A stretch of 64,000 bases of DNA, taken from contig NZ_JAKKUT010000002.1 in assembly GCF_029582805.1 (NCBI RefSeq), positions 248,001-312,000 of the forward strand, given 5' to 3'. This DNA is from Candidatus Synechococcus calcipolaris G9. GTDB taxonomy: Bacteria > Cyanobacteriota > Cyanobacteriia > Thermosynechococcales > Thermosynechococcaceae. How positions within the stretch are numbered: the first letter of the stretch is position 1; each line of letters opens with the position of its first letter. Shown here in pieces: positions 1 to 64,000 of this stretch. The notes beneath the pieces were generated by a model that was not told the origin of the DNA, searched no databases, and saw only the letters and a list, made by a program, of their open reading frames with translations. The position numbers and the translations under genes were made by a program.

Positions 1-1101
1 GTCCCGCCGTGGGTCTTTGGTCAGTCCACCTATGCCCCCCTCTCCCCCGATACTCTGGTACTCACCTACAGCGATCGCGGCATTTGGCATTTAGGCGTTT
101 TACATTTGGCGGATCAGCGTTTTACTCCCATCGATTTACCCCACACCGATATTCAGGGACTTCAGGCCAGTTCCGAGCATTCCGTTGTTTTCCTTGCCAG
201 TAGTCCCAGCCACCCCCTCGGCATCCTGGAATGGGATATCAGAACCCAAGCCTTACGGGTCTTAAAAACCTCCACCACCCTTGACCTTGATCCGGGGTAT
301 ATTTCTACGCCGGAACCTATCGCCTTCCCCACTGGCTCCCATCAAACGGCCTACGGTTTTTTCTATCCACCCCAAAACAAGGACTACCAAGGGCCCGATT
401 CGGAGCGTCCCCCCCTATTAGTCAAAAGCCATGGTGGCCCCACTGCGGCCAGTGGTAGTGGTTTTGATCTGCGGATTCAATACTGGACGAGTCGGGGGTT
501 TGCGGTTTTGGATGTCAACTACCGTGGCTCTACGGGCTATGGCCGCGCCTATCGTCAGCAACTATTGGGCCAGTGGGGTATTGCCGATGTGGAAGATTCG
601 GTGGCCGGGGTGAACTATTTGGTAGCCCAGGGGCGCGTGGATGGCGATCGGGTGGCCATTCGTGGCAGTAGTGCGGGGGGCTATACCACCTTGGCAGCTT
701 TGACCTTTACCAATACCTTTCGGGCAGGAGCCAGCTATTACGGCATTGGCGACCTAGAGGCCTTGGCCAAGGATACCCACAAATTTGAGGCCCGCTATTT
801 AGATCGCCTCATTGCCCCCTATCCCGCCGGCCGAGACATCTACTACCAGCGATCGCCCATTCACTTTTGTGAACAACTCTCCTGTCCGGTGATCTTTTTC
901 CAAGGACTTCAGGATAAGGTGGTGCCCCCCAATCAAGCGGAGCAAATGGTGACAGCCCTAAAGGCCAAAGGGATTCCGGTGACCTATCTAACCTTTGCCG
1001 ATGAACGCCATGGCTTTCGCCAGGGGGCTACGATTATTAAAACCCTGGAAGCGGAGCTTGAATTTTATCAAACCTTCCTCTTGAAAGACGCTAGGATATA
1101 G
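1..1101 (+). CDS. S9-family prolyl oligopeptidase / acylaminoacyl-peptidase, C-terminal part (5' end outside window)
   Basis: The frame is open from the first base, so the gene begins upstream of the window and about 366 residues are visible. The C-terminal half has the alpha/beta-hydrolase fold typical of S9 serine peptidases. The oxyanion-side segment KSHGGPTAA precedes the nucleophile elbow GSSAGG (Ser codon at 670). The acid is in QGLQDKVVPP (Asp codon at 913) and the His in DERHGF (codon at 1009), so the whole catalytic triad is present in the usual order. The visible N-terminal part should be the end of the beta-propeller domain. Family members cleave short peptides or remove acylated N-terminal residues, and the exact substrate cannot be read from sequence. 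No signal peptide can be judged because the N-terminus is missing. The internal TTG at 106 is not a credible start because homologous-looking sequence continues upstream. Confidence 0.88.
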   Translation, partial: VPPWVFGQSTYAPLSPDTLVLTYSDRGIWHLGVLHLADQRFTPIDLPHTDIQGLQASSEHSVVFLASSPSHPLGILEWDIRTQALRVLKTSTTLDLDPGYISTPEPIAFPTGSHQTAYGFFYPPQNKDYQGPDSERPPLLVKSHGGPTAASGSGFDLRIQYWTSRGFAVLDVNYRGSTGYGRAYRQQLLGQWGIADVEDSVAGVNYLVAQGRVDGDRVAIRGSSAGGYTTLAALTFTNTFRAGASYYGIGDLEALAKDTHKFEARYLDRLIAPYPAGRDIYYQRSPIHFCEQLSCPVIFFQGLQDKVVPPNQAEQMVTALKAKGIPVTYLTFADERHGFRQGATIIKTLEAELEFYQTFLLKDARI

Positions 1102-1166
1102 GATGGTTGATTCTTCCCGATGGCTCAACCGGTTCAATACACCCACCTACTGGCAGCTAACATCCT

Positions 1167-1403
1167 ATGACCCTACATAATCCCTCGCTTTATGAAGAGC
1201 CTGTGGAGCAACGAAATCTGACAACCGCCTCTCGCCCCAATCGTTCAATTTTAGACTGGCTGAAGCAAAGTGGCCGGTTTATTCTCCGGGATGCAGTGGA
1301 ACCGGAAGAAACATCGATGTCTGAAGACATTGGTGAAATAGATGATTTTGTCAGTGATCCGGTAGCCGATTACGAAGAAGACGACGAGTCTGACATCGAT
1401 TAA
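1167..1403 (+). CDS. small acidic protein, resembles cyanobacterial DUF3134
   Basis: A 78-residue protein. Its middle segment (SILDWLKQSGRFILRD, residues about 27-42) is followed by a strongly acidic tail ending EEDDESDID. This plan, a short hydrophobic W-L core then an Asp/Glu-rich tail, fits what I remember of the cyanobacterial DUF3134 family, whose function is unknown. It lies 65 bp after the S9 peptidase and 85 bp before mraY on the same strand, so it may be co-transcribed with either. No membrane segment or catalytic motif is visible. The family assignment is from memory and should be treated as likely, not certain. Confidence 0.7.
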   Translation: MTLHNPSLYEEPVEQRNLTTASRPNRSILDWLKQSGRFILRDAVEPEETSMSEDIGEIDDFVSDPVADYEEDDESDID

Positions 1404-1488
1404 GAGCGGCATCCATGGGGATAGGCACTAACAGAGATAAAAGGGACAAAACGAGTGCAACCTTGGCCAACTTGTTTCCGGTGGGAAT

Positions 1489-2622
1489 ATGACCCCAACA
1501 AAATCTGAATCCTTAGCCACACCATCCTTTTTGACAGGGCGACGGCTTTTTATCTGTTTGACGCTCATTCTCCTAGGGATGGCGATCGCCAGTGATGTCG
1601 TTTTCAAGCATTGGCAACAGCCCGCGATCTCCTTCACGTTGCCCTTGGTCGGGACTGCCACCCTAACCGCGCTCATGGGTCAGTGGGTCGTTCCCCTCTT
1701 GCGCCGCCTTAAGACCGGTCAAGTTATCCGCGAAGATGGCCCCCAATCCCACCTCAAGAAATCCGGTACGCCCACCATGGGGGGAATTTTCTTGATTCCC
1801 ACCGGCTTATTGGTTGCCCTCGCTTGGACTGGGTTGGGACTGGAACAGTGGCCGCTGCGGGTGTTGGCGATCGCCCTATTAACTACGGTCTATGGGGGTA
1901 TTGGCTGGTGGGATGATTGGCAAGTGCTCGTCCGTAAATCCAATAAGGGGATGTCGGCGCGACTACGGCTACTCCTAGAAGGGGGGGCAGCCCTGTGCTT
2001 TGCGGCCTGGCTCCTGAGGATGGATCCCACGGTCACAACGATTCAATTTTCCTGGGGATGGGCCCTGCCCCTCGGTTTACTTTTTATTCCCCTAGCAATT
2101 TTTGTCCCCATGGCAGAAGGCAATGCGGTGAATCTCACCGATGGTTTGGATGGGTTGGCGGCCGGAACCGTGGCCATCGCCCTTTTGAGTCTGGGTATTT
2201 TAGTGGCTGCCGATTTTCCCGATTTAATGATTCTCACCGCCGCCATGGCCGGGGCCTGCCTAGGTTTTCTCTGGCATAACCATCATCCTGCCCGGGTATT
2301 TATGGGAGATACGGGGTCGTTGGCCTTGGGGGCCGTGTTGGCGGGCATTGGCCTGGTGAGTCATCATCTCTGGGAATTACTGATTATTAGTGGTCTCTTT
2401 TTAGCCGAATCCCTATCCGTCATTGCCCAGGTGGGCTATTACAAAGCAACGAAGGGGCCCGATGGCATTGGCAAGCGACTATTCAAAATGGCTCCCCTGC
2501 ACCATCATTTTGAACTGAGTGGCTGGTCAGAATTGCGGGTGGTGGCAACCTTTTACCTAGTGGTCTTGGTGCTAGGCTTTGGGGCCTGGCTGCAAGGAAT
2601 CCTTCCCCAGTCTTATTTCTAA
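1489..2622 (+). CDS. mraY: phospho-N-acetylmuramoyl-pentapeptide-transferase
   Basis: MraY transfers phospho-MurNAc-pentapeptide from UDP to undecaprenyl phosphate, making lipid I at the inner face of the plasma membrane, the first membrane step of peptidoglycan synthesis. The 377-residue polytopic protein has the family's polar loops in order: a DGPQSHLKKSGTPTMGG segment (83-99), the Asp pair in WWDDW (142-143), NLTDGLDG (215-222), FMGDTGSL with Asp274, and the PLHHHFE loop with His338-340. Asp pair, NLTDGLDG and the HHH loop form the Mg-dependent active site in characterised MraY. The N-terminus carries about 20 residues before the first membrane segment. The ATG at 1489 follows a GGTGGGAAT stretch that may be a weak ribosome site. 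It stands alone here, away from a dcw cluster, as is common in cyanobacteria. Confidence 0.96.
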   Translation: MTPTKSESLATPSFLTGRRLFICLTLILLGMAIASDVVFKHWQQPAISFTLPLVGTATLTALMGQWVVPLLRRLKTGQVIREDGPQSHLKKSGTPTMGGIFLIPTGLLVALAWTGLGLEQWPLRVLAIALLTTVYGGIGWWDDWQVLVRKSNKGMSARLRLLLEGGAALCFAAWLLRMDPTVTTIQFSWGWALPLGLLFIPLAIFVPMAEGNAVNLTDGLDGLAAGTVAIALLSLGILVAADFPDLMILTAAMAGACLGFLWHNHHPARVFMGDTGSLALGAVLAGIGLVSHHLWELLIISGLFLAESLSVIAQVGYYKATKGPDGIGKRLFKMAPLHHHFELSGWSELRVVATFYLVVLVLGFGAWLQGILPQSYF

Positions 2623-2634
2623 TTTCTAAAGTTT

Positions 2635-4038
2635 CTAGGCGTGTTCTCCCTGATCCATGGGGGCGAGGGCGGCTACGATCGCATCGGCAACCCGACCCAC
2701 GGGACAGATTTCTAACCCTGGAATGTCAAGGTCTTGGCTTTTGGGGACGATCGCCCGCTTAAATCCTAATTTCAGAGCTTCCCGTAAGCGGGTTTCCAGT
2801 TGGGAGACTGAACGAACCTGGCCGCCCAGGCCCACCTCCCCAATCATTACGGTTCCCGACTGAACAAGGCGATCGCGGAAACTGGCCACCACCGCCACCG
2901 CCACCCCCAGATCCGCCGCCGGTTCGGCCACCGTTAGCCCCCCGGATGAAGAAACATAGGCATCTAGCTTGGAGAGGGGAACCCCCAGACGTTTTTCTAA
3001 GACTGCTAAGATTTGCAAGAAGCGATTGTATTCTAGGCCCGTGGTTGAGCGGCGGGGGGAGGGATAGCTGGTGGGACTGACAAGGGCTTGAAGTTCCACC
3101 ACCAAGGGCCGTGTTCCTTCGCAGGCGACAATCACCGCCGTACCGGGGGCCGGATCACTCTCCCCTAAAAACAGGGCCGATGGATTGGTGACTTGCTCTA
3201 GACCCCGATCCACCATTTCAAAGACACCAATTTCCTGGGTTGCCCCAAAGCGATTTTTAACCACCCGCAGGAGTCGATGACTGGCAAAGCGATCGCCCTC
3301 AAAGTAGAGTACTGTGTCCACTAAATGCTCCAATACCTTGGGGCCGGCGATCGCCCCTTCTTTGGTGACATGGCCAACAATAAAGAGACTGATTTCGTCC
3401 TGTTTGGCCAACCGCATTAGGGCCGACGTACATTCCCGTACCTGGGATACCGAGCCGGGGGCCGACGTTAAACTGGCGAGATAAATGGCTTGAATACTGT
3501 CAATAACGGCGATCGATGGTTGTAGACTTCTGAGTTCCTGCAAAATCACTTCTAGGTCAATTTCCGGTAATAAATATAACTGCGCGCTCTGGGGTAGCTT
3601 TAATCGTCGCGATCGTAACTTCACCTGCTGTCCAGACTCTTCCGCACAGACGTAGAGAATGCGTTCCTGTTGGGCCAAGGTTGCCGCCACCTGAAGTAAA
3701 AGAGTGGATTTGCCAATGCCGGGATCTCCCCCCACTAAGACAAGAGAACCAGGGACAATGCCTCCCCCCAAGACCCGATCTAACTCACTGAATCCCGAAC
3801 TGAGGCGAAACTGCTGATTCTCGGCGATCGCCCCCAGGGTGACAGCTGCCGTGGCTTCCGGTTCCTTGTTTTTTTTATCTCGACTGCGCCCCAGTAAGCG
3901 GTCTTCCCCGGCCGTAGCCCCAGAAATGATCTGCTCATCCAAACTATTCCAGGCACCACAACTGGCACAGCGACCAAAATACTGTACTGACTCCGCCCCA
4001 CATTCGCGGCAGATATAAAGGGTTCGAGGTTTAGGCAT
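2635..4038 (-). CDS. radA: DNA repair protein RadA (Sms)
   Basis: RadA is a RecA-like DnaB-type helicase that drives branch migration during recombinational repair. The 467-residue protein has the three expected parts: an N-terminal C4 zinc finger (Cys10, Cys13, Cys24, Cys27), a RecA-type ATPase core with Walker A GDPGIGKST (104-112) and the RadA signature KNRFG (261-265), and a C-terminal Lon-protease-like domain used for ring assembly. The Ser-Lys catalytic dyad of Lon is not expected to work in RadA. It is convergent with mraY (12 bp between stop codons). The ribosome site AGGAG sits about 9 bases before the ATG and is part of an inverted repeat described separately. Confidence 0.96.
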   Translation of the reverse strand: MPKPRTLYICRECGAESVQYFGRCASCGAWNSLDEQIISGATAGEDRLLGRSRDKKNKEPEATAAVTLGAIAENQQFRLSSGFSELDRVLGGGIVPGSLVLVGGDPGIGKSTLLLQVAATLAQQERILYVCAEESGQQVKLRSRRLKLPQSAQLYLLPEIDLEVILQELRSLQPSIAVIDSIQAIYLASLTSAPGSVSQVRECTSALMRLAKQDEISLFIVGHVTKEGAIAGPKVLEHLVDTVLYFEGDRFASHRLLRVVKNRFGATQEIGVFEMVDRGLEQVTNPSALFLGESDPAPGTAVIVACEGTRPLVVELQALVSPTSYPSPRRSTTGLEYNRFLQILAVLEKRLGVPLSKLDAYVSSSGGLTVAEPAADLGVAVAVVASFRDRLVQSGTVMIGEVGLGGQVRSVSQLETRLREALKLGFKRAIVPKSQDLDIPGLEICPVGRVADAIVAALAPMDQGEHA

Positions 4039-4047
4039 TGTTATATT

Positions 4048-4087
4048 CTCCTGACGCTCACCCTAGCGGTTGATCGACTATCAGGAG
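4048..4087 (-). promoter_or_regulatory. inverted repeat enclosing the radA Shine-Dalgarno
   Basis: In the radA leader, CTCCTGA (4087-4081 read on the minus strand) is perfectly complementary to TCAGGAG (4054-4048), which contains the AGGAG ribosome site of radA. The 26-base interval holds a second small stem (AGCG/CGCT). Folding would bury the ribosome site. The pairing is seen directly, but any role in translation control is inference. Confidence 0.4.
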
Positions 4088-4141
4088 CCTTTGTAGTTAT
4101 ATTAATATCTCTCGTTAGTCCGCTCCAGTTGCCAGACCGCT

Positions 4142-4348
4142 TTAACCTAGAGCTTTTTGCAGTTTCTGACGGATAGCAGCCTCAATTTTTAAATCGAAGT
4201 CCGGATCACCCACTTTTGCAATTACTCCAGAAGAGCGTCTTCTGCGCCGCTGCAAATATGCTTGAAATGCAACTTCATCCTCACGATGCTCCAGGAAGTA
4301 CTGCTTCAGTTCTGGATCAGACATAGCAGCATAATCAACTTGACTCAT
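4142..4348 (-). CDS. DUF6887-like small protein
   Basis: A 68-residue basic protein. Its N-terminal part (MSQVDYAAMSDPELKQYFLEH) and the following segment with DEVAFQAYLQRR match the pattern I remember for cyanobacterial DUF6887 proteins. These are usually encoded just after a DUF6888 gene and have the look of small toxin-antitoxin-type pairs, though no function is established to my knowledge. The predicted structure is mostly helical and charged, with no membrane segment. The ATG overlaps the stop codon of the upstream frame (TGATG), which indicates translational coupling to the partner described next. That partner appears broken, so expression of this gene may be altered. Confidence 0.65.
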   Translation of the reverse strand: MSQVDYAAMSDPELKQYFLEHREDEVAFQAYLQRRRRRSSGVIAKVGDPDFDLKIEAAIRQKLQKALG

Positions 4349-4494
4349 CAGAACACCTCCCCATCTGGAGTAATTTCAGCCCCAATCCCTTCGTCGTGTC
4401 CTGCCAAAATAAACCTTCTAACTGAGCATACGTAGGTATCTTAATGGCAGAAGTCTTTGTAATGTATTGCACTGTGTTGCTAATTTAGCACATC
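4348..4494 (-). pseudogene. frameshifted DUF6888-like partner of the DUF6887 gene
   Basis: On the minus strand the frame 4440-4348 reads ...VRRFILAGHDEGIGAEITPD then GEVF and a TGA that shares its A with the DUF6887 start codon. ILAG followed by an I-x-PDGE ending is the C-terminal pattern I remember for DUF6888. This frame is closed by TAA at 4443-4441. The upstream half continues in another frame, CAKLATQCNTL then PLRY, which resembles the C-x2-L...N...PL-x-R start of the same family and itself stops shortly after. No single frame covers both halves and I see no start codon in the correct place, so a frameshift has probably inactivated it. Family calls are from memory. Confidence 0.4.
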
Positions 4495-4606
4495 TGTAAA
4501 TCTATCCATTGATCATTTCCCCAAAAACACCCCTTTCCCGAAATACAATGACCCTTTGCAGCCAAGGATAGGATCAATGGTAATGTTCTAATGTCACTCC
4601 ATATCC

Positions 4607-7600
4607 TTGATTGTTTTGGCAAATTTAGCAGATCAACTGACGAAGCAATGCCAGCGGCTGCAATCCTGTGTGCTTCAAGATCGGCAAACGGGTTGGTATC
4701 GTTTACCGCCTCCACCTGCTTCTAATACACCACCATCCTTGGTCAATCTAGCTTCCCCCCTTGATCTGAATGAAAAGGGTCATATTTCTTGGCCCCAGGG
4801 TCAGGTTTCCCTTTGGCTCGGCCAGAAGATTACGGTTCCAGCGGATTTAGAGGGGTATACCCTAGAGGGTTTGACCCTAAGAATACAGCTAACCTGGTGG
4901 GCAGAGAACGCCCAAATTTATGTCAATGGCGAACGGGTTCAGGAAGGGGATCTATTTGATCACTCCTGCCGGATTTGCCTGGGTGCGGCGGTGACTCCGG
5001 GGGAATCCTGGGAGATTTGTTTACATTTGGTGAGTCCGGGCCATGATCCGGGGGCCCTGGTGCGATCGCAGGTGGTCTATGAATCCGCTACCGGCATTGA
5101 TCCCGGTTTTGTCGCCCAGGAGCTAGAAATTGTCAAACTTTTTCTAGGGGAGTTGGATCCAGATCAGCAAGAACAACTCCAGGAGCAGTTAACAAGGTTA
5201 GCTGCCACGGAGAATCAACGGCAACAACTGGATTCGGCCTTAGAAATAGTCCATGAACACCTCAAACAATGGCGATCGCGCCTAGGGGCCTATCAGATTC
5301 ATTTGACTGGCCATGCCCATTTGGATCTGGCCTGGCTCTGGCCGGTTGCGGAGACTTGGGAAGCAGCTAAACGTACCTTTGAGTCGGTATTAGCCCTACA
5401 AGACCAGTACCCGGAACTCATTTTTAGTCACTCTAGTCCCGCCCTCTATGCCCATCTGGAAGAAACCGACCCGGATTTGTTTCAACGGATTCAACGGGCA
5501 GTGCAGCAGGGCCGCTGGGAAGTTGCCGCAGGCCTATGGGTGGAGCCAGAACTGAACCTGATTAGTGGTGAATCCCTAGCCCGGCAGATCCTCTATGGTC
5601 AGCGGTATGTCCAGGAAAAATTCGGCGGACTTAGTAAAGTTGCCTGGCTACCGGATAGCTTTGGCTTTTGTCGGCAATTGCCCCATTTTTTGAGGCGGGG
5701 GGAGATTGAATATTTTGTTACCCAAAAGCTGCGCTGGAACGACACCACGGTCTTTCCCCATGGTTGGTTTCGTTGGCAGGATGGCACGGGCGACTCGGTT
5801 CTGAGTTTAATGTCTGCTCCCATTGGCGAGGGTCTGGATCCGGTTAAAATTGCCGCCTATGCCCAGGAGTGGTATGGGAAAACGGGATCCCATCGTAGTC
5901 TCTGGTTACCGGGTGTGGGGGATCATGGCGGTGGCCCCACGGCGGATATGCTGGAGATCTATCGACGGTGGCAGCGGTTAGAGGGGTTTATGCCCAGGAT
6001 GGCGTTTACCACGGTGCAGACCTACCTAGAGGCCCTCAAGGCAGAAACAAGTTTAGAGTCATTGCCCCTGTGGCAGGATGAACTATACCTAGAATTCCAT
6101 CGGGGCTGCTATACCTCCCATGGCGATCAAAAGCAGTTGCACCAGGATTGTGAGCAAGCCCTTGTCCAGGCAGAAATCTGGTCGTCCTTGGCGGGGATGG
6201 TGGTGGGTGCGGCCTATCCCCACCAGGAATTAGAGCGACTCTGGAAATTACTTCTGTTTAATCAGTTCCATGATATTTTGCCGGGTACGGCGATCGCCCC
6301 AGTGTACACCGATGCCAATGGGGACTGGTCAGAGATTCTCAGCCATGCCAATACCCTTTTAGAGACGGCCCAAACCCATATCCTAGAAAATATTACCTAT
6401 CCCGAGCCGCCGGAACCGGATGCAATTCCCCTGGTGGTGTTTAATAGCCTGAGTTGGGCCCGTACCCGCCTAGTTCATGTTCCCCTAGAGTCCTTAGCTC
6501 CATACCTTTGGCAGATCAAGAACTCTGCTGGGGATAGTGTTCCCTGGGATCGGGGGTCGGCAGAGAATTTAGGGTTTGTCGCCCTAGAGGTACCACCCCT
6601 CGGCTATGGCCTCTATTGGTTATGCCCAATCCCGGAACCGGTGACACCCTTTCGTCCTCCCTTGGGCTATTTAATTGAAAATAATTATCTCCATGTGGAA
6701 ATCAATGCCCAAACTGGGGAGATTACCAACCTCTACGATAAGATTCAGCAGCGATTTATTCTTAAGGGGCCGGGGAATCAGTTGCAGTTTTTCCAAGATC
6801 AGGGTCAATACTGGGATGCCTGGAATATTGATCCCAACTATGGAAACTATCCTCTGGAGAAGGCCACTCTACAGCAGATTGAATGGATCCGCTGGCATCC
6901 CCTAGAGCAACGGCTGCGGGTCACGTGGCAGTTTCGCCAATCCCAGATTCAGCAGGACTATTGCCTGGAAATCTATTCCCCTGTCCTCAAGATTGAGACG
7001 GTGATTGATTGGCAGGAATCCCACATTCTCTTGAAAGCTGCTTTTCCCCTGGAGATCGCCGCGCCAAAAATTACTTGCGAAAGTCCTGGGGGTACCACGG
7101 AACGTCCCACCCTTCCTAATGCCGATCCTAATCCTGAGTTATCGGCAGCGGATCAGGCCAAATGGGAAATTCCCTTTCTCCATTGGCTGGATCTGGCCAC
7201 GGAAAAGGGGGATTACGGCCTGAGTTTATTAACCAGGGATAAGCATGGTGTGGATGCCCAACCGGAACAGGTTCGCCTTACCCTTTTGCGATCGCCCACC
7301 TGGCCCGACCCCGACTGCGATCGCCGTCGGCATACCTTTACCTATGCCCTCTATCCCCATGGACAAACCTGGCAGGAGGCCCAAACCCATCACCAGGCCC
7401 AGGAACTCAATTCGCCCCTTGTGCCCCGGATTGTTGAAGATAGAATAACGTCGGCTTCGGGTTCACTTCCCCCGGAAACCAGTCTTTTAGCCTGGGATTG
7501 TCCCCACTTGCACTTGATGACCCTGAAGCAGGCAGAGGATCAACGGGGATGGATTTTACGATGCCAGGAAACCATTGGAGAAGGATCTCAGTTAAATTTA

Positions 7601-7744
7601 ACCTCCGGGGCGATCGCCGAAGCAGAAGGTTTAGTGAAAGAATCCTTAAATCTCCTGGAATATCCTGAGAGTAGCAGTAGCCATTCCCAAGATTCCCTTG
7701 AGATCAAGCCGGGGCAGATCCATACTTGGCGACTTGAAGGCTAA
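4607..7744 (+). CDS. glycoside hydrolase family 38 alpha-mannosidase
   Basis: A 1045-residue retaining alpha-mannosidase (GH38), a zinc enzyme that removes terminal alpha-linked mannose. The N-terminal 225 residues form the beta-sandwich/helical lead-in common in bacterial members. The catalytic domain then starts with GHAHLDLAWLWP, where His238 and Asp240 align with the zinc ligands of Golgi mannosidase II. Asp350 in WLPDSFG is the nucleophile and also a zinc ligand, and His440 in GVGDHGGGPT is the fourth ligand. The helical linker and large C-terminal beta domains follow to the end. No signal peptide is visible, so it is probably cytoplasmic and may act in glycan recycling. The only start in reach is TTG at 4607 (or TTG at 4616), since an in-frame TAA precedes it, so the exact N-terminus is uncertain. 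Confidence 0.93.
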   Translation: MIVLANLADQLTKQCQRLQSCVLQDRQTGWYRLPPPPASNTPPSLVNLASPLDLNEKGHISWPQGQVSLWLGQKITVPADLEGYTLEGLTLRIQLTWWAENAQIYVNGERVQEGDLFDHSCRICLGAAVTPGESWEICLHLVSPGHDPGALVRSQVVYESATGIDPGFVAQELEIVKLFLGELDPDQQEQLQEQLTRLAATENQRQQLDSALEIVHEHLKQWRSRLGAYQIHLTGHAHLDLAWLWPVAETWEAAKRTFESVLALQDQYPELIFSHSSPALYAHLEETDPDLFQRIQRAVQQGRWEVAAGLWVEPELNLISGESLARQILYGQRYVQEKFGGLSKVAWLPDSFGFCRQLPHFLRRGEIEYFVTQKLRWNDTTVFPHGWFRWQDGTGDSVLSLMSAPIGEGLDPVKIAAYAQEWYGKTGSHRSLWLPGVGDHGGGPTADMLEIYRRWQRLEGFMPRMAFTTVQTYLEALKAETSLESLPLWQDELYLEFHRGCYTSHGDQKQLHQDCEQALVQAEIWSSLAGMVVGAAYPHQELERLWKLLLFNQFHDILPGTAIAPVYTDANGDWSEILSHANTLLETAQTHILENITYPEPPEPDAIPLVVFNSLSWARTRLVHVPLESLAPYLWQIKNSAGDSVPWDRGSAENLGFVALEVPPLGYGLYWLCPIPEPVTPFRPPLGYLIENNYLHVEINAQTGEITNLYDKIQQRFILKGPGNQLQFFQDQGQYWDAWNIDPNYGNYPLEKATLQQIEWIRWHPLEQRLRVTWQFRQSQIQQDYCLEIYSPVLKIETVIDWQESHILLKAAFPLEIAAPKITCESPGGTTERPTLPNADPNPELSAADQAKWEIPFLHWLDLATEKGDYGLSLLTRDKHGVDAQPEQVRLTLLRSPTWPDPDCDRRRHTFTYALYPHGQTWQEAQTHHQAQELNSPLVPRIVEDRITSASGSLPPETSLLAWDCPHLHLMTLKQAEDQRGWILRCQETIGEGSQLNLTSGAIAEAEGLVKESLNLLEYPESSSSHSQDSLEIKPGQIHTWRLEG

Positions 7745-7780
7745 TTAAAACCTAATCATCCAAAGCTAAAAAACAAGCAA

Positions 7781-8140
7781 TTAGACGATTGCCAAATGAT
7801 TCAACAGGGTATAGGTGAGAGAATTCATAATACTCAGGGCAATAGAGCCAAATAGGGCGCTCAAAAAGCCATTTCTCAAGGTAAATCCAGTCACAAAGGC
7901 CGCCGCAAGGGCAAAAATAGCCGCATTGACGACTAACGCAAATAGACCCAGGGTGAGAAACGTAATCGGGAATGCCAGAAATTGCAGGATTGCTCCTAGG
8001 GTGGCATTCAGTATGCCAAAAATAATTGCTGACCACAGAGACGTACTAAATTTATCAATTTCCACACCCAAAAAAGGAATCTTAGAAATTATAAATAAAC
8101 TAACACTGGTGACAATCCAGGCAATGATTAAATTGATCAT
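7781..8140 (-). CDS. phage-holin superfamily IV (4-TMS) membrane protein
   Basis: A 119-residue, very hydrophobic protein with four predicted membrane helices (about residues 3-20, 33-55, 57-80 and 88-112) and short polar turns containing Asp, Lys and Arg. Size and helix layout fit the bacterial 4-TMS holin-like family that is widespread in cyanobacteria and other bacteria and rarely tied to prophage. I see no phage gene nearby. Function in cyanobacteria is unknown to me. It lies between the GH38 gene (convergent) and pfkA (same strand), with its own start at ATG 8140 preceded by a GAGGAG-type ribosome site. Confidence 0.75.
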   Translation of the reverse strand: MINLIIAWIVTSVSLFIISKIPFLGVEIDKFSTSLWSAIIFGILNATLGAILQFLAFPITFLTLGLFALVVNAAIFALAAAFVTGFTLRNGFLSALFGSIALSIMNSLTYTLLNHLAIV

Positions 8141-8204
8141 GGAAAAATTCTCCTCAATGGCGATCGCCTAGGGCGTACTCTCATTTCGATTGTACTGTAC
8201 CGGC

Positions 8205-9335
8205 TCAAAGCTCACAGACTAGGGATTCCCCACAAAGACTCAAATCAATGTCTGGCAGAGGTGGATTATCCCCCACGTAGGTTCCTAGACCATGGGCGGT
8301 GCGAATCAGAAAACTCGTGGGTTCCAAGGGACGGGGACTCAAGGCCAAAACCTCTGGGATGGGGATGGCAATAGCCTTTCCGGCCTGCCAGGCTAACATC
8401 CGGTCAAATTTACTTTGGGCAATTAAATCTACAGCCATATTCCCCAGGGCGGCGGCCAAAATGCGATCCAGGGCCAAGGGCATTCCCCCCCGCTGCACAT
8501 GGCCGAGGACGGATACCCGCACTTCTAGGGGGACTTGACTACAGTGGCTAATTTGTTCAGCAACGTACTGACCAATACTGGGATGGCTGGGAGAGGTGGC
8601 CACAAAACCAGGGGAATTCACTTCCTGGGCCCCTTCTGCCACGACTACTAAGGCAAACTTACGATTCCAACGTTCCCGCAACTCATCAATATGACGGCAG
8701 ATACCCGTAATGGAGTAGGGAATCTCTGGCAGTAAAATGACATCTGCGCCACCGGCAATTCCAGCATGGAGAGCTAAATGCCCCGTGGTTCGCCCCATGA
8801 CCTCTACAACCATGATGCGGTTGTGACTGGCCGCCGTGGAAATAATCCGATTGAGGGCATCCGTTACCGTATTCACCGCAGTATCAAAGCCAATGGAGCG
8901 ATCGGTGAGAGCTACATCATTATCAATGGTTTTGGGAATTGCCAGGAAGTTCCATCCACCCCTTTTGGCAATTTGGTGCAGAATGGCTAGACTACCATCG
9001 CCGCAAATCGCAATTAAAGCATCTAGGCCTAGGTCATGGTAGCCCTCAATAATTTGATCCGCCACGGGCAATGGATCCCCGCTGTTTACGGAGCCAAGAA
9101 TGGTTCCCCCCATCGTCAGAAGTAAATCGATGCCACGCAGATTCATGGCATGGACTCCTAGGGGAATGGATTGACGGTTGAGGAGTCCCTCTGTGGCGTG
9201 GGGAATTCCCAGCACTTCCCAGTCATAACTTAAGCTGGCATGATTCACGATCGCCCGGATAGCCGCATTTAAGCCAGGGCAGTCACCCCCACTGGTCATT
9301 ACACCAACCCGTTTCCGCTTGCTGGATCCACTCAT
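8205..9335 (-). CDS. pfkA: 6-phosphofructokinase
   Basis: Phosphorylates fructose 6-phosphate to the 1,6-bisphosphate in glycolysis. The 376-residue protein has the family motifs in order: MTSGGDCPGLNAAIR (13-27), CGDGS (111-115), PKTIDND (134-140) with catalytic Asp138, and MGRTTGHLA in the middle. The two donor-specificity positions are informative. Gly in CGDGS is the ATP-type residue (PPi-type enzymes have Asp), whereas Lys in PKTIDND is the residue usual in PPi enzymes (E. coli has Gly). This mixed Gly/Lys set is known from some ATP-using PFKs outside the classical bacterial group. ATG 9335 is preferred over TTG 9341 two codons upstream. Confidence 0.93.
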   Translation of the reverse strand: MSGSSKRKRVGVMTSGGDCPGLNAAIRAIVNHASLSYDWEVLGIPHATEGLLNRQSIPLGVHAMNLRGIDLLLTMGGTILGSVNSGDPLPVADQIIEGYHDLGLDALIAICGDGSLAILHQIAKRGGWNFLAIPKTIDNDVALTDRSIGFDTAVNTVTDALNRIISTAASHNRIMVVEVMGRTTGHLALHAGIAGGADVILLPEIPYSITGICRHIDELRERWNRKFALVVVAEGAQEVNSPGFVATSPSHPSIGQYVAEQISHCSQVPLEVRVSVLGHVQRGGMPLALDRILAAALGNMAVDLIAQSKFDRMLAWQAGKAIAIPIPEVLALSPRPLEPTSFLIRTAHGLGTYVGDNPPLPDIDLSLCGESLVCEL

Positions 9336-9446
9336 AGTCAATTAACTCGTTAGATTCATTCGTTGAACAGAATCATATTCCTGCTCACCGCTCCAGCGTA
9401 AATCATGAATCAAAATTCTCAGATTCCCTTAAGGAAATATTCTGGA

Positions 9447-9494
9447 ACTACATATAAAACTACATATAACTTTAGGTTTGACTTTAGGTTCTGT
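9447..9494. repeat. two consecutive pairs of 12-bp direct repeats
   Basis: Four back-to-back 12-base units: ACTACATATAAA, ACTACATATAAC, TTTAGGTTTGAC, TTTAGGTTCTGT. The first two are 11/12 identical and the last two share TTTAGGTT. They lie in the 238-bp gap between the divergent pfkA and ABC-ATPase genes, about 80 bp before the latter. Such phased repeats could be binding sites for a dimeric regulator, which is inference. Confidence 0.6.
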
Positions 9495-9573
9495 GATGGT
9501 TCAATATGCAGCCCCATGAACCTCTTCATAATGGAAAGTAGTACTGGTATCAAGGAAAAAGTCAGCCAAGTTT

Positions 9574-10635
9574 ATGACGATTCTAAAGTTACATCATCTC
9601 AATAAAACCTTTCGTTCCGGAGTGGTTCCCGTTAAGGATTTGAGTTTAACGGTGGAGGAAGATGAATTTTTAACCCTGGTGGGCCCCTCTGGCTGTGGTA
9701 AATCCACAACTCTGCGGATGATTGCGGGCCTTGAACAACCCACCCGCGGCCAAATATACCTAAATGATCAGGAGATTAGCGGCCATTCCCCTGGAGATCG
9801 CAACATGGCCATGGTTTTTCAAAGCTACGCCCTCTATCCCCACATGACGGTAAATGAAAATATTGCCTCTCCTCTGCGGCTGCGAAACCTCAGTAAAAGC
9901 GATATTCAACAACGGGTGCGGGAAACCTGCCAAAGGCTTGATCTTGAGGAACTGGGCGATCGCAAACCGGCCCAGCTTTCGGGAGGTCAACGTCAACGGG
10001 TAGCCCTAGCCCGTGCTTTAGTTCGGCGACCCCAGGTTTTTTTACTGGATGAACCCCTCAGTAATTTAGATGCCCTCCTCCGGGAAAAAGTGCGGGCCCA
10101 GTTAAAGGAAATTTTTGGCCAGCAACCGGCTCCGGTGGTCTATGTCACCCATGATCAAACGGAGGCTATGACGTTATCCACTAAGGTGGCTGTCCTCTAT
10201 GAGGGCCATCTTCAGCAGTTGGCCACCCCCGATAAGATTTATGGGCAGCCCGCCAATCATTTTGTTGCCAGCTTTATTGGCAGCCCGCAGATGAATTTAC
10301 TCTCCTTACCCTGCCAAGGATTCTCCGCCCGCCTCGGTAATGTTAAATTGCCTCTAAAAACCAATTTTCCGCCCCTATCCATGGTCACGTTAGGGATCCG
10401 ACCGGAGCATATTCGCCTAGCCCAACCAGAAGATGCGATCGCCCTGAAGGGAGAAGTAATCTTAGTGGAAAACTTGGGTATGAATCGGTTACTCACGGTG
10501 GGAATTGATGAGTCATCCCTGGTCTTGCGGGCCCTGATTCCCCAGGATCAACCCTGGCAGTCATCCATTTGCCTGACGTTCTCCCCAGAAACCTTACATT
10601 GGTTTCATCCCCAAAGCGGCGATCGCCTCGGCTAA
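9574..10635 (+). CDS. ABC transporter ATP-binding protein, MalK/UgpC type
   Basis: A 353-residue ATPase subunit of a carbohydrate-type ABC importer. The nucleotide-binding domain has Walker A GPSGCGKST (37-45), the Q-loop in VFQSYALYPHMTV (Gln83), signature LSGGQ (135-139), Walker B VFLLDE (155-160) and an H-loop in YVTHDQTEAM. About 120 further residues form the OB-like regulatory domain found in MalK, UgpC and MsmK. Permeases and a binding protein are not adjacent. An orphan, shared ATPase of this class is common in cyanobacteria and other bacteria, where it can serve several sugar or osmolyte importers. The substrate cannot be deduced. ATG at 9574 gives the family's usual N-terminus. Confidence 0.92.
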   Translation: MTILKLHHLNKTFRSGVVPVKDLSLTVEEDEFLTLVGPSGCGKSTTLRMIAGLEQPTRGQIYLNDQEISGHSPGDRNMAMVFQSYALYPHMTVNENIASPLRLRNLSKSDIQQRVRETCQRLDLEELGDRKPAQLSGGQRQRVALARALVRRPQVFLLDEPLSNLDALLREKVRAQLKEIFGQQPAPVVYVTHDQTEAMTLSTKVAVLYEGHLQQLATPDKIYGQPANHFVASFIGSPQMNLLSLPCQGFSARLGNVKLPLKTNFPPLSMVTLGIRPEHIRLAQPEDAIALKGEVILVENLGMNRLLTVGIDESSLVLRALIPQDQPWQSSICLTFSPETLHWFHPQSGDRLG

Positions 10636-10669
10636 CCCTGCCTGAAATTAATATTTTTTCTGAGAATTG

Positions 10670-10718
10670 ATTAAAAAAATACCCCCCTTAGACATATATC
10701 CAGAGGAGGGCTGGTTTT
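10670..10718. terminator. bidirectional intrinsic terminator between convergent genes
   Basis: CCCCCCT (10682-10688) pairs with AGGAGGG (10704-10710), giving seven pairs with one G-U. It is flanked by a run of A on the left and TTTTTA on the right. Read on either strand the stem is followed by U-rich sequence. It lies between the ABC ATPase (+) and the DUF4912 gene (-) and can serve both. Confidence 0.65.
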
Positions 10719-10753
10719 TAAGTTAAGACATTAATCTGAAGTGTGTGAATGTC

Positions 10754-11989
10754 CTATACCGGCCATTCTAGAATCGCTTCCGCCTTCGTATTGGTACGAC
10801 GCTCTGGAGTTTCCCGGGTAAACTTCATGTGAATAGCCCGGTTTTGCTCACCATCGGCCGCCACCGCAAAGATCGGGAAGTCCAGCAGGCCATCCTGGAA
10901 CGACATCTGGAAGCGGAACGTCCCATCGGGATTCAGTTTAATGGGTTGGCCGCCAATGGTGACGGTGGCATCAGGCTCCGTAGCACCGTAGACAATCAAT
11001 TCTGCATCCGCCACCAACCAGAATTGACGGGGACGAATGGGTGCGGCCGATGCCGAGAAGCCCACCCCAGACATAGTAAGGCCAGAGACCGTTGGTAGGG
11101 CCCACAGACCCACGCCGGAGGGGAAGACGTAGGAACTGATCGCCATTTCCGGTGTTACCGATCCAGGAACCTGCTGCATCGAACCATAGAGGGAACCGGC
11201 CACCCGCTGGGCCTCTGCCCCTTCTGCCATGGCAAAAATGCCTTCATAAATTGGATTGGGTTCACTACTGCCTGCGGTGACCGGAGAACCAAGATCAAAG
11301 ACGGTTTTACCCCGCAGATCCATATCCCAGTCCACGGTAATGAATTGATCCCAAACCCAATCCGAGGGGTAGGTGGGGGGAATATGCACCGGACTGGAAC
11401 GGGCTAACACAAGCCAACGACCATCGCCACAACGATAACCAATTTCCACCACGTAGTCGCGATCGCTCACGGGGATCGGCACATACCATTCCCGAGCTAA
11501 CTCATCACAGGGATATTCCTGGACACTGTGGGGAATTTGATGGTCTAAATTAATATTGGTGGAATCATATATCCGCAATGCCAAACGTTGACCCCCCTGG
11601 CGGCGCAAGTCTTCCCGATGTTCATTGGGGATGTCCCAATAGGCATAGGCCCACTGAGGATCCCGAGGCATCAGCACAATCCGACTATCACCATAGCCAC
11701 CGGGCAAATCCCCTAGGCCTTCATCCACGCTAGCGGGTACAACTTCCGGTTCCTGGGCAGGGCCAAGATCAAACTTTGATGCTTCCACTTTTTCTTGCAA
11801 CTCCAAACGACTAGGGACAGGTTTAGCAGAGACAACAGCCGCGCCATTAGCCAAGGCTTGTTTTTCACGAATAGCAGTGAGGAGTTGATCTTTACGCATC
11901 CGACTATAACGGGATACCTGCAATTCACTGGCGACCCGTCTCAATTGTCGCAATGTCATATCTTCTAAGGGGGGTCGATCCTTCGGCAT
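10754..11989 (-). CDS. DUF4912 protein with an N-terminal Rho-N/SAP-like helical domain
   Basis: A 411-residue protein. Residues about 9-47 (EDMTLRQLRRVASEL, then SRMRKDQLLTAI) form the short helix-turn-helix seen in Rho N-terminal and SAP-like domains, which often bind nucleic acid. Residues about 95-225, beginning SRIVLMPRDPQWAYAYWD, match the DUF4912 pattern, an aromatic-rich beta domain with no known activity. The C-terminal part contains a second beta-rich piece with a GATEPDATVTIGG turn that resembles carbohydrate- or Ig-like sandwiches. No signal peptide or membrane segment. The combination recurs in cyanobacteria as I remember it. Function unknown. A good intrinsic terminator follows the gene. 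Confidence 0.75.
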   Translation of the reverse strand: MPKDRPPLEDMTLRQLRRVASELQVSRYSRMRKDQLLTAIREKQALANGAAVVSAKPVPSRLELQEKVEASKFDLGPAQEPEVVPASVDEGLGDLPGGYGDSRIVLMPRDPQWAYAYWDIPNEHREDLRRQGGQRLALRIYDSTNINLDHQIPHSVQEYPCDELAREWYVPIPVSDRDYVVEIGYRCGDGRWLVLARSSPVHIPPTYPSDWVWDQFITVDWDMDLRGKTVFDLGSPVTAGSSEPNPIYEGIFAMAEGAEAQRVAGSLYGSMQQVPGSVTPEMAISSYVFPSGVGLWALPTVSGLTMSGVGFSASAAPIRPRQFWLVADAELIVYGATEPDATVTIGGQPIKLNPDGTFRFQMSFQDGLLDFPIFAVAADGEQNRAIHMKFTRETPERRTNTKAEAILEWPV

Positions 11990-12244
11990 AGGTGCCTCCT
12001 AGTTAAAACCATGGATAGCCTAGTGCTATCTCATGCACTATATGTGACAGAAAAAGTCAAGACCGTCAAGGTAAAGAATCATTAATTAAGACGGAGTTCA
12101 CCCAAATAAGCCGCCGGACGAGATCATTGGTCATAGAACCATGACATTTGATCGATTCTGGGGATCGCTTTTATTATCGAACAGAGCAAAATTTCAATGC
12201 CATCATACATCATAGAATTGGTCTAGCGTTGCAGGTCGATTAGG

Positions 12245-15200
12245 GTGTTTAGTCGTTTAGCATTCCGGCATAAGCTGCTCTTGCTCATCTTGACCCCGGT
12301 GATGATTCTCTACACGGGGCTGTTTTATATTGGTCGCGCTCGTTTAAGTGAGCAGGATAAGAAGGATGCCCAGCAGTGGATGCGGGAACTGGTTCAGCAG
12401 TACGCCCTTCAGTTAGACAGTAATCTCCAAGAAATTGAAGAAATTGCCCTGACCACAGCCAATGCCATTGAAGCCTTGCCCAACCCCAGCGAAGCCCAGC
12501 TCTATAACTTCCTCAGTTTGAACGTGATTCAGAACCCCCTGATTTATGGGGCGGGAATTGCCTACCAACCCAATGCCTATTCGCCCCAACAGCGACTATT
12601 TGCCCCCTATGTTTTTTTAGATGAAAACGATCGCCCGGTGCGGGTCAATATTGGCACCGTTAATGATTACAGCCAGCCAGGGCAAGGCTTTGAGTGGTAT
12701 TCCCAGCCCATGGCTAGTAAGCTGCCCCGCTGGAGTTCCCCCTACTTTGATGACGGAGTGGGAAATGTCTTGATGGTGACGTACTCCGTGCCTTTTCGCC
12801 GCAATGGCCAGGTACAGGGGGTGGCAACCGTTGATTTACCTTTGGTGTCTCTGAAAAGTCGCATTGATATCCAAGGGCTACAGGATCGAGAATTTTTTAT
12901 TCTTGATCGCCAGGGGAAGTTAATTTTTCATGACAATGATGCGCTAATTGAGCAGTCAATTTTTGATGTTGCCGAGCGCAAAGGTCGCCCAGATATTCGA
13001 GAGCTTGGGGAAATGATGCTTTCGGGTCAAACGGGGGATATTGCCATGGAAAAGTGGGAGGGGGAGGGTCAGCAGTGGGTCTTTTTTGCCCCCATTCGTA
13101 ATACCGACTGGAGTTTAGCCATTCGCTTAGATGAAGATGATGTTTTGGCATTCATTTATGAACAAACCCAGGTGGGTATTATTATTTTAATTGTCTCCAT
13201 CGGGATCATGATTGTCATTGTCTGGTTAGCCAGTAGCTATTTAACCCATCCCTTAACCCAGTTAGATACAGCGGCCAAGGAAATTGCCCAGGGAAATTTG
13301 GATGTTCAGGTTGAGTTTAATACCCGCGATGAAATTGGCAATCTCAGTCGCACGTTTTCTAATATGGCGCGGCAACTCAAGTCCTCTATTACGAACCTAA
13401 AGGATTTTAACCAACGCCTTGAAGACCTTGTGAACGAACGCACTGAGGCCCTAGAGGCAGCTAATGCAATTTTGCAACACAAAGAACGGCTTCTGCAAAA
13501 TCAAAATACTGCCTTGATTACCCTAAGTCGCTCCGTCAATATTCAGAAAGGTCATCTAGGGGCAGCCCTCAAGGAAATCGTTGAAATTACGGCCCATACC
13601 CTAGAGGTGGATCGGGTGGGAATTTGGCAGCTACGGGGTGAAAATCTAGTTTGTATCGAACTGTTTGATCGACGGGGAGAAGCCTATCGCAAGCTCACCG
13701 CAACCCCGATGGATGACTGTCAGGATTTTATGGAGTATTTTCGCGCTGGCGAGTCTTTAATCCTAAATTGTATTGCCACCGACGATCGCAGCCAAGTCTT
13801 ACGCAACTACTGTGAAGCCAATGATGTCCAAGCCCTAGTGAGTATGCCCATTGCGTTAAGTACCGAGTTAGTGGGTATTTTGTCCGTGGAAGTGGTGAAA
13901 CAGCCCCATAAATGGTCCTTAGAAGAAACAACCTTTGCCAGTAATATCACTGACATTGTTGCCCTGGCCATTGCCTCCCGCGATCGCCGCCAAGCGGAAG
14001 TGGAAATGCTCAAGTCCAAGGAATCTGCCGAAGCGGCCAATAAGGCAAAGAGTGTGTTTTTGGCCAATATGAGCCATGAGCTGCGAACCCCCCTCAATGC
14101 CATCCTCGGATTTAGCCAACTCATGCTGGGCGATCGCTCCCTGGGGGACAAACAGCACCAAACCGTGGAAACCATTAACCGCAGTGGTGAGCATTTACTG
14201 GGTCTGATTAACGATGTCCTCGATATGGCCAAAATTGAAGCCGGGCGCATTGTCCTCCAAACCAGTGCCTTTAATTTAAGCCGCGCCCTCAAAACCATTG
14301 AAGAGATGCTAAAGGTGCGGGCCCAAGCCAAGAATTTACAATTGGTGTTTGATTTAGCCGACAATTTACCGGAAGCCATTATCACCGACGAGACCAAACT
14401 GCGCCAAGTGTTAGTCAATCTGTTGGGAAATGCGATTAAATTCACCAAGGAGGGAGGGGTGGCCCTCAAGGTCAATTATCAGAACACACCCGAACCCCAA
14501 TTGCTCTTTGAAATTAGTGATACCGGCATTGGTATGGGCCCCGATGAATTAAAGCTTCTGTTTCAGCCCTTTGTCCAAACCGATAGCAGTAAGAAGGTCA
14601 GTGAAGGGACGGGACTGGGGTTAGCCATTAGTCGCCAATTTGTGCAACTGATGGGGGGGGATATTCAGGTAACAAGCAAAAAGGGAGAAGGTACCACGTT
14701 TAGTTTTGCCATTCAGGTCGAATTAGCTGATGTGAGCGCCGTAGCTACCGAAGAAACCAAAGCAAAAGTCATCGGTCTTGCCCCTGGACAACCGGAGTAT
14801 CGCATTTTAATTGTGGATGATGTTCCCGAAAATCGTGAGCTTCTGCATCGCCTCCTCGAACCCATTGGCTTCAAATTAAAGGAAGCCTGCAATGGCAAAG
14901 AGGCCGTGGAGCAATGGCAAATCTGGGATCCCCATATCATTCTCATGGATATTAAGATGCCCGTCATGGATGGCCGCGCCGCCACCCGCCACATCAAAAC
15001 CCACCTGGGCGATCGCTCCACCAAAATTTTTGCCGTTACCGCCAGTACCTTTGAGCAGGAAAAAGAAGAACTCCTGAAAAATGGCTGTGATGATTTTATT
15101 CCCAAACCCTTCCGCAATCGCATGGTTCTCGATCGCCTGGCTAAACACCTCAATCTCACCTATACCTACGCCAGTACAACCCCAACCAAGGAATCAAATT

Positions 15201-15424
15201 CAACTCCGGCGATCGCCCCCATTGAACTGGATCGCGATACCCTGATGATTATGCCCCGGGAATGGATTGGGGAACTGCACCAAGCTGCCAAAAAACTCAA
15301 CAGCAAGCGGGTCAAGGAACTGCTCCAGGAGATTCCCGAATCTGAAGCGGCCCTGAGCCTCAGCCTCAATCAACTGGTCAAGTCCTTCCGCTTCGACCGC
15401 CTAGTGGAGCTAACAATGCCGTGA
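12245..15424 (+). CDS. membrane hybrid sensor histidine kinase (Cache-HAMP-GAF-HisKA-HATPase-REC)
   Basis: A 1059-residue sensor. A first membrane helix (10-30) is followed by a periplasmic double-Cache-like domain to about 300. It contains WYSQP and TYSVPFRRNGQVQGVATVDL, typical of dCache ligand-binding domains. Then come a second membrane helix (about 307-332), HAMP (333-385), a short coiled coil, GAF (about 430-585), HisKA with phospho-acceptor His611 in SHELRTPLN, and HATPase with N box NLLGNAIKF, DTGIGM and GTGLGLAIS. The receiver domain has acidic IVDDV and phospho-Asp902 in LMDIKMPVMDG, and about 80 residues of unassigned tail follow. The start is GTG 12245. No cognate regulator is adjacent, so the signal and target are unknown. 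The gene stands alone between a minus-strand gene and an antiporter 69 bp downstream. Confidence 0.93.
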   Translation: MFSRLAFRHKLLLLILTPVMILYTGLFYIGRARLSEQDKKDAQQWMRELVQQYALQLDSNLQEIEEIALTTANAIEALPNPSEAQLYNFLSLNVIQNPLIYGAGIAYQPNAYSPQQRLFAPYVFLDENDRPVRVNIGTVNDYSQPGQGFEWYSQPMASKLPRWSSPYFDDGVGNVLMVTYSVPFRRNGQVQGVATVDLPLVSLKSRIDIQGLQDREFFILDRQGKLIFHDNDALIEQSIFDVAERKGRPDIRELGEMMLSGQTGDIAMEKWEGEGQQWVFFAPIRNTDWSLAIRLDEDDVLAFIYEQTQVGIIILIVSIGIMIVIVWLASSYLTHPLTQLDTAAKEIAQGNLDVQVEFNTRDEIGNLSRTFSNMARQLKSSITNLKDFNQRLEDLVNERTEALEAANAILQHKERLLQNQNTALITLSRSVNIQKGHLGAALKEIVEITAHTLEVDRVGIWQLRGENLVCIELFDRRGEAYRKLTATPMDDCQDFMEYFRAGESLILNCIATDDRSQVLRNYCEANDVQALVSMPIALSTELVGILSVEVVKQPHKWSLEETTFASNITDIVALAIASRDRRQAEVEMLKSKESAEAANKAKSVFLANMSHELRTPLNAILGFSQLMLGDRSLGDKQHQTVETINRSGEHLLGLINDVLDMAKIEAGRIVLQTSAFNLSRALKTIEEMLKVRAQAKNLQLVFDLADNLPEAIITDETKLRQVLVNLLGNAIKFTKEGGVALKVNYQNTPEPQLLFEISDTGIGMGPDELKLLFQPFVQTDSSKKVSEGTGLGLAISRQFVQLMGGDIQVTSKKGEGTTFSFAIQVELADVSAVATEETKAKVIGLAPGQPEYRILIVDDVPENRELLHRLLEPIGFKLKEACNGKEAVEQWQIWDPHIILMDIKMPVMDGRAATRHIKTHLGDRSTKIFAVTASTFEQEKEELLKNGCDDFIPKPFRNRMVLDRLAKHLNLTYTYASTTPTKESNSTPAIAPIELDRDTLMIMPREWIGELHQAAKKLNSKRVKELLQEIPESEAALSLSLNQLVKSFRFDRLVELTMP

Positions 15425-15492
15425 AATTGATGTTAGTTTAACCTTGGGTAAGCCAGGATCATAAATCAATAAATTACTTGAGAATAAATTTT

Positions 15493-16857
15493 ATGTCTTT
15501 TCCGTTTATCTCGCCTTTGGTCGCAACGGATCTAGATACGAGTCCCATCGTTCTAGCGGGGGTTCTCCTCAGCTTAGTGGTTATTTTCCTTGCCAGCAAA
15601 CTGGGGGGTGAAGCGGCCAAGCGTCTAGATTTTCCCCCCGTATTGGGAGAACTCATGGCGGGGTTAGTGATTGGGATTTCTGCCCTGCACCTTGTCGTAT
15701 TTCCCGTGAGCGGGGCCCAAGCGGCCGATTCATTGATTATGACCGCCCTGCAATGGATCAATCACCTGGAGCCGGACACCCTCACCAAGATTTACGAATC
15801 CCAGAGTGAAGTGGTCAAGGTTTTGGCGGAGTTGGGGGTGATTATCCTTCTCTTTGAAATTGGTCTAGAATCCGATGTGCGGCAACTGAAGGAAGTGGGC
15901 CCCCAGGCGATCGCCGTTGCCATGACGGGACTTTTGGCTCCCTTGATTCTGGGCACAGCGGGACTGATGTGGTTTTTCCATCTGCCTGCGATTCCGGCGG
16001 TATTTGCGGGAGCGGCCCTTACCGCCACCAGTATTGGTATTACCTCCAAGGTTTTATCGGAACTAGGGCAACTCCAATCGCGGGAAGGGCAAATCATTGT
16101 GGGTGCCGCCGTCATAGATGATGTCTTGGGCATTATTGTCTTGGCGGTAGTGGCCAGTCTAGCCAAAACCGGCGAAGTGGATGTGCGCCATGTGTGCTTT
16201 TTAATTGTCGGGGCAACGACGTTTCTAGCTGGCTCGATTATTCTCGGCAGTGTCTTTAATAAGACCTTTGTCAAACTGGCGGAGGGTCTGAAAACCCGTG
16301 GGAATATCGTTATTCCCGCCCTAGGCTTTGCCTTTTTTATGGCCTTTTTAGGCAGTGCCCTGCAACTAGAAGCCATTTTGGGAGCCTTCGCGGCGGGTCT
16401 GGTACTGGATGAAAGTAATGCCCGTCTGCAACTGGAAGAACTCCTCAAACCCATTGCCGACTTACTGGTACCCATTTTCTTTGTGACGGTGGGGGCAGAG
16501 GCGGATCTAACCATTCTCAATCCGACCGTTCCCGAAAATCGGGCCGGGTTACTCATTGCCGGTTTTCTGATTGTGATTGCCATTTTTACCAAGCTGATCA
16601 GTGGTTGGACTGTCTTTGGTATTCCGGGGATTAACCGTCTGGCCATTGGTTGGGGCATGGTTCCCCGGGGTGAAGTGGGCCTAGTATTTGCGGGTATTGG
16701 GGCGGCAACGGGTGCATTAGATAAACCCCTAGAGGTGGGGATTATCCTCATGGTCATTTTCACCACCTTTTTAGCTCCACCATTTTTACGCTCTGCCTTT
16801 AGTGCCCAACCTCCCACCAGTGGAGAAACAACCCCAGCGATCGCTGGTGAACCCTAA
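15493..16857 (+). CDS. CPA2-family cation:proton antiporter (Kef/NapA type)
   Basis: A 454-residue membrane protein with about 12 helices and no C-terminal TrkA-N or RCK domain. The helix near the start, with DFPPVLGELMAGLVIG, is the conserved inverted-repeat segment of Kef/NapA antiporters. The core has AAVIDDVLGI with an Asp-Asp pair, as in electrogenic Na+/H+ exchangers of the NapA group. A later GMVPRGEVGLVFA segment is also family-typical. It should exchange Na+ or K+ for protons across the plasma or thylakoid membrane. ATG 15493 is preferred to TTG 15478. It follows the histidine kinase by 68 bp on the same strand, so they may be co-transcribed. Confidence 0.9.
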   Translation: MSFPFISPLVATDLDTSPIVLAGVLLSLVVIFLASKLGGEAAKRLDFPPVLGELMAGLVIGISALHLVVFPVSGAQAADSLIMTALQWINHLEPDTLTKIYESQSEVVKVLAELGVIILLFEIGLESDVRQLKEVGPQAIAVAMTGLLAPLILGTAGLMWFFHLPAIPAVFAGAALTATSIGITSKVLSELGQLQSREGQIIVGAAVIDDVLGIIVLAVVASLAKTGEVDVRHVCFLIVGATTFLAGSIILGSVFNKTFVKLAEGLKTRGNIVIPALGFAFFMAFLGSALQLEAILGAFAAGLVLDESNARLQLEELLKPIADLLVPIFFVTVGAEADLTILNPTVPENRAGLLIAGFLIVIAIFTKLISGWTVFGIPGINRLAIGWGMVPRGEVGLVFAGIGAATGALDKPLEVGIILMVIFTTFLAPPFLRSAFSAQPPTSGETTPAIAGEP

Positions 16858-16895
16858 GTTAGGCAGCTTGGCCTCACGTTCGCAATGGAGTCTAA

Positions 16896-18194
16896 ATGCA
16901 ATTAAGTGAAAACGACTTCAGAGATTATCTCTTTAATAACCATAAGGATTCGATTTCAGACTTAATCCATGGAAAACGTGAGCCTGTTGAGTAGAATGGT
17001 GACGGATTCCCTCCAATAAGTCTTTTGCTGCAGCAAATTGTCGAGAGAAAGATCAATGAAATAATTGATGGACTTGAGTCGTTGGTTCTCTCCGCTAAAG
17101 AGCTAAGACTCAAAAAATCTGGCGATACAACAACACGTATAGATTTATTTGGGAATTCTGAATATATTGGACTTGCGATAATCGAGCTTAAAAAGTCGGG
17201 GCAAACTGAGAGACAAGCATTTACAGAGCTTCTGGCGTATGCTAATCACTTTTGTTCCATTTTTTCTGGTCTGACCGAACACGCAATTAATACTATTTTA
17301 ATTGCTCCAATGAAAACAAGGACAGTTAGAGATGCCTTTGTCCAGGAGGTACTAGGAAATAACAAATCCTCTGTAGCTCTTATCCCATCCGATGAAGAAG
17401 GGCAAATCAAGTTAACAGTATACTACCCAGATGAGTCATATTATCAATGGTTTGAAAACAATCTTTTAGATGACAGGTCTATGTATACTGTGGCTATAGC
17501 CTTTCAGGAGTTAGACGGCTGCATAGACACCGACAAGAACAATAATCAGAGGATACCTGATTACTCTAAAGAAGCTCTAAATACTATATCAAACTCCATT
17601 TCTCATCGGCTGGGATTTGAGGGTTTTCACTCTATCGTTTATGCCACTCAGTCGTGGGGTGAGATTAGTCAAGATTTCCTTTATCCAAATGTTATATACG
17701 CTGTTTTTGTAAACCCATTTGCTTCATTTAGAAACTCTTGCTATGAGGGGCAGATTTGCGGTGAGACAAGAGAGGGTAGAGTGTATGAAATTCAGTCAGT
17801 TTATGATCAGATCGATGAATCAGAAAGACAGTTCTGGCTTGAATCTTTGGAGTCTAACTTTCATGGGCTTGCCATCAGGATAGTCAAAGAAGAATTTGAT
17901 AAATGCTTCCTAAACACTAAGAAATCGAAAGTGAAATATGAAATTTCTCTTCCAGACTGGTATGACGTCAAAACAAGCATGATTAACTCTGTTTTTACGC
18001 ACAATCTTGAGATATACCAGACGGGGCTTCTGAGAAAAATATATTCAAATTATATTGCCTATATTTACGGTGTAAGTATGGATGAAATATTCTATTCGGA
18101 TGATTTACCTATATATTCCTATTATACGTTAAGGTCATCCCTTCCTGTTTGGGAAATACTTCGGGGACTTGGTGTTGGGCATGAGCATACCTAG
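16896..18194 (+). pseudogene. PD-(D/E)XK-like nuclease gene interrupted by an in-frame TAG
   Basis: One continuous frame runs from ATG 16896 (MQLSENDFRDYLFNN...) to the stop at 18192-18194, about 432 codons. It is broken by TAG at 16992-16994 (codon 33). After the TAG the frame resumes at once as NGDGFPPISLLLQQIVERK, so a Trp (TGG) or other codon was probably lost by one base change. The 389-residue remainder could start only at TTG 17025 or later. Residues about 60-80 carry TRIDLFGN followed by IIELKKSG, the D...(E)xK arrangement of restriction-endonuclease-like nucleases, on a strand-turn-strand as expected. The rest is unassigned. The coding sequence is visibly more AT-rich than the flanking core genes. 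It may be an old defence or mobile-element nuclease. A functional shortened product cannot be excluded. Confidence 0.6.
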
Positions 18195-18275
18195 CAAAAT
18201 ACTGCAATCGGATAAATTTTTCGCTGTGCTCCAAGTTTACCTGGGAGCGCGGTGGTTGATAGATTATTCTCCCGA

Positions 18276-18689
18276 TCAAGCAAGTGTCGATGAGGGAGGG
18301 ATCAGTTTAGTGGCAGCCGCAGCCAGTTTGAGGGCGATTGCTTTCTGGTCTTCCTTTGCCATCGGCCACCCTTCAATATCGGCGTGGTTAGGGTTATCAG
18401 GAAAGGGTTGGGCTGTCACTCTCAGGGATTCTACCAGGCAATTCTTGGTCAGAATATCCGATCGGCCGTGGAGGGTTCTCTGTTGTTGAGTCGCTACATT
18501 AACCCCTGCCTGCCAAATTTCCGCTTCCGTTGCATCCCGATGGCGCGTAACGGATAGTTCTTGGTAGGGATGGGGGATGAACAGATTAGGCTTTACAGTG
18601 CGATCGCTCCGAAACAGACTACTCTGCATCACGTAGCGGGCGAGTAACTCATTTTCCTCAACCGGGGAAATATTCTCTGGATCAAGCAT
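18276..18689 (-). CDS. unknown protein, third gene of the TIGR04255 cassette
   Basis: A 137-residue soluble protein I cannot assign to a named family. The N-terminal part (ENELLARYVMQSSLFRSDRTVKPNLFIP) is charged. The middle has EIWQAGVNVATQQQRTLHGRSD and the end has the striking FPDNPNHADIEGWP followed by a helix (KEDQKAIALKLAAAATKL). I recall similar GRAD...NPNHA...GWP proteins elsewhere in bacteria beside similar neighbours, but this is memory, not a search. It starts 6 bp after the stop of the preceding gene, so the three genes are clearly one operon. No catalytic motif, signal peptide or membrane segment. The N-terminal mobile region plus compact C-terminus would suit a small partner protein. 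Confidence 0.7.
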   Translation of the reverse strand: MLDPENISPVEENELLARYVMQSSLFRSDRTVKPNLFIPHPYQELSVTRHRDATEAEIWQAGVNVATQQQRTLHGRSDILTKNCLVESLRVTAQPFPDNPNHADIEGWPMAKEDQKAIALKLAAAATKLIPPSSTLA

Positions 18690-18695
18690 GAAACC

Positions 18696-19160
18696 TTAAT
18701 TCTTGGCTAAGGCAACTTCTTGAATTAAGCTGAGAAGCCGTTTAGGAATTTCCCCTAGAAATGGCTCTGAGCCACGCGGATCGCTGTTTCCTAGAAGAGC
18801 CGCGTAATAGAGAATGCCTTCGGGACTGACGCTGACGGAGATCGTCCAATGGGGATCGCGGTACCAGTCTAGGGTTAGGTGGCCATCTGGTTCTGCCCCC
18901 ACAGAAGGTAAGGGAAACCCCAGAGGCAGTACCTGAATCACCGCATAAGCATAATTCAGAGTTGCTTCTTTTACAGGGAACGCATCATAGCCATCCCAGT
19001 TAGGGGTTCTACACTCTGCCCAAGTCCTTGCAAGCTCTTCAATTGCAGGTTGCTTGCTAAAGGCGGCGGTTTGGGAGAAGTACTGCTGATTGACTCGTCT
19101 GACTTGGTCAATATAAACAGCCGTAGAGCTAACGCCTCTGGGTAGAATGGCTGTGGTCAT
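18696..19160 (-). CDS. unknown protein, second gene of the TIGR04255 cassette
   Basis: A 154-residue protein without a family name I can give. Visible features are TPNWDGYDAFPV (residues about 53-64), a helix, PLPSVGAEPDGHLTLDWYRDP (about 84-104), then WTISVSVSPEGILYYAALLG, a run of alternating beta strands, and a final helix. The pattern N-W-D-G-Y...P-D-G-x-L-x-L-x-W...S-V-S reads as a compact beta-rich domain. Its ATG overlaps the end of the upstream TIGR04255 gene by four bases (ATGA), and six bases separate it from the next gene, so translation is coupled. No catalytic residues are obvious. Confidence 0.72.
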   Translation of the reverse strand: MTTAILPRGVSSTAVYIDQVRRVNQQYFSQTAAFSKQPAIEELARTWAECRTPNWDGYDAFPVKEATLNYAYAVIQVLPLGFPLPSVGAEPDGHLTLDWYRDPHWTISVSVSPEGILYYAALLGNSDPRGSEPFLGEIPKRLLSLIQEVALAKN

Positions 19161-19945
19161 GATGTGGCTCCAAATCGTTTGAGGGCATAGCTAGTAATGC
19201 AGCTAAAGAAGACCTTATTCTTAAGCCAGCGCATTTCTTGGAGTCCTTGGGCCAAGGTATCCTGATCTAATTTAAGCAACTCCTGAGTGAAAACGTCGAT
19301 ATCAACAATTAAGGCTCGTCCATCAGTGGGATCTGCACCAGCAGGCTGGATAGTTCTAACCCAGTTGATGGAGTAGGAGTAGCCAGGAATAGGGTAGGTG
19401 TCTTGATGAAAGAAGGACTCGGCTGTGAGTTCTACCCCTGATGGGGGAGCGGGGATGGTAGTGAGGTAATGGGATGGCTGTTCACCATCATCCAGGGGAA
19501 TGCGGTTGATGTAACGCACGCCTAGGCGTTGAATCACGGTTGGCTCAGCTAATTCCAGGAAAATATGCCAAAATCGCAGGGCTTCGGTTTGAAATCTGTC
19601 CCAGTCTTCGTAGGGTTCTAATCGGCTAAAAGCAACTCCGTTAAGGGTGAACTGTGCCACATGGCGATTCTGCTCATCTTGGAGGCGAAAACCACTCCAC
19701 TGTCTCTGCTGGAAGAACTCGGAAAAACCATCAGGTGTAGCCATTGCACCCAACTGGATATCTTGCTGAGGTTGAAGGATGGGATAGTCAGGTAAACGCT
19801 GGGTCAGTTCTGCTTGAAGAGCTTCAGGTTCCAGCTTTTTGCCCGCATGGGCCTGCCAATGAATTACCGCCTCAATACTGGGGGCAGCTTTCAGGGCAGG
19901 AAATTCCTCATTGAGGTTGAGGCTGAACTTGGGCAGCGGACTCAT
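19157..19945 (-). CDS. TIGR04255-family protein, first gene of a three-gene operon
   Basis: A 262-residue protein matching the sporadically distributed TIGR04255 family as I remember it. It has an N-terminal APSIEAVIHW strand, a middle FRLQDEQNRHVAQFTLNG then AFSRLEPYEDW segment, and RLGVRYINRI in the centre. The family has no experimentally assigned function known to me and is scattered across unrelated bacteria, often in variable regions, which suggests horizontal spread. The protein is soluble and mixed alpha/beta. The two downstream genes overlap or abut it, so all three are probably made together. The operon is divergent from the Mrp fragment, with a tnpB scrap between them. Confidence 0.8.
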   Translation of the reverse strand: MSPLPKFSLNLNEEFPALKAAPSIEAVIHWQAHAGKKLEPEALQAELTQRLPDYPILQPQQDIQLGAMATPDGFSEFFQQRQWSGFRLQDEQNRHVAQFTLNGVAFSRLEPYEDWDRFQTEALRFWHIFLELAEPTVIQRLGVRYINRIPLDDGEQPSHYLTTIPAPPSGVELTAESFFHQDTYPIPGYSYSINWVRTIQPAGADPTDGRALIVDIDVFTQELLKLDQDTLAQGLQEMRWLKNKVFFSCITSYALKRFGATS

Positions 19946-20011
19946 GGTGGCTGATTAAGGGTTCTGAGTGTGGATTATATCGGTTGGTAACTAGCTACTA
20001 CAATGTGAGAC

Positions 20012-20077
20012 ATGGAAAAAGCCTATCGTTACCACTTCTATCCCGCACCAGAACAGGACAATCTCTTTTTATGTTAA
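20012..20077 (+). mobile_element. 5' remnant of an IS200/IS605-type tnpB
   Basis: ATG 20012 begins MEKAYRYHFYPAPEQDNL and stops at TAA 20075-20077. MEKAYRYRFYP-x-x-EQ-x-x-L is the characteristic N-terminus of cyanobacterial IS605-family TnpB proteins. Identity is lost after about 18 residues, and the last codons overlap the start codon of the mrpC-like gene. The rest of tnpB, any tnpA and the element's right end are absent. The junction is therefore a deletion or rearrangement scar. Confidence 0.6.
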
Positions 20078-20421
20078 ATGGACTGATACTAGATGGGTTA
20101 GTACTGGCAACGATTCTATTGGGTTTTTTAGGGATCATTCTTAAAAAAAACCTGATGATGAAAATTATTGCCATGGATGTGATGAGTACCGGCGTGATTG
20201 CCTACTATGTGTTAATTGCAGCCCGGGGTGGTCAATTCACACCCATTTTTAAGCCCGATCGGGATGTAGCCTACGCCGATCCCGTTCCCCAAGCAGTAAT
20301 TTTGACGGCGATCGTCATTGGTTTTTCCATGCAAACCCTGATGCTGGTGGCGGCAATGAAACTGGCACGGGATAACCCCACCCTGGAAACCCAGGAAATT
20401 GATAAGCAAACCACGCCATGA
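20071..20421 (+). CDS. mrpC: Mrp-type Na+/H+ antiporter subunit C (NuoK-like)
   Basis: A 116-residue protein with three membrane helices, homologous in layout to MrpC/MnhC and to the NuoK/NdhE subunit of complex I. The segment GFLGIILKKNLMMKIIAMDVMSTGVIAYYV shows the helix 1-2 junction, and PVPQAVILTAIVIGFS is the conserved helix 3 start of the family (P-Q-A-L/V-x-L-T-A-I-V-I). It belongs to a multi-subunit antiporter that normally includes subunits A, B, D, E, F and G. Here only C and D are present. ATG 20071 gives the family start. The in-frame TTG 19984 would add residues overlapping tnpB-derived sequence and is rejected. It overlaps mrpD by four bases. Confidence 0.85.
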   Translation: MLNGLILDGLVLATILLGFLGIILKKNLMMKIIAMDVMSTGVIAYYVLIAARGGQFTPIFKPDRDVAYADPVPQAVILTAIVIGFSMQTLMLVAAMKLARDNPTLETQEIDKQTTP

Positions 20422-21899
20422 TTCCTGCCCTGAGCCTTGAAAACGTTACGATCGCCTGGGTCATATTGCCCTTTTTTGTCGGTTTGACCATCTATCTTTT
20501 TCCCAAAATTGATCGTCCCGCCGCCCTTTTGGTGGCGACCCTATCGGGATTCTATGGACTAGGGCGATTGGTTTCGCCAACCCCCCTCACCCTGGAACTC
20601 CTGGATAACTTTGGTGTCAGTCTCCGGGTGGATACCCTGAGTGGCTACTTTATTTTGACCAATGCCATCGTCACGGCATCGGTGATTCTCTACAGTTGGC
20701 CCCAGGGGAAAACGGTCTTTTTCTATACTCAGGTGATGATGCTCCATGGCAGTGCTAACGCGGCCTTTATCTGCAATGACCTCCTCAGTCTCTATGTGAA
20801 CTTAGAGGTCTTGAGTTTAGTGGTGTTTCTATTGGTTGCCTATCCCCGCAGCGATCGCTCCATTTGGGTGGCTTTACGTTACCTGTTTATCAGTAATACG
20901 GCAATGCTTTTTTACCTGATGGGTACAATTTTGGTTTACCAGGCCAATAATTCCTTTAGGTTTGAGGGTTTAGGAGCTGCGTCCCCAGAGGCGATCGCCC
21001 TGATTTTGCTGGCTCTTTTTACCAAGGGGGGAATTTTCCTGTCAGGGTTATGGTTGCCCCTGACAAATTCCGAATCCGAGGCGGCGGTGTCGGCTCTGAT
21101 GGCAGGGGTGGTGGAAAATGTCGGTATTTTTTCCCTATTAAGGGCGGCCCAAAACCTGGAACAAATTAGCGTAGTGGTCGGCATTTTTGGTGTAGCTACG
21201 GCTTTTTTGGGACTGAGTTTCGCCATTTTTGAGCAAAATATTAAGCGGCTCTTGGCCCTGAGTACCATTTCCCAACTGGGTTGGATTTTAGTGGCTCCGG
21301 CGGTGGGTGGCATCTATGCCCTGGCCCATGGATTGGCTAAATCATCCCTATTTTTAACCGTTGGTAATGTTCCCCAACCCACCCTCCCCCATCTAAAACA
21401 ACAGCCCATGGCCCGTTCCATCTACCTCCCCCTGGCGATCGCGGCCCTATCTATTGCCGGATGCCCTCTTTTGGCTGGATTTGGGGCAAAAATGTTGACC
21501 CTAGATCGGGTGCTTCTTTGGCAAGAAATCGCCTTAAACATTGCGGCAGTGGGCACGGCGATCGTCTATTCCAAGCTTATTTTCCTGCCCAGCAATAATC
21601 AAACACCCCCTGGGGAGGGTTCCCTATTATCCGGCTATGGACCGGCGATCGGGTTACTGTTATTGAGTTTATTGGCCGCCAATGGCTTATCCCTAGCCGC
21701 CTATACCCCTGAGAATCTCTTAAAAGCCTTCGTCATTCTTGGCTTCGGGGGCATCCTTTATGGTGTAGGCATTCGTCGCCTTAGGGTTCGTCTTCCCCGC
21801 CTCCTAGAGCAGTTTGATCATTTAATTGGGGCGATGAGTTTAATTTTAATGCTTCTGTTTTGGATGACCTTTGTTTTGGATGATGTGGGTCTAGGATAG
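20418..21899 (+). CDS. mrpD: Mrp-type antiporter subunit D (NuoM/NdhD-like)
   Basis: A 493-residue membrane protein with about 14 helices, of the proton-conducting complex I/Mrp D family. YVNLEVLSLVVFLLVAYP carries the Glu in helix 5 that corresponds to the essential Glu of NuoM/MrpD. The conserved central Lys helix falls in LFTKGGIFLSGLWLPL. KRLLALSTISQLGWIL is a typical NuoM-like stretch. The start ATG overlaps the mrpC stop (ATGA). The protein looks full length, ending 32 bp before an IS982 element. In complete cyanobacterial Mrp operons further subunit genes follow here. They are missing, so the two subunits may be nonfunctional alone or cooperate with genes elsewhere. Confidence 0.85.
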   Translation: MIPALSLENVTIAWVILPFFVGLTIYLFPKIDRPAALLVATLSGFYGLGRLVSPTPLTLELLDNFGVSLRVDTLSGYFILTNAIVTASVILYSWPQGKTVFFYTQVMMLHGSANAAFICNDLLSLYVNLEVLSLVVFLLVAYPRSDRSIWVALRYLFISNTAMLFYLMGTILVYQANNSFRFEGLGAASPEAIALILLALFTKGGIFLSGLWLPLTNSESEAAVSALMAGVVENVGIFSLLRAAQNLEQISVVVGIFGVATAFLGLSFAIFEQNIKRLLALSTISQLGWILVAPAVGGIYALAHGLAKSSLFLTVGNVPQPTLPHLKQQPMARSIYLPLAIAALSIAGCPLLAGFGAKMLTLDRVLLWQEIALNIAAVGTAIVYSKLIFLPSNNQTPPGEGSLLSGYGPAIGLLLLSLLAANGLSLAAYTPENLLKAFVILGFGGILYGVGIRRLRVRLPRLLEQFDHLIGAMSLILMLLFWMTFVLDDVGLG

Positions 21900-21931
21900 T
21901 GTCCTGCCAGTCCCTAAGCTAGTTTACTACC

Positions 21932-22900
21932 TAACGTGAGTTCTGGATAAGAAAGGTTGAGAGCCGTAGGCTGAAATAAGCAAACAATTCAGCAACTCCC
22001 ACCCCTATGTCTAGCTTAGAAGACCTTTTCTGCTCAGTCGATGACTTCTGCCAACGTTTTGAACCCCAATGGCAACAGCAACTTTTGCACAGTGGGCTAC
22101 AAACCCGGAAGCGGAGCCGACAACTGTGCCTGAGCGAAATCATGACGATTGTAATTGCTTTTCACCAGCAGGGCTACCGCACGTTCAAGGACTACTACAC
22201 CAAGCACGTTTGTCGCTACTGGCACAAGGCGTTCCCGGATTTGGTGAGCTATCCCCGCTTTATCAGTTGGTTGCCTTCGCTGTTATTGCCATTGTCTGCC
22301 TACCTGCGGTCTTGCTTTGGGCAATGCAGTGGGATTAGCTTCATGGACTCAACCAGCCTGAAGGTTTGCCACAATCGCCGCATCAAGCAGCACAAAGTGT
22401 TTGATTTGTTCGCCGAGCGGGGCAAGACTTCGGTGGACTGGTTCTTCGGTTTCAAACTCCATTTAGTTGTGAATGACAAAGGGGAATTGCTCAACTTTAC
22501 CCTGACTCCTGGCAACACCGATGATCGGACTCCTGTCCCCAAGCTGCTGCAACGGCTCTTCGGCAAGGTATTCGCCGACAAAGGCTACGTCTCGCAAACG
22601 TTGGCAAAACAACTCTTGCAGCAGACCGGGGTGCAGTTAATCACCAAGTTTCGGCGCAATATGAAGAATCGCTTCCTCAAGCTCAATGACCGTTTGCTGT
22701 TGCGAAAGCGAGCCATTATCGAGACCATCATCGACCAGTTAAAGAACATTTCCCAGATCGAGCACTCCCGGCATCGCTCCCCGGTTAACTTCCTGGTCAA
22801 CCTGGTTGGGGGATTAATTGCCTACTGCCACCAGCCGAAAAAGCCCTCGATTGCACTTGACTCAAACTTGCTCCCCTAGGCTTATCCGTAACTGACGTTA
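21932..22900 (+). mobile_element. IS982-family insertion sequence, apparently complete (969 bp)
   Basis: The ends carry 20-base imperfect inverted repeats. TAACGTGAGTTCTGGATAAG (21932-21951) matches the reverse complement of 22881-22900 (TAACGTCAGTTACGGATAAG) at 17 of 20 positions. A single transposase gene fills the interior. No convincing target-site duplication is visible on the flanks, so the insertion is old or one flank has been rearranged. Confidence 0.82.
22007..22879 (+). CDS. IS982-family DDE transposase
   Basis: A 290-residue transposase, the normal length for the family. The catalytic acidic triad can be read as Asp114 in FMDST, Asp191 in FADKGYVS and Glu239 in [11 protein letters not shown]. 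The N-terminal [23 protein letters not shown] motif and C-terminal [19 protein letters not shown] are standard IS982 signatures. The gene has no internal stop and both inverted repeats flank it, so it may still be active. It lies 3' of the mrpD gene and 150 bp before the HcyBio gene, on the same strand. Confidence 0.93.
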
Positions 22901-23027
22901 AACAAGCATGTGTAATGATATCGTCTGTCATCAGGCTTACTTCCTCTCCAAATACAAGACCATCAAGAAACGCTAAGGTAAGCTTGAAAGCATCATCTCG
23001 TCCCCAAAAATGGAGATAGCTCAAACC
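22901..23027 (-). pseudogene. possible gene fragment cut by the IS982 element
   Basis: Between the IS right end and the next gene, the minus strand reads IGLSYLHFWGRDDAFKLTL then AFLDGLVFGEEVSLMTDDI and ITHAC right up to the inverted repeat. The composition is protein-like (balanced, amphipathic), but I do not recognise the family and no start codon is in a convincing place. It could be the remains of a gene whose other part was lost when the IS inserted. Chance open reading cannot be ruled out. Confidence 0.25.
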
Positions 23028-23028
23028 T

Positions 23029-24231
23029 ATGGTGGCAACCCGAACGATTGCGGAAATTAATGAAAAAATTCTTGCGGGTCGAGCCACCGTCTGGACAATA
23101 GATGAGCTTAAGGCAAGGATTTCGGCAGGAAACTATGGCCAAGTTTTTAAGCAAGTGGATGTAATTACCACCGGTATCTTTGAACCCATGGAGGCCTCCG
23201 GGGCAATGCTCAACTTAGGGCCCACGGATCCCCCCATTAAGTTGCGACAATGTTGGTTAGAGGGTGTCCCTGCCTATACCGGCTTTGGGGCAGTGGATCT
23301 ATTTTTGGGGGCTGCCCAGGCGATGGAACTGGGGGCAGAACTTGCGGAGGGGGATCAACAGCGGGAGCGGGGGGGTGGCCATGTCATCGCTGATTTGATT
23401 GCGGGTAAGGTGATTCCGGTGCGGGCGGTGGGGCAAGTGACCGACTGCTATCCCCGGGCTACCCTGGAAACCACGATCACCAAGGATACGGTGAATCAAT
23501 TTTATCTCTATAATCCTCGGAACCTCTATCAGAATTTTATTGTTGGTGTCAATGGCGGCGATCGCCTCCTCCATACCTACCTCGGCCCTCTACAACCCCA
23601 ACTGGGAAATGCAGTCTATGCCCATGCGGGTGCGGTATCTCCCCTGCTCAATGATCCCCATTTACGCCTCATTGGTGTGGGAACACGCATTTTTCTGGGG
23701 GGGGGGATTGGCTATATCTCCTGGGAAGGAACGCAACATTTTCCCCTGCAAAAACGCCTCGCCAACGAAACGCCCATTGGCCCGGCCGCAACCGTTGCCC
23801 TCATTGGTGATGCGAAACACATGGATGCCCATTGGGTTCGGGGCTGCTACTTCAAACACTATGGCCCTTCGCTCATGTTGGGGGTTGGCATCCCATTGCC
23901 CGTTCTGGATGAACAGGTCATTGCCCACTGTGCCATTCAAGATAATGATGTGGTTGCTCCGGTCATTGATTTTTCCATTCCCCGACGAGTTCGGCCCACC
24001 TTTGGCTTGGTCAGCTATGCACAACTCAAATCTGGAAAAATCAAAATTGAAGGCAAAACGGTGCGTACCGCCCCCCTCAGCAGTATCTACTTTGGTCGTC
24101 AAATTGCCACCCTGCTCAAGGACTGGATTCTCAAGGGAGATTTTACCCTCACGGAACCCGTTGCCCCCTTACCCAGCGATCGCCCGTTTTTGCCCCAACA
24201 AACTTGGGCGACTACGACGACATTGGAGTAA
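23029..24231 (+). CDS. homocysteine biosynthesis protein (HcyBio, DUF39)
   Basis: A 400-residue protein of the HcyBio/DUF39 family. The archaeal relative is linked to making homocysteine by sulfide addition to aspartate semialdehyde, and that function is established for methanogens, not for cyanobacteria. Typical stretches are KQVDVITTGIFEPMEASGAMLN, the Gly-rich GAVDLFLGAAQAM, LIGVGTRIFLGGGIGYISWEGTQH and a GDAKHMD loop. The archaeal protein carries a C-terminal CBS or ferredoxin-like extension in some cases. None is present here. No membrane segment. The stop is adjacent to the rbgA stop, so the two are strictly convergent with no space for a separate terminator. Confidence 0.85.
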   Translation: MVATRTIAEINEKILAGRATVWTIDELKARISAGNYGQVFKQVDVITTGIFEPMEASGAMLNLGPTDPPIKLRQCWLEGVPAYTGFGAVDLFLGAAQAMELGAELAEGDQQRERGGGHVIADLIAGKVIPVRAVGQVTDCYPRATLETTITKDTVNQFYLYNPRNLYQNFIVGVNGGDRLLHTYLGPLQPQLGNAVYAHAGAVSPLLNDPHLRLIGVGTRIFLGGGIGYISWEGTQHFPLQKRLANETPIGPAATVALIGDAKHMDAHWVRGCYFKHYGPSLMLGVGIPLPVLDEQVIAHCAIQDNDVVAPVIDFSIPRRVRPTFGLVSYAQLKSGKIKIEGKTVRTAPLSSIYFGRQIATLLKDWILKGDFTLTEPVAPLPSDRPFLPQQTWATTTTLE

Positions 24232-25137
24232 CTATTGCGGAGTAATTATTTCTGGTATTTCAGGGGATAGGGAACTGGCCCTAGGTAAACTCGCTTCAAT
24301 GGGGGGCATTTCCAGGGCGATCGCCCCCAAGATACCCTTACGAAAATCCTGAAGAATTTGCCGACTGGCCTGCTCTAATCGTCCATGGAATCGTTCTTCT
24401 GACAAGCGATAGACATAGGCTTCCCCATTGTCATCCCCCAATGGCACCCGGTAGCGATCGCCCAAAGCCGAGGCGTGATTGAGTTGAATCAGACAATTGA
24501 CCAAAGCCGCCGCAATCAAATAATCATCGTAGGCCGCCTGGCCAATATCATCACACATGGCCAATTTTGCCGCCGCCGTTTGATCAGTGAGATTGGCCGG
24601 TAGGACTCCAGGGGTATCCAGCAGTTCCAAGGATGGGGAGACCCGCACCCACCGTAATTGCCGCGTCACTCCAGGCCGAGCTTCACTATTAACGACCCGG
24701 CGTTTGAGCAGTCGATTAATCAGGGCCGATTTCCCCACATTGGGAAAACCCAAAACTACCGCCCGCACGGGCCGAGGTGCCATGCCGCGATCGCGCCGTC
24801 GTTGATTAACGGCAATACCTGCCTGTTGGGCTGCCTTTGCCACGGCCATCACCCCTTCCCCCTTTTGGGCATTGGTAAAAAATGGCTGCTCTCCCCGCTC
24901 CTTAAACCATCGCTGCCAGGCCTGCTGCACCCCATCGGAGATGGTATCTACCCGATTTAAGATCAGCACATGCTGTTTTTGTCCGACCCACTGCTTCATT
25001 TTAGGATGGTGGCTGGCCAAAGGAATTCGGGCATCTCGCATCTCTAGCACCACATCCACATGGCGCAATTGCTGCTGAAGGGCCCGCTCTGCCTTGGCAA
25101 TATGGCCGGGATACCACTGAATTAAGGGAGTTGCCAT
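24232..25137 (-). CDS. rbgA: ribosome biogenesis GTPase RbgA (YlqF)
   Basis: A 301-residue circularly permuted GTPase that helps mature the 50S ribosomal subunit. The permuted motif order is visible: G4 LNRVD (60-64) comes before G1 GFPNVGKSA (130-138), then the G2 Thr158 in GVTRQ and G3 DTPG (174-177). The N-terminal IQWYPGHIAKA is the family hallmark. The C-terminal helical domain binds RNA. The start at ATG 25137 matches that hallmark. An upstream in-frame start would add 22 unrelated residues. Confidence 0.93.
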   Translation of the reverse strand: MATPLIQWYPGHIAKAERALQQQLRHVDVVLEMRDARIPLASHHPKMKQWVGQKQHVLILNRVDTISDGVQQAWQRWFKERGEQPFFTNAQKGEGVMAVAKAAQQAGIAVNQRRRDRGMAPRPVRAVVLGFPNVGKSALINRLLKRRVVNSEARPGVTRQLRWVRVSPSLELLDTPGVLPANLTDQTAAAKLAMCDDIGQAAYDDYLIAAALVNCLIQLNHASALGDRYRVPLGDDNGEAYVYRLSEERFHGRLEQASRQILQDFRKGILGAIALEMPPIEASLPRASSLSPEIPEIITPQ

Positions 25138-25185
25138 AGAAATTTTAGACACCAGACGAAAGGAGGGCCATGGAACCATCATAGG

Positions 25186-25217
25186 AAAAAGACCCGCCCC
25201 CATGATGAAGGCAGGTC
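25186..25217 (-). terminator. intrinsic terminator of psbA
   Basis: On the minus strand GACCTGCC pairs with GGCGGGTC (8 pairs, one G-U) around an 11-base loop, followed directly by TTTTTCC. It ends about 60 bases before the rbgA start codon on the same strand and 33 bases after the psbA stop, so it should insulate rbgA from strong psbA transcription. Confidence 0.8.
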
Positions 25218-25249
25218 AGATTCGAGAATAGAAGTTGGGCGTTTAAGCT

Positions 25250-26332
25250 CTAGGCATTGATGCTAGGAGCAACAATCGCCACTGGTTGAGACTCAGCAGA
25301 AGCCAAATCTAAGGGGAAGTTGTGAGCATTGCGCTCGTGCATCACTTCCATACCCAGGTTAGCCCGGTTGATAATGTCAGCCCAAGTATTGATTACGTTA
25401 CCCTTGGCATCGACAACGGAGTGGTTGAAGTTGAAACCATTCAGGTTGAAGGCCATGGTGCTGATACCCAGGGCGGTGAACCAAATCCCAACCACGGGCC
25501 AAGCAGCTAAGAAGAAGTGCAGGGCACGGCTGTTATTGAAGCTGGCATATTGGAAAATCAAGCGACCGAAGTAACCGTGGGCAGCAACAATGTTGTAGGT
25601 TTCTTCTTCTTGACCAAATTTGTAACCGTAATTTTGAGACTCGGTTTCGGTGGTTTCCCGAATCAAGCTGGAGGTCACCAAAGAACCATGCATGGCAGAG
25701 AACAAGGCACCACCAAACACACCGGCCACACCCAATTGGTGGAAGGGATGCATGAGAATGTTGTGCTCGGCTTGGAACACCAACATGAAGTTGAAGGTAC
25801 CGGAAATCCCTAGGGGCATACCGTCAGAGAAGGAACCTTGACCAATGGGGTAGATCAAGAAGACGGCGGTAGCAGCAGCCACGGGAGCGGAGTAAGCCAC
25901 ACAGATCCAAGGACGCATGCCCAAGCGGTAGCTGAGTTCCCATTCCCGACCCATGTAGCAGAAAACACCAATCAAGAAGTGGAAGATGACCAACTGGTAA
26001 GGGCCACCATTGTAAAGCCACTCATCCAAGGAGGCAGCTTCCCAAATGGGGTAGAAGTGCAGGCCAATGGCATTACTAGAGGGCACCACCGCACCGGTGA
26101 TGATGTTGTTGCCATAGATTAAGGAACCGGCAACTGGCTCACGAATCCCATCAATGTCGACAGGGGGGGCAGCAATAAAGGCAATCACGAAGCAAGCGGT
26201 GGCAGCCAGTAGGGTCGGGATCATCAAAACACCGAACCAGCCAATGTAAAGGCGGTTGTTGGTGCTGGTGACCCAGCTACAAAACTGTTCCCACAGATTC
26301 AGGCTTTCGCGACGTTGTAAAACGGTCGTCAT
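25250..26332 (-). CDS. psbA: photosystem II reaction centre protein D1, high-light (E130) form
   Basis: The 360-residue D1 protein binds P680, pheophytin, QB and most ligands of the Mn4CaO5 cluster in thylakoid photosystem II. Visible key residues are TyrZ at 161, Asp170 and His190. The 16-residue C-terminal extension is cleaved after Ala344. Residue 130 is Glu (YMGRE130). Glu130 marks the D1:2/PsbA3-like form induced in strong light, whereas Gln130 marks the low-light form. The rest is nearly invariant. Other psbA copies must lie elsewhere because cyanobacteria normally carry several. A sigma70-type promoter and a terminator are annotated separately. It is divergent from psb27. Confidence 0.98.
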
Positions 26333-26453
26333 AGTATAAGTCCTGTTGAAACAAATAGAACAACATTAAAAAAATGAACATTCAAGTTTCCTCGATCCCG
26401 GAAAACCTAGGGACTAGGTAGACCTGAGAATGAGGTGATTTGAATGTAAACTT

Positions 26454-26482
26454 ATGTTAACTTGATTTCAGGGATATGTAAA
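26454..26482 (-). promoter_or_regulatory. candidate psbA promoter
   Basis: Read on the minus strand: TTTACA, a 17-base spacer, TAACAT. The boxes are close to the consensus -35 and -10 with ideal spacing and would give a leader of about 115 bases before the psbA ATG. Leaders of this length, with an AT-rich end, are common for psbA. Not tested. Confidence 0.55.
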
Positions 26483-26618
26483 GGGATGTGTCGAACTTTT
26501 ATAAAATGTTAAGGATCATCCCAAAGAATCGATCGATCCCTGAGAGAATGGGAATGGCCCAGTCAGGATAGTTGAGTCGCTGTCGTCGGGCAATGTATCT
26601 AAATTTTCTAGGGTAATT

Positions 26619-27023
26619 ATGAAACGTTTTATCAGAATGGTATCGGGACTCCTGCTCTGTCTCACCTTGCTGTTGACCAGCTGCAGCAATCTTCCCACCG
26701 GCTTAAGTGGCGATTTTCGCCAGGACACGTTAACCCTAATTGGCAGTTTACGGGAGGCGATCGCCCTACCGGAGGATGATGCCAACAAGAAGGTTGCCCA
26801 GGCCGATGCCCGGAAAAAGCTGAATGATTTCTTTGCCCTCTATCGTCGGGATGAATCCCTGCGGAGCCTAGCGTCCTTTACCACCATGCAAACCGCCCTC
26901 AATTCCTTGGCGGGCCATTACAGTTCCTATCCCAATCGCCCCCTACCCACCAAGTTAAAGAATCGCCTAGAACAGGAATTCAAGCAGGTGGAGTTGGCTC
27001 TGGATAGGGAATCACGGTCTTAG
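26619..27023 (+). CDS. psb27: photosystem II assembly lipoprotein Psb27
   Basis: A 134-residue lipoprotein. The signal peptide ends in the lipobox LLTSC, with lipidated Cys22, and the mature part is the four-helix bundle of Psb27 (about 110 residues). Conserved pieces include DFRQDTLTLIGSLREAI and ADARKKLNDFFALYRRD. Psb27 binds the lumenal side of CP43 during photosystem II assembly and repair, before the Mn cluster forms. Being divergent from psbA with 286 bp between them, it may share light-responsive control, which is inference. Start ATG 26619. Confidence 0.93.
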   Translation: MKRFIRMVSGLLLCLTLLLTSCSNLPTGLSGDFRQDTLTLIGSLREAIALPEDDANKKVAQADARKKLNDFFALYRRDESLRSLASFTTMQTALNSLAGHYSSYPNRPLPTKLKNRLEQEFKQVELALDRESRS

Positions 27024-27138
27024 GGGCTTTCATCCTAGGGGACTCGCAGGGGAACCATGGGGCGATCGCCTTTGTAAGGTAAAGTCTACTTCTAAGAATT
27101 ACAAGGGCTTAAAATCCGGTATCGGGGGAGACCGCAGG

Positions 27139-28473
27139 TTAGGTGCGGGTTGTCCAGGGGCCCCAAATCGCAAAGGTCATGCCCGGATGGTAAATATTCA
27201 CAAACATCGTTTGTCCATCCGCTGAAAAACAAACCCCCGCAAATTCCTGGCTGTTGAGGGCATTTAAGGCAAAAGTGTACATCCGACCCTGGGGGGTTAC
27301 GCCCACCAAGCGATTGATCTCATCTTCGCCATCCTCACAGCAGATTAAATCCCCAAAGGGAGCCATGACAATATTGTCTGGGTAGTTTAATACCCCTTTG
27401 TCGGGGGATTCCACAAATAGCTCTAGGGTACCCCCCTGATCCGCCGTTGCACCGGGCCGGTATCGCCAAATTTGCCCTAGACGCTTGGTGCCGCCACTGG
27501 TGGCCGTAAAGTAAAATTCACCTTTGCTATAGCAGATACCTTCGCCTCGGGTAAAGAGGGCGGCTCCCTTGTTAAACCCTTGGAATCGCACCGTATCGTC
27601 GGCGGGATCTGGCTCAGGAATATCCACCCATTCCACGTCAAAGGAACGACCCACGGGAAAATTCAGGCGGGTATTGATTTTAGGGGCCGATTTAATTTTC
27701 AGGGCTTGGAGCGTTCCCCCCGCCGGCAAATCCCCCGGTTTGTTGGGAATAAACCGATAAAATAAGCCATCCCCACGATCTTCAGTTTGATAAATAATAT
27801 TGGTTTGTGGATCTACGGCGATCGCCTCGTGTTGAAAACGCCCCATGGCCTTGAGGGGAATGGGAGTCACTAATCCCCGCGCCGCGATCGGCACCTCAAA
27901 GTTATAACCATGGCGTTTTTGTACCGGGCCATGGCGACCGGGATTTTCCGGAGTGGAGACATTTTCTTCACAGCTAATCCAGGTCTTCCAGGGCGTGGAG
28001 CCACCGGCGCAGTTTCGATAGGTTCCGGCCAAAGTAGAACAATCTTGGATTAATTGGCGATCCTTACTGACCACTAGAGTGGTGGTGCCGCCGGGACAGA
28101 GGGGATCATACTTTTGGTCGGGACGGGCCTGAACCGGTCGAAATCCACTGGGTAGGCCTGGATAGACTTCATGGTTACGGACTAAAATTGTGGTGCCATT
28201 GGCCCCTGGAAAACTGGCCATGCCATCATGTAAGGAGGGGACACGATAGCCATCACTCATGGGATCCCCCAACTTAGAAAAGACCCGATACTGAAAGCCG
28301 GGGGGTAAATCTAAAATGCCTTGGGGATCCTTAACTAGGGATCCGAATCCCTTTGTTTGAACAGATTGTCCTTGGGCCGCCCGCTGATAAAGGAGTTGCA
28401 AGCCTTGGGGAAGCAAGAGTGCCCCTGTCCCCATTGCAGCCATAGTCAGAAAATGACGACGTGATACAGCCAT
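27139..28473 (-). CDS. PhoX-family (DUF839) alkaline phosphatase-like protein with Tat signal
   Basis: A 444-residue exported protein. The N-terminus has a twin-arginine signal (SRRHFLTMAAMG then a hydrophobic stretch), expected for folded, metal-loaded proteins. The body is a beta-propeller of the PhoX/DUF839 type. NHEVYPG, STLAGTYRNCAGGSTPWKTW then CEEN, GRFQHEAIAVDP and EGICYSKGEFYF are matching stretches that in PhoX hold the Ca/Fe site and its Cys and Glu ligands. PhoX hydrolyses phosphomonoesters outside the cell under phosphate shortage. This shorter version belongs to the wider family, so activity is likely but not certain. A triple TAACAA repeat lies just upstream. Confidence 0.85.
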   Translation of the reverse strand: MAVSRRHFLTMAAMGTGALLLPQGLQLLYQRAAQGQSVQTKGFGSLVKDPQGILDLPPGFQYRVFSKLGDPMSDGYRVPSLHDGMASFPGANGTTILVRNHEVYPGLPSGFRPVQARPDQKYDPLCPGGTTTLVVSKDRQLIQDCSTLAGTYRNCAGGSTPWKTWISCEENVSTPENPGRHGPVQKRHGYNFEVPIAARGLVTPIPLKAMGRFQHEAIAVDPQTNIIYQTEDRGDGLFYRFIPNKPGDLPAGGTLQALKIKSAPKINTRLNFPVGRSFDVEWVDIPEPDPADDTVRFQGFNKGAALFTRGEGICYSKGEFYFTATSGGTKRLGQIWRYRPGATADQGGTLELFVESPDKGVLNYPDNIVMAPFGDLICCEDGEDEINRLVGVTPQGRMYTFALNALNSQEFAGVCFSADGQTMFVNIYHPGMTFAIWGPWTTRT

Positions 28474-28859
28474 AGGCTAGTCCTTATCAACAACTGAATC
28501 AGGAACGCTTCAACATTGGCAGACACGCTGTCCCCTGCAAATGTCCCAGAATCCTAACAACCTAACAAAGCGTAACAAGTTTTGGTTCCTTTGGCCAGGG
28601 ATTTTGCCCTTGGGATTCCCCAATCCCTAGCCGACCCCTATAATAGATGGGCAGACCTAGAATTCCTGTCTAAACTGACCCTCTCAGACGGTTTAGTTCG
28701 GTATATGTTTCTAGTTGCCCACCCATGCCTAAATCGCTAGGGTGACAATTTAGAGTCTAGCCTTTTAGGGTCTATACTATGCCTGCGAATTGCCAATAAC
28801 GCCTAGACATATTTCTCGAAATATTACTAAAATTCACAATCGTTTCGTCTGTCATTGCT
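28474..28859. other. 386-bp intergenic region between phoX and glutamate synthase genes
   Basis: It holds the TAACAA triple repeat near the phoX side (28555-28578), a TATAAT at 28639-28644 without a good -35 box, and a TTTAGA-18-TATACT pair at 28749-28778 that could be the glutamate synthase promoter. I looked for a glutamine riboswitch core and for an NtcA box (GTA-N8-TAC) and saw neither. No small gene is visible. Confidence 0.4.
28555..28578 (-). promoter_or_regulatory. triple TAACAA/TTGTTA repeat upstream of phoX
   Basis: TAACAA occurs at 28555, 28563 and 28573 (TTGTTA three times on the phoX strand), 82-105 bp before the phoX start. The spacing is 8 and 10 bases. Tandem direct repeats upstream of a phosphatase gene are typical of Pho-regulon boxes, but the sequence does not match the cyanobacterial SphR consensus I remember, so this is a weak candidate operator. 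Confidence 0.3.
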
Positions 28860-31800
28860 ATGCACAATCAAAATTCCCCCTCCGGCCATCAGTCTCTCCC
28901 CGCCGACAGCGGTTTTTCTGGGTATCCATGGTTGGTGGAGGAACGAGATGCCTGTGGGGTTGGTTTTGTTGCCCATCGCGAGGGAAAGGCCAGTCATAGC
29001 ATTGTGGAGCAGGCCCTCCAGGGATTAACCTGTCTGGAGCATCGGGGTGGTTGTAGTGCCGACAGAGATTCGGGAGATGGCGCAGGTTTGATGACCGCTG
29101 TTCCCTGGCAATTACTACCAGAATATGGCATTCCCCGGCAAAATATTGGGGTAGCCATGGTCTTTTTACCCCAGGGCGGGGCGACGGCGATCGCCAAAAA
29201 AATAATTGAGGAGTCCCTGGGTAGCTCGGATCTAAAGTTCTTGGGGTGGCGGCAGGTTCCGGTCAACCCCGATGTCCTCGGCCCCCAAGCTCGGCAAAAC
29301 CAACCCCAGATTGAGCAGTTATTTGTTGCCTCTAGTACCCTGAATGGGGATGCCCTAGAGCGGCAACTCTACCTGGCTCGGAAGCGGATGGAGCAGGCGA
29401 TTAATGCCACCAAGGCAGCATGGTGTAAAGATTTTTATGTTTGTTCGTTTTCTAACCGGACAATTGTTTATAAGGGGATGGTTCGCTCCGTCGTCCTGAA
29501 GGATTTTTATCTAGATCTACAAAATCCAGACTATATCAGTGTGTTTGCGGTGTATCACCGTCGCTTTAGCACCAACACCATGCCCAAATGGCCCCTCGCC
29601 CAACCCATGCGCTTTTTGGGCCACAATGGTGAAATCAATACCCTTTTGGGGAATATTAACTGGATGCGGGCCCGCCAAGCCCAGTTGGCCCATCCCGTCT
29701 GGTCAGATACTTTTGGGGAATTGCTGCCCATTGTCAATGCAAAAAATAGTGATTCCGCCAATTTGGACAATGCCCTAGAACTTTTGGTGCAGTCCGGTCG
29801 CCAACCCCTGCAAGGGATGATGATGCTGGTACCAGAGGCCTATCAAAATCAACCGGATTTGGTAGAGCATCCAGAAATCGTCGATTTTTATGAGTTTTAT
29901 AGCGGACTCCAGGAAGCCTGGGATGGCCCGGCCCTGATTGTCTTTAGTGATGGCCATGTGGTGGGGGCAACCCTTGATCGCAACGGTCTACGCCCCGCCC
30001 GCTATACCATTACCCAGGATGGTCTGGTGATTGTGGGTTCCGAAGCCGGAGTCATTCCCGTCGAAGAGGCCAATGTCCTAGAGAAAGGCCGCCTCGGCCC
30101 GGGGCAAATGATCGCGGTGGATCTACAAAACCATGAGCTACTCACCAACTGGCAAATTAAACAACGGGTGGCTGCCCACGCCCCCTATGGTGAATGGCTA
30201 AAAACCTACCGCCAAGACATCGAACCCCAAGCCTACCAGGAAGATTTGGCGATCGCCCCCCCCGACTATCTCCAGCAGCAGATGGCCTTTGGCTACGGGG
30301 CCGAGGACGTGGAAATGGTGATCGAAGCCATGGCCAAGGATGGTAAGGAACCCACTTTTTGTATGGGGGATGACATTCCCCTAGCGGTGCTATCGGAGCG
30401 GCCCCACCTGCTCTATAACTACTTTAAGCAGCGGTTTGCCCAGGTCACGAATCCGCCCATTGACCCCCTGCGGGAAAAACTGGTGATGTCCTTAGTGACC
30501 CGACTGGGGGCCCGGGGGAATCTTTTAGACGAGCAAGGGAGTTTTGCCCGATTGCTCCAACTCAATTCCCCATTGATCAATGAAGCAGAATTAACCCAAA
30601 TTATGGAGTCGGACTTTGGGCCGGTGCGGCTCTCCACCCAGTACCCCTTAGCGGCTGGGCCCACCGGTCTCGAAAAAGCCGTCGGGAATCTCTGTCAGCA
30701 GGCCATTGCGGCCGTTCGCCAGGGAGCAGAAATTCTAGTCCTGAGCGATCGCCATGACGGGGCAGGGACATTGCACTACCTGGATGCCGAAACCACCTTT
30801 ATTCCCCCTCTTTTAGCCGTGGGCGCGGTTCACCATAGCTTGATTAGCCAAGGGATTCGCCGTCAAGTCTCCCTAGTGGTAGAAACGGCCCAGTGCTGGA
30901 GTACCCACCATTTTGCCTGCTTGATTGGCTATGGGGCCGGCGCGATTTGTCCCTACCTAACCTGGGAAACCATTCGCCAGTGGTGGCACAGCGATCGCAC
31001 CCAGAATCTTTTTTCCAAGGGTAAGTTAGCCCCAATGGATCTGCAACGGGTTCAGGCCAACTACCGTAAATCCATTGAAGATGGCCTGTTGAAGATTCTC
31101 TCAAAGATGGGAATTTCCCTGGTTGCCAGTTATCGCGGGGCGCAAATTTTTGAGGCCATCGGGATTGGTTCCGATCTGTTGCAGTTAGGTTTCATTGGTA
31201 CCACGTCACGGGTGGGGGGCCTAAGCATTACGGATCTGGCCCAGGAAACGGTAACGTTCCACAGCAAGGCCTTCCCGGAAATGACCAGTAAAAAGCTGAA
31301 AAACTATGGTTTTGTCCAGTTCCGGCCCGGGGGTGAATACCACATGAATAACCCGGAGATGGCCAAGGCTCTCCACAAAGCTGTTGCAGATAAAAACTAT
31401 GATCACTACGAGGTCTACCGCCAGCAGCTTACCACCCGGATTCCCACGGCCCTGCGGGATTTGCTGGAGTTCCAGAGCGATCGCCCGTCCATTGATTTAG
31501 ACCAGGTGGAGCCGGCCAGCGAGATTGCAAAACGCTTCTGCACCGGTGGCATGTCTCTGGGTGCCTTGTCCCGGGAAGCCCATGAAGTTCTGGCGATCGC
31601 CATGAATCGGTTGGGAGCCAAATCCAACTCTGGGGAAGGGGGCGAGGATCCGGTGCGGTTTGAAATCCTTGAGGATGTGGACAAGGATGGCCATTCTCCC
31701 CAACTGCCCCACCTCAATGGCCTCCGCAATGGAGACACCGCCAATTCTGCGATCAAACAGGTGGCCTCGGGCCGATTTGGGGTGACACCGGAATATTTAA

Positions 31801-33506
31801 GCCATGGCAAGCAAATTGAGATCAAAATGGCCCAGGGGGCCAAGCCAGGGGAAGGGGGCCAATTACCGGGGCCAAAGGTCAGCCCCTATATTGCCATGCT
31901 GCGCCGTTCTAAGCCCGGTGTGCCCTTGATTTCACCCCCACCCCACCATGACATTTACTCCATTGAGGATCTAGCCCAACTTATTTTTGATCTGCATCAG
32001 ATCAATCCCCAGGCCAAGGTTTCCGTAAAATTGGTGGCGGAAATTGGCATTGGTACGATCGCCGCTGGGGTGGCCAAGGCAAATGCCGATGTGATCCAGA
32101 TTTCTGGCCATGACGGTGGCACGGGAGCGTCGCCCCTCAGTTCCATTAAGCATGCCGGTAGTCCCTGGGAATTGGGATTAACCGAAGTCCATCGGGTGCT
32201 GCTGGAAAACCAACTGCGGGATCGGGTGACCCTGCGGGTTGATGGTGGTCTTAAGTGCGGCTGGGATGTGATCATGGGGGCCCTGATGGGGGCCGAAGAA
32301 TTTGGCTTTGGCTCGGCGGCCATGATTGCCGAAGGCTGTATTATGGCGCGGATTTGCCATACCAATAACTGCCCCGTGGGGGTAGCTACCCAAAAAGAAG
32401 AGCTACGGAAGCGGTTCCCTGGCATTCCTGACCATGTGGTGAATTTCTTCCTCTTTATTGCCGAAGAGGTGCGTTCCATTCTGGCGAAGCTGGGCTATAG
32501 CAGTCTCAATGAGATCATTGGCCGTTCGGATATTCTTACTCCACGCGCCGATGTTCACCTCCAGAAAACCCAATCCCTAAATTTGGATTGCCTGACCCAA
32601 CTGCCCGATACCCGCAGCGATCGCCAGTGGCTTGTCCATGAAGCGGTGCATAGCAATGGTGACGTTCTCGACGATCGCATCTTGGCGGAAGCTGATGTTC
32701 AAACGGCAATCTGTGAACAACAAACCGTGGAAGCCACCTATGGGATTGTGAATACCGATCGCACCGTGGGGGCCCGAATTGCTGGGGCGATCGCCCGCAA
32801 GTACGGTAATACAGGCTTTGAAGGACAGTTGACCCTTAACTTTGAGGGCAGTGCCGGTCAGAGCTTTGGTGCCTTTAACTTACCAGGGATGATCCTCAAG
32901 CTGGTGGGCGAGGCCAACGACTACGTGGGCAAGGGAATGCACGGCGGTGAACTGATTATTACCCCCAAACCTGACGCTCCCTATGCTGCTGCCGATAACG
33001 TGATTATTGGTAACACCTGTCTTTATGGAGCGACCGGCGGCGTTCTCTATGCCAATGGCCGGGCTGGAGAGCGGTTTGCCGTCCGCAATTCCAAGGGTAC
33101 TGCGGTGGTCGAAGGAACTGGCGATCACTGTTGTGAATACATGACCGGCGGTGTGGTGGTGGTTCTGGGAACAACGGGCCGCAATGTCGGGGCCGGCATG
33201 ACCGGGGGGTTAGCCTACATCTTAGATGAAACCCACACCTTCCCCGCTAAGGTCAACCCAGAGATCGTTAAACTCCAGCGGGTCGTTTCGCCAGCGGGCC
33301 AAACCCAGCTACGGAACTTGATCCAAGCCCACAGCGATCGCACCGGTAGCCCCCGTGCCCAGGAGATTCTCAGCCAGTGGGACACCTATCTACCCCAATT
33401 TTGGCAGGTGGTTCCCCCCTCCGAAGCCGATAGCCCGGAAGCCAATCCAGAGATGCTCTCCCAGGCTGAGACAGCAACGGATAAGGTGTTAACCCCGGTA
33501 CAGTAA
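28860..33506 (+). CDS. glutamate synthase, large/ferredoxin-dependent type
   Basis: A 1548-residue GOGAT that makes two glutamates from 2-oxoglutarate and glutamine. The propeptide is removed to expose catalytic Cys32 in RDACGVGF, which forms the glutaminase domain. The central and FMN-binding domains follow, including [10 protein letters not shown], the FMN barrel, and the 3Fe-4S cluster cysteines 1160, 1166 and 1171 (C-x5-C-x4-C). The C-terminal part is the beta-helix domain. No gltD (NAD(P)H small subunit) is adjacent, which favours the ferredoxin-dependent enzyme (GlsF) used in photosynthetic cells, but sequence alone does not settle Fd- versus NADH-type. It is monocistronic-looking, with purC 70 bp downstream. 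Confidence 0.92.
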
Positions 33507-33576
33507 ACCCGTGCAAATGGGTGAATTCAATTTGTAGATTCAATTAGTAGATTGTTTTAGGGGCTGGAGGGTCACG

Positions 33577-34323
33577 ATGTCTGTTTCTTCGCCTCTCTAC
33601 GAGGGCAAGGCCAAAAAAATCTACGCCAGTGAGGATGCCGACATTCTTATTGCCCACTTTAAGGATGATGCCACGGCCTTTAATGCCCAAAAACGCGGCT
33701 CCATCAAGGCCAAGGGGGAAATGAACTGCACGATCGCCAGCCATTTATTTCGCTACCTTGGCCAACAGGGCATTCCCAGCCATTTTATTGATCAACCGGC
33801 CCCCAACCAAATGCGGATCCAGGCGGTGGAGATTATCCCCCTAGAAGTCGTTGTCCGTAATCGCGCCGCCGGGAGTCTTTGCCGTCAGACAGGTTTGCCC
33901 CTAGGCATGGAGCTATCACCACCCCTGGTGGAGTTTTATCTCAAAAATGATGAACTGGGGGATCCCCTGCTTACAGGCGATCGCCTCAACCTCCTCAATT
34001 TAGCCAGTCCCGATGAAATTCAAACCCTGAGAACCCTGGCCCTAGAGATTAACCAGCACCTCATTGAGTTTTTTAATCACTGCGCCATTACCCTGGTGGA
34101 TTTTAAGTTAGAATTTGGCCGCGATCGCCAGGGCACAATTTTGCTCGCTGATGAGATCAGCCCCGATACCTGCCGCCTTTGGAATCAACAGGAAACGGAT
34201 CCCGATCGACGGATTATGGATAAAGATCGCTTTCGCCAAGATCTAGGGGATGTAGAAACGGCCTATGCCCAAGTCATGGAGCGAGTCTTGAAAAACCAGG
34301 AATTTAGCAAAGGAACTGCTTAA
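33577..34323 (+). CDS. purC: phosphoribosylaminoimidazole-succinocarboxamide synthase
   Basis: A 248-residue SAICAR synthetase, step 7 (in cyanobacterial order) of purine synthesis. It joins aspartate to CAIR using ATP. Family features: N-terminal [22 protein letters not shown] (the ATP-grasp lid region), [11 protein letters not shown], and [11 protein letters not shown] then [13 protein letters not shown]. Length is normal. A good GGAGGG ribosome site precedes ATG 33577. The stop TAA shares its last base with the purL ATG, so the two are translationally coupled. Confidence 0.95.
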
Positions 34324-36683
34324 TGGTTGCCCCGTCCCCTGCGTCCGCCGCCGAGATTGCCGCCGAGGGCCTCAAGCCCGAAGAATATACAGAAATTGTC
34401 CGGCGGTTGGGTCGCCATCCCAATCGGGCCGAATTGGGCATGTTTGGGGTGATGTGGTCAGAGCATTGCTGTTATAAAAACTCCCGACCCCTCCTGAAGC
34501 AGTTTCCCACCCAAGGCAAACGGGTACTGGTGGGCCCGGGGGAAAATGCTGGGGTTGTGGACTTAGGGGATGGGCTGCGGTTAGCCTTCAAGATTGAGTC
34601 CCATAATCACCCCTCGGCGATCGAGCCATTTCAGGGGGCCGCCACCGGTGTCGGTGGTATTTTGCGGGATATTTTCACCATGGGGGCCCGGCCCATCGCC
34701 CTCCTCAATGCCCTGCGGTTTGGTAGTTTAAGGGATGCCAAAACCCGCCAACTCTTCCAGGGCGTAGTCGCAGGCATTAGCCACTATGGCAACTGTGTCG
34801 GTGTACCCACCATTGGCGGGGATGTTTACTTTGAGCCAGCCTATGGTGGCAATCCCCTCGTGAATGTGATGGCCCTAGGTTTAATGGAAACCGCTGAAAT
34901 TGTCAAATCCGGTGCCGCTGGGGTGGGGAATCCCGTATTGTATGTGGGATCAACCACCGGTCGGGATGGCATGGGGGGAGCCAGTTTTGCCAGTGCCGAA
35001 CTCAGCGATGCCTCCATGGACGATCGCCCGGCGGTGCAAGTGGGGGATCCCTTCCTCGAAAAATCCCTCATTGAAGCGTGCCTAGAGGCCTTTCAAACCG
35101 GGGCAGTCATTGCCGCCCAGGACATGGGGGCAGCGGGCCTCACCTGCTCCACTGCCGAGATGGCAGCAAAGGGGGGGGTGGGGATTGAACTGAATTTAGA
35201 TCGGGTTCCAGTACGGGAAACGGGGATGGTACCCTACGAATATTTGCTATCTGAATCCCAGGAACGGATGCTATTTGTAGTGGAACAGGGACGAGAGGAT
35301 GAACTCATTGAGATTTTCCAGCGGTGGGGGCTTCAGGGGGTCGTTGCCGGCCAAGTCATTGCCGACCCCATTGTGAGAATTTTCTTCCAAGGGGCGATCG
35401 CCGCTGAAATTCCAGCCACGGCCTTAGCCGATGACACACCGCTCTATGAACGGCAAAAAATGACCACCCTGCCTGACTATATCCAAGACGCCTGGGCCTG
35501 GTCAGAGGCCGACCTGCCTCCCACATCGGTAACAGGTCTGACGGGAGAAAACCCCCAGGATTGGAATCAGGTCTTGATGGCATTGCTTGCCTGTCCCACC
35601 ATTGCCTCTAAGTCCTGGGTCTATCGCCAATACGATCACCAGGTTCAAAATAATACCCTGATTTTCCCTGGCGGGGCAGATGCTGGGGTGATTCGCTTGC
35701 GGCCCCTACCTGGCCAAGCCTGTGACCATGGGTCTAGTCAAAAGGGCGTTCATCAAAAAGGAGTCGCCGCCACCGTTGATTGCAATGGCCGCCACGTTTA
35801 CCTCCATCCCTACGAAGGGGCTAAAGGGGCAGTGGCAGAAGCGGCCCGGAATTTAACCTGTGTGGGGGCCCTGCCCTTGGCGGTGACAGACAATCTCAAC
35901 TTTGGCAGCCCGGAAACACCAGTGGGCTATTGGCAGTTAGCCGAGGCTTGCCGGGGCCTAGCAGAAGCCTGCCAGAGCTTGGGTACTCCAGTCACGGGGG
36001 GTAACGTCTCCCTCTACAATGAAACCCTGGATTCCCAAGGCACACCCCAGGCTATTTACCCAACTCCCGTAGTGGGAATGGTGGGCCTCATTGAAGATTT
36101 GCAGCGGGTGGTGGGTCAAGGTTGGCAACATCAAGGGGATGCCATTTATCTCCTGGGCCTTCCCCCCTCCCTAGAGGTAGATTCACGGGTGAGTCTGGGG
36201 GGGTCTGAATATTTAGCGACGATTCATGGCCAGGTTGCTGGTCAGCCCCCCCAGGTTGATTTGGACTTAGAGCAGCGGGTTCAGGAGGTCTGCCGCCATG
36301 GTATTAGCCAAGGCTGGATTTGTTCTGCCCACGATAGTTCCGAGGGAGGCCTTGCCGTTGCCCTAGCTGAGGCCTGTATCAGTGGCGATCGCGGCGCGGC
36401 GATTACCTTACCCCTAGAAAGCACGATGGTTGGACGCTGGGATCGACTTCTATTTGGTGAGGGGGGGGCGCGAATTATTGTCTCCGTCGCCCTAGAGCAT
36501 CAACCCACCTGGCAAGCTTATTTAAGGGAATCCCTGAAGGATTATGGGGTGTATTTAGGCCAGGTACAAAACCAGGGTGGAGAGCTTCTCCTTACAACCA
36601 ATGATAATTTGGCCTTAATCAAGGTTAGGATAGAAGATATTAAAGCCCTTTGGCAAAATGCCCTAGTTAATTATTTTCACTAG
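34323..36683 (+). CDS. purL: phosphoribosylformylglycinamidine synthase subunit PurL
   Basis: A 786-residue small-type PurL, which converts FGAR to FGAM with ATP and ammonia from PurQ, with PurS as bridging subunit. Size and the lack of a glutaminase domain show it is the three-component type, and purS and purQ must be elsewhere. Family stretches: [15 protein letters not shown] near 40, [44 protein letters not shown], and the second repeat with [11 protein letters not shown] and [15 protein letters not shown]. The protein has an internal duplication as expected. The start codon overlaps the purC stop (TAATG). Confidence 0.95.
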
Positions 36684-36757
36684 AGGTTTAGTGTCATCAT
36701 TTTGATCACATTTTGATTAAATTAGTCACGGTTTTAGCTGAAGACATAGAGTGGGGG

Positions 36758-36773
36758 CGACGAGAAATCGTCG
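36758..36773 (+). other. GNRA-type hairpin in the purF leader
   Basis: CGACGA-GAAA-TCGTCG: a perfect six-pair stem capped by a GAAA tetraloop, 128 bp before the purF ATG in a 217-bp AT-rich leader. There is no T-run behind it, so it is not an ordinary terminator. It could be one element of a structured leader. Function unknown. Confidence 0.45.
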
Positions 36774-36900
36774 ATATAAATGATAAGTATGGAATTTATG
36801 AGTCTTTCCGAATTTGTATCAATGATGCTATGAGCATTATTTCATGAGTATTAATGTCTAAATTGTCTAAGCTGTAATAGTGTCTTTGCGGTAAAAATTC

Positions 36901-38358
36901 ATGGCTCCATTCTCAATTGCTCGATCGGATAAGCCAGAAGAGGCCTGTGGGGTTTTTGGGGTCTTTGCGCCAACCGCAGAGGTCGCTCGTTTAACCTATT
37001 TTGGTCTCTATGCCCTGCAACATCGGGGTCAAGAATCTGCTGGTATTGCCACCTTTGAAGGGCAACAGGTTCATCTCCATAAGGACATGGGCCTCGTTTC
37101 CCAAGTTTTTGATCAAGATATTCTTGATAGTTTGGTGGGTGAGAGTGCCATTGGTCATACCCGCTACTCAACAACCGGGGGCAGTCGCATCGTCAATGCC
37201 CAACCCGTCGTTGTGGATACCCGTTTGGGGCCCCTAGCTTTAGCCCACAATGGGAATTTAGTGAATACCCCCCAATTACGTCGCCAAGTATTGGAATGCC
37301 TAACCCCTGAAGCCCATTTAATCAGCACAACGGATTCGGAACTCATTGCCTGGTCAATTGCCCAGTCCCTAGAAAACCATTCGACCTGGCAAGAAGCAGC
37401 CATGGCAGCGGCCCAACAGTGGCAAGGGGCCTTCAGTTTAGTGATTGGTACCCCCGATGGGTTAATAGGCCTACGGGATAGCCATGGCATTCGTCCCCTA
37501 GTGATTGGTGTTCTCCATGACCCAGACAGCGATCGCTGCAACTATGTATTAGCCTCGGAAACCTGTGCCCTAGATATTATTGGGGCTGCTTATCTGCGGG
37601 ATGTGGAACCCGGCGAATTGGTTTGGATCAGTGAAAACCACCTAGAAAGCCACCACTGGAGTGTCCCCGATCGCAAGCTGTGCATTTTTGAGATGATTTA
37701 TTTTGCCCGCCCCGATAGCCTCATGCATGGGGAAAGCCTCTACAGTTATCGTCAACGATTGGGCCAGCAACTTGGGCAAGAGTCCCCAGCGGATGTGGAT
37801 CTAGTAATTGCGGTTCCCGACTCTGGGGTGCCTGCGGCCATCGGTTATTCCCAGTCCACCGGAATTCCCTATGCCGAAGGCCTCATTAAAAATCGCTACG
37901 TGGGTCGTACCTTCATTCAACCCACCCAATCCATGCGGGAATCGGGAATTCGGATGAAACTCAATCCCCTGCGGGATGTCCTAGAAGGTCAGCGCATTGT
38001 CATTGTCGATGATTCCATTGTGCGGGGAACCACCAGCCGGAAAATTGTCAGGGCCTTACGGGATGCCGGGGCCCGGGAAGTCCATATGCGGATATCCTCT
38101 CCACCAGTGACCCATCCCTGTTTCTACGGCATTGATACGGATAGTCAGGATCAGCTGATTGCTGCCACCAAGACAGTGCGTGACATTGCTGAGCAAATTG
38201 GGGTTGAGTCCCTGAGTTATTTAACCTGGCAGGGGATGATTCGTGCTACCCAAGACAGTGGCGATCGCTTCTGTTCTGCCTGCTTTACGGGTGAATATCC
38301 GATTCAAATCCCCGATCCGGTGAAGCGGGAAAAGTTACTCCTGGAAAAAATTAGTTGA
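36901..38358 (+). CDS. purF: amidophosphoribosyltransferase
   Basis: A 485-residue enzyme of the first committed step of purine synthesis, transferring glutamine amide nitrogen to PRPP. After a short propeptide, catalytic Cys16 starts the N-terminal nucleophile glutaminase (EACGVFGVF). LQHRGQESAGIA and GHTRYSTTG follow. The C-terminal phosphoribosyltransferase domain has the PRPP motif IVIVDDSIVRGTT (around 365-377). The C-terminal cysteines, in FCSACFTGEYP and SPPVTHPCFYGID, fit the Fe-S cluster type of PurF known from Bacillus. It lies in its own transcription unit behind a 217-bp leader, and product purine nucleotides normally inhibit the enzyme. Confidence 0.95.
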   Translation: MAPFSIARSDKPEEACGVFGVFAPTAEVARLTYFGLYALQHRGQESAGIATFEGQQVHLHKDMGLVSQVFDQDILDSLVGESAIGHTRYSTTGGSRIVNAQPVVVDTRLGPLALAHNGNLVNTPQLRRQVLECLTPEAHLISTTDSELIAWSIAQSLENHSTWQEAAMAAAQQWQGAFSLVIGTPDGLIGLRDSHGIRPLVIGVLHDPDSDRCNYVLASETCALDIIGAAYLRDVEPGELVWISENHLESHHWSVPDRKLCIFEMIYFARPDSLMHGESLYSYRQRLGQQLGQESPADVDLVIAVPDSGVPAAIGYSQSTGIPYAEGLIKNRYVGRTFIQPTQSMRESGIRMKLNPLRDVLEGQRIVIVDDSIVRGTTSRKIVRALRDAGAREVHMRISSPPVTHPCFYGIDTDSQDQLIAATKTVRDIAEQIGVESLSYLTWQGMIRATQDSGDRFCSACFTGEYPIQIPDPVKREKLLLEKIS

Positions 38359-38451
38359 CCCCAACTTAGATTTGTTTTCAGTTCTTGAACCTGCGATCGC
38401 CCCAATGGTATCGATATGATTTAATCAAACACTCTTTACCGTCAAATAATT

Positions 38452-38910
38452 ATGGCGATTATTACTGATTTAGCTCAACTGTATGAAACCGATACCATGG
38501 AGTGGTTAGAAGCCACAATTAACCTCCTCAAAAATCGTCAATTTGAAATCCTAGACCTCGAAAATCTAATTGAGGAATTAGAAGATTTGGGGAACGAAAA
38601 ACATCATAGGGTTGAAAGTTTATTAGAGCAAATTATCCGCCATTTATTATTGATAGAATTCTGGGATATGGAACGGGATCATAATATCAATCATTGGCGA
38701 TCGGAAGTTATTGGTTTCAGAACCCAGCTTAGAAGAAGACTAACGGCAAATTTACGCAATCATCTGAAACAACATATTGATTCCATTTATCAGGATGCTT
38801 TTAAGTATGTGAAAGCTAAAACTGGCTTTAATATAGAGTTTCCAGAGAATTGCCCCTACACCCTTGACCAACTATTCGATACGGATTGGTTTCCTGAAAT
38901 CTTCCCTTAG
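38452..38910 (+). CDS. DUF29-family protein
   Basis: A 152-residue helical protein with the DUF29 layout: LYETDTMEWLEATINLLKNRQFEILDLENLIEELEDLG at the N-terminus, then a helix rich in His/Arg (HHRVESLLEQIIRHLL). DUF29 proteins are abundant and multicopy in cyanobacteria, and their function is unknown to me. Start ATG 38452 is in an AT-rich context. The gene has lower GC than its core neighbours and borders the accessory patch that follows, so it may have moved in with it. Confidence 0.85.
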   Translation: MAIITDLAQLYETDTMEWLEATINLLKNRQFEILDLENLIEELEDLGNEKHHRVESLLEQIIRHLLLIEFWDMERDHNINHWRSEVIGFRTQLRRRLTANLRNHLKQHIDSIYQDAFKYVKAKTGFNIEFPENCPYTLDQLFDTDWFPEIFP

Positions 38911-38991
38911 TTCAATCCGCATAAAAAACTACGTAATGCACCTCTAGCTGGCTACATGTCACCTTATATACCTGTCAAAAGCTTACTCTAG

Positions 38992-39162
38992 CTACGGTAA
39001 GTTAGGACTTTTATTTTCCTCTTTATAATGTGACGTGCGCCCACATGACCATGTTGTGATCAAAGGTGCCGGAAGACCAAGTAAAGCATTAACGCAACGA
39101 TCATGATTGATATTACTCTGGTTAATCAAAGCAATCAAGGGAGATGCATCGCAAAAAATCAC
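38992..39162 (-). pseudogene. truncated PIN-domain (VapC-like) toxin
   Basis: From GTG 39162 the minus strand reads VIFCDASPLIALINQSNINH and then ALLGLPAPLITTWSC, the N-terminal pattern of PIN toxins with its first acidic residue (Asp5). After TTW the sequence loses all resemblance and stops at 38992-38994. A normal VapC is about 130 residues with three more acidic catalytic residues, and only about 39 PIN-like residues remain. The GTG overlaps the stop of the upstream antitoxin frame (TAGTG). An inactive remnant. Confidence 0.6.
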
Positions 39163-39413
39163 TACCCTAATCCCGATGGTCTATAATTTTCAACCAAAAG
39201 GTCAGTGAATGCTTGTTTTGTATGTGCGGAAAGATTTGAAGGCTGGAACTGAACTCGACCTGCCCTACCTTTTAGGGCTTGATCTAAGGTCGTCCCGTTC
39301 TGAGGTTTTGAACTCTCATTAGGTAGTACTGTTAACCTTACACGCTGTCCGAACAGTTCAAGCGCGTGACGAAGAATTTCATCCCAGGTTCCTTCAAAAG
39401 AAGGCTACTCCAT
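39162..39413 (-). pseudogene. VapB-like antitoxin of the decayed pair, with TAG at codon 3
   Basis: ATG 39413, GAG, TAG (39407-39405), then the same frame runs PSFEGTWDEILRHALEL, then RVRLTVLPNESS and on to AFTDLLVENYRPSGLG with its stop at 39162-39164. This plan, an F-x-G-T-W-D/E start, a GKRVRLTVL-like strand and a C-terminal helix, is the family of small cyanobacterial antitoxins paired with PIN toxins. No ATG, GTG or TTG follows the TAG in time to restart the protein. The nonsense codon therefore probably killed the gene. Confidence 0.5.
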
Positions 39414-39746
39414 CAGACAACCTCCAAGCCATATTTTGAATAATGACAGGATTTCTACTGCCAGACACTAGCCTCAGACACACTCAAACAACAATGCCAA
39501 CGGTAAGCTTGTAAGTACTATCGCCACAAGAGACTAGAGGGCTAACAGTGTCCACACCTGCAGCAAATAGACTCTATATCATCACCATACACCTTTCGGC
39601 AATCGGTGTGCATGGGCGTAGCCTGTTAAGTAGGTAGACCTAAGTATTCAGCATGCAGATCGGGACACAGGAAGGCTTTCAGCAATTTAGGACTACATTT
39701 AATTAGGTTCACTGACTTAGTATCCCCAAGGAACAAGAGTATCAGA
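39414..39746. other. 333-bp region without a recognisable gene
   Basis: The stretch between the decayed antitoxin and the DUF6119 gene is AT-rich and full of stops in all frames that I followed. I see no RNA gene, no insertion end and no clear promoter. It is probably debris of the same accessory patch. Confidence 0.5.
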
Positions 39747-41249
39747 CTACTCTCTGATGTAGTTAACCTTAATTAAGGGGGTAAATCCGGCATCTATCAG
39801 AGTCCTTCTCCACTCTACAAGTTTCATATGGAGAATAATAGAATTAATATCTGAAAGTTTTTCAATTACCGTCTGTCGTTTTAGAATCATCCATAAGCAT
39901 ATTCCGTTTATTTCTACCGGTTCTTTATTTATCATGATACAATCAGCATTATTTTGAAGTATCTTAACGGTATTTATGGCTTGATCAATAACGTATGCCA
40001 ATTTTTGTGGAGTACCCTTTTTCACAAAATATAAAACGCCATCCTTGTACAAATCCATCTTTTCGACTCTGTAACGTCCATCTAAGCTTTGCAAGTCTCT
40101 GTCGTAGTTTAGATATCCATCATTTTCACGCTCTTGGTTAAACCGAGCCTCATCAATCCCAGAGTTCACATCAAAAGCAGAATTGTAATCAAGTTTGATT
40201 TCATCAACTTTTTCCTCCAAAAATTCCACATACGATTGATTGAACTTATGCCAAACTCCGTCAATAAGGCAATAACGCTCGTCTTCTTTAATAAAATCTA
40301 GATAAAATTTGAGGGGCTTTGTATGATCACGTCCATATTCATTGTGGACTTTCACTTTTAAGTTATTTATTTCCTCTTGAATATTTATTCTGTGATTCCT
40401 CAAGAAGGCAACTAAAGATTCCAAATTCAGTTCATCCAGACGAACGGCTTCGTCACTTTTCCCCTTCAAATAAAGACTGTACTCATAGCTATCTGCAAAA
40501 ATAAAATCCACTCCAGACATCGTAAATTCTTCTACGTTTATGCCTGAATCATTTTGAGTTCTTAAAATTGCCCTAGCCAAAGTTTTGTCCAGACGTTGAA
40601 TTATACGACCATCTTTTACAATATCAACTTTTGGCAGTTTCACTCTAATTGGTTGACTGAGAACATCTTCTATTTCATTTATGACAGTTGGAATTTCTAA
40701 AGGTTGTTTTGCTATATTAAGATGCACGGACTTTCCGAAGCTAACCATTTTTCCCCATCTAGCTGAATCGATGGTTTTACCCTTTATATAGTGCATTGAC
40801 TCTCCACTGTCGAACATTACTTGACTACCTTGCTGATATGTGGTAATCATTTTGCTTTTTGCGCTTTTATAATATTTTGAGTTTTTGATTTTGAGGTCAT
40901 TTTCATCAATTATTCTTTCTGCCAAATTCAATCCAAACTCTGAATCACAAAATTGACTTAAGTAGAAATGTGCTTTACCTAGACTAATAGCATAACAAAT
41001 TTCACTTCCTGAAATAAGAAGGACTCCAAAATGCATTAGATTCTTGGGCGTTTCTACATCTCCTAAAAACTCCTGATATGTTTCAACCCACCAAATTTCG
41101 ATTTCATCAGGTTCACTAGAAAAGAAGAATTTCATTTGAAAACCTTCTACTTCTTGCTCACCTATCTGTTCTAGACCTGACAATCTCAGTTTTGCGATCA
41201 AATCCTCTTCTTGATCTTTGGGAATTCTATAAAGATTATATTTAGGCAT
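39747..41249 (-). CDS. sporadically distributed TIGR04141 / DUF6119 protein
   Basis: A 500-residue protein of the TIGR04141 (DUF6119) family. Average length is about 500 residues, as here. Recognisable parts: LYRIPKDQEEDL at the N-terminus, GVLLISGSEICYAISLGKAHFYLSQFCDSEFGLNLAERII (about 75-120), VSFGKSVHLNI and LPKVDIVKDGRIIQRLDKTLARAIL in the middle. The family is scattered across bacteria and phages and has no assigned activity known to me. The gene is AT-rich compared with the flanking core genes and sits beside a decayed TA pair, so defence or phage-related roles are possible, but that is inference. Start ATG 41249 gives the family N-terminus. Confidence 0.8.
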   Translation of the reverse strand: MPKYNLYRIPKDQEEDLIAKLRLSGLEQIGEQEVEGFQMKFFFSSEPDEIEIWWVETYQEFLGDVETPKNLMHFGVLLISGSEICYAISLGKAHFYLSQFCDSEFGLNLAERIIDENDLKIKNSKYYKSAKSKMITTYQQGSQVMFDSGESMHYIKGKTIDSARWGKMVSFGKSVHLNIAKQPLEIPTVINEIEDVLSQPIRVKLPKVDIVKDGRIIQRLDKTLARAILRTQNDSGINVEEFTMSGVDFIFADSYEYSLYLKGKSDEAVRLDELNLESLVAFLRNHRINIQEEINNLKVKVHNEYGRDHTKPLKFYLDFIKEDERYCLIDGVWHKFNQSYVEFLEEKVDEIKLDYNSAFDVNSGIDEARFNQERENDGYLNYDRDLQSLDGRYRVEKMDLYKDGVLYFVKKGTPQKLAYVIDQAINTVKILQNNADCIMINKEPVEINGICLWMILKRQTVIEKLSDINSIILHMKLVEWRRTLIDAGFTPLIKVNYIRE

Positions 41250-41822
41250 AGTTTGAAGTAAATAACATATTGCAAGAGTACTAAAAAATGAACCTTAACA
41301 GCTGCACTTCAACCTCTAGTCACCTCAATTTCACTCTAAAAGTCAAGTAATCCTTAAGTAGCCGCCACTTGTGGAAAGCAATGCGGGCTAACTATAGCCG
41401 TCACACGTAGATTATGAACACGATTGAGAATAGAAGTATTGTCCTACAAGGATTTCAAAGATACATTCGTTCATAAATAATTTCGGACGGCTATATATTA
41501 TTTATAGACCGCATCTGCATGCTAAAGCCCCTCAGCAGAACGTTGTCAAGCAATGGTGGTCTAACTCTGATATTATCGCTCTTCGATAATTTTAGAGAAC
41601 ATCAACGATTTACCATCGTTTCAGGCAACGAGGCATCAAGCTTTTAAGGAAGTTTAACAAAAGAGCGTTAGTATGCGCTTGCCCTGGTTGTTCGTTCTGT
41701 CTAGGGGATATCCTATTGAAGTTCGCCGGTAATACCTCTAGAATAAGCTAGACTCCTCCTAACGGATGGGGTTTTAAGCCCAAATTCCCGATCAACGCAA
41801 ACCTCCACCCCAACAGCGATCT
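41250..41822. other. 573-bp AT-rich intergenic region upstream of ndhH
   Basis: No gene is visible on either strand. It contains two neighbouring perfect hairpins: ATTATCG-CTCTT-CGATAAT (41572-41590, followed by TTTA) and AACGAT-TTACC-ATCGTT (41604-41620). It also has a third AT-rich inverted repeat CTATA-7-TATAG around 41495. The first could be a weak terminator for a transcript reading toward ndhH. The promoter of ndhH should lie in the last 100 bp, but I cannot point to one box. Confidence 0.45.
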
Positions 41823-43007
41823 ATGCCAACTCTTGAGACTCGCACCGAACCCATGATTATCAACATGGGGCCCCACCATCCGTCCATGCACGGTGTGTTG
41901 CGGTTAATGGTGACCTTAGACGGTGAAGATGTCCTTGACTGTGAGCCAGTGATTGGCTATCTGCACCGAGGGATGGAAAAAATTGCCGAGAACCGCACCA
42001 ATATTATGTTTATTCCCTACGTGAGTCGTTGGGATTATGCTGCGGGAATGTTTAATGAGGCCGTGACAGTCAATGCTCCCGAAAAACTGGCGAATATCGC
42101 TGTACCAAAGCGGGCCAGTTACATCCGGGTGATCATGCTGGAGTTGAACCGCATTGCCAACCACCTGCTGTGGCTGGGGCCCTTCTTGGCCGACGTGGGG
42201 GCCCAAACCCCCTTCTTCTATATCTTCCGAGAACGGGAACTGATCTACGATTTATTTGAAGCCGTCACCGGAATGCGATTCATCAATAATAACTACTTCC
42301 GCATGGGTGGGGTGGCCGTTGATTTAACCTATGGCTGGGTGAGTAAGTGCCAGGATTTTTGCGACTACTTTCTGCCTAAGGTGGATGAATACGAGCGGCT
42401 AATTACGAATAATCCTATTTTTATCCGCCGTCTGGAAGGGGTCGGCACGATTACCCGGGAAGAAGCGATCAACTGGGGACTGTCTGGGCCAATGCTGCGC
42501 GGCTCTGGCGTGAACTGGGATCTGCGCAAGGTAGATCACTACGAATGTTACGACGACTTTGATTGGGACGTACAAACTGAAACGGCTGGAGATTGCATTG
42601 CCCGCTATCTGGTGCGAATTCGGGAGATGCGTGAATCAGTGAAGATCATTTACCAAGCTCTCAAAGGGTTACCCGGCGGCCCCTACGAAAACCTAGAGGC
42701 CCAACGGATGCTAGAAGGGGCAAAATCCAAGTGGAATGACTTTGAATATCAATTTCTTGGCAAAAAAATTGCCCCGACCTTCAAGATTCCCAAGGGGGAA
42801 CACTACGTCCGGGTAGAATCCGGCAAGGGAGAACTGGGCATTTATCTGATTGGAGATGATAATGTCTTTCCTTGGCGGTGGAAGATCCGCGCCCCAGATT
42901 TTAATAATCTGCAAATCTTACCCAAGCTACTAAAGGGGATGAAGGTGGCAGATATTGTCGCTATTCTTGGCAGTATCGATGTGATTATGGGATCCGTCGA
43001 TCGCTAG
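41823..43007 (+). CDS. ndhH: NAD(P)H-quinone oxidoreductase subunit H
   Basis: The 394-residue NdhH is the NuoD-like subunit of cyanobacterial NDH-1, in the peripheral arm that links Fe-S clusters to plastoquinone. It supports respiration and cyclic electron flow around photosystem I. Family motifs: [33 protein letters not shown], and a C-terminal [36 protein letters not shown]. Length is exactly as in plastid and cyanobacterial NdhH. Start ATG 41823. The genes for the other subunits lie elsewhere, which is usual for ndhH in cyanobacteria. The M20 gene is convergent 16 bp downstream. Confidence 0.97.
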
Positions 43008-43023
43008 AATTCTCCTAGAACTC

Positions 43024-44199
43024 CTAAAGTTTCCAGTACTTCAGGGCTGCCTGGGCCAGGGTCATGACTCCCACGGTAATAGCCTGCTCATCAACCTCAA
43101 ATTGGGGATGGTGCAGGGGATAGTTGGGGCGATCGCTGAAGCCCACCCCTAGACGAAACATAGCCCCCGGTGCATGTTCAAGGTACAGAGAGAAATCTTC
43201 TGCCCCCAAGGACGGTTCCGGCAGAATCTGTACTGCTTCCGGCCCCAACATATCCGTTGCCGCATCTGCCAACAATTGGGATAAAAAGGGACTGTTTTGC
43301 ACTGACGGTACCCCTGGTCGATAGGTCAATTTGTAGGTAGCCCCATAGGATGCACAGACATTAGCAACAATTTGTTCAATCCAATCGGGTAATTGCTCTC
43401 GTGTTTCTGGATGGAGCGATCGCACCGTTCCCTGGAGTTGCACCTGATCGGCAATCACATTCGCTGCCCGACCACCACTAATTTTGCCAATGGTCAGTAC
43501 CACTGGCCGTAAGGGGTTTTGGGTACGACTAATCGCCTGCTGCAAGGTTGTAATCACCTGGGCCGCAATCCAAATCGCATCGATGGCTTCGTGGGGTCGG
43601 GCCCCATGCCCCGATTCGCCAATAATAATTAACTCAATATCATCCGCCGCCGCCGTCAGGGCCCCATAACGCACTGCAATCTGCCCTGCCGGAATACTAG
43701 GGAAGACATGTAGGGATAGAATCGCACTCACATCCGCCATGATCCCATCCTGAATCATCCACCGAGCACCCTGGGCAATTTCTTCTGCAGGCTGGAAAAT
43801 AAAACGCAATTTCCCCGATACATGCTCCTGTAACTCAGCCAAAATCATCGCCGTTCCTAGGCCAACGGTTGTATGGACATCATGGCCGCAGGCATGCATG
43901 ATCCCCGGATGCTTGGAAGCAAACTCTGCTCCGGTACGTTCCTGGATCGGCAGAGCATCCATGTCAGTGCGAATCGCCAGGCATCTCTGATCTCCGCCCT
44001 TCCCAGGTAAATCAGCGACAACACCCAACCGTCCCACCTCTTCCCGCACGCGGAGACCCGCCGACGACAAAACCCCTGCCACGTAGGAGGCCGTTTGCTG
44101 TTCTTGGCCACTGAGTTCAGGATGTCGATGAAAATGACGGCGAATTTCAATTAAACGAGGGGTGAGAGTTGTTGCCAATTCGCGAATATTTACATCCAT
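43024..44199 (-). CDS. M20-family amidohydrolase (hippurate / N-acyl amino acid type)
   Basis: A 391-residue metallo-amidohydrolase of the M20D group. MHACGHDVHT contains Cys104 and His106, which coordinate the metal, and PAEEIAQG (about 137-144) carries the catalytic Glu pair. His in the SLHVFPS segment and HPQF in the C-terminus complete the site. RTDMDALPIQE is another signature. Family members hydrolyse N-acyl or indole-acetyl amino acids and hippurate. The natural substrate here is unknown. Start ATG 44199, transcribed towards ndhH with a 16-bp gap between the stops. Confidence 0.92.
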   Translation of the reverse strand: MDVNIRELATTLTPRLIEIRRHFHRHPELSGQEQQTASYVAGVLSSAGLRVREEVGRLGVVADLPGKGGDQRCLAIRTDMDALPIQERTGAEFASKHPGIMHACGHDVHTTVGLGTAMILAELQEHVSGKLRFIFQPAEEIAQGARWMIQDGIMADVSAILSLHVFPSIPAGQIAVRYGALTAAADDIELIIIGESGHGARPHEAIDAIWIAAQVITTLQQAISRTQNPLRPVVLTIGKISGGRAANVIADQVQLQGTVRSLHPETREQLPDWIEQIVANVCASYGATYKLTYRPGVPSVQNSPFLSQLLADAATDMLGPEAVQILPEPSLGAEDFSLYLEHAPGAMFRLGVGFSDRPNYPLHHPQFEVDEQAITVGVMTLAQAALKYWKL

Positions 44200-44565
44200 G
44201 GGCCAGCGCAGGAGTCCCTATCTCAGTAAATTTAGTATAGAATATTGAAGAGTTATTAAGTTCTTTTTAATAAAGTAACACTTTCTTTGGAGTGTGTACT
44301 CTGAACATTTTTCTGTAGATATATCTACTATCCATGAAATATAGAGGTTAATGGCAGTTTTTTCAGTTCGCACTAGATCAGCATTGGTCATTTCCTTTTT
44401 GTTGCTTTGTTTAGATCATTAAGGTCTTTGGCCTATTTTATGATGTTGATTTTATACTTGCGATAAATTATCCTATCATCCCGGAGTTTAAGAAGTAGAT
44501 TTACTTTGTCTTCCCTGGGATATTTATTCTCGCTACTAACTCCTAAATTCCTAGGTTCCTATCTC
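44200..44565. other. 366-bp AT-rich divergent promoter region (M20 gene and labA-like)
   Basis: It has a TTGATT-17-TATCCT pair at 44446-44474 that would fit a promoter for the labA-like gene, about 85 bp before its ATG. Other AT-rich boxes are present near the M20 side. No small gene or RNA is visible. Confidence 0.4.
44446..44474 (+). promoter_or_regulatory. candidate promoter of the labA-like gene
   Basis: TTGATT (44446-44451), 17-base spacer, TATCCT (44469-44474). The spacing is ideal and the boxes are moderate. Inference only. Confidence 0.35.
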
Positions 44566-45096
44566 ATGCAGTCGAATTACGAACGCCTATCCATTTTTGT
44601 GGATGGGAATAATATGTTCTATGCACAACAAAAGAATGGGTGGTTTTTTGATCCCCGACGAGTTTTGGAGTACTTTACCCAAGATACTAACATTACGCTA
44701 GTCAATGCCTTTTGGTATACCGGCCTTAAGGATCCCCAAGATCAGCGATCCTTTCGAGATGCCCTGATTAATTTGGGATATACCGTCCGCACCAAAATGC
44801 TGAAGGAATACTATGACGATACGGTGGGAAAGTATTCCCAAAAGGCTAACCTAGATATTGAAATTGTTGTGGATATGTTTAATACCGTAGGGCAGTACGA
44901 TCGCGTGATCCTATTTAGTGGTGATGGCGATTTTGAACGAGCCATTGAACTGTTGCGATCGAAAAATACCCATATTACAGTCGTTTCCACGGAAGGAATG
45001 ATTGCTAGAGAACTTCGCAATGCCACAGATCGCTACATTGACCTAAATGAGTTACGTCCCCACATCGAGAAAAGTGATGGTTCAAACCCAGGTTAG
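44566..45096 (+). CDS. LabA-like NYN-domain protein
   Basis: A 176-residue protein of the NYN/PIN-like superfamily, close to cyanobacterial LabA. Acidic residues expected for metal binding are present: Asp13 in FVDGNNMFYA, Asp97 and Asp103 in LDIEIVVDMF, and Asp120/Asp122 in FSGDGDFERAI. LabA in Synechococcus elongatus dampens KaiC-dependent circadian transcription. Homologues elsewhere may be RNases. ATG 44566 is preferred. A TTG 60 bases upstream would add residues without family support. The gene is followed by a gap with a pilQ-strand terminator. Confidence 0.85.
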   Translation: MQSNYERLSIFVDGNNMFYAQQKNGWFFDPRRVLEYFTQDTNITLVNAFWYTGLKDPQDQRSFRDALINLGYTVRTKMLKEYYDDTVGKYSQKANLDIEIVVDMFNTVGQYDRVILFSGDGDFERAIELLRSKNTHITVVSTEGMIARELRNATDRYIDLNELRPHIEKSDGSNPG

Positions 45097-45150
45097 ATTG
45101 TTTTCCCTATGAGCCATCTAATCTGGTCAAGCTGACTTGCATCAAATCAA

Positions 45151-45188
45151 AATAGAAAAACTCCACCCAGACCTCAGCCTAGATGGAG
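45151..45188 (-). terminator. intrinsic terminator of the pilMNOQ operon
   Basis: On the minus strand CTCCATCTAG pairs with CTGGGTGGAG (10 pairs with three G-U) around GCTGAGGT, followed by TTTTTCTATTTTG. It lies 35 bp after the pilQ stop. Confidence 0.75.
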
Positions 45189-45222
45189 CATCATAATTTT
45201 TAATCTCAACCCAAACGTTTCC

Positions 45223-47487
45223 CTAGGGAGTGGTGACGCGGCGTTGAATCCCTGAAGGAACACCTGACCCAGGACTGTACTGATAGCCAAAGCTATTATC
45301 CTGAGAGTCATCTACCAGCTTAGGAGTCACCATCACCACCAATTCGTTCCGCTGTCGCTGGTTACTTTCCCGCCGGAAGAGTTTACCCAGCAAAGGAATA
45401 TCCCCCAGAACCGGAATCTTCGTCACTAGGGATCGATCCTGATCCTGGATAATCCCTGCCAGTAGTAGGGTCTGACCATCCCGAATCCGAATCCGTCCCG
45501 ACTCCATCCGTCGCTGGGAGAGTAACGTACCCGAAGACGGGTTAGCCACACCGGGGAAGACCACCGAATAGGTTCCACTGGGGGCACTCACTTCTGGAGA
45601 CAGTTGCAGAGTAATAAAACCATTGTCATCGATTTGCTCAATGGTGACATTAAAGATCACCCCCGCTGGCCGGATAATGGGGGTAATGTTTGTCGCCGCT
45701 ACCGCTGCCCCACTACCGGTTCCCGTCGTACTTGACGTGGATTGAATCCCTGAGAAAATCTCTTGGGTCAGGTTCACCTGGGCAGCACTACCTTCTTGGA
45801 TCACCAGGGTAGGATTCGTCAAGATGGTGGCATTACCAGAGGTGATTGCTAACTGCACCTGGGAAAAGAACGTACTCAGGGTTTCTCCCACACCCAACCC
45901 CGGAACCGCTAACCCCGGAACACCAATAAAAGGACGAACCGCACTATTCACTGCCCCTGTAGCAGTGTCGAATGTACTCTGAATTTCTGGAGGGAAAATT
46001 TGGGGCCCCTCAAAGGTTCGTCCCCCGGGCGTTCCCGCTGGCAGATTTCCCGACTGTAGGGTCAAGCCAGAGGCATCAAAAATTGCCCCAAACAGGCTTG
46101 AACCGGCATTGGTAATAATATCCACATTGGATTCTTTACCGGCCAAGAGGTTCACATCAATAAACTTGACATTAACCATAGCCTGCCGTTTCCGCACATC
46201 AAACTGGGTGAGAAGGTTGGTGGCAATTTCCACTTTGCGAGGCGTACCGACCAAGGTAACGGTATTGGTGCGGGGATCTCCCATGGCCTCTAACCCCCGC
46301 AGGAGGGTTCCTCGGCACACATCGGAAATACTAGCACCGGCGACGTTAAAACTCGTAGTTTCATCACAGGCCGCACCCGTAGGAGCTTGGAACACATCCC
46401 GTAGGTTTGCCCCATACATTTCTAGGAGTTGAATGGCCCCCAGTTGAATATCCACCTCGCCCATTTCCATCTTCCGACCTAGGGCTGTTTCCGCAGTTGC
46501 CCCCGATGTTCCGCCGGTGCCACCTGACCCAACCCCAGAAATGGAGCCGCCAGTTTGGGCAGTGGTAATCAATGCCCGGGTTGTACCCTGTAAACCAAAA
46601 ACGCGCATTTGGTTCAAGCGAATCGTTCGCACAATTCGGTTTTGGGCATTTGGGGGCAGATATTGACCGACAAACACTGTCCGACCCTGGCGATTAGCCT
46701 GTAGGTTCGCGACCCGTAGGACATAGTTAAAAACATCCTGAACTGACTCATTTTCAATGTCCAGGGAAATGTTCATGCCACCGGGGCCATCCGCACCACT
46801 CGATTCAGGAAAGACCACATTCATATTGGCGGCCCGAGCCAATAGGGAGAGGACTTCCCGTACCGGCGCTTCCCGTAATAAAAGGCGGGGAATCCGCTCA
46901 TTGGAGCCGAGATCCACAATATCAGGAGCAGCATTAATGGGGCCAATTAACATATCACCCACAGGAGGGGCAACGGCCCGGGAGGTAAAGGGTGGAGCGG
47001 AATTTGGCCCCGGCCGCGTGGGTGCAGGTTGACCCGCCACCGGCTCACGGGGAGTACCGGCAGGTTGTTGAGCATTCAAAAAATTCAGTTGCAGACCTGA
47101 CCCGTCTTCCCGGCGAATCACTTCGCCAATGGGGGCAGAGGCAACGCCATTGACCGTTACCCGAATCGTAGTGGCATCCAGTTGTGCCACCTCCACAGAG
47201 GTAATACCGGGGGCAGGATTATCTTGGCGAAAGGATCCTCCTTCCGGTAGCCGTAATTGGCTATTAGTAATATCTGCCAAGGAAGAGTTACCCCGATTCA
47301 CGGTAAATACCGCTGGGCGAATATTGCCTTGAACATTAAACAGTAATTGAATTCCGTCCTGACCAGGTACTAGACGAATACCCGTCACTTCCGTACTGGC
47401 GGCCAACCCAGAGGGCTGAGTTGCAACCACCAAAATTGTAGCTGCGCAGCCAACACCTAAACGCTGTAAAAATTGAGACTGACTCAC
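45223..47487 (-). CDS. pilQ: type IV pilus secretin PilQ
   Basis: A 754-residue outer-membrane secretin through which the type IV pilus (and DNA uptake) passes. Signal peptide about 1-29. An AMIN domain (about 34-120) binds peptidoglycan. A Pro-rich linker follows, then the N0/STN domain around VREVLSLLARAANMNVVFP, then N1-type repeats, and the secretin domain in the last 300 residues with VPVLGDIPLLGKLFRRES near the end, the family's most conserved stretch. In cyanobacteria it supports phototaxis and natural competence. Last gene of the operon, with pilO 149 bp upstream. Confidence 0.93.
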   Translation of the reverse strand: MSQSQFLQRLGVGCAATILVVATQPSGLAASTEVTGIRLVPGQDGIQLLFNVQGNIRPAVFTVNRGNSSLADITNSQLRLPEGGSFRQDNPAPGITSVEVAQLDATTIRVTVNGVASAPIGEVIRREDGSGLQLNFLNAQQPAGTPREPVAGQPAPTRPGPNSAPPFTSRAVAPPVGDMLIGPINAAPDIVDLGSNERIPRLLLREAPVREVLSLLARAANMNVVFPESSGADGPGGMNISLDIENESVQDVFNYVLRVANLQANRQGRTVFVGQYLPPNAQNRIVRTIRLNQMRVFGLQGTTRALITTAQTGGSISGVGSGGTGGTSGATAETALGRKMEMGEVDIQLGAIQLLEMYGANLRDVFQAPTGAACDETTSFNVAGASISDVCRGTLLRGLEAMGDPRTNTVTLVGTPRKVEIATNLLTQFDVRKRQAMVNVKFIDVNLLAGKESNVDIITNAGSSLFGAIFDASGLTLQSGNLPAGTPGGRTFEGPQIFPPEIQSTFDTATGAVNSAVRPFIGVPGLAVPGLGVGETLSTFFSQVQLAITSGNATILTNPTLVIQEGSAAQVNLTQEIFSGIQSTSSTTGTGSGAAVAATNITPIIRPAGVIFNVTIEQIDDNGFITLQLSPEVSAPSGTYSVVFPGVANPSSGTLLSQRRMESGRIRIRDGQTLLLAGIIQDQDRSLVTKIPVLGDIPLLGKLFRRESNQRQRNELVVMVTPKLVDDSQDNSFGYQYSPGSGVPSGIQRRVTTP

Positions 47488-47636
47488 TGTTCCCTACTCC
47501 TCACAAAAGCCACCTAAATTAACCAATCGAGCTTCGACAAAAATCACATGGACAATTCGACGATTCTATGGATAAACGTTTACTGATCCCTTATTGATCT
47601 CTTTAGTAATCTACTGTTCTGGGGACGTTTTTAATT

Positions 47637-48371
47637 CTATTGTTGTTGTTCCTCCTCTGGTGCGCCCTGGGCATCTGACTCACCCTGGGCAGCTTCTTCC
47701 GCAGGGGCGGCAGCAGCAATTTCTTCCGTTGTTAGGGGAACGTAGGCAACAAGTTTGAACGTGGAGCGCACTTGCCCGGCTTGTTCAGGTATTTGCTCTA
47801 GAATTAGATCGCGAATGACGAGAACATTTTGCTGCTGGTCAATTTGCTCCATGACTTGCAGTGTTTGGGCATAGGCTCCTTCCATGGCAATACTGGTGAC
47901 CTGTCGTCTTAGTTTGCCATTTAATTCAGGGCCAAGGGAGCCATCCTGGACAATTCCTGAAGCTGCATAATCGGGCTCAAAGCTATTGAGTTGAGCCGAC
48001 GATCGCATAATAATTCCATTTAGATCTAAAAGCAGCGTATCTAGGGCTTCTTGACTGGCAAACAGACCCCGTACCTGTTGATTTTCAGCCCTGGCCCGGC
48101 CAATACTGGCAATGACCTCATTTAACTGGCGGAGAATTTCTTCTCGGCGGGCTAAGTCATCTTCTTTTTGGGATAGTTCCAGTTGAATTTGGGCTGCTTC
48201 TTCCAGTTTGGGGGCAATCAAGATGGTGGCCAGGTAGGCCGCCGCCCCTAGGCCGACAATGGCGATCAAAATGCCACTGACGATGGGAGTCAGGGTAATC
48301 CCAAAAAATGTCGGATAGGTGGGGCCTTGTTCCTCTTGCAGGGGTGCCCCAAAATCACCAGTTAGGGTCAT
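47637..48371 (-). CDS. pilO: type IV pilus assembly protein PilO
   Basis: A 244-residue inner-membrane protein with one helix (about 26-50), then a long coiled coil (about 55-100: EEAAQIQLELSQKEDDLARREEIL) and a periplasmic ferredoxin-like domain, the PilO layout. It dimerises with PilN in the alignment complex that links PilM to PilQ. The tail is rich in Ala, Glu and Gln and low in complexity. Its start overlaps the pilN stop by four bases. Confidence 0.88.
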   Translation of the reverse strand: MTLTGDFGAPLQEEQGPTYPTFFGITLTPIVSGILIAIVGLGAAAYLATILIAPKLEEAAQIQLELSQKEDDLARREEILRQLNEVIASIGRARAENQQVRGLFASQEALDTLLLDLNGIIMRSSAQLNSFEPDYAASGIVQDGSLGPELNGKLRRQVTSIAMEGAYAQTLQVMEQIDQQQNVLVIRDLILEQIPEQAGQVRSTFKLVAYVPLTTEEIAAAAPAEEAAQGESDAQGAPEEEQQQ

Positions 48372-49057
48372 GGTGTGACGACTCCTTGTTCTTTCAGAAA
48401 GTTAATGCGAGAAACAAGACCCTCAGCACCGTTGGCCTCTAGCTCTTCAATCAGTTCGGAGGCAGGAATTGTGCTCATGGCCGTATTCAGAGAGAAATTA
48501 ATCCCTGAGGGTGCATCTCCATCGGAACCAACGCGACTGGCCGTCGCTAATTTTGTTGCCGGGCCATCAATAAACGCAGACTGATTTTGCAGAAGTAAAA
48601 CAAAGTCGTTGACATCGTTAAAGGATGACGCTCTGCCATCAATCACCAGTTCATTGCCGGTGGGAGATTGACTAATTTTAATGATTTGCATACCGCTGGG
48701 GGTTTTGGCTCCTAGATCCGTCAGAACTGCCGACCAAGGCTTAATTTGATTGAAGGCCGTAGCAAAGGCTTGGGTTTCAGCGGTAATTTGCTGTTGCTCT
48801 TTCTTCAGCTCGTCCATTTTCTGCAAATCTGGGGCGATGGACGCTAACTGATCTTCTACCTCCTGTTCTTTTAGGGTGAGTTGTTGTACCCAAAAGGAGA
48901 CGGCGGCGGAGCCTAAAAACACGAGTCCAATAAAGAAAAGTGCTGCAACCCCACCCAGGATAATCGGTATATTACTGGCACCGCCGGTCACAGTTGGAGT
49001 GGCAGCCCCTCCTAGTTCTGGACGTTCCTTAAGTAGGTTAATATCAATGGAATACAT
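48368..49057 (-). CDS. pilN: type IV pilus assembly protein PilN
   Basis: A 229-residue bitopic protein. The short cytoplasmic N-terminus with SIDINLLKERPE is the PilM-binding motif of PilN (INLLP-like). A membrane helix (about 31-56), a coiled coil and a periplasmic domain follow. Order and coupling (pilM-18 bp-pilN, four-base overlap with pilO) match the conserved operon. No PilP gene is present, as usual in cyanobacteria. Confidence 0.9.
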   Translation of the reverse strand: MYSIDINLLKERPELGGAATPTVTGGASNIPIILGGVAALFFIGLVFLGSAAVSFWVQQLTLKEQEVEDQLASIAPDLQKMDELKKEQQQITAETQAFATAFNQIKPWSAVLTDLGAKTPSGMQIIKISQSPTGNELVIDGRASSFNDVNDFVLLLQNQSAFIDGPATKLATASRVGSDGDAPSGINFSLNTAMSTIPASELIEELEANGAEGLVSRINFLKEQGVVTP

Positions 49058-49075
49058 ACCAATTGCTCCTGTGTA

Positions 49076-50155
49076 CTAGGCACCACGCAGACCTAAGCCA
49101 ATGACTGTGCCCATGCCTGGGCGTTTTTCGAGGGGAATGTCTTCAGCGGTTTCTAAGCCTAAAAGACTAATCGGATCTACGAGGGTGGTAATGCAGCCCA
49201 ACCGCTGATTAAAAAATTCATCCACCTGGCCAATGCCGGCCCCAACCCCTGCGAGTAAAATTTGGGTGACTTCCAGGTTCTCGCCCTGATTAAGGTAAAA
49301 GTCAATGGAACGACGGAGTTCATCGGCTAGATCCCCAAGGACACGCAAAATAGCGGCTCCACTGGGATTAATGGCCCCGGTGACATCCATTGGCTCTAGG
49401 GGGACGGTCAGGCTTTCCAGAAGGTCAACCCCCATGGAGGGAGGCAGGTTCATGGCTCGGCTGATCGCCTCTTGCATTCGATCTTTGCCAATGGGAACTT
49501 TGCGGTTGAACTGGGGAATCCCATCTTTGACAATGCTAATTTCTGTCCCTTCGTTGCCAATATCGACGATCGCCGCCGCTTCTCCCACCAGTTGTTGCAA
49601 TTGATCCCGCATGGTACGCATGAGGGCAAAGCTACTGATTTCTAGGGCGGATAGCTGTAGCCCCGCCTGGGCAAAGGTATTGATGTAGGCATCGGTGACA
49701 TCCCGAGGGGTTCCCACGAGTAAAATTTCCACCCGTTCAATGCCATCATCATCTAGGGAGGTTCCTAGTTTTTGGTAATCGACATCCGCTTCTTCCCGAG
49801 GGAAGGGGAGATACAGGGGAGCTTCCTGCATTAAGACAACTTCCCGCAACTCGTAATCGGGGAGTTCTGCGGGCAATCGAATCAGACGAATGACGGCTTC
49901 TCCCATCGGGATTGCACTAATGGCATCCTTTTGTTTAATCCGTTTGTCTTCAATACCTTGGCGAATGGCATCGGCCACTGCCACCGTATCAATGATCCGG
50001 CTCTCAACGATCGCCCCCTCCGCGAGGGGGACACTGACAAAGGTGGTCAGTTTTGTACCCTGGCCCTGTCGCTGCACTTGGACAATATTGACCCGCTCTG
50101 GAGTGAGTTCAATTCCCAAGCCCTGCTTTGCTTTTGAAAATAATTTCCCAAACAC
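49076..50155 (-). CDS. pilM: type IV pilus assembly protein PilM
   Basis: A 359-residue actin-like cytoplasmic ATPase. GIELTPERVNIVQVQRQG is the first phosphate-binding hairpin, and VDIGNEGTEISIVKDG is the second. The C-terminal VTQILLAGVGAGIGQVDEFF is the adenosine loop. It binds the PilN N-terminus and the pilus motor PilB/PilC. First gene of pilMNOQ. Upstream (50156-50462) there is room for a promoter. Confidence 0.93.
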   Translation of the reverse strand: MFGKLFSKAKQGLGIELTPERVNIVQVQRQGQGTKLTTFVSVPLAEGAIVESRIIDTVAVADAIRQGIEDKRIKQKDAISAIPMGEAVIRLIRLPAELPDYELREVVLMQEAPLYLPFPREEADVDYQKLGTSLDDDGIERVEILLVGTPRDVTDAYINTFAQAGLQLSALEISSFALMRTMRDQLQQLVGEAAAIVDIGNEGTEISIVKDGIPQFNRKVPIGKDRMQEAISRAMNLPPSMGVDLLESLTVPLEPMDVTGAINPSGAAILRVLGDLADELRRSIDFYLNQGENLEVTQILLAGVGAGIGQVDEFFNQRLGCITTLVDPISLLGLETAEDIPLEKRPGMGTVIGLGLRGA

Positions 50156-50462
50156 AACGTCACCCGCTATGCTACTGAACGGTCATATTGATGCAGACCT
50201 GAGGAGTAAGCCGACATTAAATATAAATGGCCCGATTCACTGATCTGCTAGGGGAAAATCCCCACAATCGCAGTCAATGCTTGCAAAGAACCCTTAGAAC
50301 TGGTAGCAATGATCCCAACCCTTAAAATTAAGCCAATAGATGGAGGCATCTATTTAGTTGCTATCCTAGCCAATCCCTGAAGATTCTGACCACTAAACTA
50401 CTATGGGCATGCTCCTGAGGTTATGCACAAATTGTTGGATTAATTTGGGAGATGGATTTGAG
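50156..50462. other. 307-bp intergenic region upstream of pilM
   Basis: It contains a perfect hairpin AATAGATG-GAGG-CATCTATT (50335-50354, followed by T) and a smaller GGGG/CCCC one near 50250. The first could act as a weak terminator behind the minus-strand gene ending at 50463. No small gene is seen. The pilM promoter is probably in the part next to the operon. Confidence 0.4.
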
Positions 50463-50984
50463 TTAACGTCCTAACCAAGAAATAGGTGTGGAACTGGTCA
50501 CTTGTACTTCCTGGGACAGTTCCGGGAATGTCACAAAAACAACACCGCCACTACAGGACATATCACTGGGCGATCGCCATTCACCGGCCACTAGTAAATA
50601 AACCGCACTCACGGCTTCCCGTCGCCAACTACGCCACATATCACTGGCGGGACAATCGTAAAGCTGGCACTCTTCCGGAATGGGATACTGGTGGAAATCA
50701 ACCAGGGGGCCTTTGAGTTGATCAAGTAGGGGAAAAAAGGAAGATTGAATTAAACTTTGGCGTAGGTCTTCCCATTGATCACAGTGACGCTTAACGGAAA
50801 TTTTAAGGGGGACTTCATTGAGTTTTGTGGTAGCAACAATACCTATTTTATTATCCACAAGTTGGAGTTGACCAAAGGCGGATTCTAGGCGAAAGTTGGC
50901 ATTGGATAGAAGGGTACTTTTCCCATCTATAGCTGCCGCCACAAATGCCATAAATAGTTCTTGATCGTCCATAATCCCTAACAT
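50463..50984 (-). CDS. unknown cyanobacterial protein
   Basis: A protein of about 173 residues that I do not recognise. It is soluble, with a helix-rich N-terminus (DDQELFMAFVAAAIDG), a central beta part (GQLQLVDNKIGIVATTKL) and a Cys/Trp-containing end (CPASDMWRSWRREAVSAVYLLVAGEWRS). ATG 50984 is chosen because a GGAG lies 9 bases before it. GTG 50999 and ATG 50972 are alternatives. The palindrome GGAGTACTCC overlaps this ribosome site. Neighbours are pilM upstream of its 3' end and a DUF3146-like gene. Confidence 0.6.
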   Translation of the reverse strand: MLGIMDDQELFMAFVAAAIDGKSTLLSNANFRLESAFGQLQLVDNKIGIVATTKLNEVPLKISVKRHCDQWEDLRQSLIQSSFFPLLDQLKGPLVDFHQYPIPEECQLYDCPASDMWRSWRREAVSAVYLLVAGEWRSPSDMSCSGGVVFVTFPELSQEVQVTSSTPISWLGR

Positions 50985-51072
50985 GATGGAGTACTCCACA
51001 CCCTATCATATCCAGCGGGGGAGGTCTGGGCAAGGAGATATGGACAATGATATGCGGGCTAAAATTACGGGG

Positions 51073-51336
51073 TTAAAACTTAGCGCGAATGGTAAAAAAA
51101 TAGTCGCCGCCAGGCTCTAATTGATAGTCCTGTTGTTCTAGGAAGCGGCCGAGGGGTTCTTTAATTAAGGCCCGCCCCAGGGAGGGAGAAATGATCAGTT
51201 CTTTGTGTTGAAATCGCCACTTAAATTCCCAGGTGTAATCACTGGCAATGACCTCACCTCGGATCTGACCCTGGTTCCAGCAGGAGTCGATGACCCGTAC
51301 ATGGGCAATGGTCTGGGGAAGGGGTTTAGGACTCAC
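51073..51336 (-). CDS. small protein, resembles DUF3146
   Basis: An 87-residue protein. IAHVRVIDSCWNQGQIRGEV, SPSLGRALIKEPLGRFLE and YQLEPGGDYFFTIRAKF match the cyanobacterial DUF3146 pattern as I remember it. A beta-rich single domain, function unknown. Only 6 bp separate its start from the Hsp70-like stop, so they are probably one transcription unit. Confidence 0.7.
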   Translation of the reverse strand: MSPKPLPQTIAHVRVIDSCWNQGQIRGEVIASDYTWEFKWRFQHKELIISPSLGRALIKEPLGRFLEQQDYQLEPGGDYFFTIRAKF

Positions 51337-51342
51337 GGGCGG

Positions 51343-52947
51343 TTAACGAAGCTGAATGACCGGTTGTTGATCCACCAAACGCTCTAGGGTGAATAAATCT
51401 TCTACGGTGATCCGCAACTGGCGATCGCGATCTACCTGAAATAAAACACGTAGGCGATCGCTACCAGGATAACCAGGCGGGTCAAGGGGAGCAAGGGTAC
51501 GGCCCTGATCCGTATCATTTAGGGCCTGTACATGGGTGTCCGCTGGGGTGCTGCGGGTAATGAGGCGATCGCCATCAAAGAATATTTCTGTACCGGAGGA
51601 GTTTTGCCCCAATTCACCGATGACTAATTCAATGGTGGGTTGACTGTCCGTTGAGGCCCCTAATACCAGTTCAATTGGCTCCGCCATGGGATAGGCTTGG
51701 CCCGCCGGAATAATTTGATGCCAGTTGTGGCGATTCCGACGGCGATCCCAGTAACGAACACCGTAGCTATGGTACAAAAAGTCTTGCAGTTCCATTCCCT
51801 GATCCAGTTGTAGGGCCCCCATGGCAATGGCCGTAAAGGGGCGACGGTAAGCCAATTTTTCTTCAGGGAAGTAGGTTTTCAACCAGGTTTGAACAGCGGG
51901 AATCTGACTGCTTCCCCCCACGAGTAAGACTGCCTCAATATCGGCGGGGGTAATGCCTTGGCGTCGGGCTTGTTGTAGCACTTGGGTGAGACAATCATCT
52001 AGGCGATTAAAAAACTGATGCTCCCTTAAGATTTCCTCCAGTTGCGATCGCCCTAGGGTGAGATCCAGACTGGTAAAGGTGGTTTCATCGAAGTAAATTT
52101 CCTGGGATTGGGTTTGCTGGGAAAGGGTTATCTTGAGACGTTCCGCCAACCGTAAACTGAGGGGGAATTCATTGGCGGGCAAGGAGTCCTGCTGTTGAAA
52201 ATAATCCACAATCCAATGATCAATATCCGTTCCCCCCAAGGTCAGGCCCGCCTTGGCAATCACCCGGGCGGTTTTGATGGGTTGCTGTTGGCTGTCAGTC
52301 CACTGGCGATCGCCCCATTTCAGGATAAATCCCAGGGGTTTGGCCCCACCGCTCTGGGCCTGTAACTGGACGAGGGACAGATCCAGGGTACCACCGCCAA
52401 AGTCTAATACCAGCAGTAATTCGCCATCTCCAAGTCCGTATCCTAGGGCCGCCGCCGTTGGTTCATCTAAAAGACGAATTTGATCCACACTTAGGCCCTG
52501 GGCCACCTGACCCAACCAGGCCCGATAGGCCTCAAAACTATCGACGGGAACCGTCAAAATAAGCGATCGCCCCCCATCCCCATGGCTGGACTGAAGCTGC
52601 TGAATCACCCCCCCTAGGAACCACGCACCCACCTGCTCAAAGGTGAGGGTTTGTTGATCCAGTTCCGGCAAGTACCCCTGCACATTGGCCCCAATGCCCC
52701 GCTTAAACCGTTGAAATAAGCGGCGATCGCCCCGATGATCTAAACCACGATCCCGCACCTGTTGTCCCATCCAAAGGGTGGGTTTTACCGCATCTTCCAC
52801 GTACAGTAGACTGGGAATCAGGGCAGCCACCTCTCCCACCCCCGTCGATAACCCCGGCAATGAAACCACTTCTGCCTCTTGACTGGCCGGGTTCCAGCGG
52901 GCAATGAGGGTATTACTCGTACCAAAATCAATAGCATAACTATACAT
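51343..52947 (-). CDS. Hsp70-family (DnaK-like) protein with a shortened C-terminus
   Basis: A 534-residue actin-fold ATPase. The phosphate-1 loop (AIDFGTSNTLIARW), the connect/phosphate-2 region (LLVLDFGGGTLDLSLV), LDEPTAAALGYG and the adenosine loop VLLVGGSSQIPAV are all present, so the nucleotide-binding domain is complete. The part after about 385 is shorter than the substrate-binding region of DnaK and lacks the usual helical lid, so it belongs to the group of Hsp70-like proteins found in cyanobacteria beside canonical DnaKs. Role unknown. It is followed by the DUF3146-like gene. Confidence 0.85.
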   Translation of the reverse strand: MYSYAIDFGTSNTLIARWNPASQEAEVVSLPGLSTGVGEVAALIPSLLYVEDAVKPTLWMGQQVRDRGLDHRGDRRLFQRFKRGIGANVQGYLPELDQQTLTFEQVGAWFLGGVIQQLQSSHGDGGRSLILTVPVDSFEAYRAWLGQVAQGLSVDQIRLLDEPTAAALGYGLGDGELLLVLDFGGGTLDLSLVQLQAQSGGAKPLGFILKWGDRQWTDSQQQPIKTARVIAKAGLTLGGTDIDHWIVDYFQQQDSLPANEFPLSLRLAERLKITLSQQTQSQEIYFDETTFTSLDLTLGRSQLEEILREHQFFNRLDDCLTQVLQQARRQGITPADIEAVLLVGGSSQIPAVQTWLKTYFPEEKLAYRRPFTAIAMGALQLDQGMELQDFLYHSYGVRYWDRRRNRHNWHQIIPAGQAYPMAEPIELVLGASTDSQPTIELVIGELGQNSSGTEIFFDGDRLITRSTPADTHVQALNDTDQGRTLAPLDPPGYPGSDRLRVLFQVDRDRQLRITVEDLFTLERLVDQQPVIQLR

Positions 52948-53151
52948 GGCAGCTTCAAACGTTGAATAAACCTTGGTAAACCTTGGGCAACATTCAGTTT
53001 AATTAATTAAGATTAATGACCCTGGGGGCTTCCCCAAGATAACAAGTTATTAGTCCTGTTTCGGCAGAATTCTCGGCCAATGGGTGCGCCAAATCTCACC
53101 TATCCAGTATGATAAAGAGAAAGTGTAGTCGTTACGAGTTTGCACACATCC

Positions 53152-54537
53152 ATGGCTGAATCCACCATTGAAAACGTTGTGATTATTGGTTCTGGGCCCG
53201 CGGGCTATACGGCCGCCATCTATGCCGCCCGGGCCAATCTCAAGCCCTTTATGTTTGAGGGGTACCAAGTGGGGGGCTTGCCGGGGGGACAACTGATGAC
53301 CACCACGGAAGTGGAAAATTTCCCTGGCTTTCCGGAGGGGATTCAGGGCCCGGAATTAATGGAGCGGATGAAGGCCCAGGCACTGCGCTGGGGTGCGGAA
53401 TTGGTAACAGAGGATGTGATTCAGGTGGATTTTCGCCAACGCCCCTTTTTGATTAGTTCCGCCGAGCGGCAGGTGCGGGCCCACAGTGTGATTATTGCCA
53501 CAGGGGCAACGGCTAAACGGTTGGGCTTACCCGGTGAAGAGCAGTATTGGACAAAGGGAGTTTCCGCCTGTGCCATTTGTGATGGGGCAACCCCTATTTT
53601 TCAGGGTGTAGAATTGGCCGTCATTGGTGGTGGGGACAGTGCGGCGGAAGAGGCGGTGTATTTGACCAAGTATGGTTCCCATATCCATTTGTTGGTGCGG
53701 GGCGATAGGATGCGCGCCAGTAAGGCCATGCAGGATCGGGTGTTAGCAAATCCGAAAATTACGGTGCATTGGCATACCGAGGCGATCGCCATTGAGGGGG
53801 ATGGTCAACTCATGCAGGGATTAAGGGTTCGGAATAATCTCACCCAAAAGGAAGAGACCCTGCCGGTACGCGGTCTGTTCTATGCCATTGGCCATACCCC
53901 CAACACCCAACTGTTTCAAGGACAAATTGACCTAGACCCGGTGGGCTATATTTTGACTCCCAAGGGAACGGAAACCAATGTAGCTGGGGTGTACGCAGCC
54001 GGGGATGTCCAAGATCACGAGTATCGTCAGGCCGTAACCGCCGCCGGCACCGGATGTATGGCGGCCCTAGAAGCCGAACGGTGGCTCTCGGCCCAGGGAC
54101 TCCTGCACGAATTTCACCAACCAACTACTGAAGCTGCCCCCAAAGAAACCGCCCCAGCGGCAAAAACCCCTAATCTCAGCGAATCCGATCCCAACGCCTT
54201 TGATCCAACGGCCCTAAAGCATCGCGGCAGTTATGCCCTGCGCAAGCTTTTCCACGATAGCGATCGCCTGCTCATGGTGAAATACGTTTCCCCCACCTGT
54301 GGGCCCTGCCATACCCTCAAACCTATTTTGAATCGGGTCGTGGAGGAATTTCCTGAACAGATGTACCTGATTGAAATTGACATTACCGAAGACACGGCGA
54401 TCGCCGAGCAAGCTGGGGTCACCAGTACGCCAACCATTCAACTCTTCAAACAGAAGGAACTCGTGGAAACCATAGTGGGCATGAAGCCGAAAAGCCAGTA
54501 TCGGGAAACAATTCAGAAATATGTAACTAAACGTTAG
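53152..54537 (+). CDS. trxB: NADPH-thioredoxin reductase with fused thioredoxin (NTRC)
   Basis: A 461-residue fusion. The reductase has the FAD site GSGPAG (13-18), redox-active CAIC (Cys140/143) and the NADPH site GGGDSA (159-164). A linker of about 40 residues leads to a thioredoxin domain with CGPC (Cys383/386). This NTRC arrangement is typical of chloroplasts and many cyanobacteria and feeds NADPH-derived electrons to 2-Cys peroxiredoxin and Calvin-cycle enzymes in weak light or darkness. The Trx site reads TCGPC instead of the usual WCGPC, as in other NTRCs. ATG 53152 is preferred to TTG 53140. Divergent from the Hsp70-like gene. Confidence 0.94.
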
Positions 54538-54680
54538 TATTGAAGGTATCCCGCAAGTCCTCGGTGGGGGCGTAACGGCAAAATTGCTGATGAGGCAGTG
54601 CTTTAGGCTAGACATAACAGTGAGAAAATCAGGGCAATCTACTATACTGAAAGCACAAGCTGAGTCCCTTGACTAAAGTC

Positions 54681-55244
54681 ATGACTGCCTCTCCAACCCA
54701 AATTCTTACGATTGAAGATTTTCTAAAGTTTCCATATTTAGAGGGATCTCCAGCATGGGAATACGTAGATGGGGCTGCTATTCAAAAGCCAATGCCCAAA
54801 CTTCGACACTCTATTTTACAAAAGCGACTGTTGACCGAAATTGATAGTCACAGTGAATCGTACACAACACTACCTGAACTGCGCTGTACTTTTGCTGGGC
54901 GATCTGTTGTTCCTGATATTGCAGTCATTTCATGGAACCGAATTCAAGTGAACGGGTTGGGAGAACCAGAAGATAATTTTATTGAAGCTCCTGACTGGTC
55001 AATCGAAATTCTTTCACCCGATCAGAAGGCGAATCGCGTAATTGATAACCTTTTACATTGCATAAAACATGGCTGTCGGTTGGGGTGGATGCTTGACCCA
55101 GATGATTATTCTGTCCTGACTTTTGCTCCACATGAAGAACCCAAAGTCTATAGAGGGGATTGCCAGCTTCAAGTTTTGGAGGGAGTCTATTTAGAGTTAA
55201 CAGCCCAGCAAGTTTTTGCATGGCTAAAAATAGACAAGCGTTGA
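54681..55244 (+). CDS. Uma2-family (DUF820) putative endonuclease
   Basis: A 187-residue protein of the Uma2/DUF820 family, of the PD-(D/E)XK nuclease fold and multicopy in cyanobacteria. WEYVDGAAIQKPMP near the N-terminus, VVPDIAVISW with the conserved PDIA, and PDWSIEILSPDQ with the I-E-I-L-S-P motif are family hallmarks. The expected Lys of the nuclease motif is replaced by a pattern common in the family. Biological role unknown, and many copies are transposon- or defence-associated. ATG 54681 is chosen over TTG 54669. Confidence 0.85.
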   Translation: MTASPTQILTIEDFLKFPYLEGSPAWEYVDGAAIQKPMPKLRHSILQKRLLTEIDSHSESYTTLPELRCTFAGRSVVPDIAVISWNRIQVNGLGEPEDNFIEAPDWSIEILSPDQKANRVIDNLLHCIKHGCRLGWMLDPDDYSVLTFAPHEEPKVYRGDCQLQVLEGVYLELTAQQVFAWLKIDKR

Positions 55245-55285
55245 TGCTTATAGACAGAGAACATAGTGGTTGCGGCGGCATAATG

Positions 55286-57562
55286 TTAATCTTGATCGGA
55301 ATCCTCCTCCTGCTCATTCTCTGAATCTGGCTCAGCAGCCACCTGTAGCTCTTCCTCGCTGGCTTGGCTGCCACCCCCGACGACGGCCAGATCCACCTGC
55401 TGACGGTAGGAGTCTACATTCTTGATCATCACATCCACCCGATCGCCCAGGCGATAGCGAAGGTGGTTCCGTCGCCCCGTCAAGGTTTGGGCCTGGGAAC
55501 GATATTCGTACCAGTCATCCTTCAGGGAACTGACGTGAACCAGGCCCTCCACAGAAAAGTCAATCAATTCCACAAAAAAGCCGTAGGACTGTACCCCGGT
55601 AATGATGCCGGGTCGGGTTTCCCCCGCACAGGCCTGCACCCGCCGTACCCGTAGTAGCCCCTGTAAATCTTTCCAGGCTTGGTAAACCGTGCGCTCCTGC
55701 TCTTGCAGATCGGGCAAAATATCGGCTATCGCCCCTTCTAAGTCCCGCTGATCATCGGGGGGAAGTACATTCCAATTCACCTGATCTAAACAGGAGTGGT
55801 GGCGTAAATTCACCGATTCCTTGGCTCGAGCCGTGCGGCGATCGCGGCCCTTATCTAACAGGGCATGGATCACCCGCTGATTCAGAACATCACTATAGCG
55901 TTGGAGAGGGGCGCAACAATGAGCATAGGGGCCGGTCAAGGCCAAACTAAAATGGGCTGCCGCCGTCGCCGTATCGGCGGGCACCTTGAGGGTGTCACAC
56001 AAAAGCTCAAGGAGAACATCCGCTAAATCTGAGGTCTGGAGTTGGTGAATAAACCGCTGGTAATCCTGACTGGTAACTTGACTGGTATCACTGAGGTTTA
56101 GAGGTAAATCTAGATTTTGGGCCAGCTTAATAAAATCCTGGATCGCATAAAGTTCCGGGGGTTCTTGGTGGCGATAAATGGCCGGCAATCCCAAATTGGC
56201 CAAGTGATTTCCCAGTAATTCATTAGCCAGAATCATCAAGCTACTGGGGTCTAAACCGGACTGGGACTGGAGAGCGGTAAAAATTCCCTCATCCCCATAA
56301 CCCATGGGCAAGGTCAAATTCAAGGGGGCGGCCAGGGTTCCCCGTTGCTGGCGTTGCTCACTGAGTCCCGTGGAAATTTGCCCCAAGGTCTGCAACAAAT
56401 CCCCTAGGGAGAATTTTCCTTTTTTAGCAAGAATTTTGGATACATCTTCAGGATTGAGGGTTTGATCCACCCGCACCACACTCGGCTGAATTTCGTAGGC
56501 TTGAACGTCCCCCTGGCCAGTGATCGTCACCAACAGAGACAGGCAGGGGCGATCGCCCCCAGGGACAAGGCGCAGGGCCGTCAGTTCCGGTGGAAAGAGG
56601 GGAATGGTTAGATCCTGGGTAGCCACCGCCAAGGCCCGCCGCCGCACCTCCCGATCCAGGGCAGAGTTAAAGGGAACTTGGGCCGCCACATCACTGATAT
56701 GAATTCCCAATTGCCAGGTTTGACTGCCTAGGGGTTCCAAGGAAAAGGCCGCTTGCATCTCCTGCCACGGCCAATCTAGGGCAATGGTTTGCAAATTCCG
56801 CAGATCCTGGCGCCCCTCCCAAGAGGACTGTAGGGAGGCCGCTTCCAGTTCTTGATTGAGGGCGATCGCCACCCCTTGGGCCATCCCGGAAAATTGACGC
56901 GGCAGGTCATGCTTGCAACAGATCAAATCAATGGCCGGAGCCGACTGGGCATCCTCCCCTAAGACCTGATTGATTTCCCCTAGGGGTGGGTAAGCTCCCA
57001 GGGGGTAACGGACAATAATCACATGAACCAATTGATCCACCACCGCCGTCAGATCCGCCACGGTGCCATTGGGCAAAATTTCCACTTCAAACAAGAGGCG
57101 ATCGTCTAGGGGAACCGCCCGAAACCCACTCTCGGTTTGTTTGATCCGGGCAATCACCGAGGGATTACTCCGCTCCAAAATCAGCTTGACTTCCCCCTCC
57201 GGCGATCGCTTCCGCCGCCCTTCTCGAGTCACCTTTACGAGGACGAGATCGCCATTCCAGGCTGTGCTGAGTTGATTTTCCCGGACAAATACATCTTCGC
57301 TACCCTCCTGTTCCTGGATCGCAAAGCAAAAGCCCTTACTGGAACAGCGCAATCGCCCTTCCACAACTCCCTCTTCGTGGAGTCGCCGATACTTACCCCG
57401 CTCCTTGAGCAAAACCCCCACCCGCTCAAGGGCATCTAGGGCAATTTGCAACTGATGTAACCCTTCCCCCTCTTCACAATCCAGCTTCTTTTCAAGAACC
57501 TTTGGAGCAATCAACTTATCGTCGCTGAAGTTAGCTAACAAACTACTAATGGAAAACTGCAT
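55286..57562 (-). CDS. RNase II/R-family 3'-5' exoribonuclease
   Basis: A 758-residue RNB-family enzyme. An N-terminal winged-helix-like part (MQFSISSLLANFSDDKL) is followed by OB/CSD domains, the RNB catalytic domain with HISDVAAQVPFNSALDREVRRRA and the Asp cluster around it, FSLALTGPYAHCCAPLQRYSD, and a C-terminal S1 domain (GIITGVQSYGFFVELIDFSVEGLVHVSSL). The acidic tail is low in complexity. Cyanobacteria have one such enzyme serving as RNase R/II, important in rRNA and mRNA decay. ATG 57562 is preferred over a start 41 codons upstream because the family begins at MxFSI. Confidence 0.88.
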   Translation of the reverse strand: MQFSISSLLANFSDDKLIAPKVLEKKLDCEEGEGLHQLQIALDALERVGVLLKERGKYRRLHEEGVVEGRLRCSSKGFCFAIQEQEGSEDVFVRENQLSTAWNGDLVLVKVTREGRRKRSPEGEVKLILERSNPSVIARIKQTESGFRAVPLDDRLLFEVEILPNGTVADLTAVVDQLVHVIIVRYPLGAYPPLGEINQVLGEDAQSAPAIDLICCKHDLPRQFSGMAQGVAIALNQELEAASLQSSWEGRQDLRNLQTIALDWPWQEMQAAFSLEPLGSQTWQLGIHISDVAAQVPFNSALDREVRRRALAVATQDLTIPLFPPELTALRLVPGGDRPCLSLLVTITGQGDVQAYEIQPSVVRVDQTLNPEDVSKILAKKGKFSLGDLLQTLGQISTGLSEQRQQRGTLAAPLNLTLPMGYGDEGIFTALQSQSGLDPSSLMILANELLGNHLANLGLPAIYRHQEPPELYAIQDFIKLAQNLDLPLNLSDTSQVTSQDYQRFIHQLQTSDLADVLLELLCDTLKVPADTATAAAHFSLALTGPYAHCCAPLQRYSDVLNQRVIHALLDKGRDRRTARAKESVNLRHHSCLDQVNWNVLPPDDQRDLEGAIADILPDLQEQERTVYQAWKDLQGLLRVRRVQACAGETRPGIITGVQSYGFFVELIDFSVEGLVHVSSLKDDWYEYRSQAQTLTGRRNHLRYRLGDRVDVMIKNVDSYRQQVDLAVVGGGSQASEEELQVAAEPDSENEQEEDSDQD

Positions 57563-57819
57563 GGGAGACTCATCAACTGTAGAGGACGGATCAATGGACT
57601 GAAGCGAAGGGCCCGATGCCAGAATAGCCAAAGGATTTACACGAGTTCCCCTAGCCTTGGAACCTAGCCCCTTCATGGGAATCAACCACCACCGCAGTTC
57701 ATTCCGTCTCCATGATAGGATCTTTCGCGTTGATTCTGGTCACAAAAAGCCCTAGATTTGAGGAATGGCTGTATAAGCTACGGTTTAATTTCCATCCCCC
57801 GTAACGGTACTGTAAGGTT

Positions 57820-58065
57820 ATGACTGAAGCTGAAATTTTTGAAAAGGTAAAAGCAATTGTCGTCGATCAACTTGGTGTGGACGACGATCAAGTAACGTCA
57901 GAAGCCAATTTCTCGACGGATCTGAATGCCGATTCCCTCGACTCCGTGGAATTGATCATGGCCTTAGAGGAAGCCTTTGGGGTTGAGATCCCTGACGAAA
58001 ACGCAGAAAAACTGCTGACGGTTCAAGATGCCGTGGACTATATCAGCGGTAAGGTCGCCGCGTAG
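57820..58065 (+). CDS. acpP: acyl carrier protein
   Basis: An 81-residue ACP with the phosphopantetheine attachment Ser39 in the DSL motif ([15 protein letters not shown]). Very acidic, as expected. It carries growing acyl chains in type II fatty-acid synthesis and is co-transcribed with fabF, which starts 5 bp after the stop. Confidence 0.97.
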
Positions 58066-58070
58066 GGATC

Positions 58071-59333
58071 ATGACTAAGGCAGAGGTAAAACGGGTCGTC
58101 GTCACTGGTATGGCCGCGATCACCCCCCTAGGGAATACCCTGGCCGATTATTGGCAGGGTTTAATGGAAGGACGGAATGGTATTGGCCCCATTACCTTGT
58201 TTGATCCGGCACGCCATGCCTGTCGGATTGCGGGTGAGGTGCGGGGTTTCGACCCAACGGCCTTCATCGATCGCAAGGATGCCAAGCGAATGGATCGTTT
58301 TGCCCAGTTTGGTGTGGCAGCGAGTAAGCAAGCTCTCACGGATGCCCAACTCACCATTGATGGGACGAATGCCACGGATATTGGGGTAATAATTGGCACG
58401 GGGGTCGGGGGTCTCAAGGTGATGGAAGATCAACAGGAGGTCTACCTAACCAAGGGCCCCGATCGCTGTAGCCCCTTTATGATTCCGATGCTGATTGGCA
58501 ATATGGCGGCGGGTCTGACGGCCATTCATACTGGCGCAAAGGGCCCCAATTCCTGCTCGGTGACGGCCTGTGCCGCAGGCTCCAATGCCATTGGCGATGC
58601 TTTTCGCTTAATCCAGCATGGCTATGCCAAGGCGATGATCTGTGGCGGCACGGAGGCGGCCATTACCCCTCTGTCCGTCGCTGGTTTTGCCTCCGCCCGG
58701 GCCCTGTCCACCCGTAATGATGATCCGGCCCATGCCAGTCGACCCTTTGATCAGGATCGGGATGGCTTTGTTTTGGGAGAAGGTGCCGGTATTCTCATTT
58801 TGGAGGAGCTAGAATTTGCTCGCCAACGGGGGGCCCACATCTATGCGGAAGTGGTGGGCTACGGACTCACCTGCGATGCTTACCACATGACCGCGCCATC
58901 CCCCGGGGGGGAAGGGGCCTCTCGGGCCATTGAGTTTTGCCTCAAGGATGCGGGAATCACGCCGGATCAGGTGAGTTATATTAATGCCCACGGCACCAGT
59001 ACTCCCGCCAATGACAGTACGGAAACGGCAGCAATCAAGCGGGCCCTTGGGGATAACGCCTACAACGTTCCCATTAGTTCGACGAAATCGATGACGGGGC
59101 ATTTACTCGGTGGCTCTGGTGGTATTGAGGCGATCGCCACGGTGATGGCCGTTTTCCATGACCGGATTCCACCCACGATCAACCTAGAGCAGCCGGAACC
59201 TGCCTGTGATTTAGACTATGTTCCCAAGGTGAGTCGCGCCTGTAATGTGCAGGTTGCCCTATCCAACTCCTTTGGTTTTGGTGGCCATAACGTCACCTTA
59301 GCGTTCCGCAAGTACGATGCAAACCATCAGTAA
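58071..59333 (+). CDS. fabF: beta-ketoacyl-ACP synthase II
   Basis: A 420-residue condensing enzyme that elongates acyl-ACP with malonyl-ACP. The catalytic triad is readable: Cys167 in SVTACAAGSNA, one His in YINAHGTSTPAND, and the second in KSMTGHLLGGSGG. The length is typical for FabF. It completes an acpP-fabF pair common to all bacteria, and tkt follows at 15 bp on the same strand. Confidence 0.96.
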   Translation: MTKAEVKRVVVTGMAAITPLGNTLADYWQGLMEGRNGIGPITLFDPARHACRIAGEVRGFDPTAFIDRKDAKRMDRFAQFGVAASKQALTDAQLTIDGTNATDIGVIIGTGVGGLKVMEDQQEVYLTKGPDRCSPFMIPMLIGNMAAGLTAIHTGAKGPNSCSVTACAAGSNAIGDAFRLIQHGYAKAMICGGTEAAITPLSVAGFASARALSTRNDDPAHASRPFDQDRDGFVLGEGAGILILEELEFARQRGAHIYAEVVGYGLTCDAYHMTAPSPGGEGASRAIEFCLKDAGITPDQVSYINAHGTSTPANDSTETAAIKRALGDNAYNVPISSTKSMTGHLLGGSGGIEAIATVMAVFHDRIPPTINLEQPEPACDLDYVPKVSRACNVQVALSNSFGFGGHNVTLAFRKYDANHQ

Positions 59334-59347
59334 AGAGAGACTAATTC

Positions 59348-61345
59348 ATGCCTGTTGCCACCCAATCCCTCGAAGAACTCTGTATTAACTCAATTCGCTT
59401 TTTGGCAATCGATGCCGTGCAAAAGGCCAACTCTGGCCACCCTGGTTTACCGATGGGTGCGGCTCCCATGAGCTATGTGCTCTGGAACCAGTTCATGCGG
59501 TTTAATCCCAAAAATCCCCAATGGTTTAACCGCGATCGGTTTGTGCTTTCGGCTGGACATGGTTGTATGCTCCAATACGCCATGCTCTATCTGACCGGCT
59601 ATGACAGCGTGACCATTGAAGATATTAAGCAATTTCGCCAATGGGGTTCCCACACCCCCGGCCACCCGGAAAACTTTGAAACTGCCGGTATAGAAGTCAC
59701 CACCGGCCCCCTCGGTCAAGGGATCTGTAATGGGGTAGGTCTTGCCGTTGCCGAAGCCCATCTCGCCGCTAAGTTTAATAAGCCCGATGCCACCCTCGTA
59801 GACCATTACACCTACGTCATTTTGGGGGATGGCTGCAACATGGAAGGAATTTCCGGGGAAGCCTGCTCCTTGGCGGGACACTGGGGCCTCGGCAAGCTGA
59901 TTGCCCTCTACGATGATAATCATATTTCCATTGATGGCTCCACCGACATTGCCTTTACGGAAGATGTGGGCAAGCGGTTTGAGGCCTACGGTTGGCACGT
60001 TCAACATGTTCCCGACGGCAATACAAACCTAGAGGCGATCGCTGCGGCCATTGAGGCGGCTAAGGCCGTCACCGATAAGCCCTCCCTGATTAAAGTGACG
60101 ACGACGATCGGCTATGGCTCCCCCAAAAAAGCGGGAACCGCCGGAGTCCATGGTGCTGCCCTCGGCCCCGATGAAGTCACCGCCACCCGTGAAAATCTCG
60201 GCTGGGAGTACGAACCCTTTGATATTCCTGGGGATGCCCTCGCCCATTTCCGCAAAGCCGTGGAGCGGGGAGCCAGCTACGAAGCAGAGTGGAATTCCGC
60301 CCTGGCCCAGTACAAAACCAAATATCCCGCCGAAGCTGCCGAATTTGAACGCCTCCTAAAAGGGGACTTGCCCGCCAACTGGGATGCCCAACTCCCCAGC
60401 TACACGCCGGAAGATAAGGCCCTTGCCACCCGCAAACATTCTGAAAATTGCCTGAATGCGATCGCCCCCAATTTGCCAGAACTCATCGGTGGCTCTGCGG
60501 ACTTAACCCATTCCAACCTGACGGAACTGAAATGCTCCGGTGACTTCCAAAAAGGAGCCTACGAAAATCGGAATCTCCGCTTTGGGGTACGGGAACACGG
60601 CATGGCCGCCATCTGCAATGGCATTGTTCTCCATAATTCCGGCTTAATTCCCTACTGTGCGACCTTTTTGGTATTTGCGGATTACCTGCGGGGGGCCCTG
60701 CGGCTTTCGGCCCTATCCCAAGCAGGGGTAATCTATGTGATGACCCACGACTCCATCGCCCTCGGCGAAGATGGCCCCACCCACCAACCCGTCGAAACCC
60801 TGGCATCCCTGCGGGTGATTCCCAATTTGTTAGTGATTCGCCCCGCCGACGGAAATGAAACCTCCGGGGCCTACCAAGTGGCCATTACTCGCCGGAAACA
60901 ACCCACCCTCTTAGCTCTGACCCGCCAAGGGCTACCCAATTTAGCCGGAAGCTCTGCGGCGAATGTGGCCAAGGGAGCCTACACCGTAGTGGACTGCGAC
61001 GGAACCCCAGACTTGATTTTGATTGGTACCGGCTCAGAGGTATCCCTTTGTGTCACAGCTGCCGAAGAACTCGCTGCCTCTGGCACCAAAGTCCGGGTTG
61101 TGTCCATGCCCTGTTGGGAATTATTTGCGGAACAGTCCAGTGAATACCAAGAGTCCGTGCTACCCAGTGCCGTGACCCGGCGGTTAGCCGTTGAAGCTGG
61201 CTCTAGTTTCGGCTGGTGTCGCTACGCCAGTGCCTCCATTTCCATTGATCACTTTGGAGCTTCTGCCCCAGGGGGAACGGTCATGACCAAGTTTGGTTTC
61301 ACCGTGGAAAATGTGGTTGCTAAGGCCAAGGCTATCCTCGCCTAG
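59348..61345 (+). CDS. tkt: transketolase
   Basis: A 665-residue thiamine-diphosphate enzyme that moves two-carbon units in the Calvin cycle and the oxidative pentose phosphate pathway. [13 protein letters not shown] at the start, the ThDP/Mg motif [19 protein letters not shown] then LYDDN, and [12 protein letters not shown] with the catalytic Glu are visible in order. Three domains (PP, Pyr and C-terminal) have normal lengths. It lies 15 bp behind fabF and ends at a clear terminator. Confidence 0.97.
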
Positions 61346-61370
61346 GGCATTTCCTGATTTCCTTATAATT

Positions 61371-61404
61371 AGGGTAGATGGGATTCCTCGGTCTACCCTT
61401 TTTA
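61371..61404 (+). terminator. intrinsic terminator of acpP-fabF-tkt
   Basis: AGGGTAGA (61371-61378) pairs perfectly with TCTACCCT (61392-61399), with a 13-base loop, followed by TTTTTAATTT. Located 26 bp after the tkt stop. Confidence 0.85.
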
Positions 61405-61456
61405 ATTTCTAGATTTTTGAGCTTCTAGATTTTTGTTGTTACATTGTGCGTTGTCT

Positions 61457-61858
61457 ATGCCCCGTCGTCGCAAACAATTCCCCTGTGGCCATCAAGGCTA
61501 TGGACAAGTTTGTCACCGCTGCGCTCAGGCTGAGGGTCAGAAGGAAAAGCTAAAGCAGGAGCAGGAAATTGCCCGACAACTACGACGGAATTGGGAAGCT
61601 AGTTTTGAGCGGGATCCCATTGATCTAAGAAGCTTGCCTAAGCCGATGGTGAGCAAGGCGCGGGACATTATTCAAGCCCTGGGAGAAGGGGTGGATTACC
61701 GTCAATTCAAGGGAAAACGTCTCAACCACGATCGCCATGTGATTAGCATTCCCCTAAATTATGACTATCGATTACTGTGTCAAGACGTAGACAATCGGAT
61801 TGAGCCAAAGGCTGTCCTCAGTCACGAAGATTATAATGTCAAAAAACCCAAGGCCTGA
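61457..61858 (+). CDS. small zinc-ribbon-like protein (DUF7682-like)
   Basis: A 133-residue basic protein. The N-terminus PRRRKQFPCGHQGYGQVCHRCAQ has the CxH...CxxC pattern of a small zinc-binding domain and matches the cyanobacterial DUF7682 family as I remember it. A charged coiled-coil-like stretch follows, then a beta part with DHDRHVISIPLNYDYRLL-like sequence (NYDYRLLCQDVDNRIEPKAVLSH). Function unknown. ATG 61457 gives a family-like start. A TTG 24 bases upstream is less likely. Confidence 0.7.
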   Translation: MPRRRKQFPCGHQGYGQVCHRCAQAEGQKEKLKQEQEIARQLRRNWEASFERDPIDLRSLPKPMVSKARDIIQALGEGVDYRQFKGKRLNHDRHVISIPLNYDYRLLCQDVDNRIEPKAVLSHEDYNVKKPKA

Positions 61859-61927
61859 ACCAATCTGGATGGTAGAATTTAAGGCTGATTGACGTAAGCC
61901 CTTAATTCTTGAGAAGTTAAATATCCG

Positions 61928-63202
61928 GTGAAACTGATTGTTGTTGGTAGTGGTGGCCGCGAACATGCCCTGGCCTGGAAACTCCTAGAATCAAACCAAA
62001 TAGAGCGGCTTTTTTGTTTACCCGGCAATGGCGGTACAGCCTGCTTAGATCGGTGCGAAAATGTGGCGATCGCCGCAACGGATTTAGATAGTATCTGCCA
62101 GTTTGCCCAAAAGGAACGGGTGGATTTGGTCGTCATTGGCCCAGAGGTTCCCTTGGCGGCGGGTCTGGGCGATCGGCTACAGGCCCTAGGTATTGCTGCA
62201 TTTGGGCCCACCCAAGCCGGTGCAAAAATTGAAGCCAGCAAGGCCTGGGCAAAAACCCTGATGGTGGAGGCCGGCATCCCCACGGCCCGGGCCCAAACCT
62301 TTGATCAAGCTGCCCCGGCCATTACCTATGTCCAGGCCCATGGCGCACCCATTGTCATTAAAGCCGATGGTTTGGCGGCGGGCAAAGGCGTAACGGTGGC
62401 TCAAACCCTCGACGGGGCGATCGCGGCCATTCACACCAGTTTTGCCGGTACCTTTGGGGAGGCCGGTTCCCAGGTGGTAATTGAAGAGGTCTTAGTTGGC
62501 GAAGAAGTCTCCGTGCTAGCTCTCACCGACGGACAAACCATTCGCCCCCTGTTGCCGGCCCAGGATCACAAACCCATTGGCGAGGGGGATAGGGGCCCCA
62601 ATACCGGTGGCATGGGCGTTTATGCTCCCCTACCCCGCATCACTGCTCCGATTATGGCCAAGATTCAAGCAACCATCCTGGAACCCACCTTGGCCGCCCT
62701 GCAAAAACGGGGAATTGACTATCGCGGGGTTCTCTACGCTGGCTTGATGATTGACCCAGAGGATAACGTTCAGGTCGTGGAGTTTAATTGCCGCTTCGGG
62801 GATCCGGAAACCCAGGTGATTTTGCCCCTCTTGGATACACCCCTACTCGATCTCCTCCTCGCCTGTGTGAATCGCACCCTAGATCAAATCGGGGCGATCG
62901 CCTGGAAGCCAGGTGTCGGTATTTCCGTTGTCATGGCGGCGGCCGGATACCCCAATGCCTATCCCAAGGGAGACGAAATAACAGGTATTCCTGGGGCCCT
63001 AGACCAGGGAGTCCTCGTCTTCCATGCCGGGACCCTCTGGAAACAGGGACAATGGCTTACCAATGGCGGCCGGGTCTTAAATGTCACCGCCGTGGCAGAA
63101 AACTTTACCCTTGCCAAAGAAAAGGCCTATGGGGGTATCGCCCAAATACAGTTTCCTGGGGCCTATTATCGCCGGGATATTGGCTATCGATTATTTTCCT
63201 AG
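61928..63202 (+). CDS. purD: phosphoribosylamine-glycine ligase
   Basis: A 424-residue ATP-grasp enzyme, second step of purine synthesis (phosphoribosylamine + glycine + ATP to GAR). VVGSGGREHALAWKL is the N-terminal signature. GPNTGGMGVYAPLP and EFNCRFGDPETQ (metal-binding) mark the ATP-grasp core. ADGLAAGKGVTVA is the Gly-rich loop. The start is GTG 61928. With purC, purL and purF in this window, four purine genes are dispersed over 30 kb but not in one operon. Confidence 0.95.
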   Translation: MKLIVVGSGGREHALAWKLLESNQIERLFCLPGNGGTACLDRCENVAIAATDLDSICQFAQKERVDLVVIGPEVPLAAGLGDRLQALGIAAFGPTQAGAKIEASKAWAKTLMVEAGIPTARAQTFDQAAPAITYVQAHGAPIVIKADGLAAGKGVTVAQTLDGAIAAIHTSFAGTFGEAGSQVVIEEVLVGEEVSVLALTDGQTIRPLLPAQDHKPIGEGDRGPNTGGMGVYAPLPRITAPIMAKIQATILEPTLAALQKRGIDYRGVLYAGLMIDPEDNVQVVEFNCRFGDPETQVILPLLDTPLLDLLLACVNRTLDQIGAIAWKPGVGISVVMAAAGYPNAYPKGDEITGIPGALDQGVLVFHAGTLWKQGQWLTNGGRVLNVTAVAENFTLAKEKAYGGIAQIQFPGAYYRRDIGYRLFS

Positions 63203-63224
63203 ATTTCCGTGTGTCATGGTATAT

Positions 63225-64000
63225 TCAACCTCCCTGATGCTCTACGGTATCGGGCATTTGTTGAATGATCTCAATCGTGCGGACGCTGACGGTGCAGACT
63301 CGATCGAGCAGGTCGATAACCTGTTCTTTATAGTCAGCAAATTTGTAGGTATTGAAAAGTTTGGCGATCGTGGGGTCTTTGGGTTTCTTTTCTTTGTATT
63401 GGTCGAGAATCCATTCTAGGGCGGAGCGGTTGCCGAGTTTGTAGTCCCAGGCAATGGGGGGTACGCCGCTGAGTTGGGTGTTCTCGTCTAGGGTAATGGT
63501 GCCGTGGGTTTTGTCGGCTTTGAGTTTTGCTTTGGGGTTGGCTTTGCTGGCGATGTCGTGGCGGGTTAAGCCGTAGGGTTCGATCGCTTCGTAGTTCAGG
63601 TGCAAGTCCATCAAAGCTCTGCCCCAGGTTGCCCATTGATGAAAGTTGGAATAGAAGGGCAGGCGGGGAAATTCGCGTTTGAGGTTGAGTTCGTATTTTG
63701 TGCGGTAGGCGGGATGGTGGAGAACGGCGTAGGTGTAGTGGAAGATGGCTTCTTTGGTGATGGTGGGGTCGCTGTAGTGGGTTTGGAATTGGGTTAAACC
63801 CCAGTCGGTGATGTTGTCGATGCGGTTTCCGTTTTCGTCATAGCGATAGAGGGGAAGGCATTGGGAACCTCCTATGGTAGTCAAATCAGCTATGTAAGAA
63901 CTAGCAAGACACCAAAACGGTATCGCATCACCAGTTTTTAACCAAATTAAAGTATTTTTAGAGTTTGAAGTTCTAAAAATATTTGACATTTGATAGGTTC
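63225..64000 (-). CDS. Type ISP restriction-modification enzyme, C-terminal part (gene runs off the window)
   Basis: The frame is open to the window edge, so the N-terminus is outside and only about 259 residues are visible. SQCLPLYRYDENGNR, ITKEAIFHYTYAVLHHPAYRTKYELNLKREFPRLPFY and LGNRSALEWILDQYKEKKPKDPTIA are the C-terminal target-recognition/coupling parts of single-chain Type ISP (LlaBIII/LlaGI-like) enzymes as I remember them. In the complete protein they follow a nuclease, a helicase-like ATPase and an N6-adenine methyltransferase. Such enzymes cut unmodified phage DNA. The part near the edge is more AT-rich. Whether the upstream part is intact cannot be seen. Confidence 0.8.
   Translation of the reverse strand, partial: TYQMSNIFRTSNSKNTLIWLKTGDAIPFWCLASSYIADLTTIGGSQCLPLYRYDENGNRIDNITDWGLTQFQTHYSDPTITKEAIFHYTYAVLHHPAYRTKYELNLKREFPRLPFYSNFHQWATWGRALMDLHLNYEAIEPYGLTRHDIASKANPKAKLKADKTHGTITLDENTQLSGVPPIAWDYKLGNRSALEWILDQYKEKKPKDPTIAKLFNTYKFADYKEQVIDLLDRVCTVSVRTIEIIQQMPDTVEHQGG

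Follow-up and report, generated by a model that had tools for sequence, protein, structure and literature searches.

A nuclease-like gene of Candidatus Synechococcus calcipolaris G9, lying in a 64,000-nucleotide stretch of DNA that we analysed as a whole (the window), is interrupted by an in-frame TAG at codon 33. Most probably this is a gene of PD-(D/E)XK type that was acquired horizontally, was held under purifying selection and was then recently inactivated by a change of TGG to TAG. An antiporter gene on one side and an mnhC-type gene on the other would have flanked its site of entry. The later nonsense change should confine translation from ATG 16896 to 32 residues, so that neither the D nor the ExK of the presumed active site is reached; were translation to restart at TTG 17025, the protein would be deprived of the invariant residue E5, and we expect such a product to be both rare and inactive. 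If so, the locus offers a clean single-lesion case, in which a sporadic nuclease-like gene has been switched off with the rest of its sequence still intact.

Translated from ATG 16896, the frame consists of 32 codons, the TAG at 16992-16994 and a run of 399 open codons that ends in its own TAG at 18192-18194 (Table 1); the coordinates and codon numbers of the preliminary description (TAG as codon 33, TTG 17025 as codon 44) are correct on re-reading. There is no shift of frame across the stop and, as that description proposed, one protein lies on both sides of it: the flanking residues align to all nine close homologues, each of which has TGG, encoding Trp, at codon 33. Alignment across the TAG with TGG in every close relative argues that the in-frame stop is not a chance feature, and the single base change suggested earlier accounts for the data. 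In the same nine sequences the frame is open through codon 33, and each has a possible start either at the position matching ATG 16896 or a few codons 5' of it. Homologues beginning at the equivalent of codon 44, which the preliminary description had named as evidence against a disabled gene, were not found among the aligned sequences, the N-terminal part being present in nine of nine close and three of three distant ones; the annotated starts of the distant relatives on Rhizobium and Gluconobacter plasmids take it in as well. One TGG-to-TAG nonsense change fits this pattern, whereas a start placed wrongly, a shift of frame or a programmed stop does not, and a disabling change that is absent from intact relatives would mark the gene as a pseudogene.

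Table 1. Features of the interrupted gene and its surroundings (positions in the window)
Feature	Position	Strand	Basis or remark
Sodium/hydrogen antiporter gene (PF00999), upstream	15478..16857	+	Pfam
GGAG, Shine-Dalgarno-like, 5 bases 5' of ATG 16896	16887..16890	+	Sequence
Interrupted nuclease-like gene, PD-(D/E)XK type by invariant residues	16896..18194	+	433 codons including inner and final TAG
Codon of invariant E5	16908..16910	+	12/12 other sequences; lost from any product begun at 17025
In-frame TAG, codon 33; TGG (Trp) in 9/9 close homologues	16992..16994	+	Translation and alignment
TTG, codon 44, possible but poor restart; no Shine-Dalgarno-like sequence upstream	17025..17027	+	Sequence
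Codon of invariant D83	17142..17144	+	Read as D of PD-(D/E)XK
Codons of E97-L98-K99	17184..17192	+	Read as ExK of PD-(D/E)XK
GGA (Gly) at position 240; Glu in 12/12 other sequences	17613..17615	+	Possible second damaging change
Three-gene cassette beside the nuclease gene, not part of it	18276..19945	-	Open reading frames and family match
137-aa gene of cassette	18276-18689	-	
154-aa gene of cassette	18696-19160	-	
TIGR04255 protein	19157-19945	-	NCBIfam
mnhC-type (PF00420) and mnhD-type (PF00361) genes	20071..21899	+	Pfam; start 20071 inferred

A scan of genome contigs with the part after the stop as query gave seven relatives; the close set comprises L002-L008, L070 (from genome G047) and L071 (from genome G219), 52-84% identical. 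Distribution of the gene is sporadic. When the organism's own genome and 57 others were searched, only G047 among the others gave a match (74%), and across the class, where 388 genomes were searched, matches came from 4 of the 387 others, namely G047, G219 (64%) and two distant ones. Among plasmids three records turned up with 25-29% identity, a single Gluconobacter strain supplying two, and no relative was found in viral contigs and phage records. The G219 copy is 93% identical in DNA to the Dolichospermum copy L004. One of the close set (L006, 5001-6158; 58%) belongs to a contig that binning assigned to an archaeon (Methanogenium MAG), which suggests either wide transfer or misbinning.

To which family the interrupted gene belongs can be read from its conserved residues. 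In an alignment of 13 sequences, from which the weak relative L027 (24% over 90 residues) was left out, the 12 sequences other than the window's are identical at 31 columns, E5, D83, E97 and K99 among them; E5 is the sole one of the 31 to lie before codon 44. We take E5, D83, E97 and K99 to be the active-site layout of the PD-(D/E)XK superfamily, in which D...(D/E)xK is joined by a Glu of the first helix. The invariance of these four in 12 of 12 other sequences, together with a weak match to HSDR_N in seven of eight family members (at E up to 0.1; best E 0.00032), supports the reading of the protein as a nuclease-like member of this type, which would presumably cut DNA. The window protein itself has no match over the curated cut-offs of Pfam and NCBIfam, its HSDR_N score being 19.4 bits against a Pfam gathering cut-off of 25.1. 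Its one NCBIfam match, to NucS, is weak (12.6 bits, where the cut-off is 216) and was set aside, and narbonin, the only match in a profile search of solved structures (E 0.0054), was taken as chance. An AlphaFold2 model (alignment A1) was poor, with a mean pLDDT of 47.6, too poor for a fold search.

Apart from the stop, the gene bears no mark of general decay. Because pairwise dS was not computable for five of seven whole-gene pairs, we fitted a branch codon model to nine sequences, excluding codon 33, over 417 columns without gaps; L008, a near copy of L007, was left out of this model and of the count of unique changes in the close set. Omega on the window branch was 0.046 against a background of 0.055 (p = 0.57), no excess, and control branches gave 0.032 (L002; p = 0.08) and 0.035 (L070; p = 0.18). 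A codon tally against L070, made without a significance test, counted 45 synonymous and 13 non-synonymous differences for the window gene and 58 and 8 for L002. These values are best explained by purifying selection on the gene for most of its history. Among the invariant columns, the window alone departs at position 240, where Gly replaces the Glu of all 12 others; leave-one-out departures over the 31 columns number one for the window, zero to two for the nine close homologues and 2, 6 and 17 for the three distant ones, and E240G by itself would be weak evidence of damage. Three further window changes, W209C, P262L and F415S, fall where the rest of the close set does not vary; counted in the same way, the eight other close sequences have between 0 and 22 such changes, and with E240G the three give a weak hint of relaxed constraint.

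Freedom from general decay fits a very recent change, but a wrong base call or a product that still functions would account for it equally well. That the TAG is an error of base calling or assembly, with the gene intact in the living strain, is unlikely, though it deserves some weight: one base alone departs from the pattern of the relatives, and selection on the gene appears to have been strong. Against it, the assembly appears sound, with 8 contigs and 99.97% completeness, and the four substitutions just described, whose hint of relaxed constraint is a weak one given the range among the other sequences, accompany the stop in the window copy. We treat the base as probably real.

A shortened, working protein begun at TTG 17025, the other product raised in the preliminary description, seems very unlikely. 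The 399 open codons after the TAG, free of decay, would accommodate it, and the D and ExK positions lie downstream of the TTG; but it would lose E5, in all nine close homologues the open frame reaches well 5' of codon 44, and the TTG has no Shine-Dalgarno-like sequence, against the GGAG five bases 5' of ATG 16896. Caution is accordingly due before a shortened nuclease is annotated from this position. Programmed or suppressed readthrough of the TAG to a full protein would suit the conservation of both sides as one protein in the relatives, and yet is scarcely to be credited, since the TAG is unconserved, with TGG standing in its place throughout the close set, and TAG is also the final stop of the nuclease gene itself, of the mnhD-type gene and of the transposase gene. 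A search with RF00005 marked 42 tRNA places in the genome, and in 42 loci covering them ARAGORN named no tRNA with a CUA anticodon, which speaks against suppression, although an intron-bearing one could be missed; cyanobacterial tRNA-Leu(UAA) often holds an intron, and none was seen among the 42 loci. Least credible of all is a split enzyme, weak and conditional, formed in two chains by the 32-residue N-terminal peptide, which carries E5, and a product restarted at codon 44.

The case for an inactivated, horizontally acquired gene draws also on its surroundings. In 7 of 14 loci of relatives the antiporter gene is followed directly by mnhC- and mnhD-type genes, and from this arrangement the DNA from 16858 to about 20070 (the nuclease gene and the cassette, some 3.2 kb) looks like an insertion; in the other seven antiporter loci no mnhC was seen within short flanks, so that the argument from an empty site has half of the loci behind it. 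The G+C content of the nuclease gene is 38.0%, that of the cassette 50.5%, of the antiporter gene 52.1%, of the mnhC/D genes 49.2% and of the whole window 50.6%, and the differing base composition suggests that nuclease and cassette had separate origins. In genome G048 the antiporter and mnhC/mnhD-type genes are followed by MNHE and MnhG-type genes too. Here (20418-23029), by contrast, the mnhD-type gene is followed in their place by a transposase gene at 22007-22879 (PF13612) and by HcyBio at 23029-24231 (PF01837), and the one MNHE-like match in the genome is far off (G000:C2:711040-711411), so that the operon of the antiporter appears to have been split. Further on (25250-26332; PF00124) lies a gene for a photosynthetic reaction centre, which we take to be of psbA type; together with the near identity of the Dolichospermum copy to that of G219, a genome of the same class, it suggests a cyanobacterial source for the window.

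The preliminary description had set a disabled nuclease beside TIGR04255. The adjacency stands; a consistent association does not appear in the loci compared. TIGR04255 was matched in 70 of 376 genomes of the class, that of this organism included, and in none of 29 loci (9 of the nuclease, 20 of TIGR04255) were the window's TIGR04255 protein and its nuclease matched together, the TIGR04255 loci being short (2.4-3.8 kb), which makes the absence of the nuclease from those 20 weak evidence. Nor did the 154-aa and 137-aa cassette proteins find a match in these 29 loci, 20 of them short as noted. For the 137-aa protein PADLOC gives a weak hit, the candidate PDC-M32B (E 0.0034). In the library of papers searched by name, TIGR04255 is not mentioned and PDC-S11 is named in two papers.

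Within the flanks compared, none of the nine close copies has counterparts of the antiporter, mnh or TIGR04255 genes of the window beside it. Nine proteins chosen from the relatives' neighbourhoods were scanned against Pfam; three had no Pfam family, and the matches of the others were to Schlafen AlbA_2, PIN, Uma2, an HSDR_N-like domain, an addiction-module antidote and a fragment of EF-G domain IV, with no partner gene common to the relatives among the nine. Such varied neighbours would suit a mobile gene with a defence-like role. Downstream of the intact copy in L002 is a second HSDR_N-like gene (6472-7371; E 2.3e-6, over the Pfam cut-off).

Two known systems offer partial likenesses. HSDR_N (PF04313), the N-terminal nuclease domain of the type I restriction enzyme R subunit, matches weakly around the D...ExK core (window residues 64-118); unlike that subunit, the window protein would have about 432 residues and has no helicase part recognised by Pfam. 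The PADLOC candidate defence gene PDC-S11 also matches weakly around the core, in eight of eight members (best E 8.7e-6), its best stretches covering only 29-72 of 347-379 model positions and leaving most of the model unmatched; among the distant homologues, none of three matches it at E up to 0.01. The E-D-ExK family is represented in bacteria and in one contig that binning assigned to an archaeon; a defence assay of an intact copy may be worthwhile. Close to the window gene are, for example, its orthologues in an uncultured Pseudomonadales contig (L002; 84% over residues 44-432), in genome G047 (74%) and in Dolichospermum (L004; 63%), all alike in length, start and invariant residues; the close orthologues differ from it in having an uninterrupted frame, with Trp at codon 33 in place of the stop.

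Follow-up and report, generated by a model that had tools for sequence, protein, structure and literature searches.

TIGR04255 as the constant first gene of candidate three-component toxin-antitoxin modules with exchangeable partner genes

The 64,000-nucleotide stretch of Candidatus Synechococcus calcipolaris G9 DNA analysed here (the window) carries three tightly packed genes, named A, B and C in their order of reading, within a segment that appears to have been inserted between an antiporter gene and an mnhC-like gene. The following features lie at this place:

16858-20070, no strand assigned: insertion of about 3.2 kb that comprises the nuclease remnant, the trio and the TnpB scrap (comparison with three relatives)
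17025-18194, plus strand: truncated HSDR_N-like nuclease gene, a neighbour of the trio and no part of it (Pfam, PADLOC)
18276-18689, minus strand: gene C, proposed toxin, 137 aa (conservation, AlphaFold2, a weak PDC-M32B match)
18696-19160, minus strand: gene B, proposed antitoxin, 154 aa (conservation, PDC-M32A matches of its relatives)
19157-19160, minus strand: ATGA, the 4-base stop/start overlap of A and B (sequence)
19157-19945, minus strand: gene A, TIGR04255 protein, 262 aa (NCBIfam, 141.5 bits; AlphaFold2; Foldseek)
20012-20059, plus strand: scrap similar to the beginning of TnpB, MEKAYRYHFYPAPEQD (translation)

All three reading frames of the trio are intact, and the coordinates confirm the packing described in the original prediction, with a 4-base overlap of A and B and a gap of 6 bases from B to C on the minus strand. 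The motifs that it had read in the two smaller proteins are both present in the translations, NWDGY and EPDGHLTLDW in B, GRSD and NPNHADIEGWP in C. The TIGR04255 match of A, for which the NCBIfam cut-off is 30 bits, extends over model positions 2-252 of 252; B and C matched none of the NCBIfam or Pfam models. The source genome has a single A and a single C. The 4-base overlap suggests that translation of B may be coupled to that of A, and such an overlap is the usual arrangement throughout the TIGR04255 trio family.

The insertion is flanked by a NapA-type antiporter gene on one side and by an mnhC-like gene (mnhC/mnhD-like) on the other. These are spaced by 3,213 bases in the window, and in the three relatives (L256-L258) they stand 52-78 bases apart or overlap by 20 bases, the overlap being that of L256 as counted from the longest start. 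The nuclease-like gene, which meets C tail to tail, matches Pfam HSDR_N at E=0.001, under the Pfam cut-off, and PADLOC PDC-S11 at E=0.0014; an in-frame stop near 16992 has cost it about its first 50 codons, and together with this early stop the gene occupies 16896-18194. Since the G+C content of the nuclease part is 38.8% and that of the trio 50.5%, the two may have come separately. Beyond A, the frame MEKAYRYHFYPAPEQD, which begins at 20012, is presumably the start of TnpB. The neighbours are as originally described, a nuclease gene broken by a stop and a TnpB-like scrap. About 2 kb past the trio, between mnhD and the following gene, reading by eye finds an intact-looking DDE transposase gene (22007-22879).

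A contig search of genomes with the two B motifs gave 49 loci, and at 42 of them, from about a dozen phyla, A, B and C stand in the same order and on the same strand. Their sources include Cyanobacteria, Planctomycetes, Delta-, Gamma- and Alphaproteobacteria, Nitrospirae, Acidobacteria, Ignavibacteria, Bacteroidetes, Kiritimatiellales, Dehalococcoidia, WOR-3 and Schekmanbacteria. The recurrence of the trio in unrelated bacteria, which the original prediction had offered, is thereby borne out, and the opposite outcome that it had named, three families never co-occurring elsewhere, is contradicted by the same 42 loci. At three of the seven remaining loci (L071, L092, L099) the contig ends less than 300 bases from B. 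At the other four (L100, L101, L102, L104) A was not found, the upstream sequence of L101 being 216 bases only, and at L104 C is absent as well. L100 belongs to Verrucomicrobiota, a phylum in which all seven C genes found by a C search adjoin a B, and verrucomicrobial trios with A were located by a separate search. B occurs without A at a few loci, so A is not always required. A C homologue 60% identical to that of the window occurs in one other genome among the 291 cyanobacterial ones sampled, again behind A and B.

The view of the trio as a transferable unit is likewise supported by comparison: the insertion is missing in the relatives, and TIGR04255 trio copies also sit on plasmids, on a viral contig (IMG/VR IMGVR_UViG_3300046660_000285, A/B overlap of 4 bases) and beside genes of a CRISPR-associated transposon. 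In the last case, in genome G143, a sister trio is flanked on one side by a TniQ gene that nearly matches the TniQ of type V-K CAST (4e-65, ShCAST) and on the other by a fragment of TnsB (5e-94), and judged by this placement it may be cargo of a CRISPR-associated transposon:

L043 / L014:646-1149, L003:1891-2724: CAST-linked positions of the G143 sister trio (TniQ/TnsB matches)

Read by eye, a long tape-measure-like gene is found near A and B of the viral contig, where no C was identified, and at another locus (L034) a TniQ-like start stands upstream of A. On a Planktothrix agardhii plasmid (NZ_LR882946.1, L240) a two-gene VapBC is embedded in a BREX cluster, with brxC and pglX as its neighbours, and its VapB has a tail that is also found on the B of a TIGR04255 trio. 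With the window proteins as queries, searches of plasmids and phages yielded little.

TIGR04255 itself is sporadic, being present in 28 of 291 cyanobacterial, 29 of 378 pseudomonadotal and 12 of 148 desulfobacterotal genomes sampled. We pooled 90 A genes from these three samples, two plasmids and several other genomes, and behind 83 of them B and then C follow on the same strand, a count that omits contig ends, broken copies and solitary A genes. In the gap survey of this pool the starts were picked near the -4 overlap, which inflates the number of -4 gaps; when the first start of each frame is taken, the A-B gap is -4 in 10 of 31 cyanobacterial loci. An iterated profile search sorted the C proteins into 14 clusters and the B proteins into 20, the largest B cluster being possibly chained. 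The biggest C clusters are the NPNHA superfamily (n=32), to which the window C belongs, and the 'TQTCD' family (n=22); DUF7689 proteins are also found as C. Mapped on the A tree, the class of C needs a minimum of 24 changes, where 200 shuffles gave 39-50, so A is matched to its partners and yet often re-paired. According to our analysis of gene order and similarity, TIGR04255 is the constant first gene of these putative modules, and the B/C pairs behind it are exchangeable, with C drawn from about a dozen toxin-like families. One genome (G291, locus L229) has two TIGR04255 trios of different subtypes about 3 kb apart and in opposite orientation.

What stands in the third position is recognisable in some of the sister trios. 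Pfam finds there PemK/MazF at two loci (L184, 1.1e-18; L211, 1.7e-13), PIN at three (L055, 6.8e-11; L060, 4.5e-6; L224, 4.2e-10), zeta (L114, 3.1e-12, in a gene that is also annotated as zeta toxin) and HEPN (L050, 4.4e-8), all of them exceeding the Pfam cut-off, as well as HicA under the cut-off (L216, 3.4e-4); the A genes in front of these toxin-domain proteins score above the TIGR04255 cut-off. The guess that the trio might be toxin-antitoxin-like has gained from these known toxins in third position and from one B whose tail is of the VapB antitoxin type. Of 61 C proteins compared with PADLOC, one matches RTasMBL (1.7e-17), LmuA and Avs1a; it is probably the metallo-beta-lactamase-like protein of locus L063 (3879-4961, minus strand).

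In the window C, R18 and H102 are invariant among 41 relatives and S46, R49 and F37 nearly so, and its AlphaFold2 model has a pLDDT of 91.3. The model has no similar solved fold in the PDB (best E 0.27), no recognised toxin domain was found by Pfam, NCBIfam or the PDB fold search, and neither the B nor the C profile has a sequence relative in the PDB. We infer that it is a toxin from its position in the trio and from the toxins of the sister trios.

For B, the comparison of loci points to a division of the protein into two segments:

B residues 1 to about 45: variable, proposed A-binding segment (N-terminus replaced in loci without A)
B residues about 50-154: NWDGY/EPDGH domain, proposed neutraliser of C (invariant residues)

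Among 49 homologues the invariant residues are WDG (55-57), A60, G93 and W99. Evidence on the C-terminal part comes from the PIN trio L055, whose B ends in PILPDEAFSRESIYSDHD and whose VapC has relatives of 35-46% identity in two-gene loci without A on cyanobacterial plasmids. The small genes preceding those relatives have tails such as TPILSDEAISRESIYGDRG and similar ones, to be set against the tail IPILPDEAFSRESIYSDHD of the L055 B, so this one B of a sister trio shares its tail with VapB of two-gene VapBC loci. Natural recombinants point the same way. Between L210 and L211 the A proteins are identical at 218 of 257 positions and the B proteins at 30 of their first 60, whereas the B tails are unrelated and so are the C proteins, a TQTCD protein in one and MazF in the other. 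Between L211 and L184, conversely, MazF is identical at 70 of 114 positions and the last 13 aligned positions of B at 10 of 13, with A at 68 of 233. Ten further pairs combine similar C with dissimilar A, and in nine of them the two B proteins resemble each other more over their last 40 residues than over their first 50. The recombinant alignments place a breakpoint inside B, the N-terminal part going with A and the C-terminal part with the toxin.

Where A is missing the head of B is different. L100, with no A within 5.8 kb upstream, has a B with a differing N-terminus, and the B of L101 starts with a segment that by eye is ribbon-helix-helix-like, though this head has no Pfam match; the 216 bases upstream of it encode the end of a similar protein and not A. 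In trios of the L036 type B has an HTH_3-like domain (E=4e-4) alongside A. A common N-terminal motif of the ChAD-like kind across the unrelated B families is at best weak, and what the B N-termini have in common is a slight over-representation of T/S/N and of hydrophobic residues. The frame of C is broken or truncated at five window-type loci (L067, L071, L079, L098, L109), some of which may be assembly errors, and B is intact in four of these five. From the domain content and the exchange patterns we conclude that C is the putative toxin and B a putative two-part antitoxin.

The AlphaFold2 model of the window A (pLDDT 89.4) consists of two beta-alpha-beta4-alpha-like halves in tandem, in the manner of TBP, and Foldseek places TBP and AdoMetDC at the top with probabilities of 0.99-1.00. 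As the TM-scores are about 0.3, this likeness is one of topology and no proof of kinship. A viral protein, A0A515MGR4, is matched as well (TM 0.47/0.59). A SecB-like fold was considered and set aside, as Pfam gave no SecB at E<=1 and there was none among the top 50 Foldseek folds shown; a search of the PDB sequences with the A profile likewise gave no SecB at E<=1. Since its best matches are TBP-like folds, DNA binding by A can be argued as easily as chaperoning.

Several known systems bear on the interpretation. In PADLOC, PDC-M32A is matched by 30 of 49 B relatives (best 3.8e-9) and PDC-M32B by 4 of 41 C relatives (best 3.4e-4); of the window proteins themselves, B has no match and C matches at E=0.0034. 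The window-type B and C are thus distant members of the PDC-M32A/PDC-M32B pair, a candidate proposed by computation only and without TIGR04255. One paper of the searched literature has PDC-M32, as a PADLOC annotation (PMC12429752). TIGR04255 as a part of any named PADLOC system was discarded, the only matches being stray ones at E~0.005. The original prediction of an undescribed system is not entirely right, as the B-C pair is already listed as candidate PDC-M32, though without A, for which PADLOC has no model. It also overlooked the broader pattern in which TIGR04255 stays constant while its B-C pairs are exchanged. No paper of the searched literature, which covered neither subscription papers nor preprints, names TIGR04255.

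The nearest functional parallel is that of the TAC systems (Mtb-TAC, CmdTAC; PMC5105189, PMC6377645, PMC11618068), in which the antitoxin carries an extra segment to which a dedicated SecB-like chaperone binds. Their pairing is specific and transferable and serves several toxin families (PMC5105189), and in CmdTAC a phage capsid protein draws the chaperone off and the toxin is freed (PMC11618068). Common to both are three co-transcribed genes for an antitoxin, a toxin and a dedicated third protein, a constant accessory protein that is paired with partner specificity to several unrelated antitoxin/toxin families, and an antitoxin with a transferable segment for binding the accessory protein, a segment that in TIGR04255 trios is putative. 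They differ in the accessory protein, here TIGR04255 with a TBP-like fold and no relation to SecB by sequence, in the gene order, here accessory-antitoxin-toxin, in the place of the binding segment, putatively N-terminal here and C-terminal in TAC, and in the toxins, which here include PIN, PemK/MazF, zeta, HEPN and unknown folds. Type II pairs (VapBC, MazEF/PemIK, HicAB, epsilon-zeta) share toxin domains with some trios, one of which retains a VapB-type neutralising tail on its B, but they lack the third, constant gene and the replacement of the antitoxin head by an A-linked segment. The hyperpromiscuous Panacea antitoxins (PMC8832971, PMC10440598) also join one constant domain to many toxins, with the difference that PanA is a domain within the antitoxin of two-gene systems and TIGR04255 a separate third protein; no Pfam relation of A to Panacea was found. 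We call the trio a candidate three-component toxin-antitoxin of a kind outside TAC.

We propose, at a probability of about 0.5, that the trio is a three-component toxin-antitoxin in which C would be the toxin, B its two-part antitoxin and A a dedicated partner of B. The C-terminal part of B, matched to the toxin, would neutralise C, and the variable N-terminal part would be matched to A. During the synthesis of B, coupled through the 4-base overlap, A would bind this N-terminus and keep B folded and shielded from proteases, which would make control of the toxin dependent on A. Were A titrated or lost, for instance to a viral protein competing for it, B would fail and C would arrest growth. It is because TAC is the nearest functional parallel that A is proposed as a guard of B; by this analogy A is most likely a dedicated partner of the B N-terminus resembling in its action the SecB-like chaperone of TAC. 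The sequences themselves show the constant A with exchangeable B and C, the known toxin domains at C, the VapB-type tail on one B and the breakpoint inside B; that the window C is toxic, that A acts in the manner of a chaperone and that a virus is the trigger are suggestions of ours.

A more tentative possibility is that A is no chaperone and acts as a DNA-binding repressor or co-repressor, comparable to omega in omega-epsilon-zeta or PaaR in PaaR-PaaA-ParE; equally tentative is its extension, by which A would stand in for a DNA-binding head lost from B. It is the main rival for A on account of the TBP-like fold and because B has a head of DNA-binding appearance at a locus lacking A: Foldseek likens A to tandem TBP repeats at probabilities of 0.99-1.00, A heads the operon, and L101, where no A is seen, has a ribbon-helix-helix-like B head, as if this head and A did the same job. 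However, the TM-scores of only about 0.3 weaken the first point, the HTH_3-like domain of L036-type B beside A means that a DNA-binding head is compatible with A, and the strong co-variation between A and the N-terminus of B indicates that the proteins touch, though a repressor might make such contact too.

It is rather unlikely that the trio is an anti-phage defence system with A as direct sensor, B as adaptor and C as an effector activated on sensing, with no loss of a labile antitoxin. Such a design would agree with the listing of B and C relatives as PADLOC phage-defence candidates, with the one C that matches the effector models RTasMBL (1.7e-17), LmuA and Avs1a, and with trios on a viral contig, on plasmids and beside CAST genes, but the VapB-type tail and the default-active MazF, PIN and HicA toxins suit neutralisation better than activation. 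Quite improbable is an accessory complex with a housekeeping or metabolic role, the toxin likeness of a few C proteins being due to chance; most C proteins, the window's included, do lack a characterised domain, yet five unrelated toxin families share the third position, one B has a VapB tail, and the distribution is sporadic (28/291, 29/378 and 12/148 genomes) and the module mobile. A neighbourhood that arose by chance, or an arrangement peculiar to a strain, is refuted, for all the rarity of the window type in cyanobacteria (2 of 291 genomes), by the identical order at 42 of 49 loci in about a dozen phyla.

Returning to the three-component toxin-antitoxin reading, we see an even chance that the three-component modules marked by TIGR04255, whether toxin-antitoxin or defence, form a new superfamily, in which a TBP-like universal antitoxin guardian, unrelated to SecB, would serve about a dozen toxin families, several of them new. 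The family is widespread and apparently unreported, and its modules are probably growth-arrest or anti-virus switches. If this is true, the TBP-like guardian would be a second solution to antitoxin chaperoning, and the window C and the TQTCD family would be new toxins. TIGR04255, hitherto annotated as a sporadic family only, gains a testable function, and the genes behind it in many phyla can be regarded as probable pairs of antitoxin and toxin, among them at least two large families that are toxin-like but of unknown fold or target. The natural domain swaps within B make the putative wiring of guardian, antitoxin and toxin directly testable.
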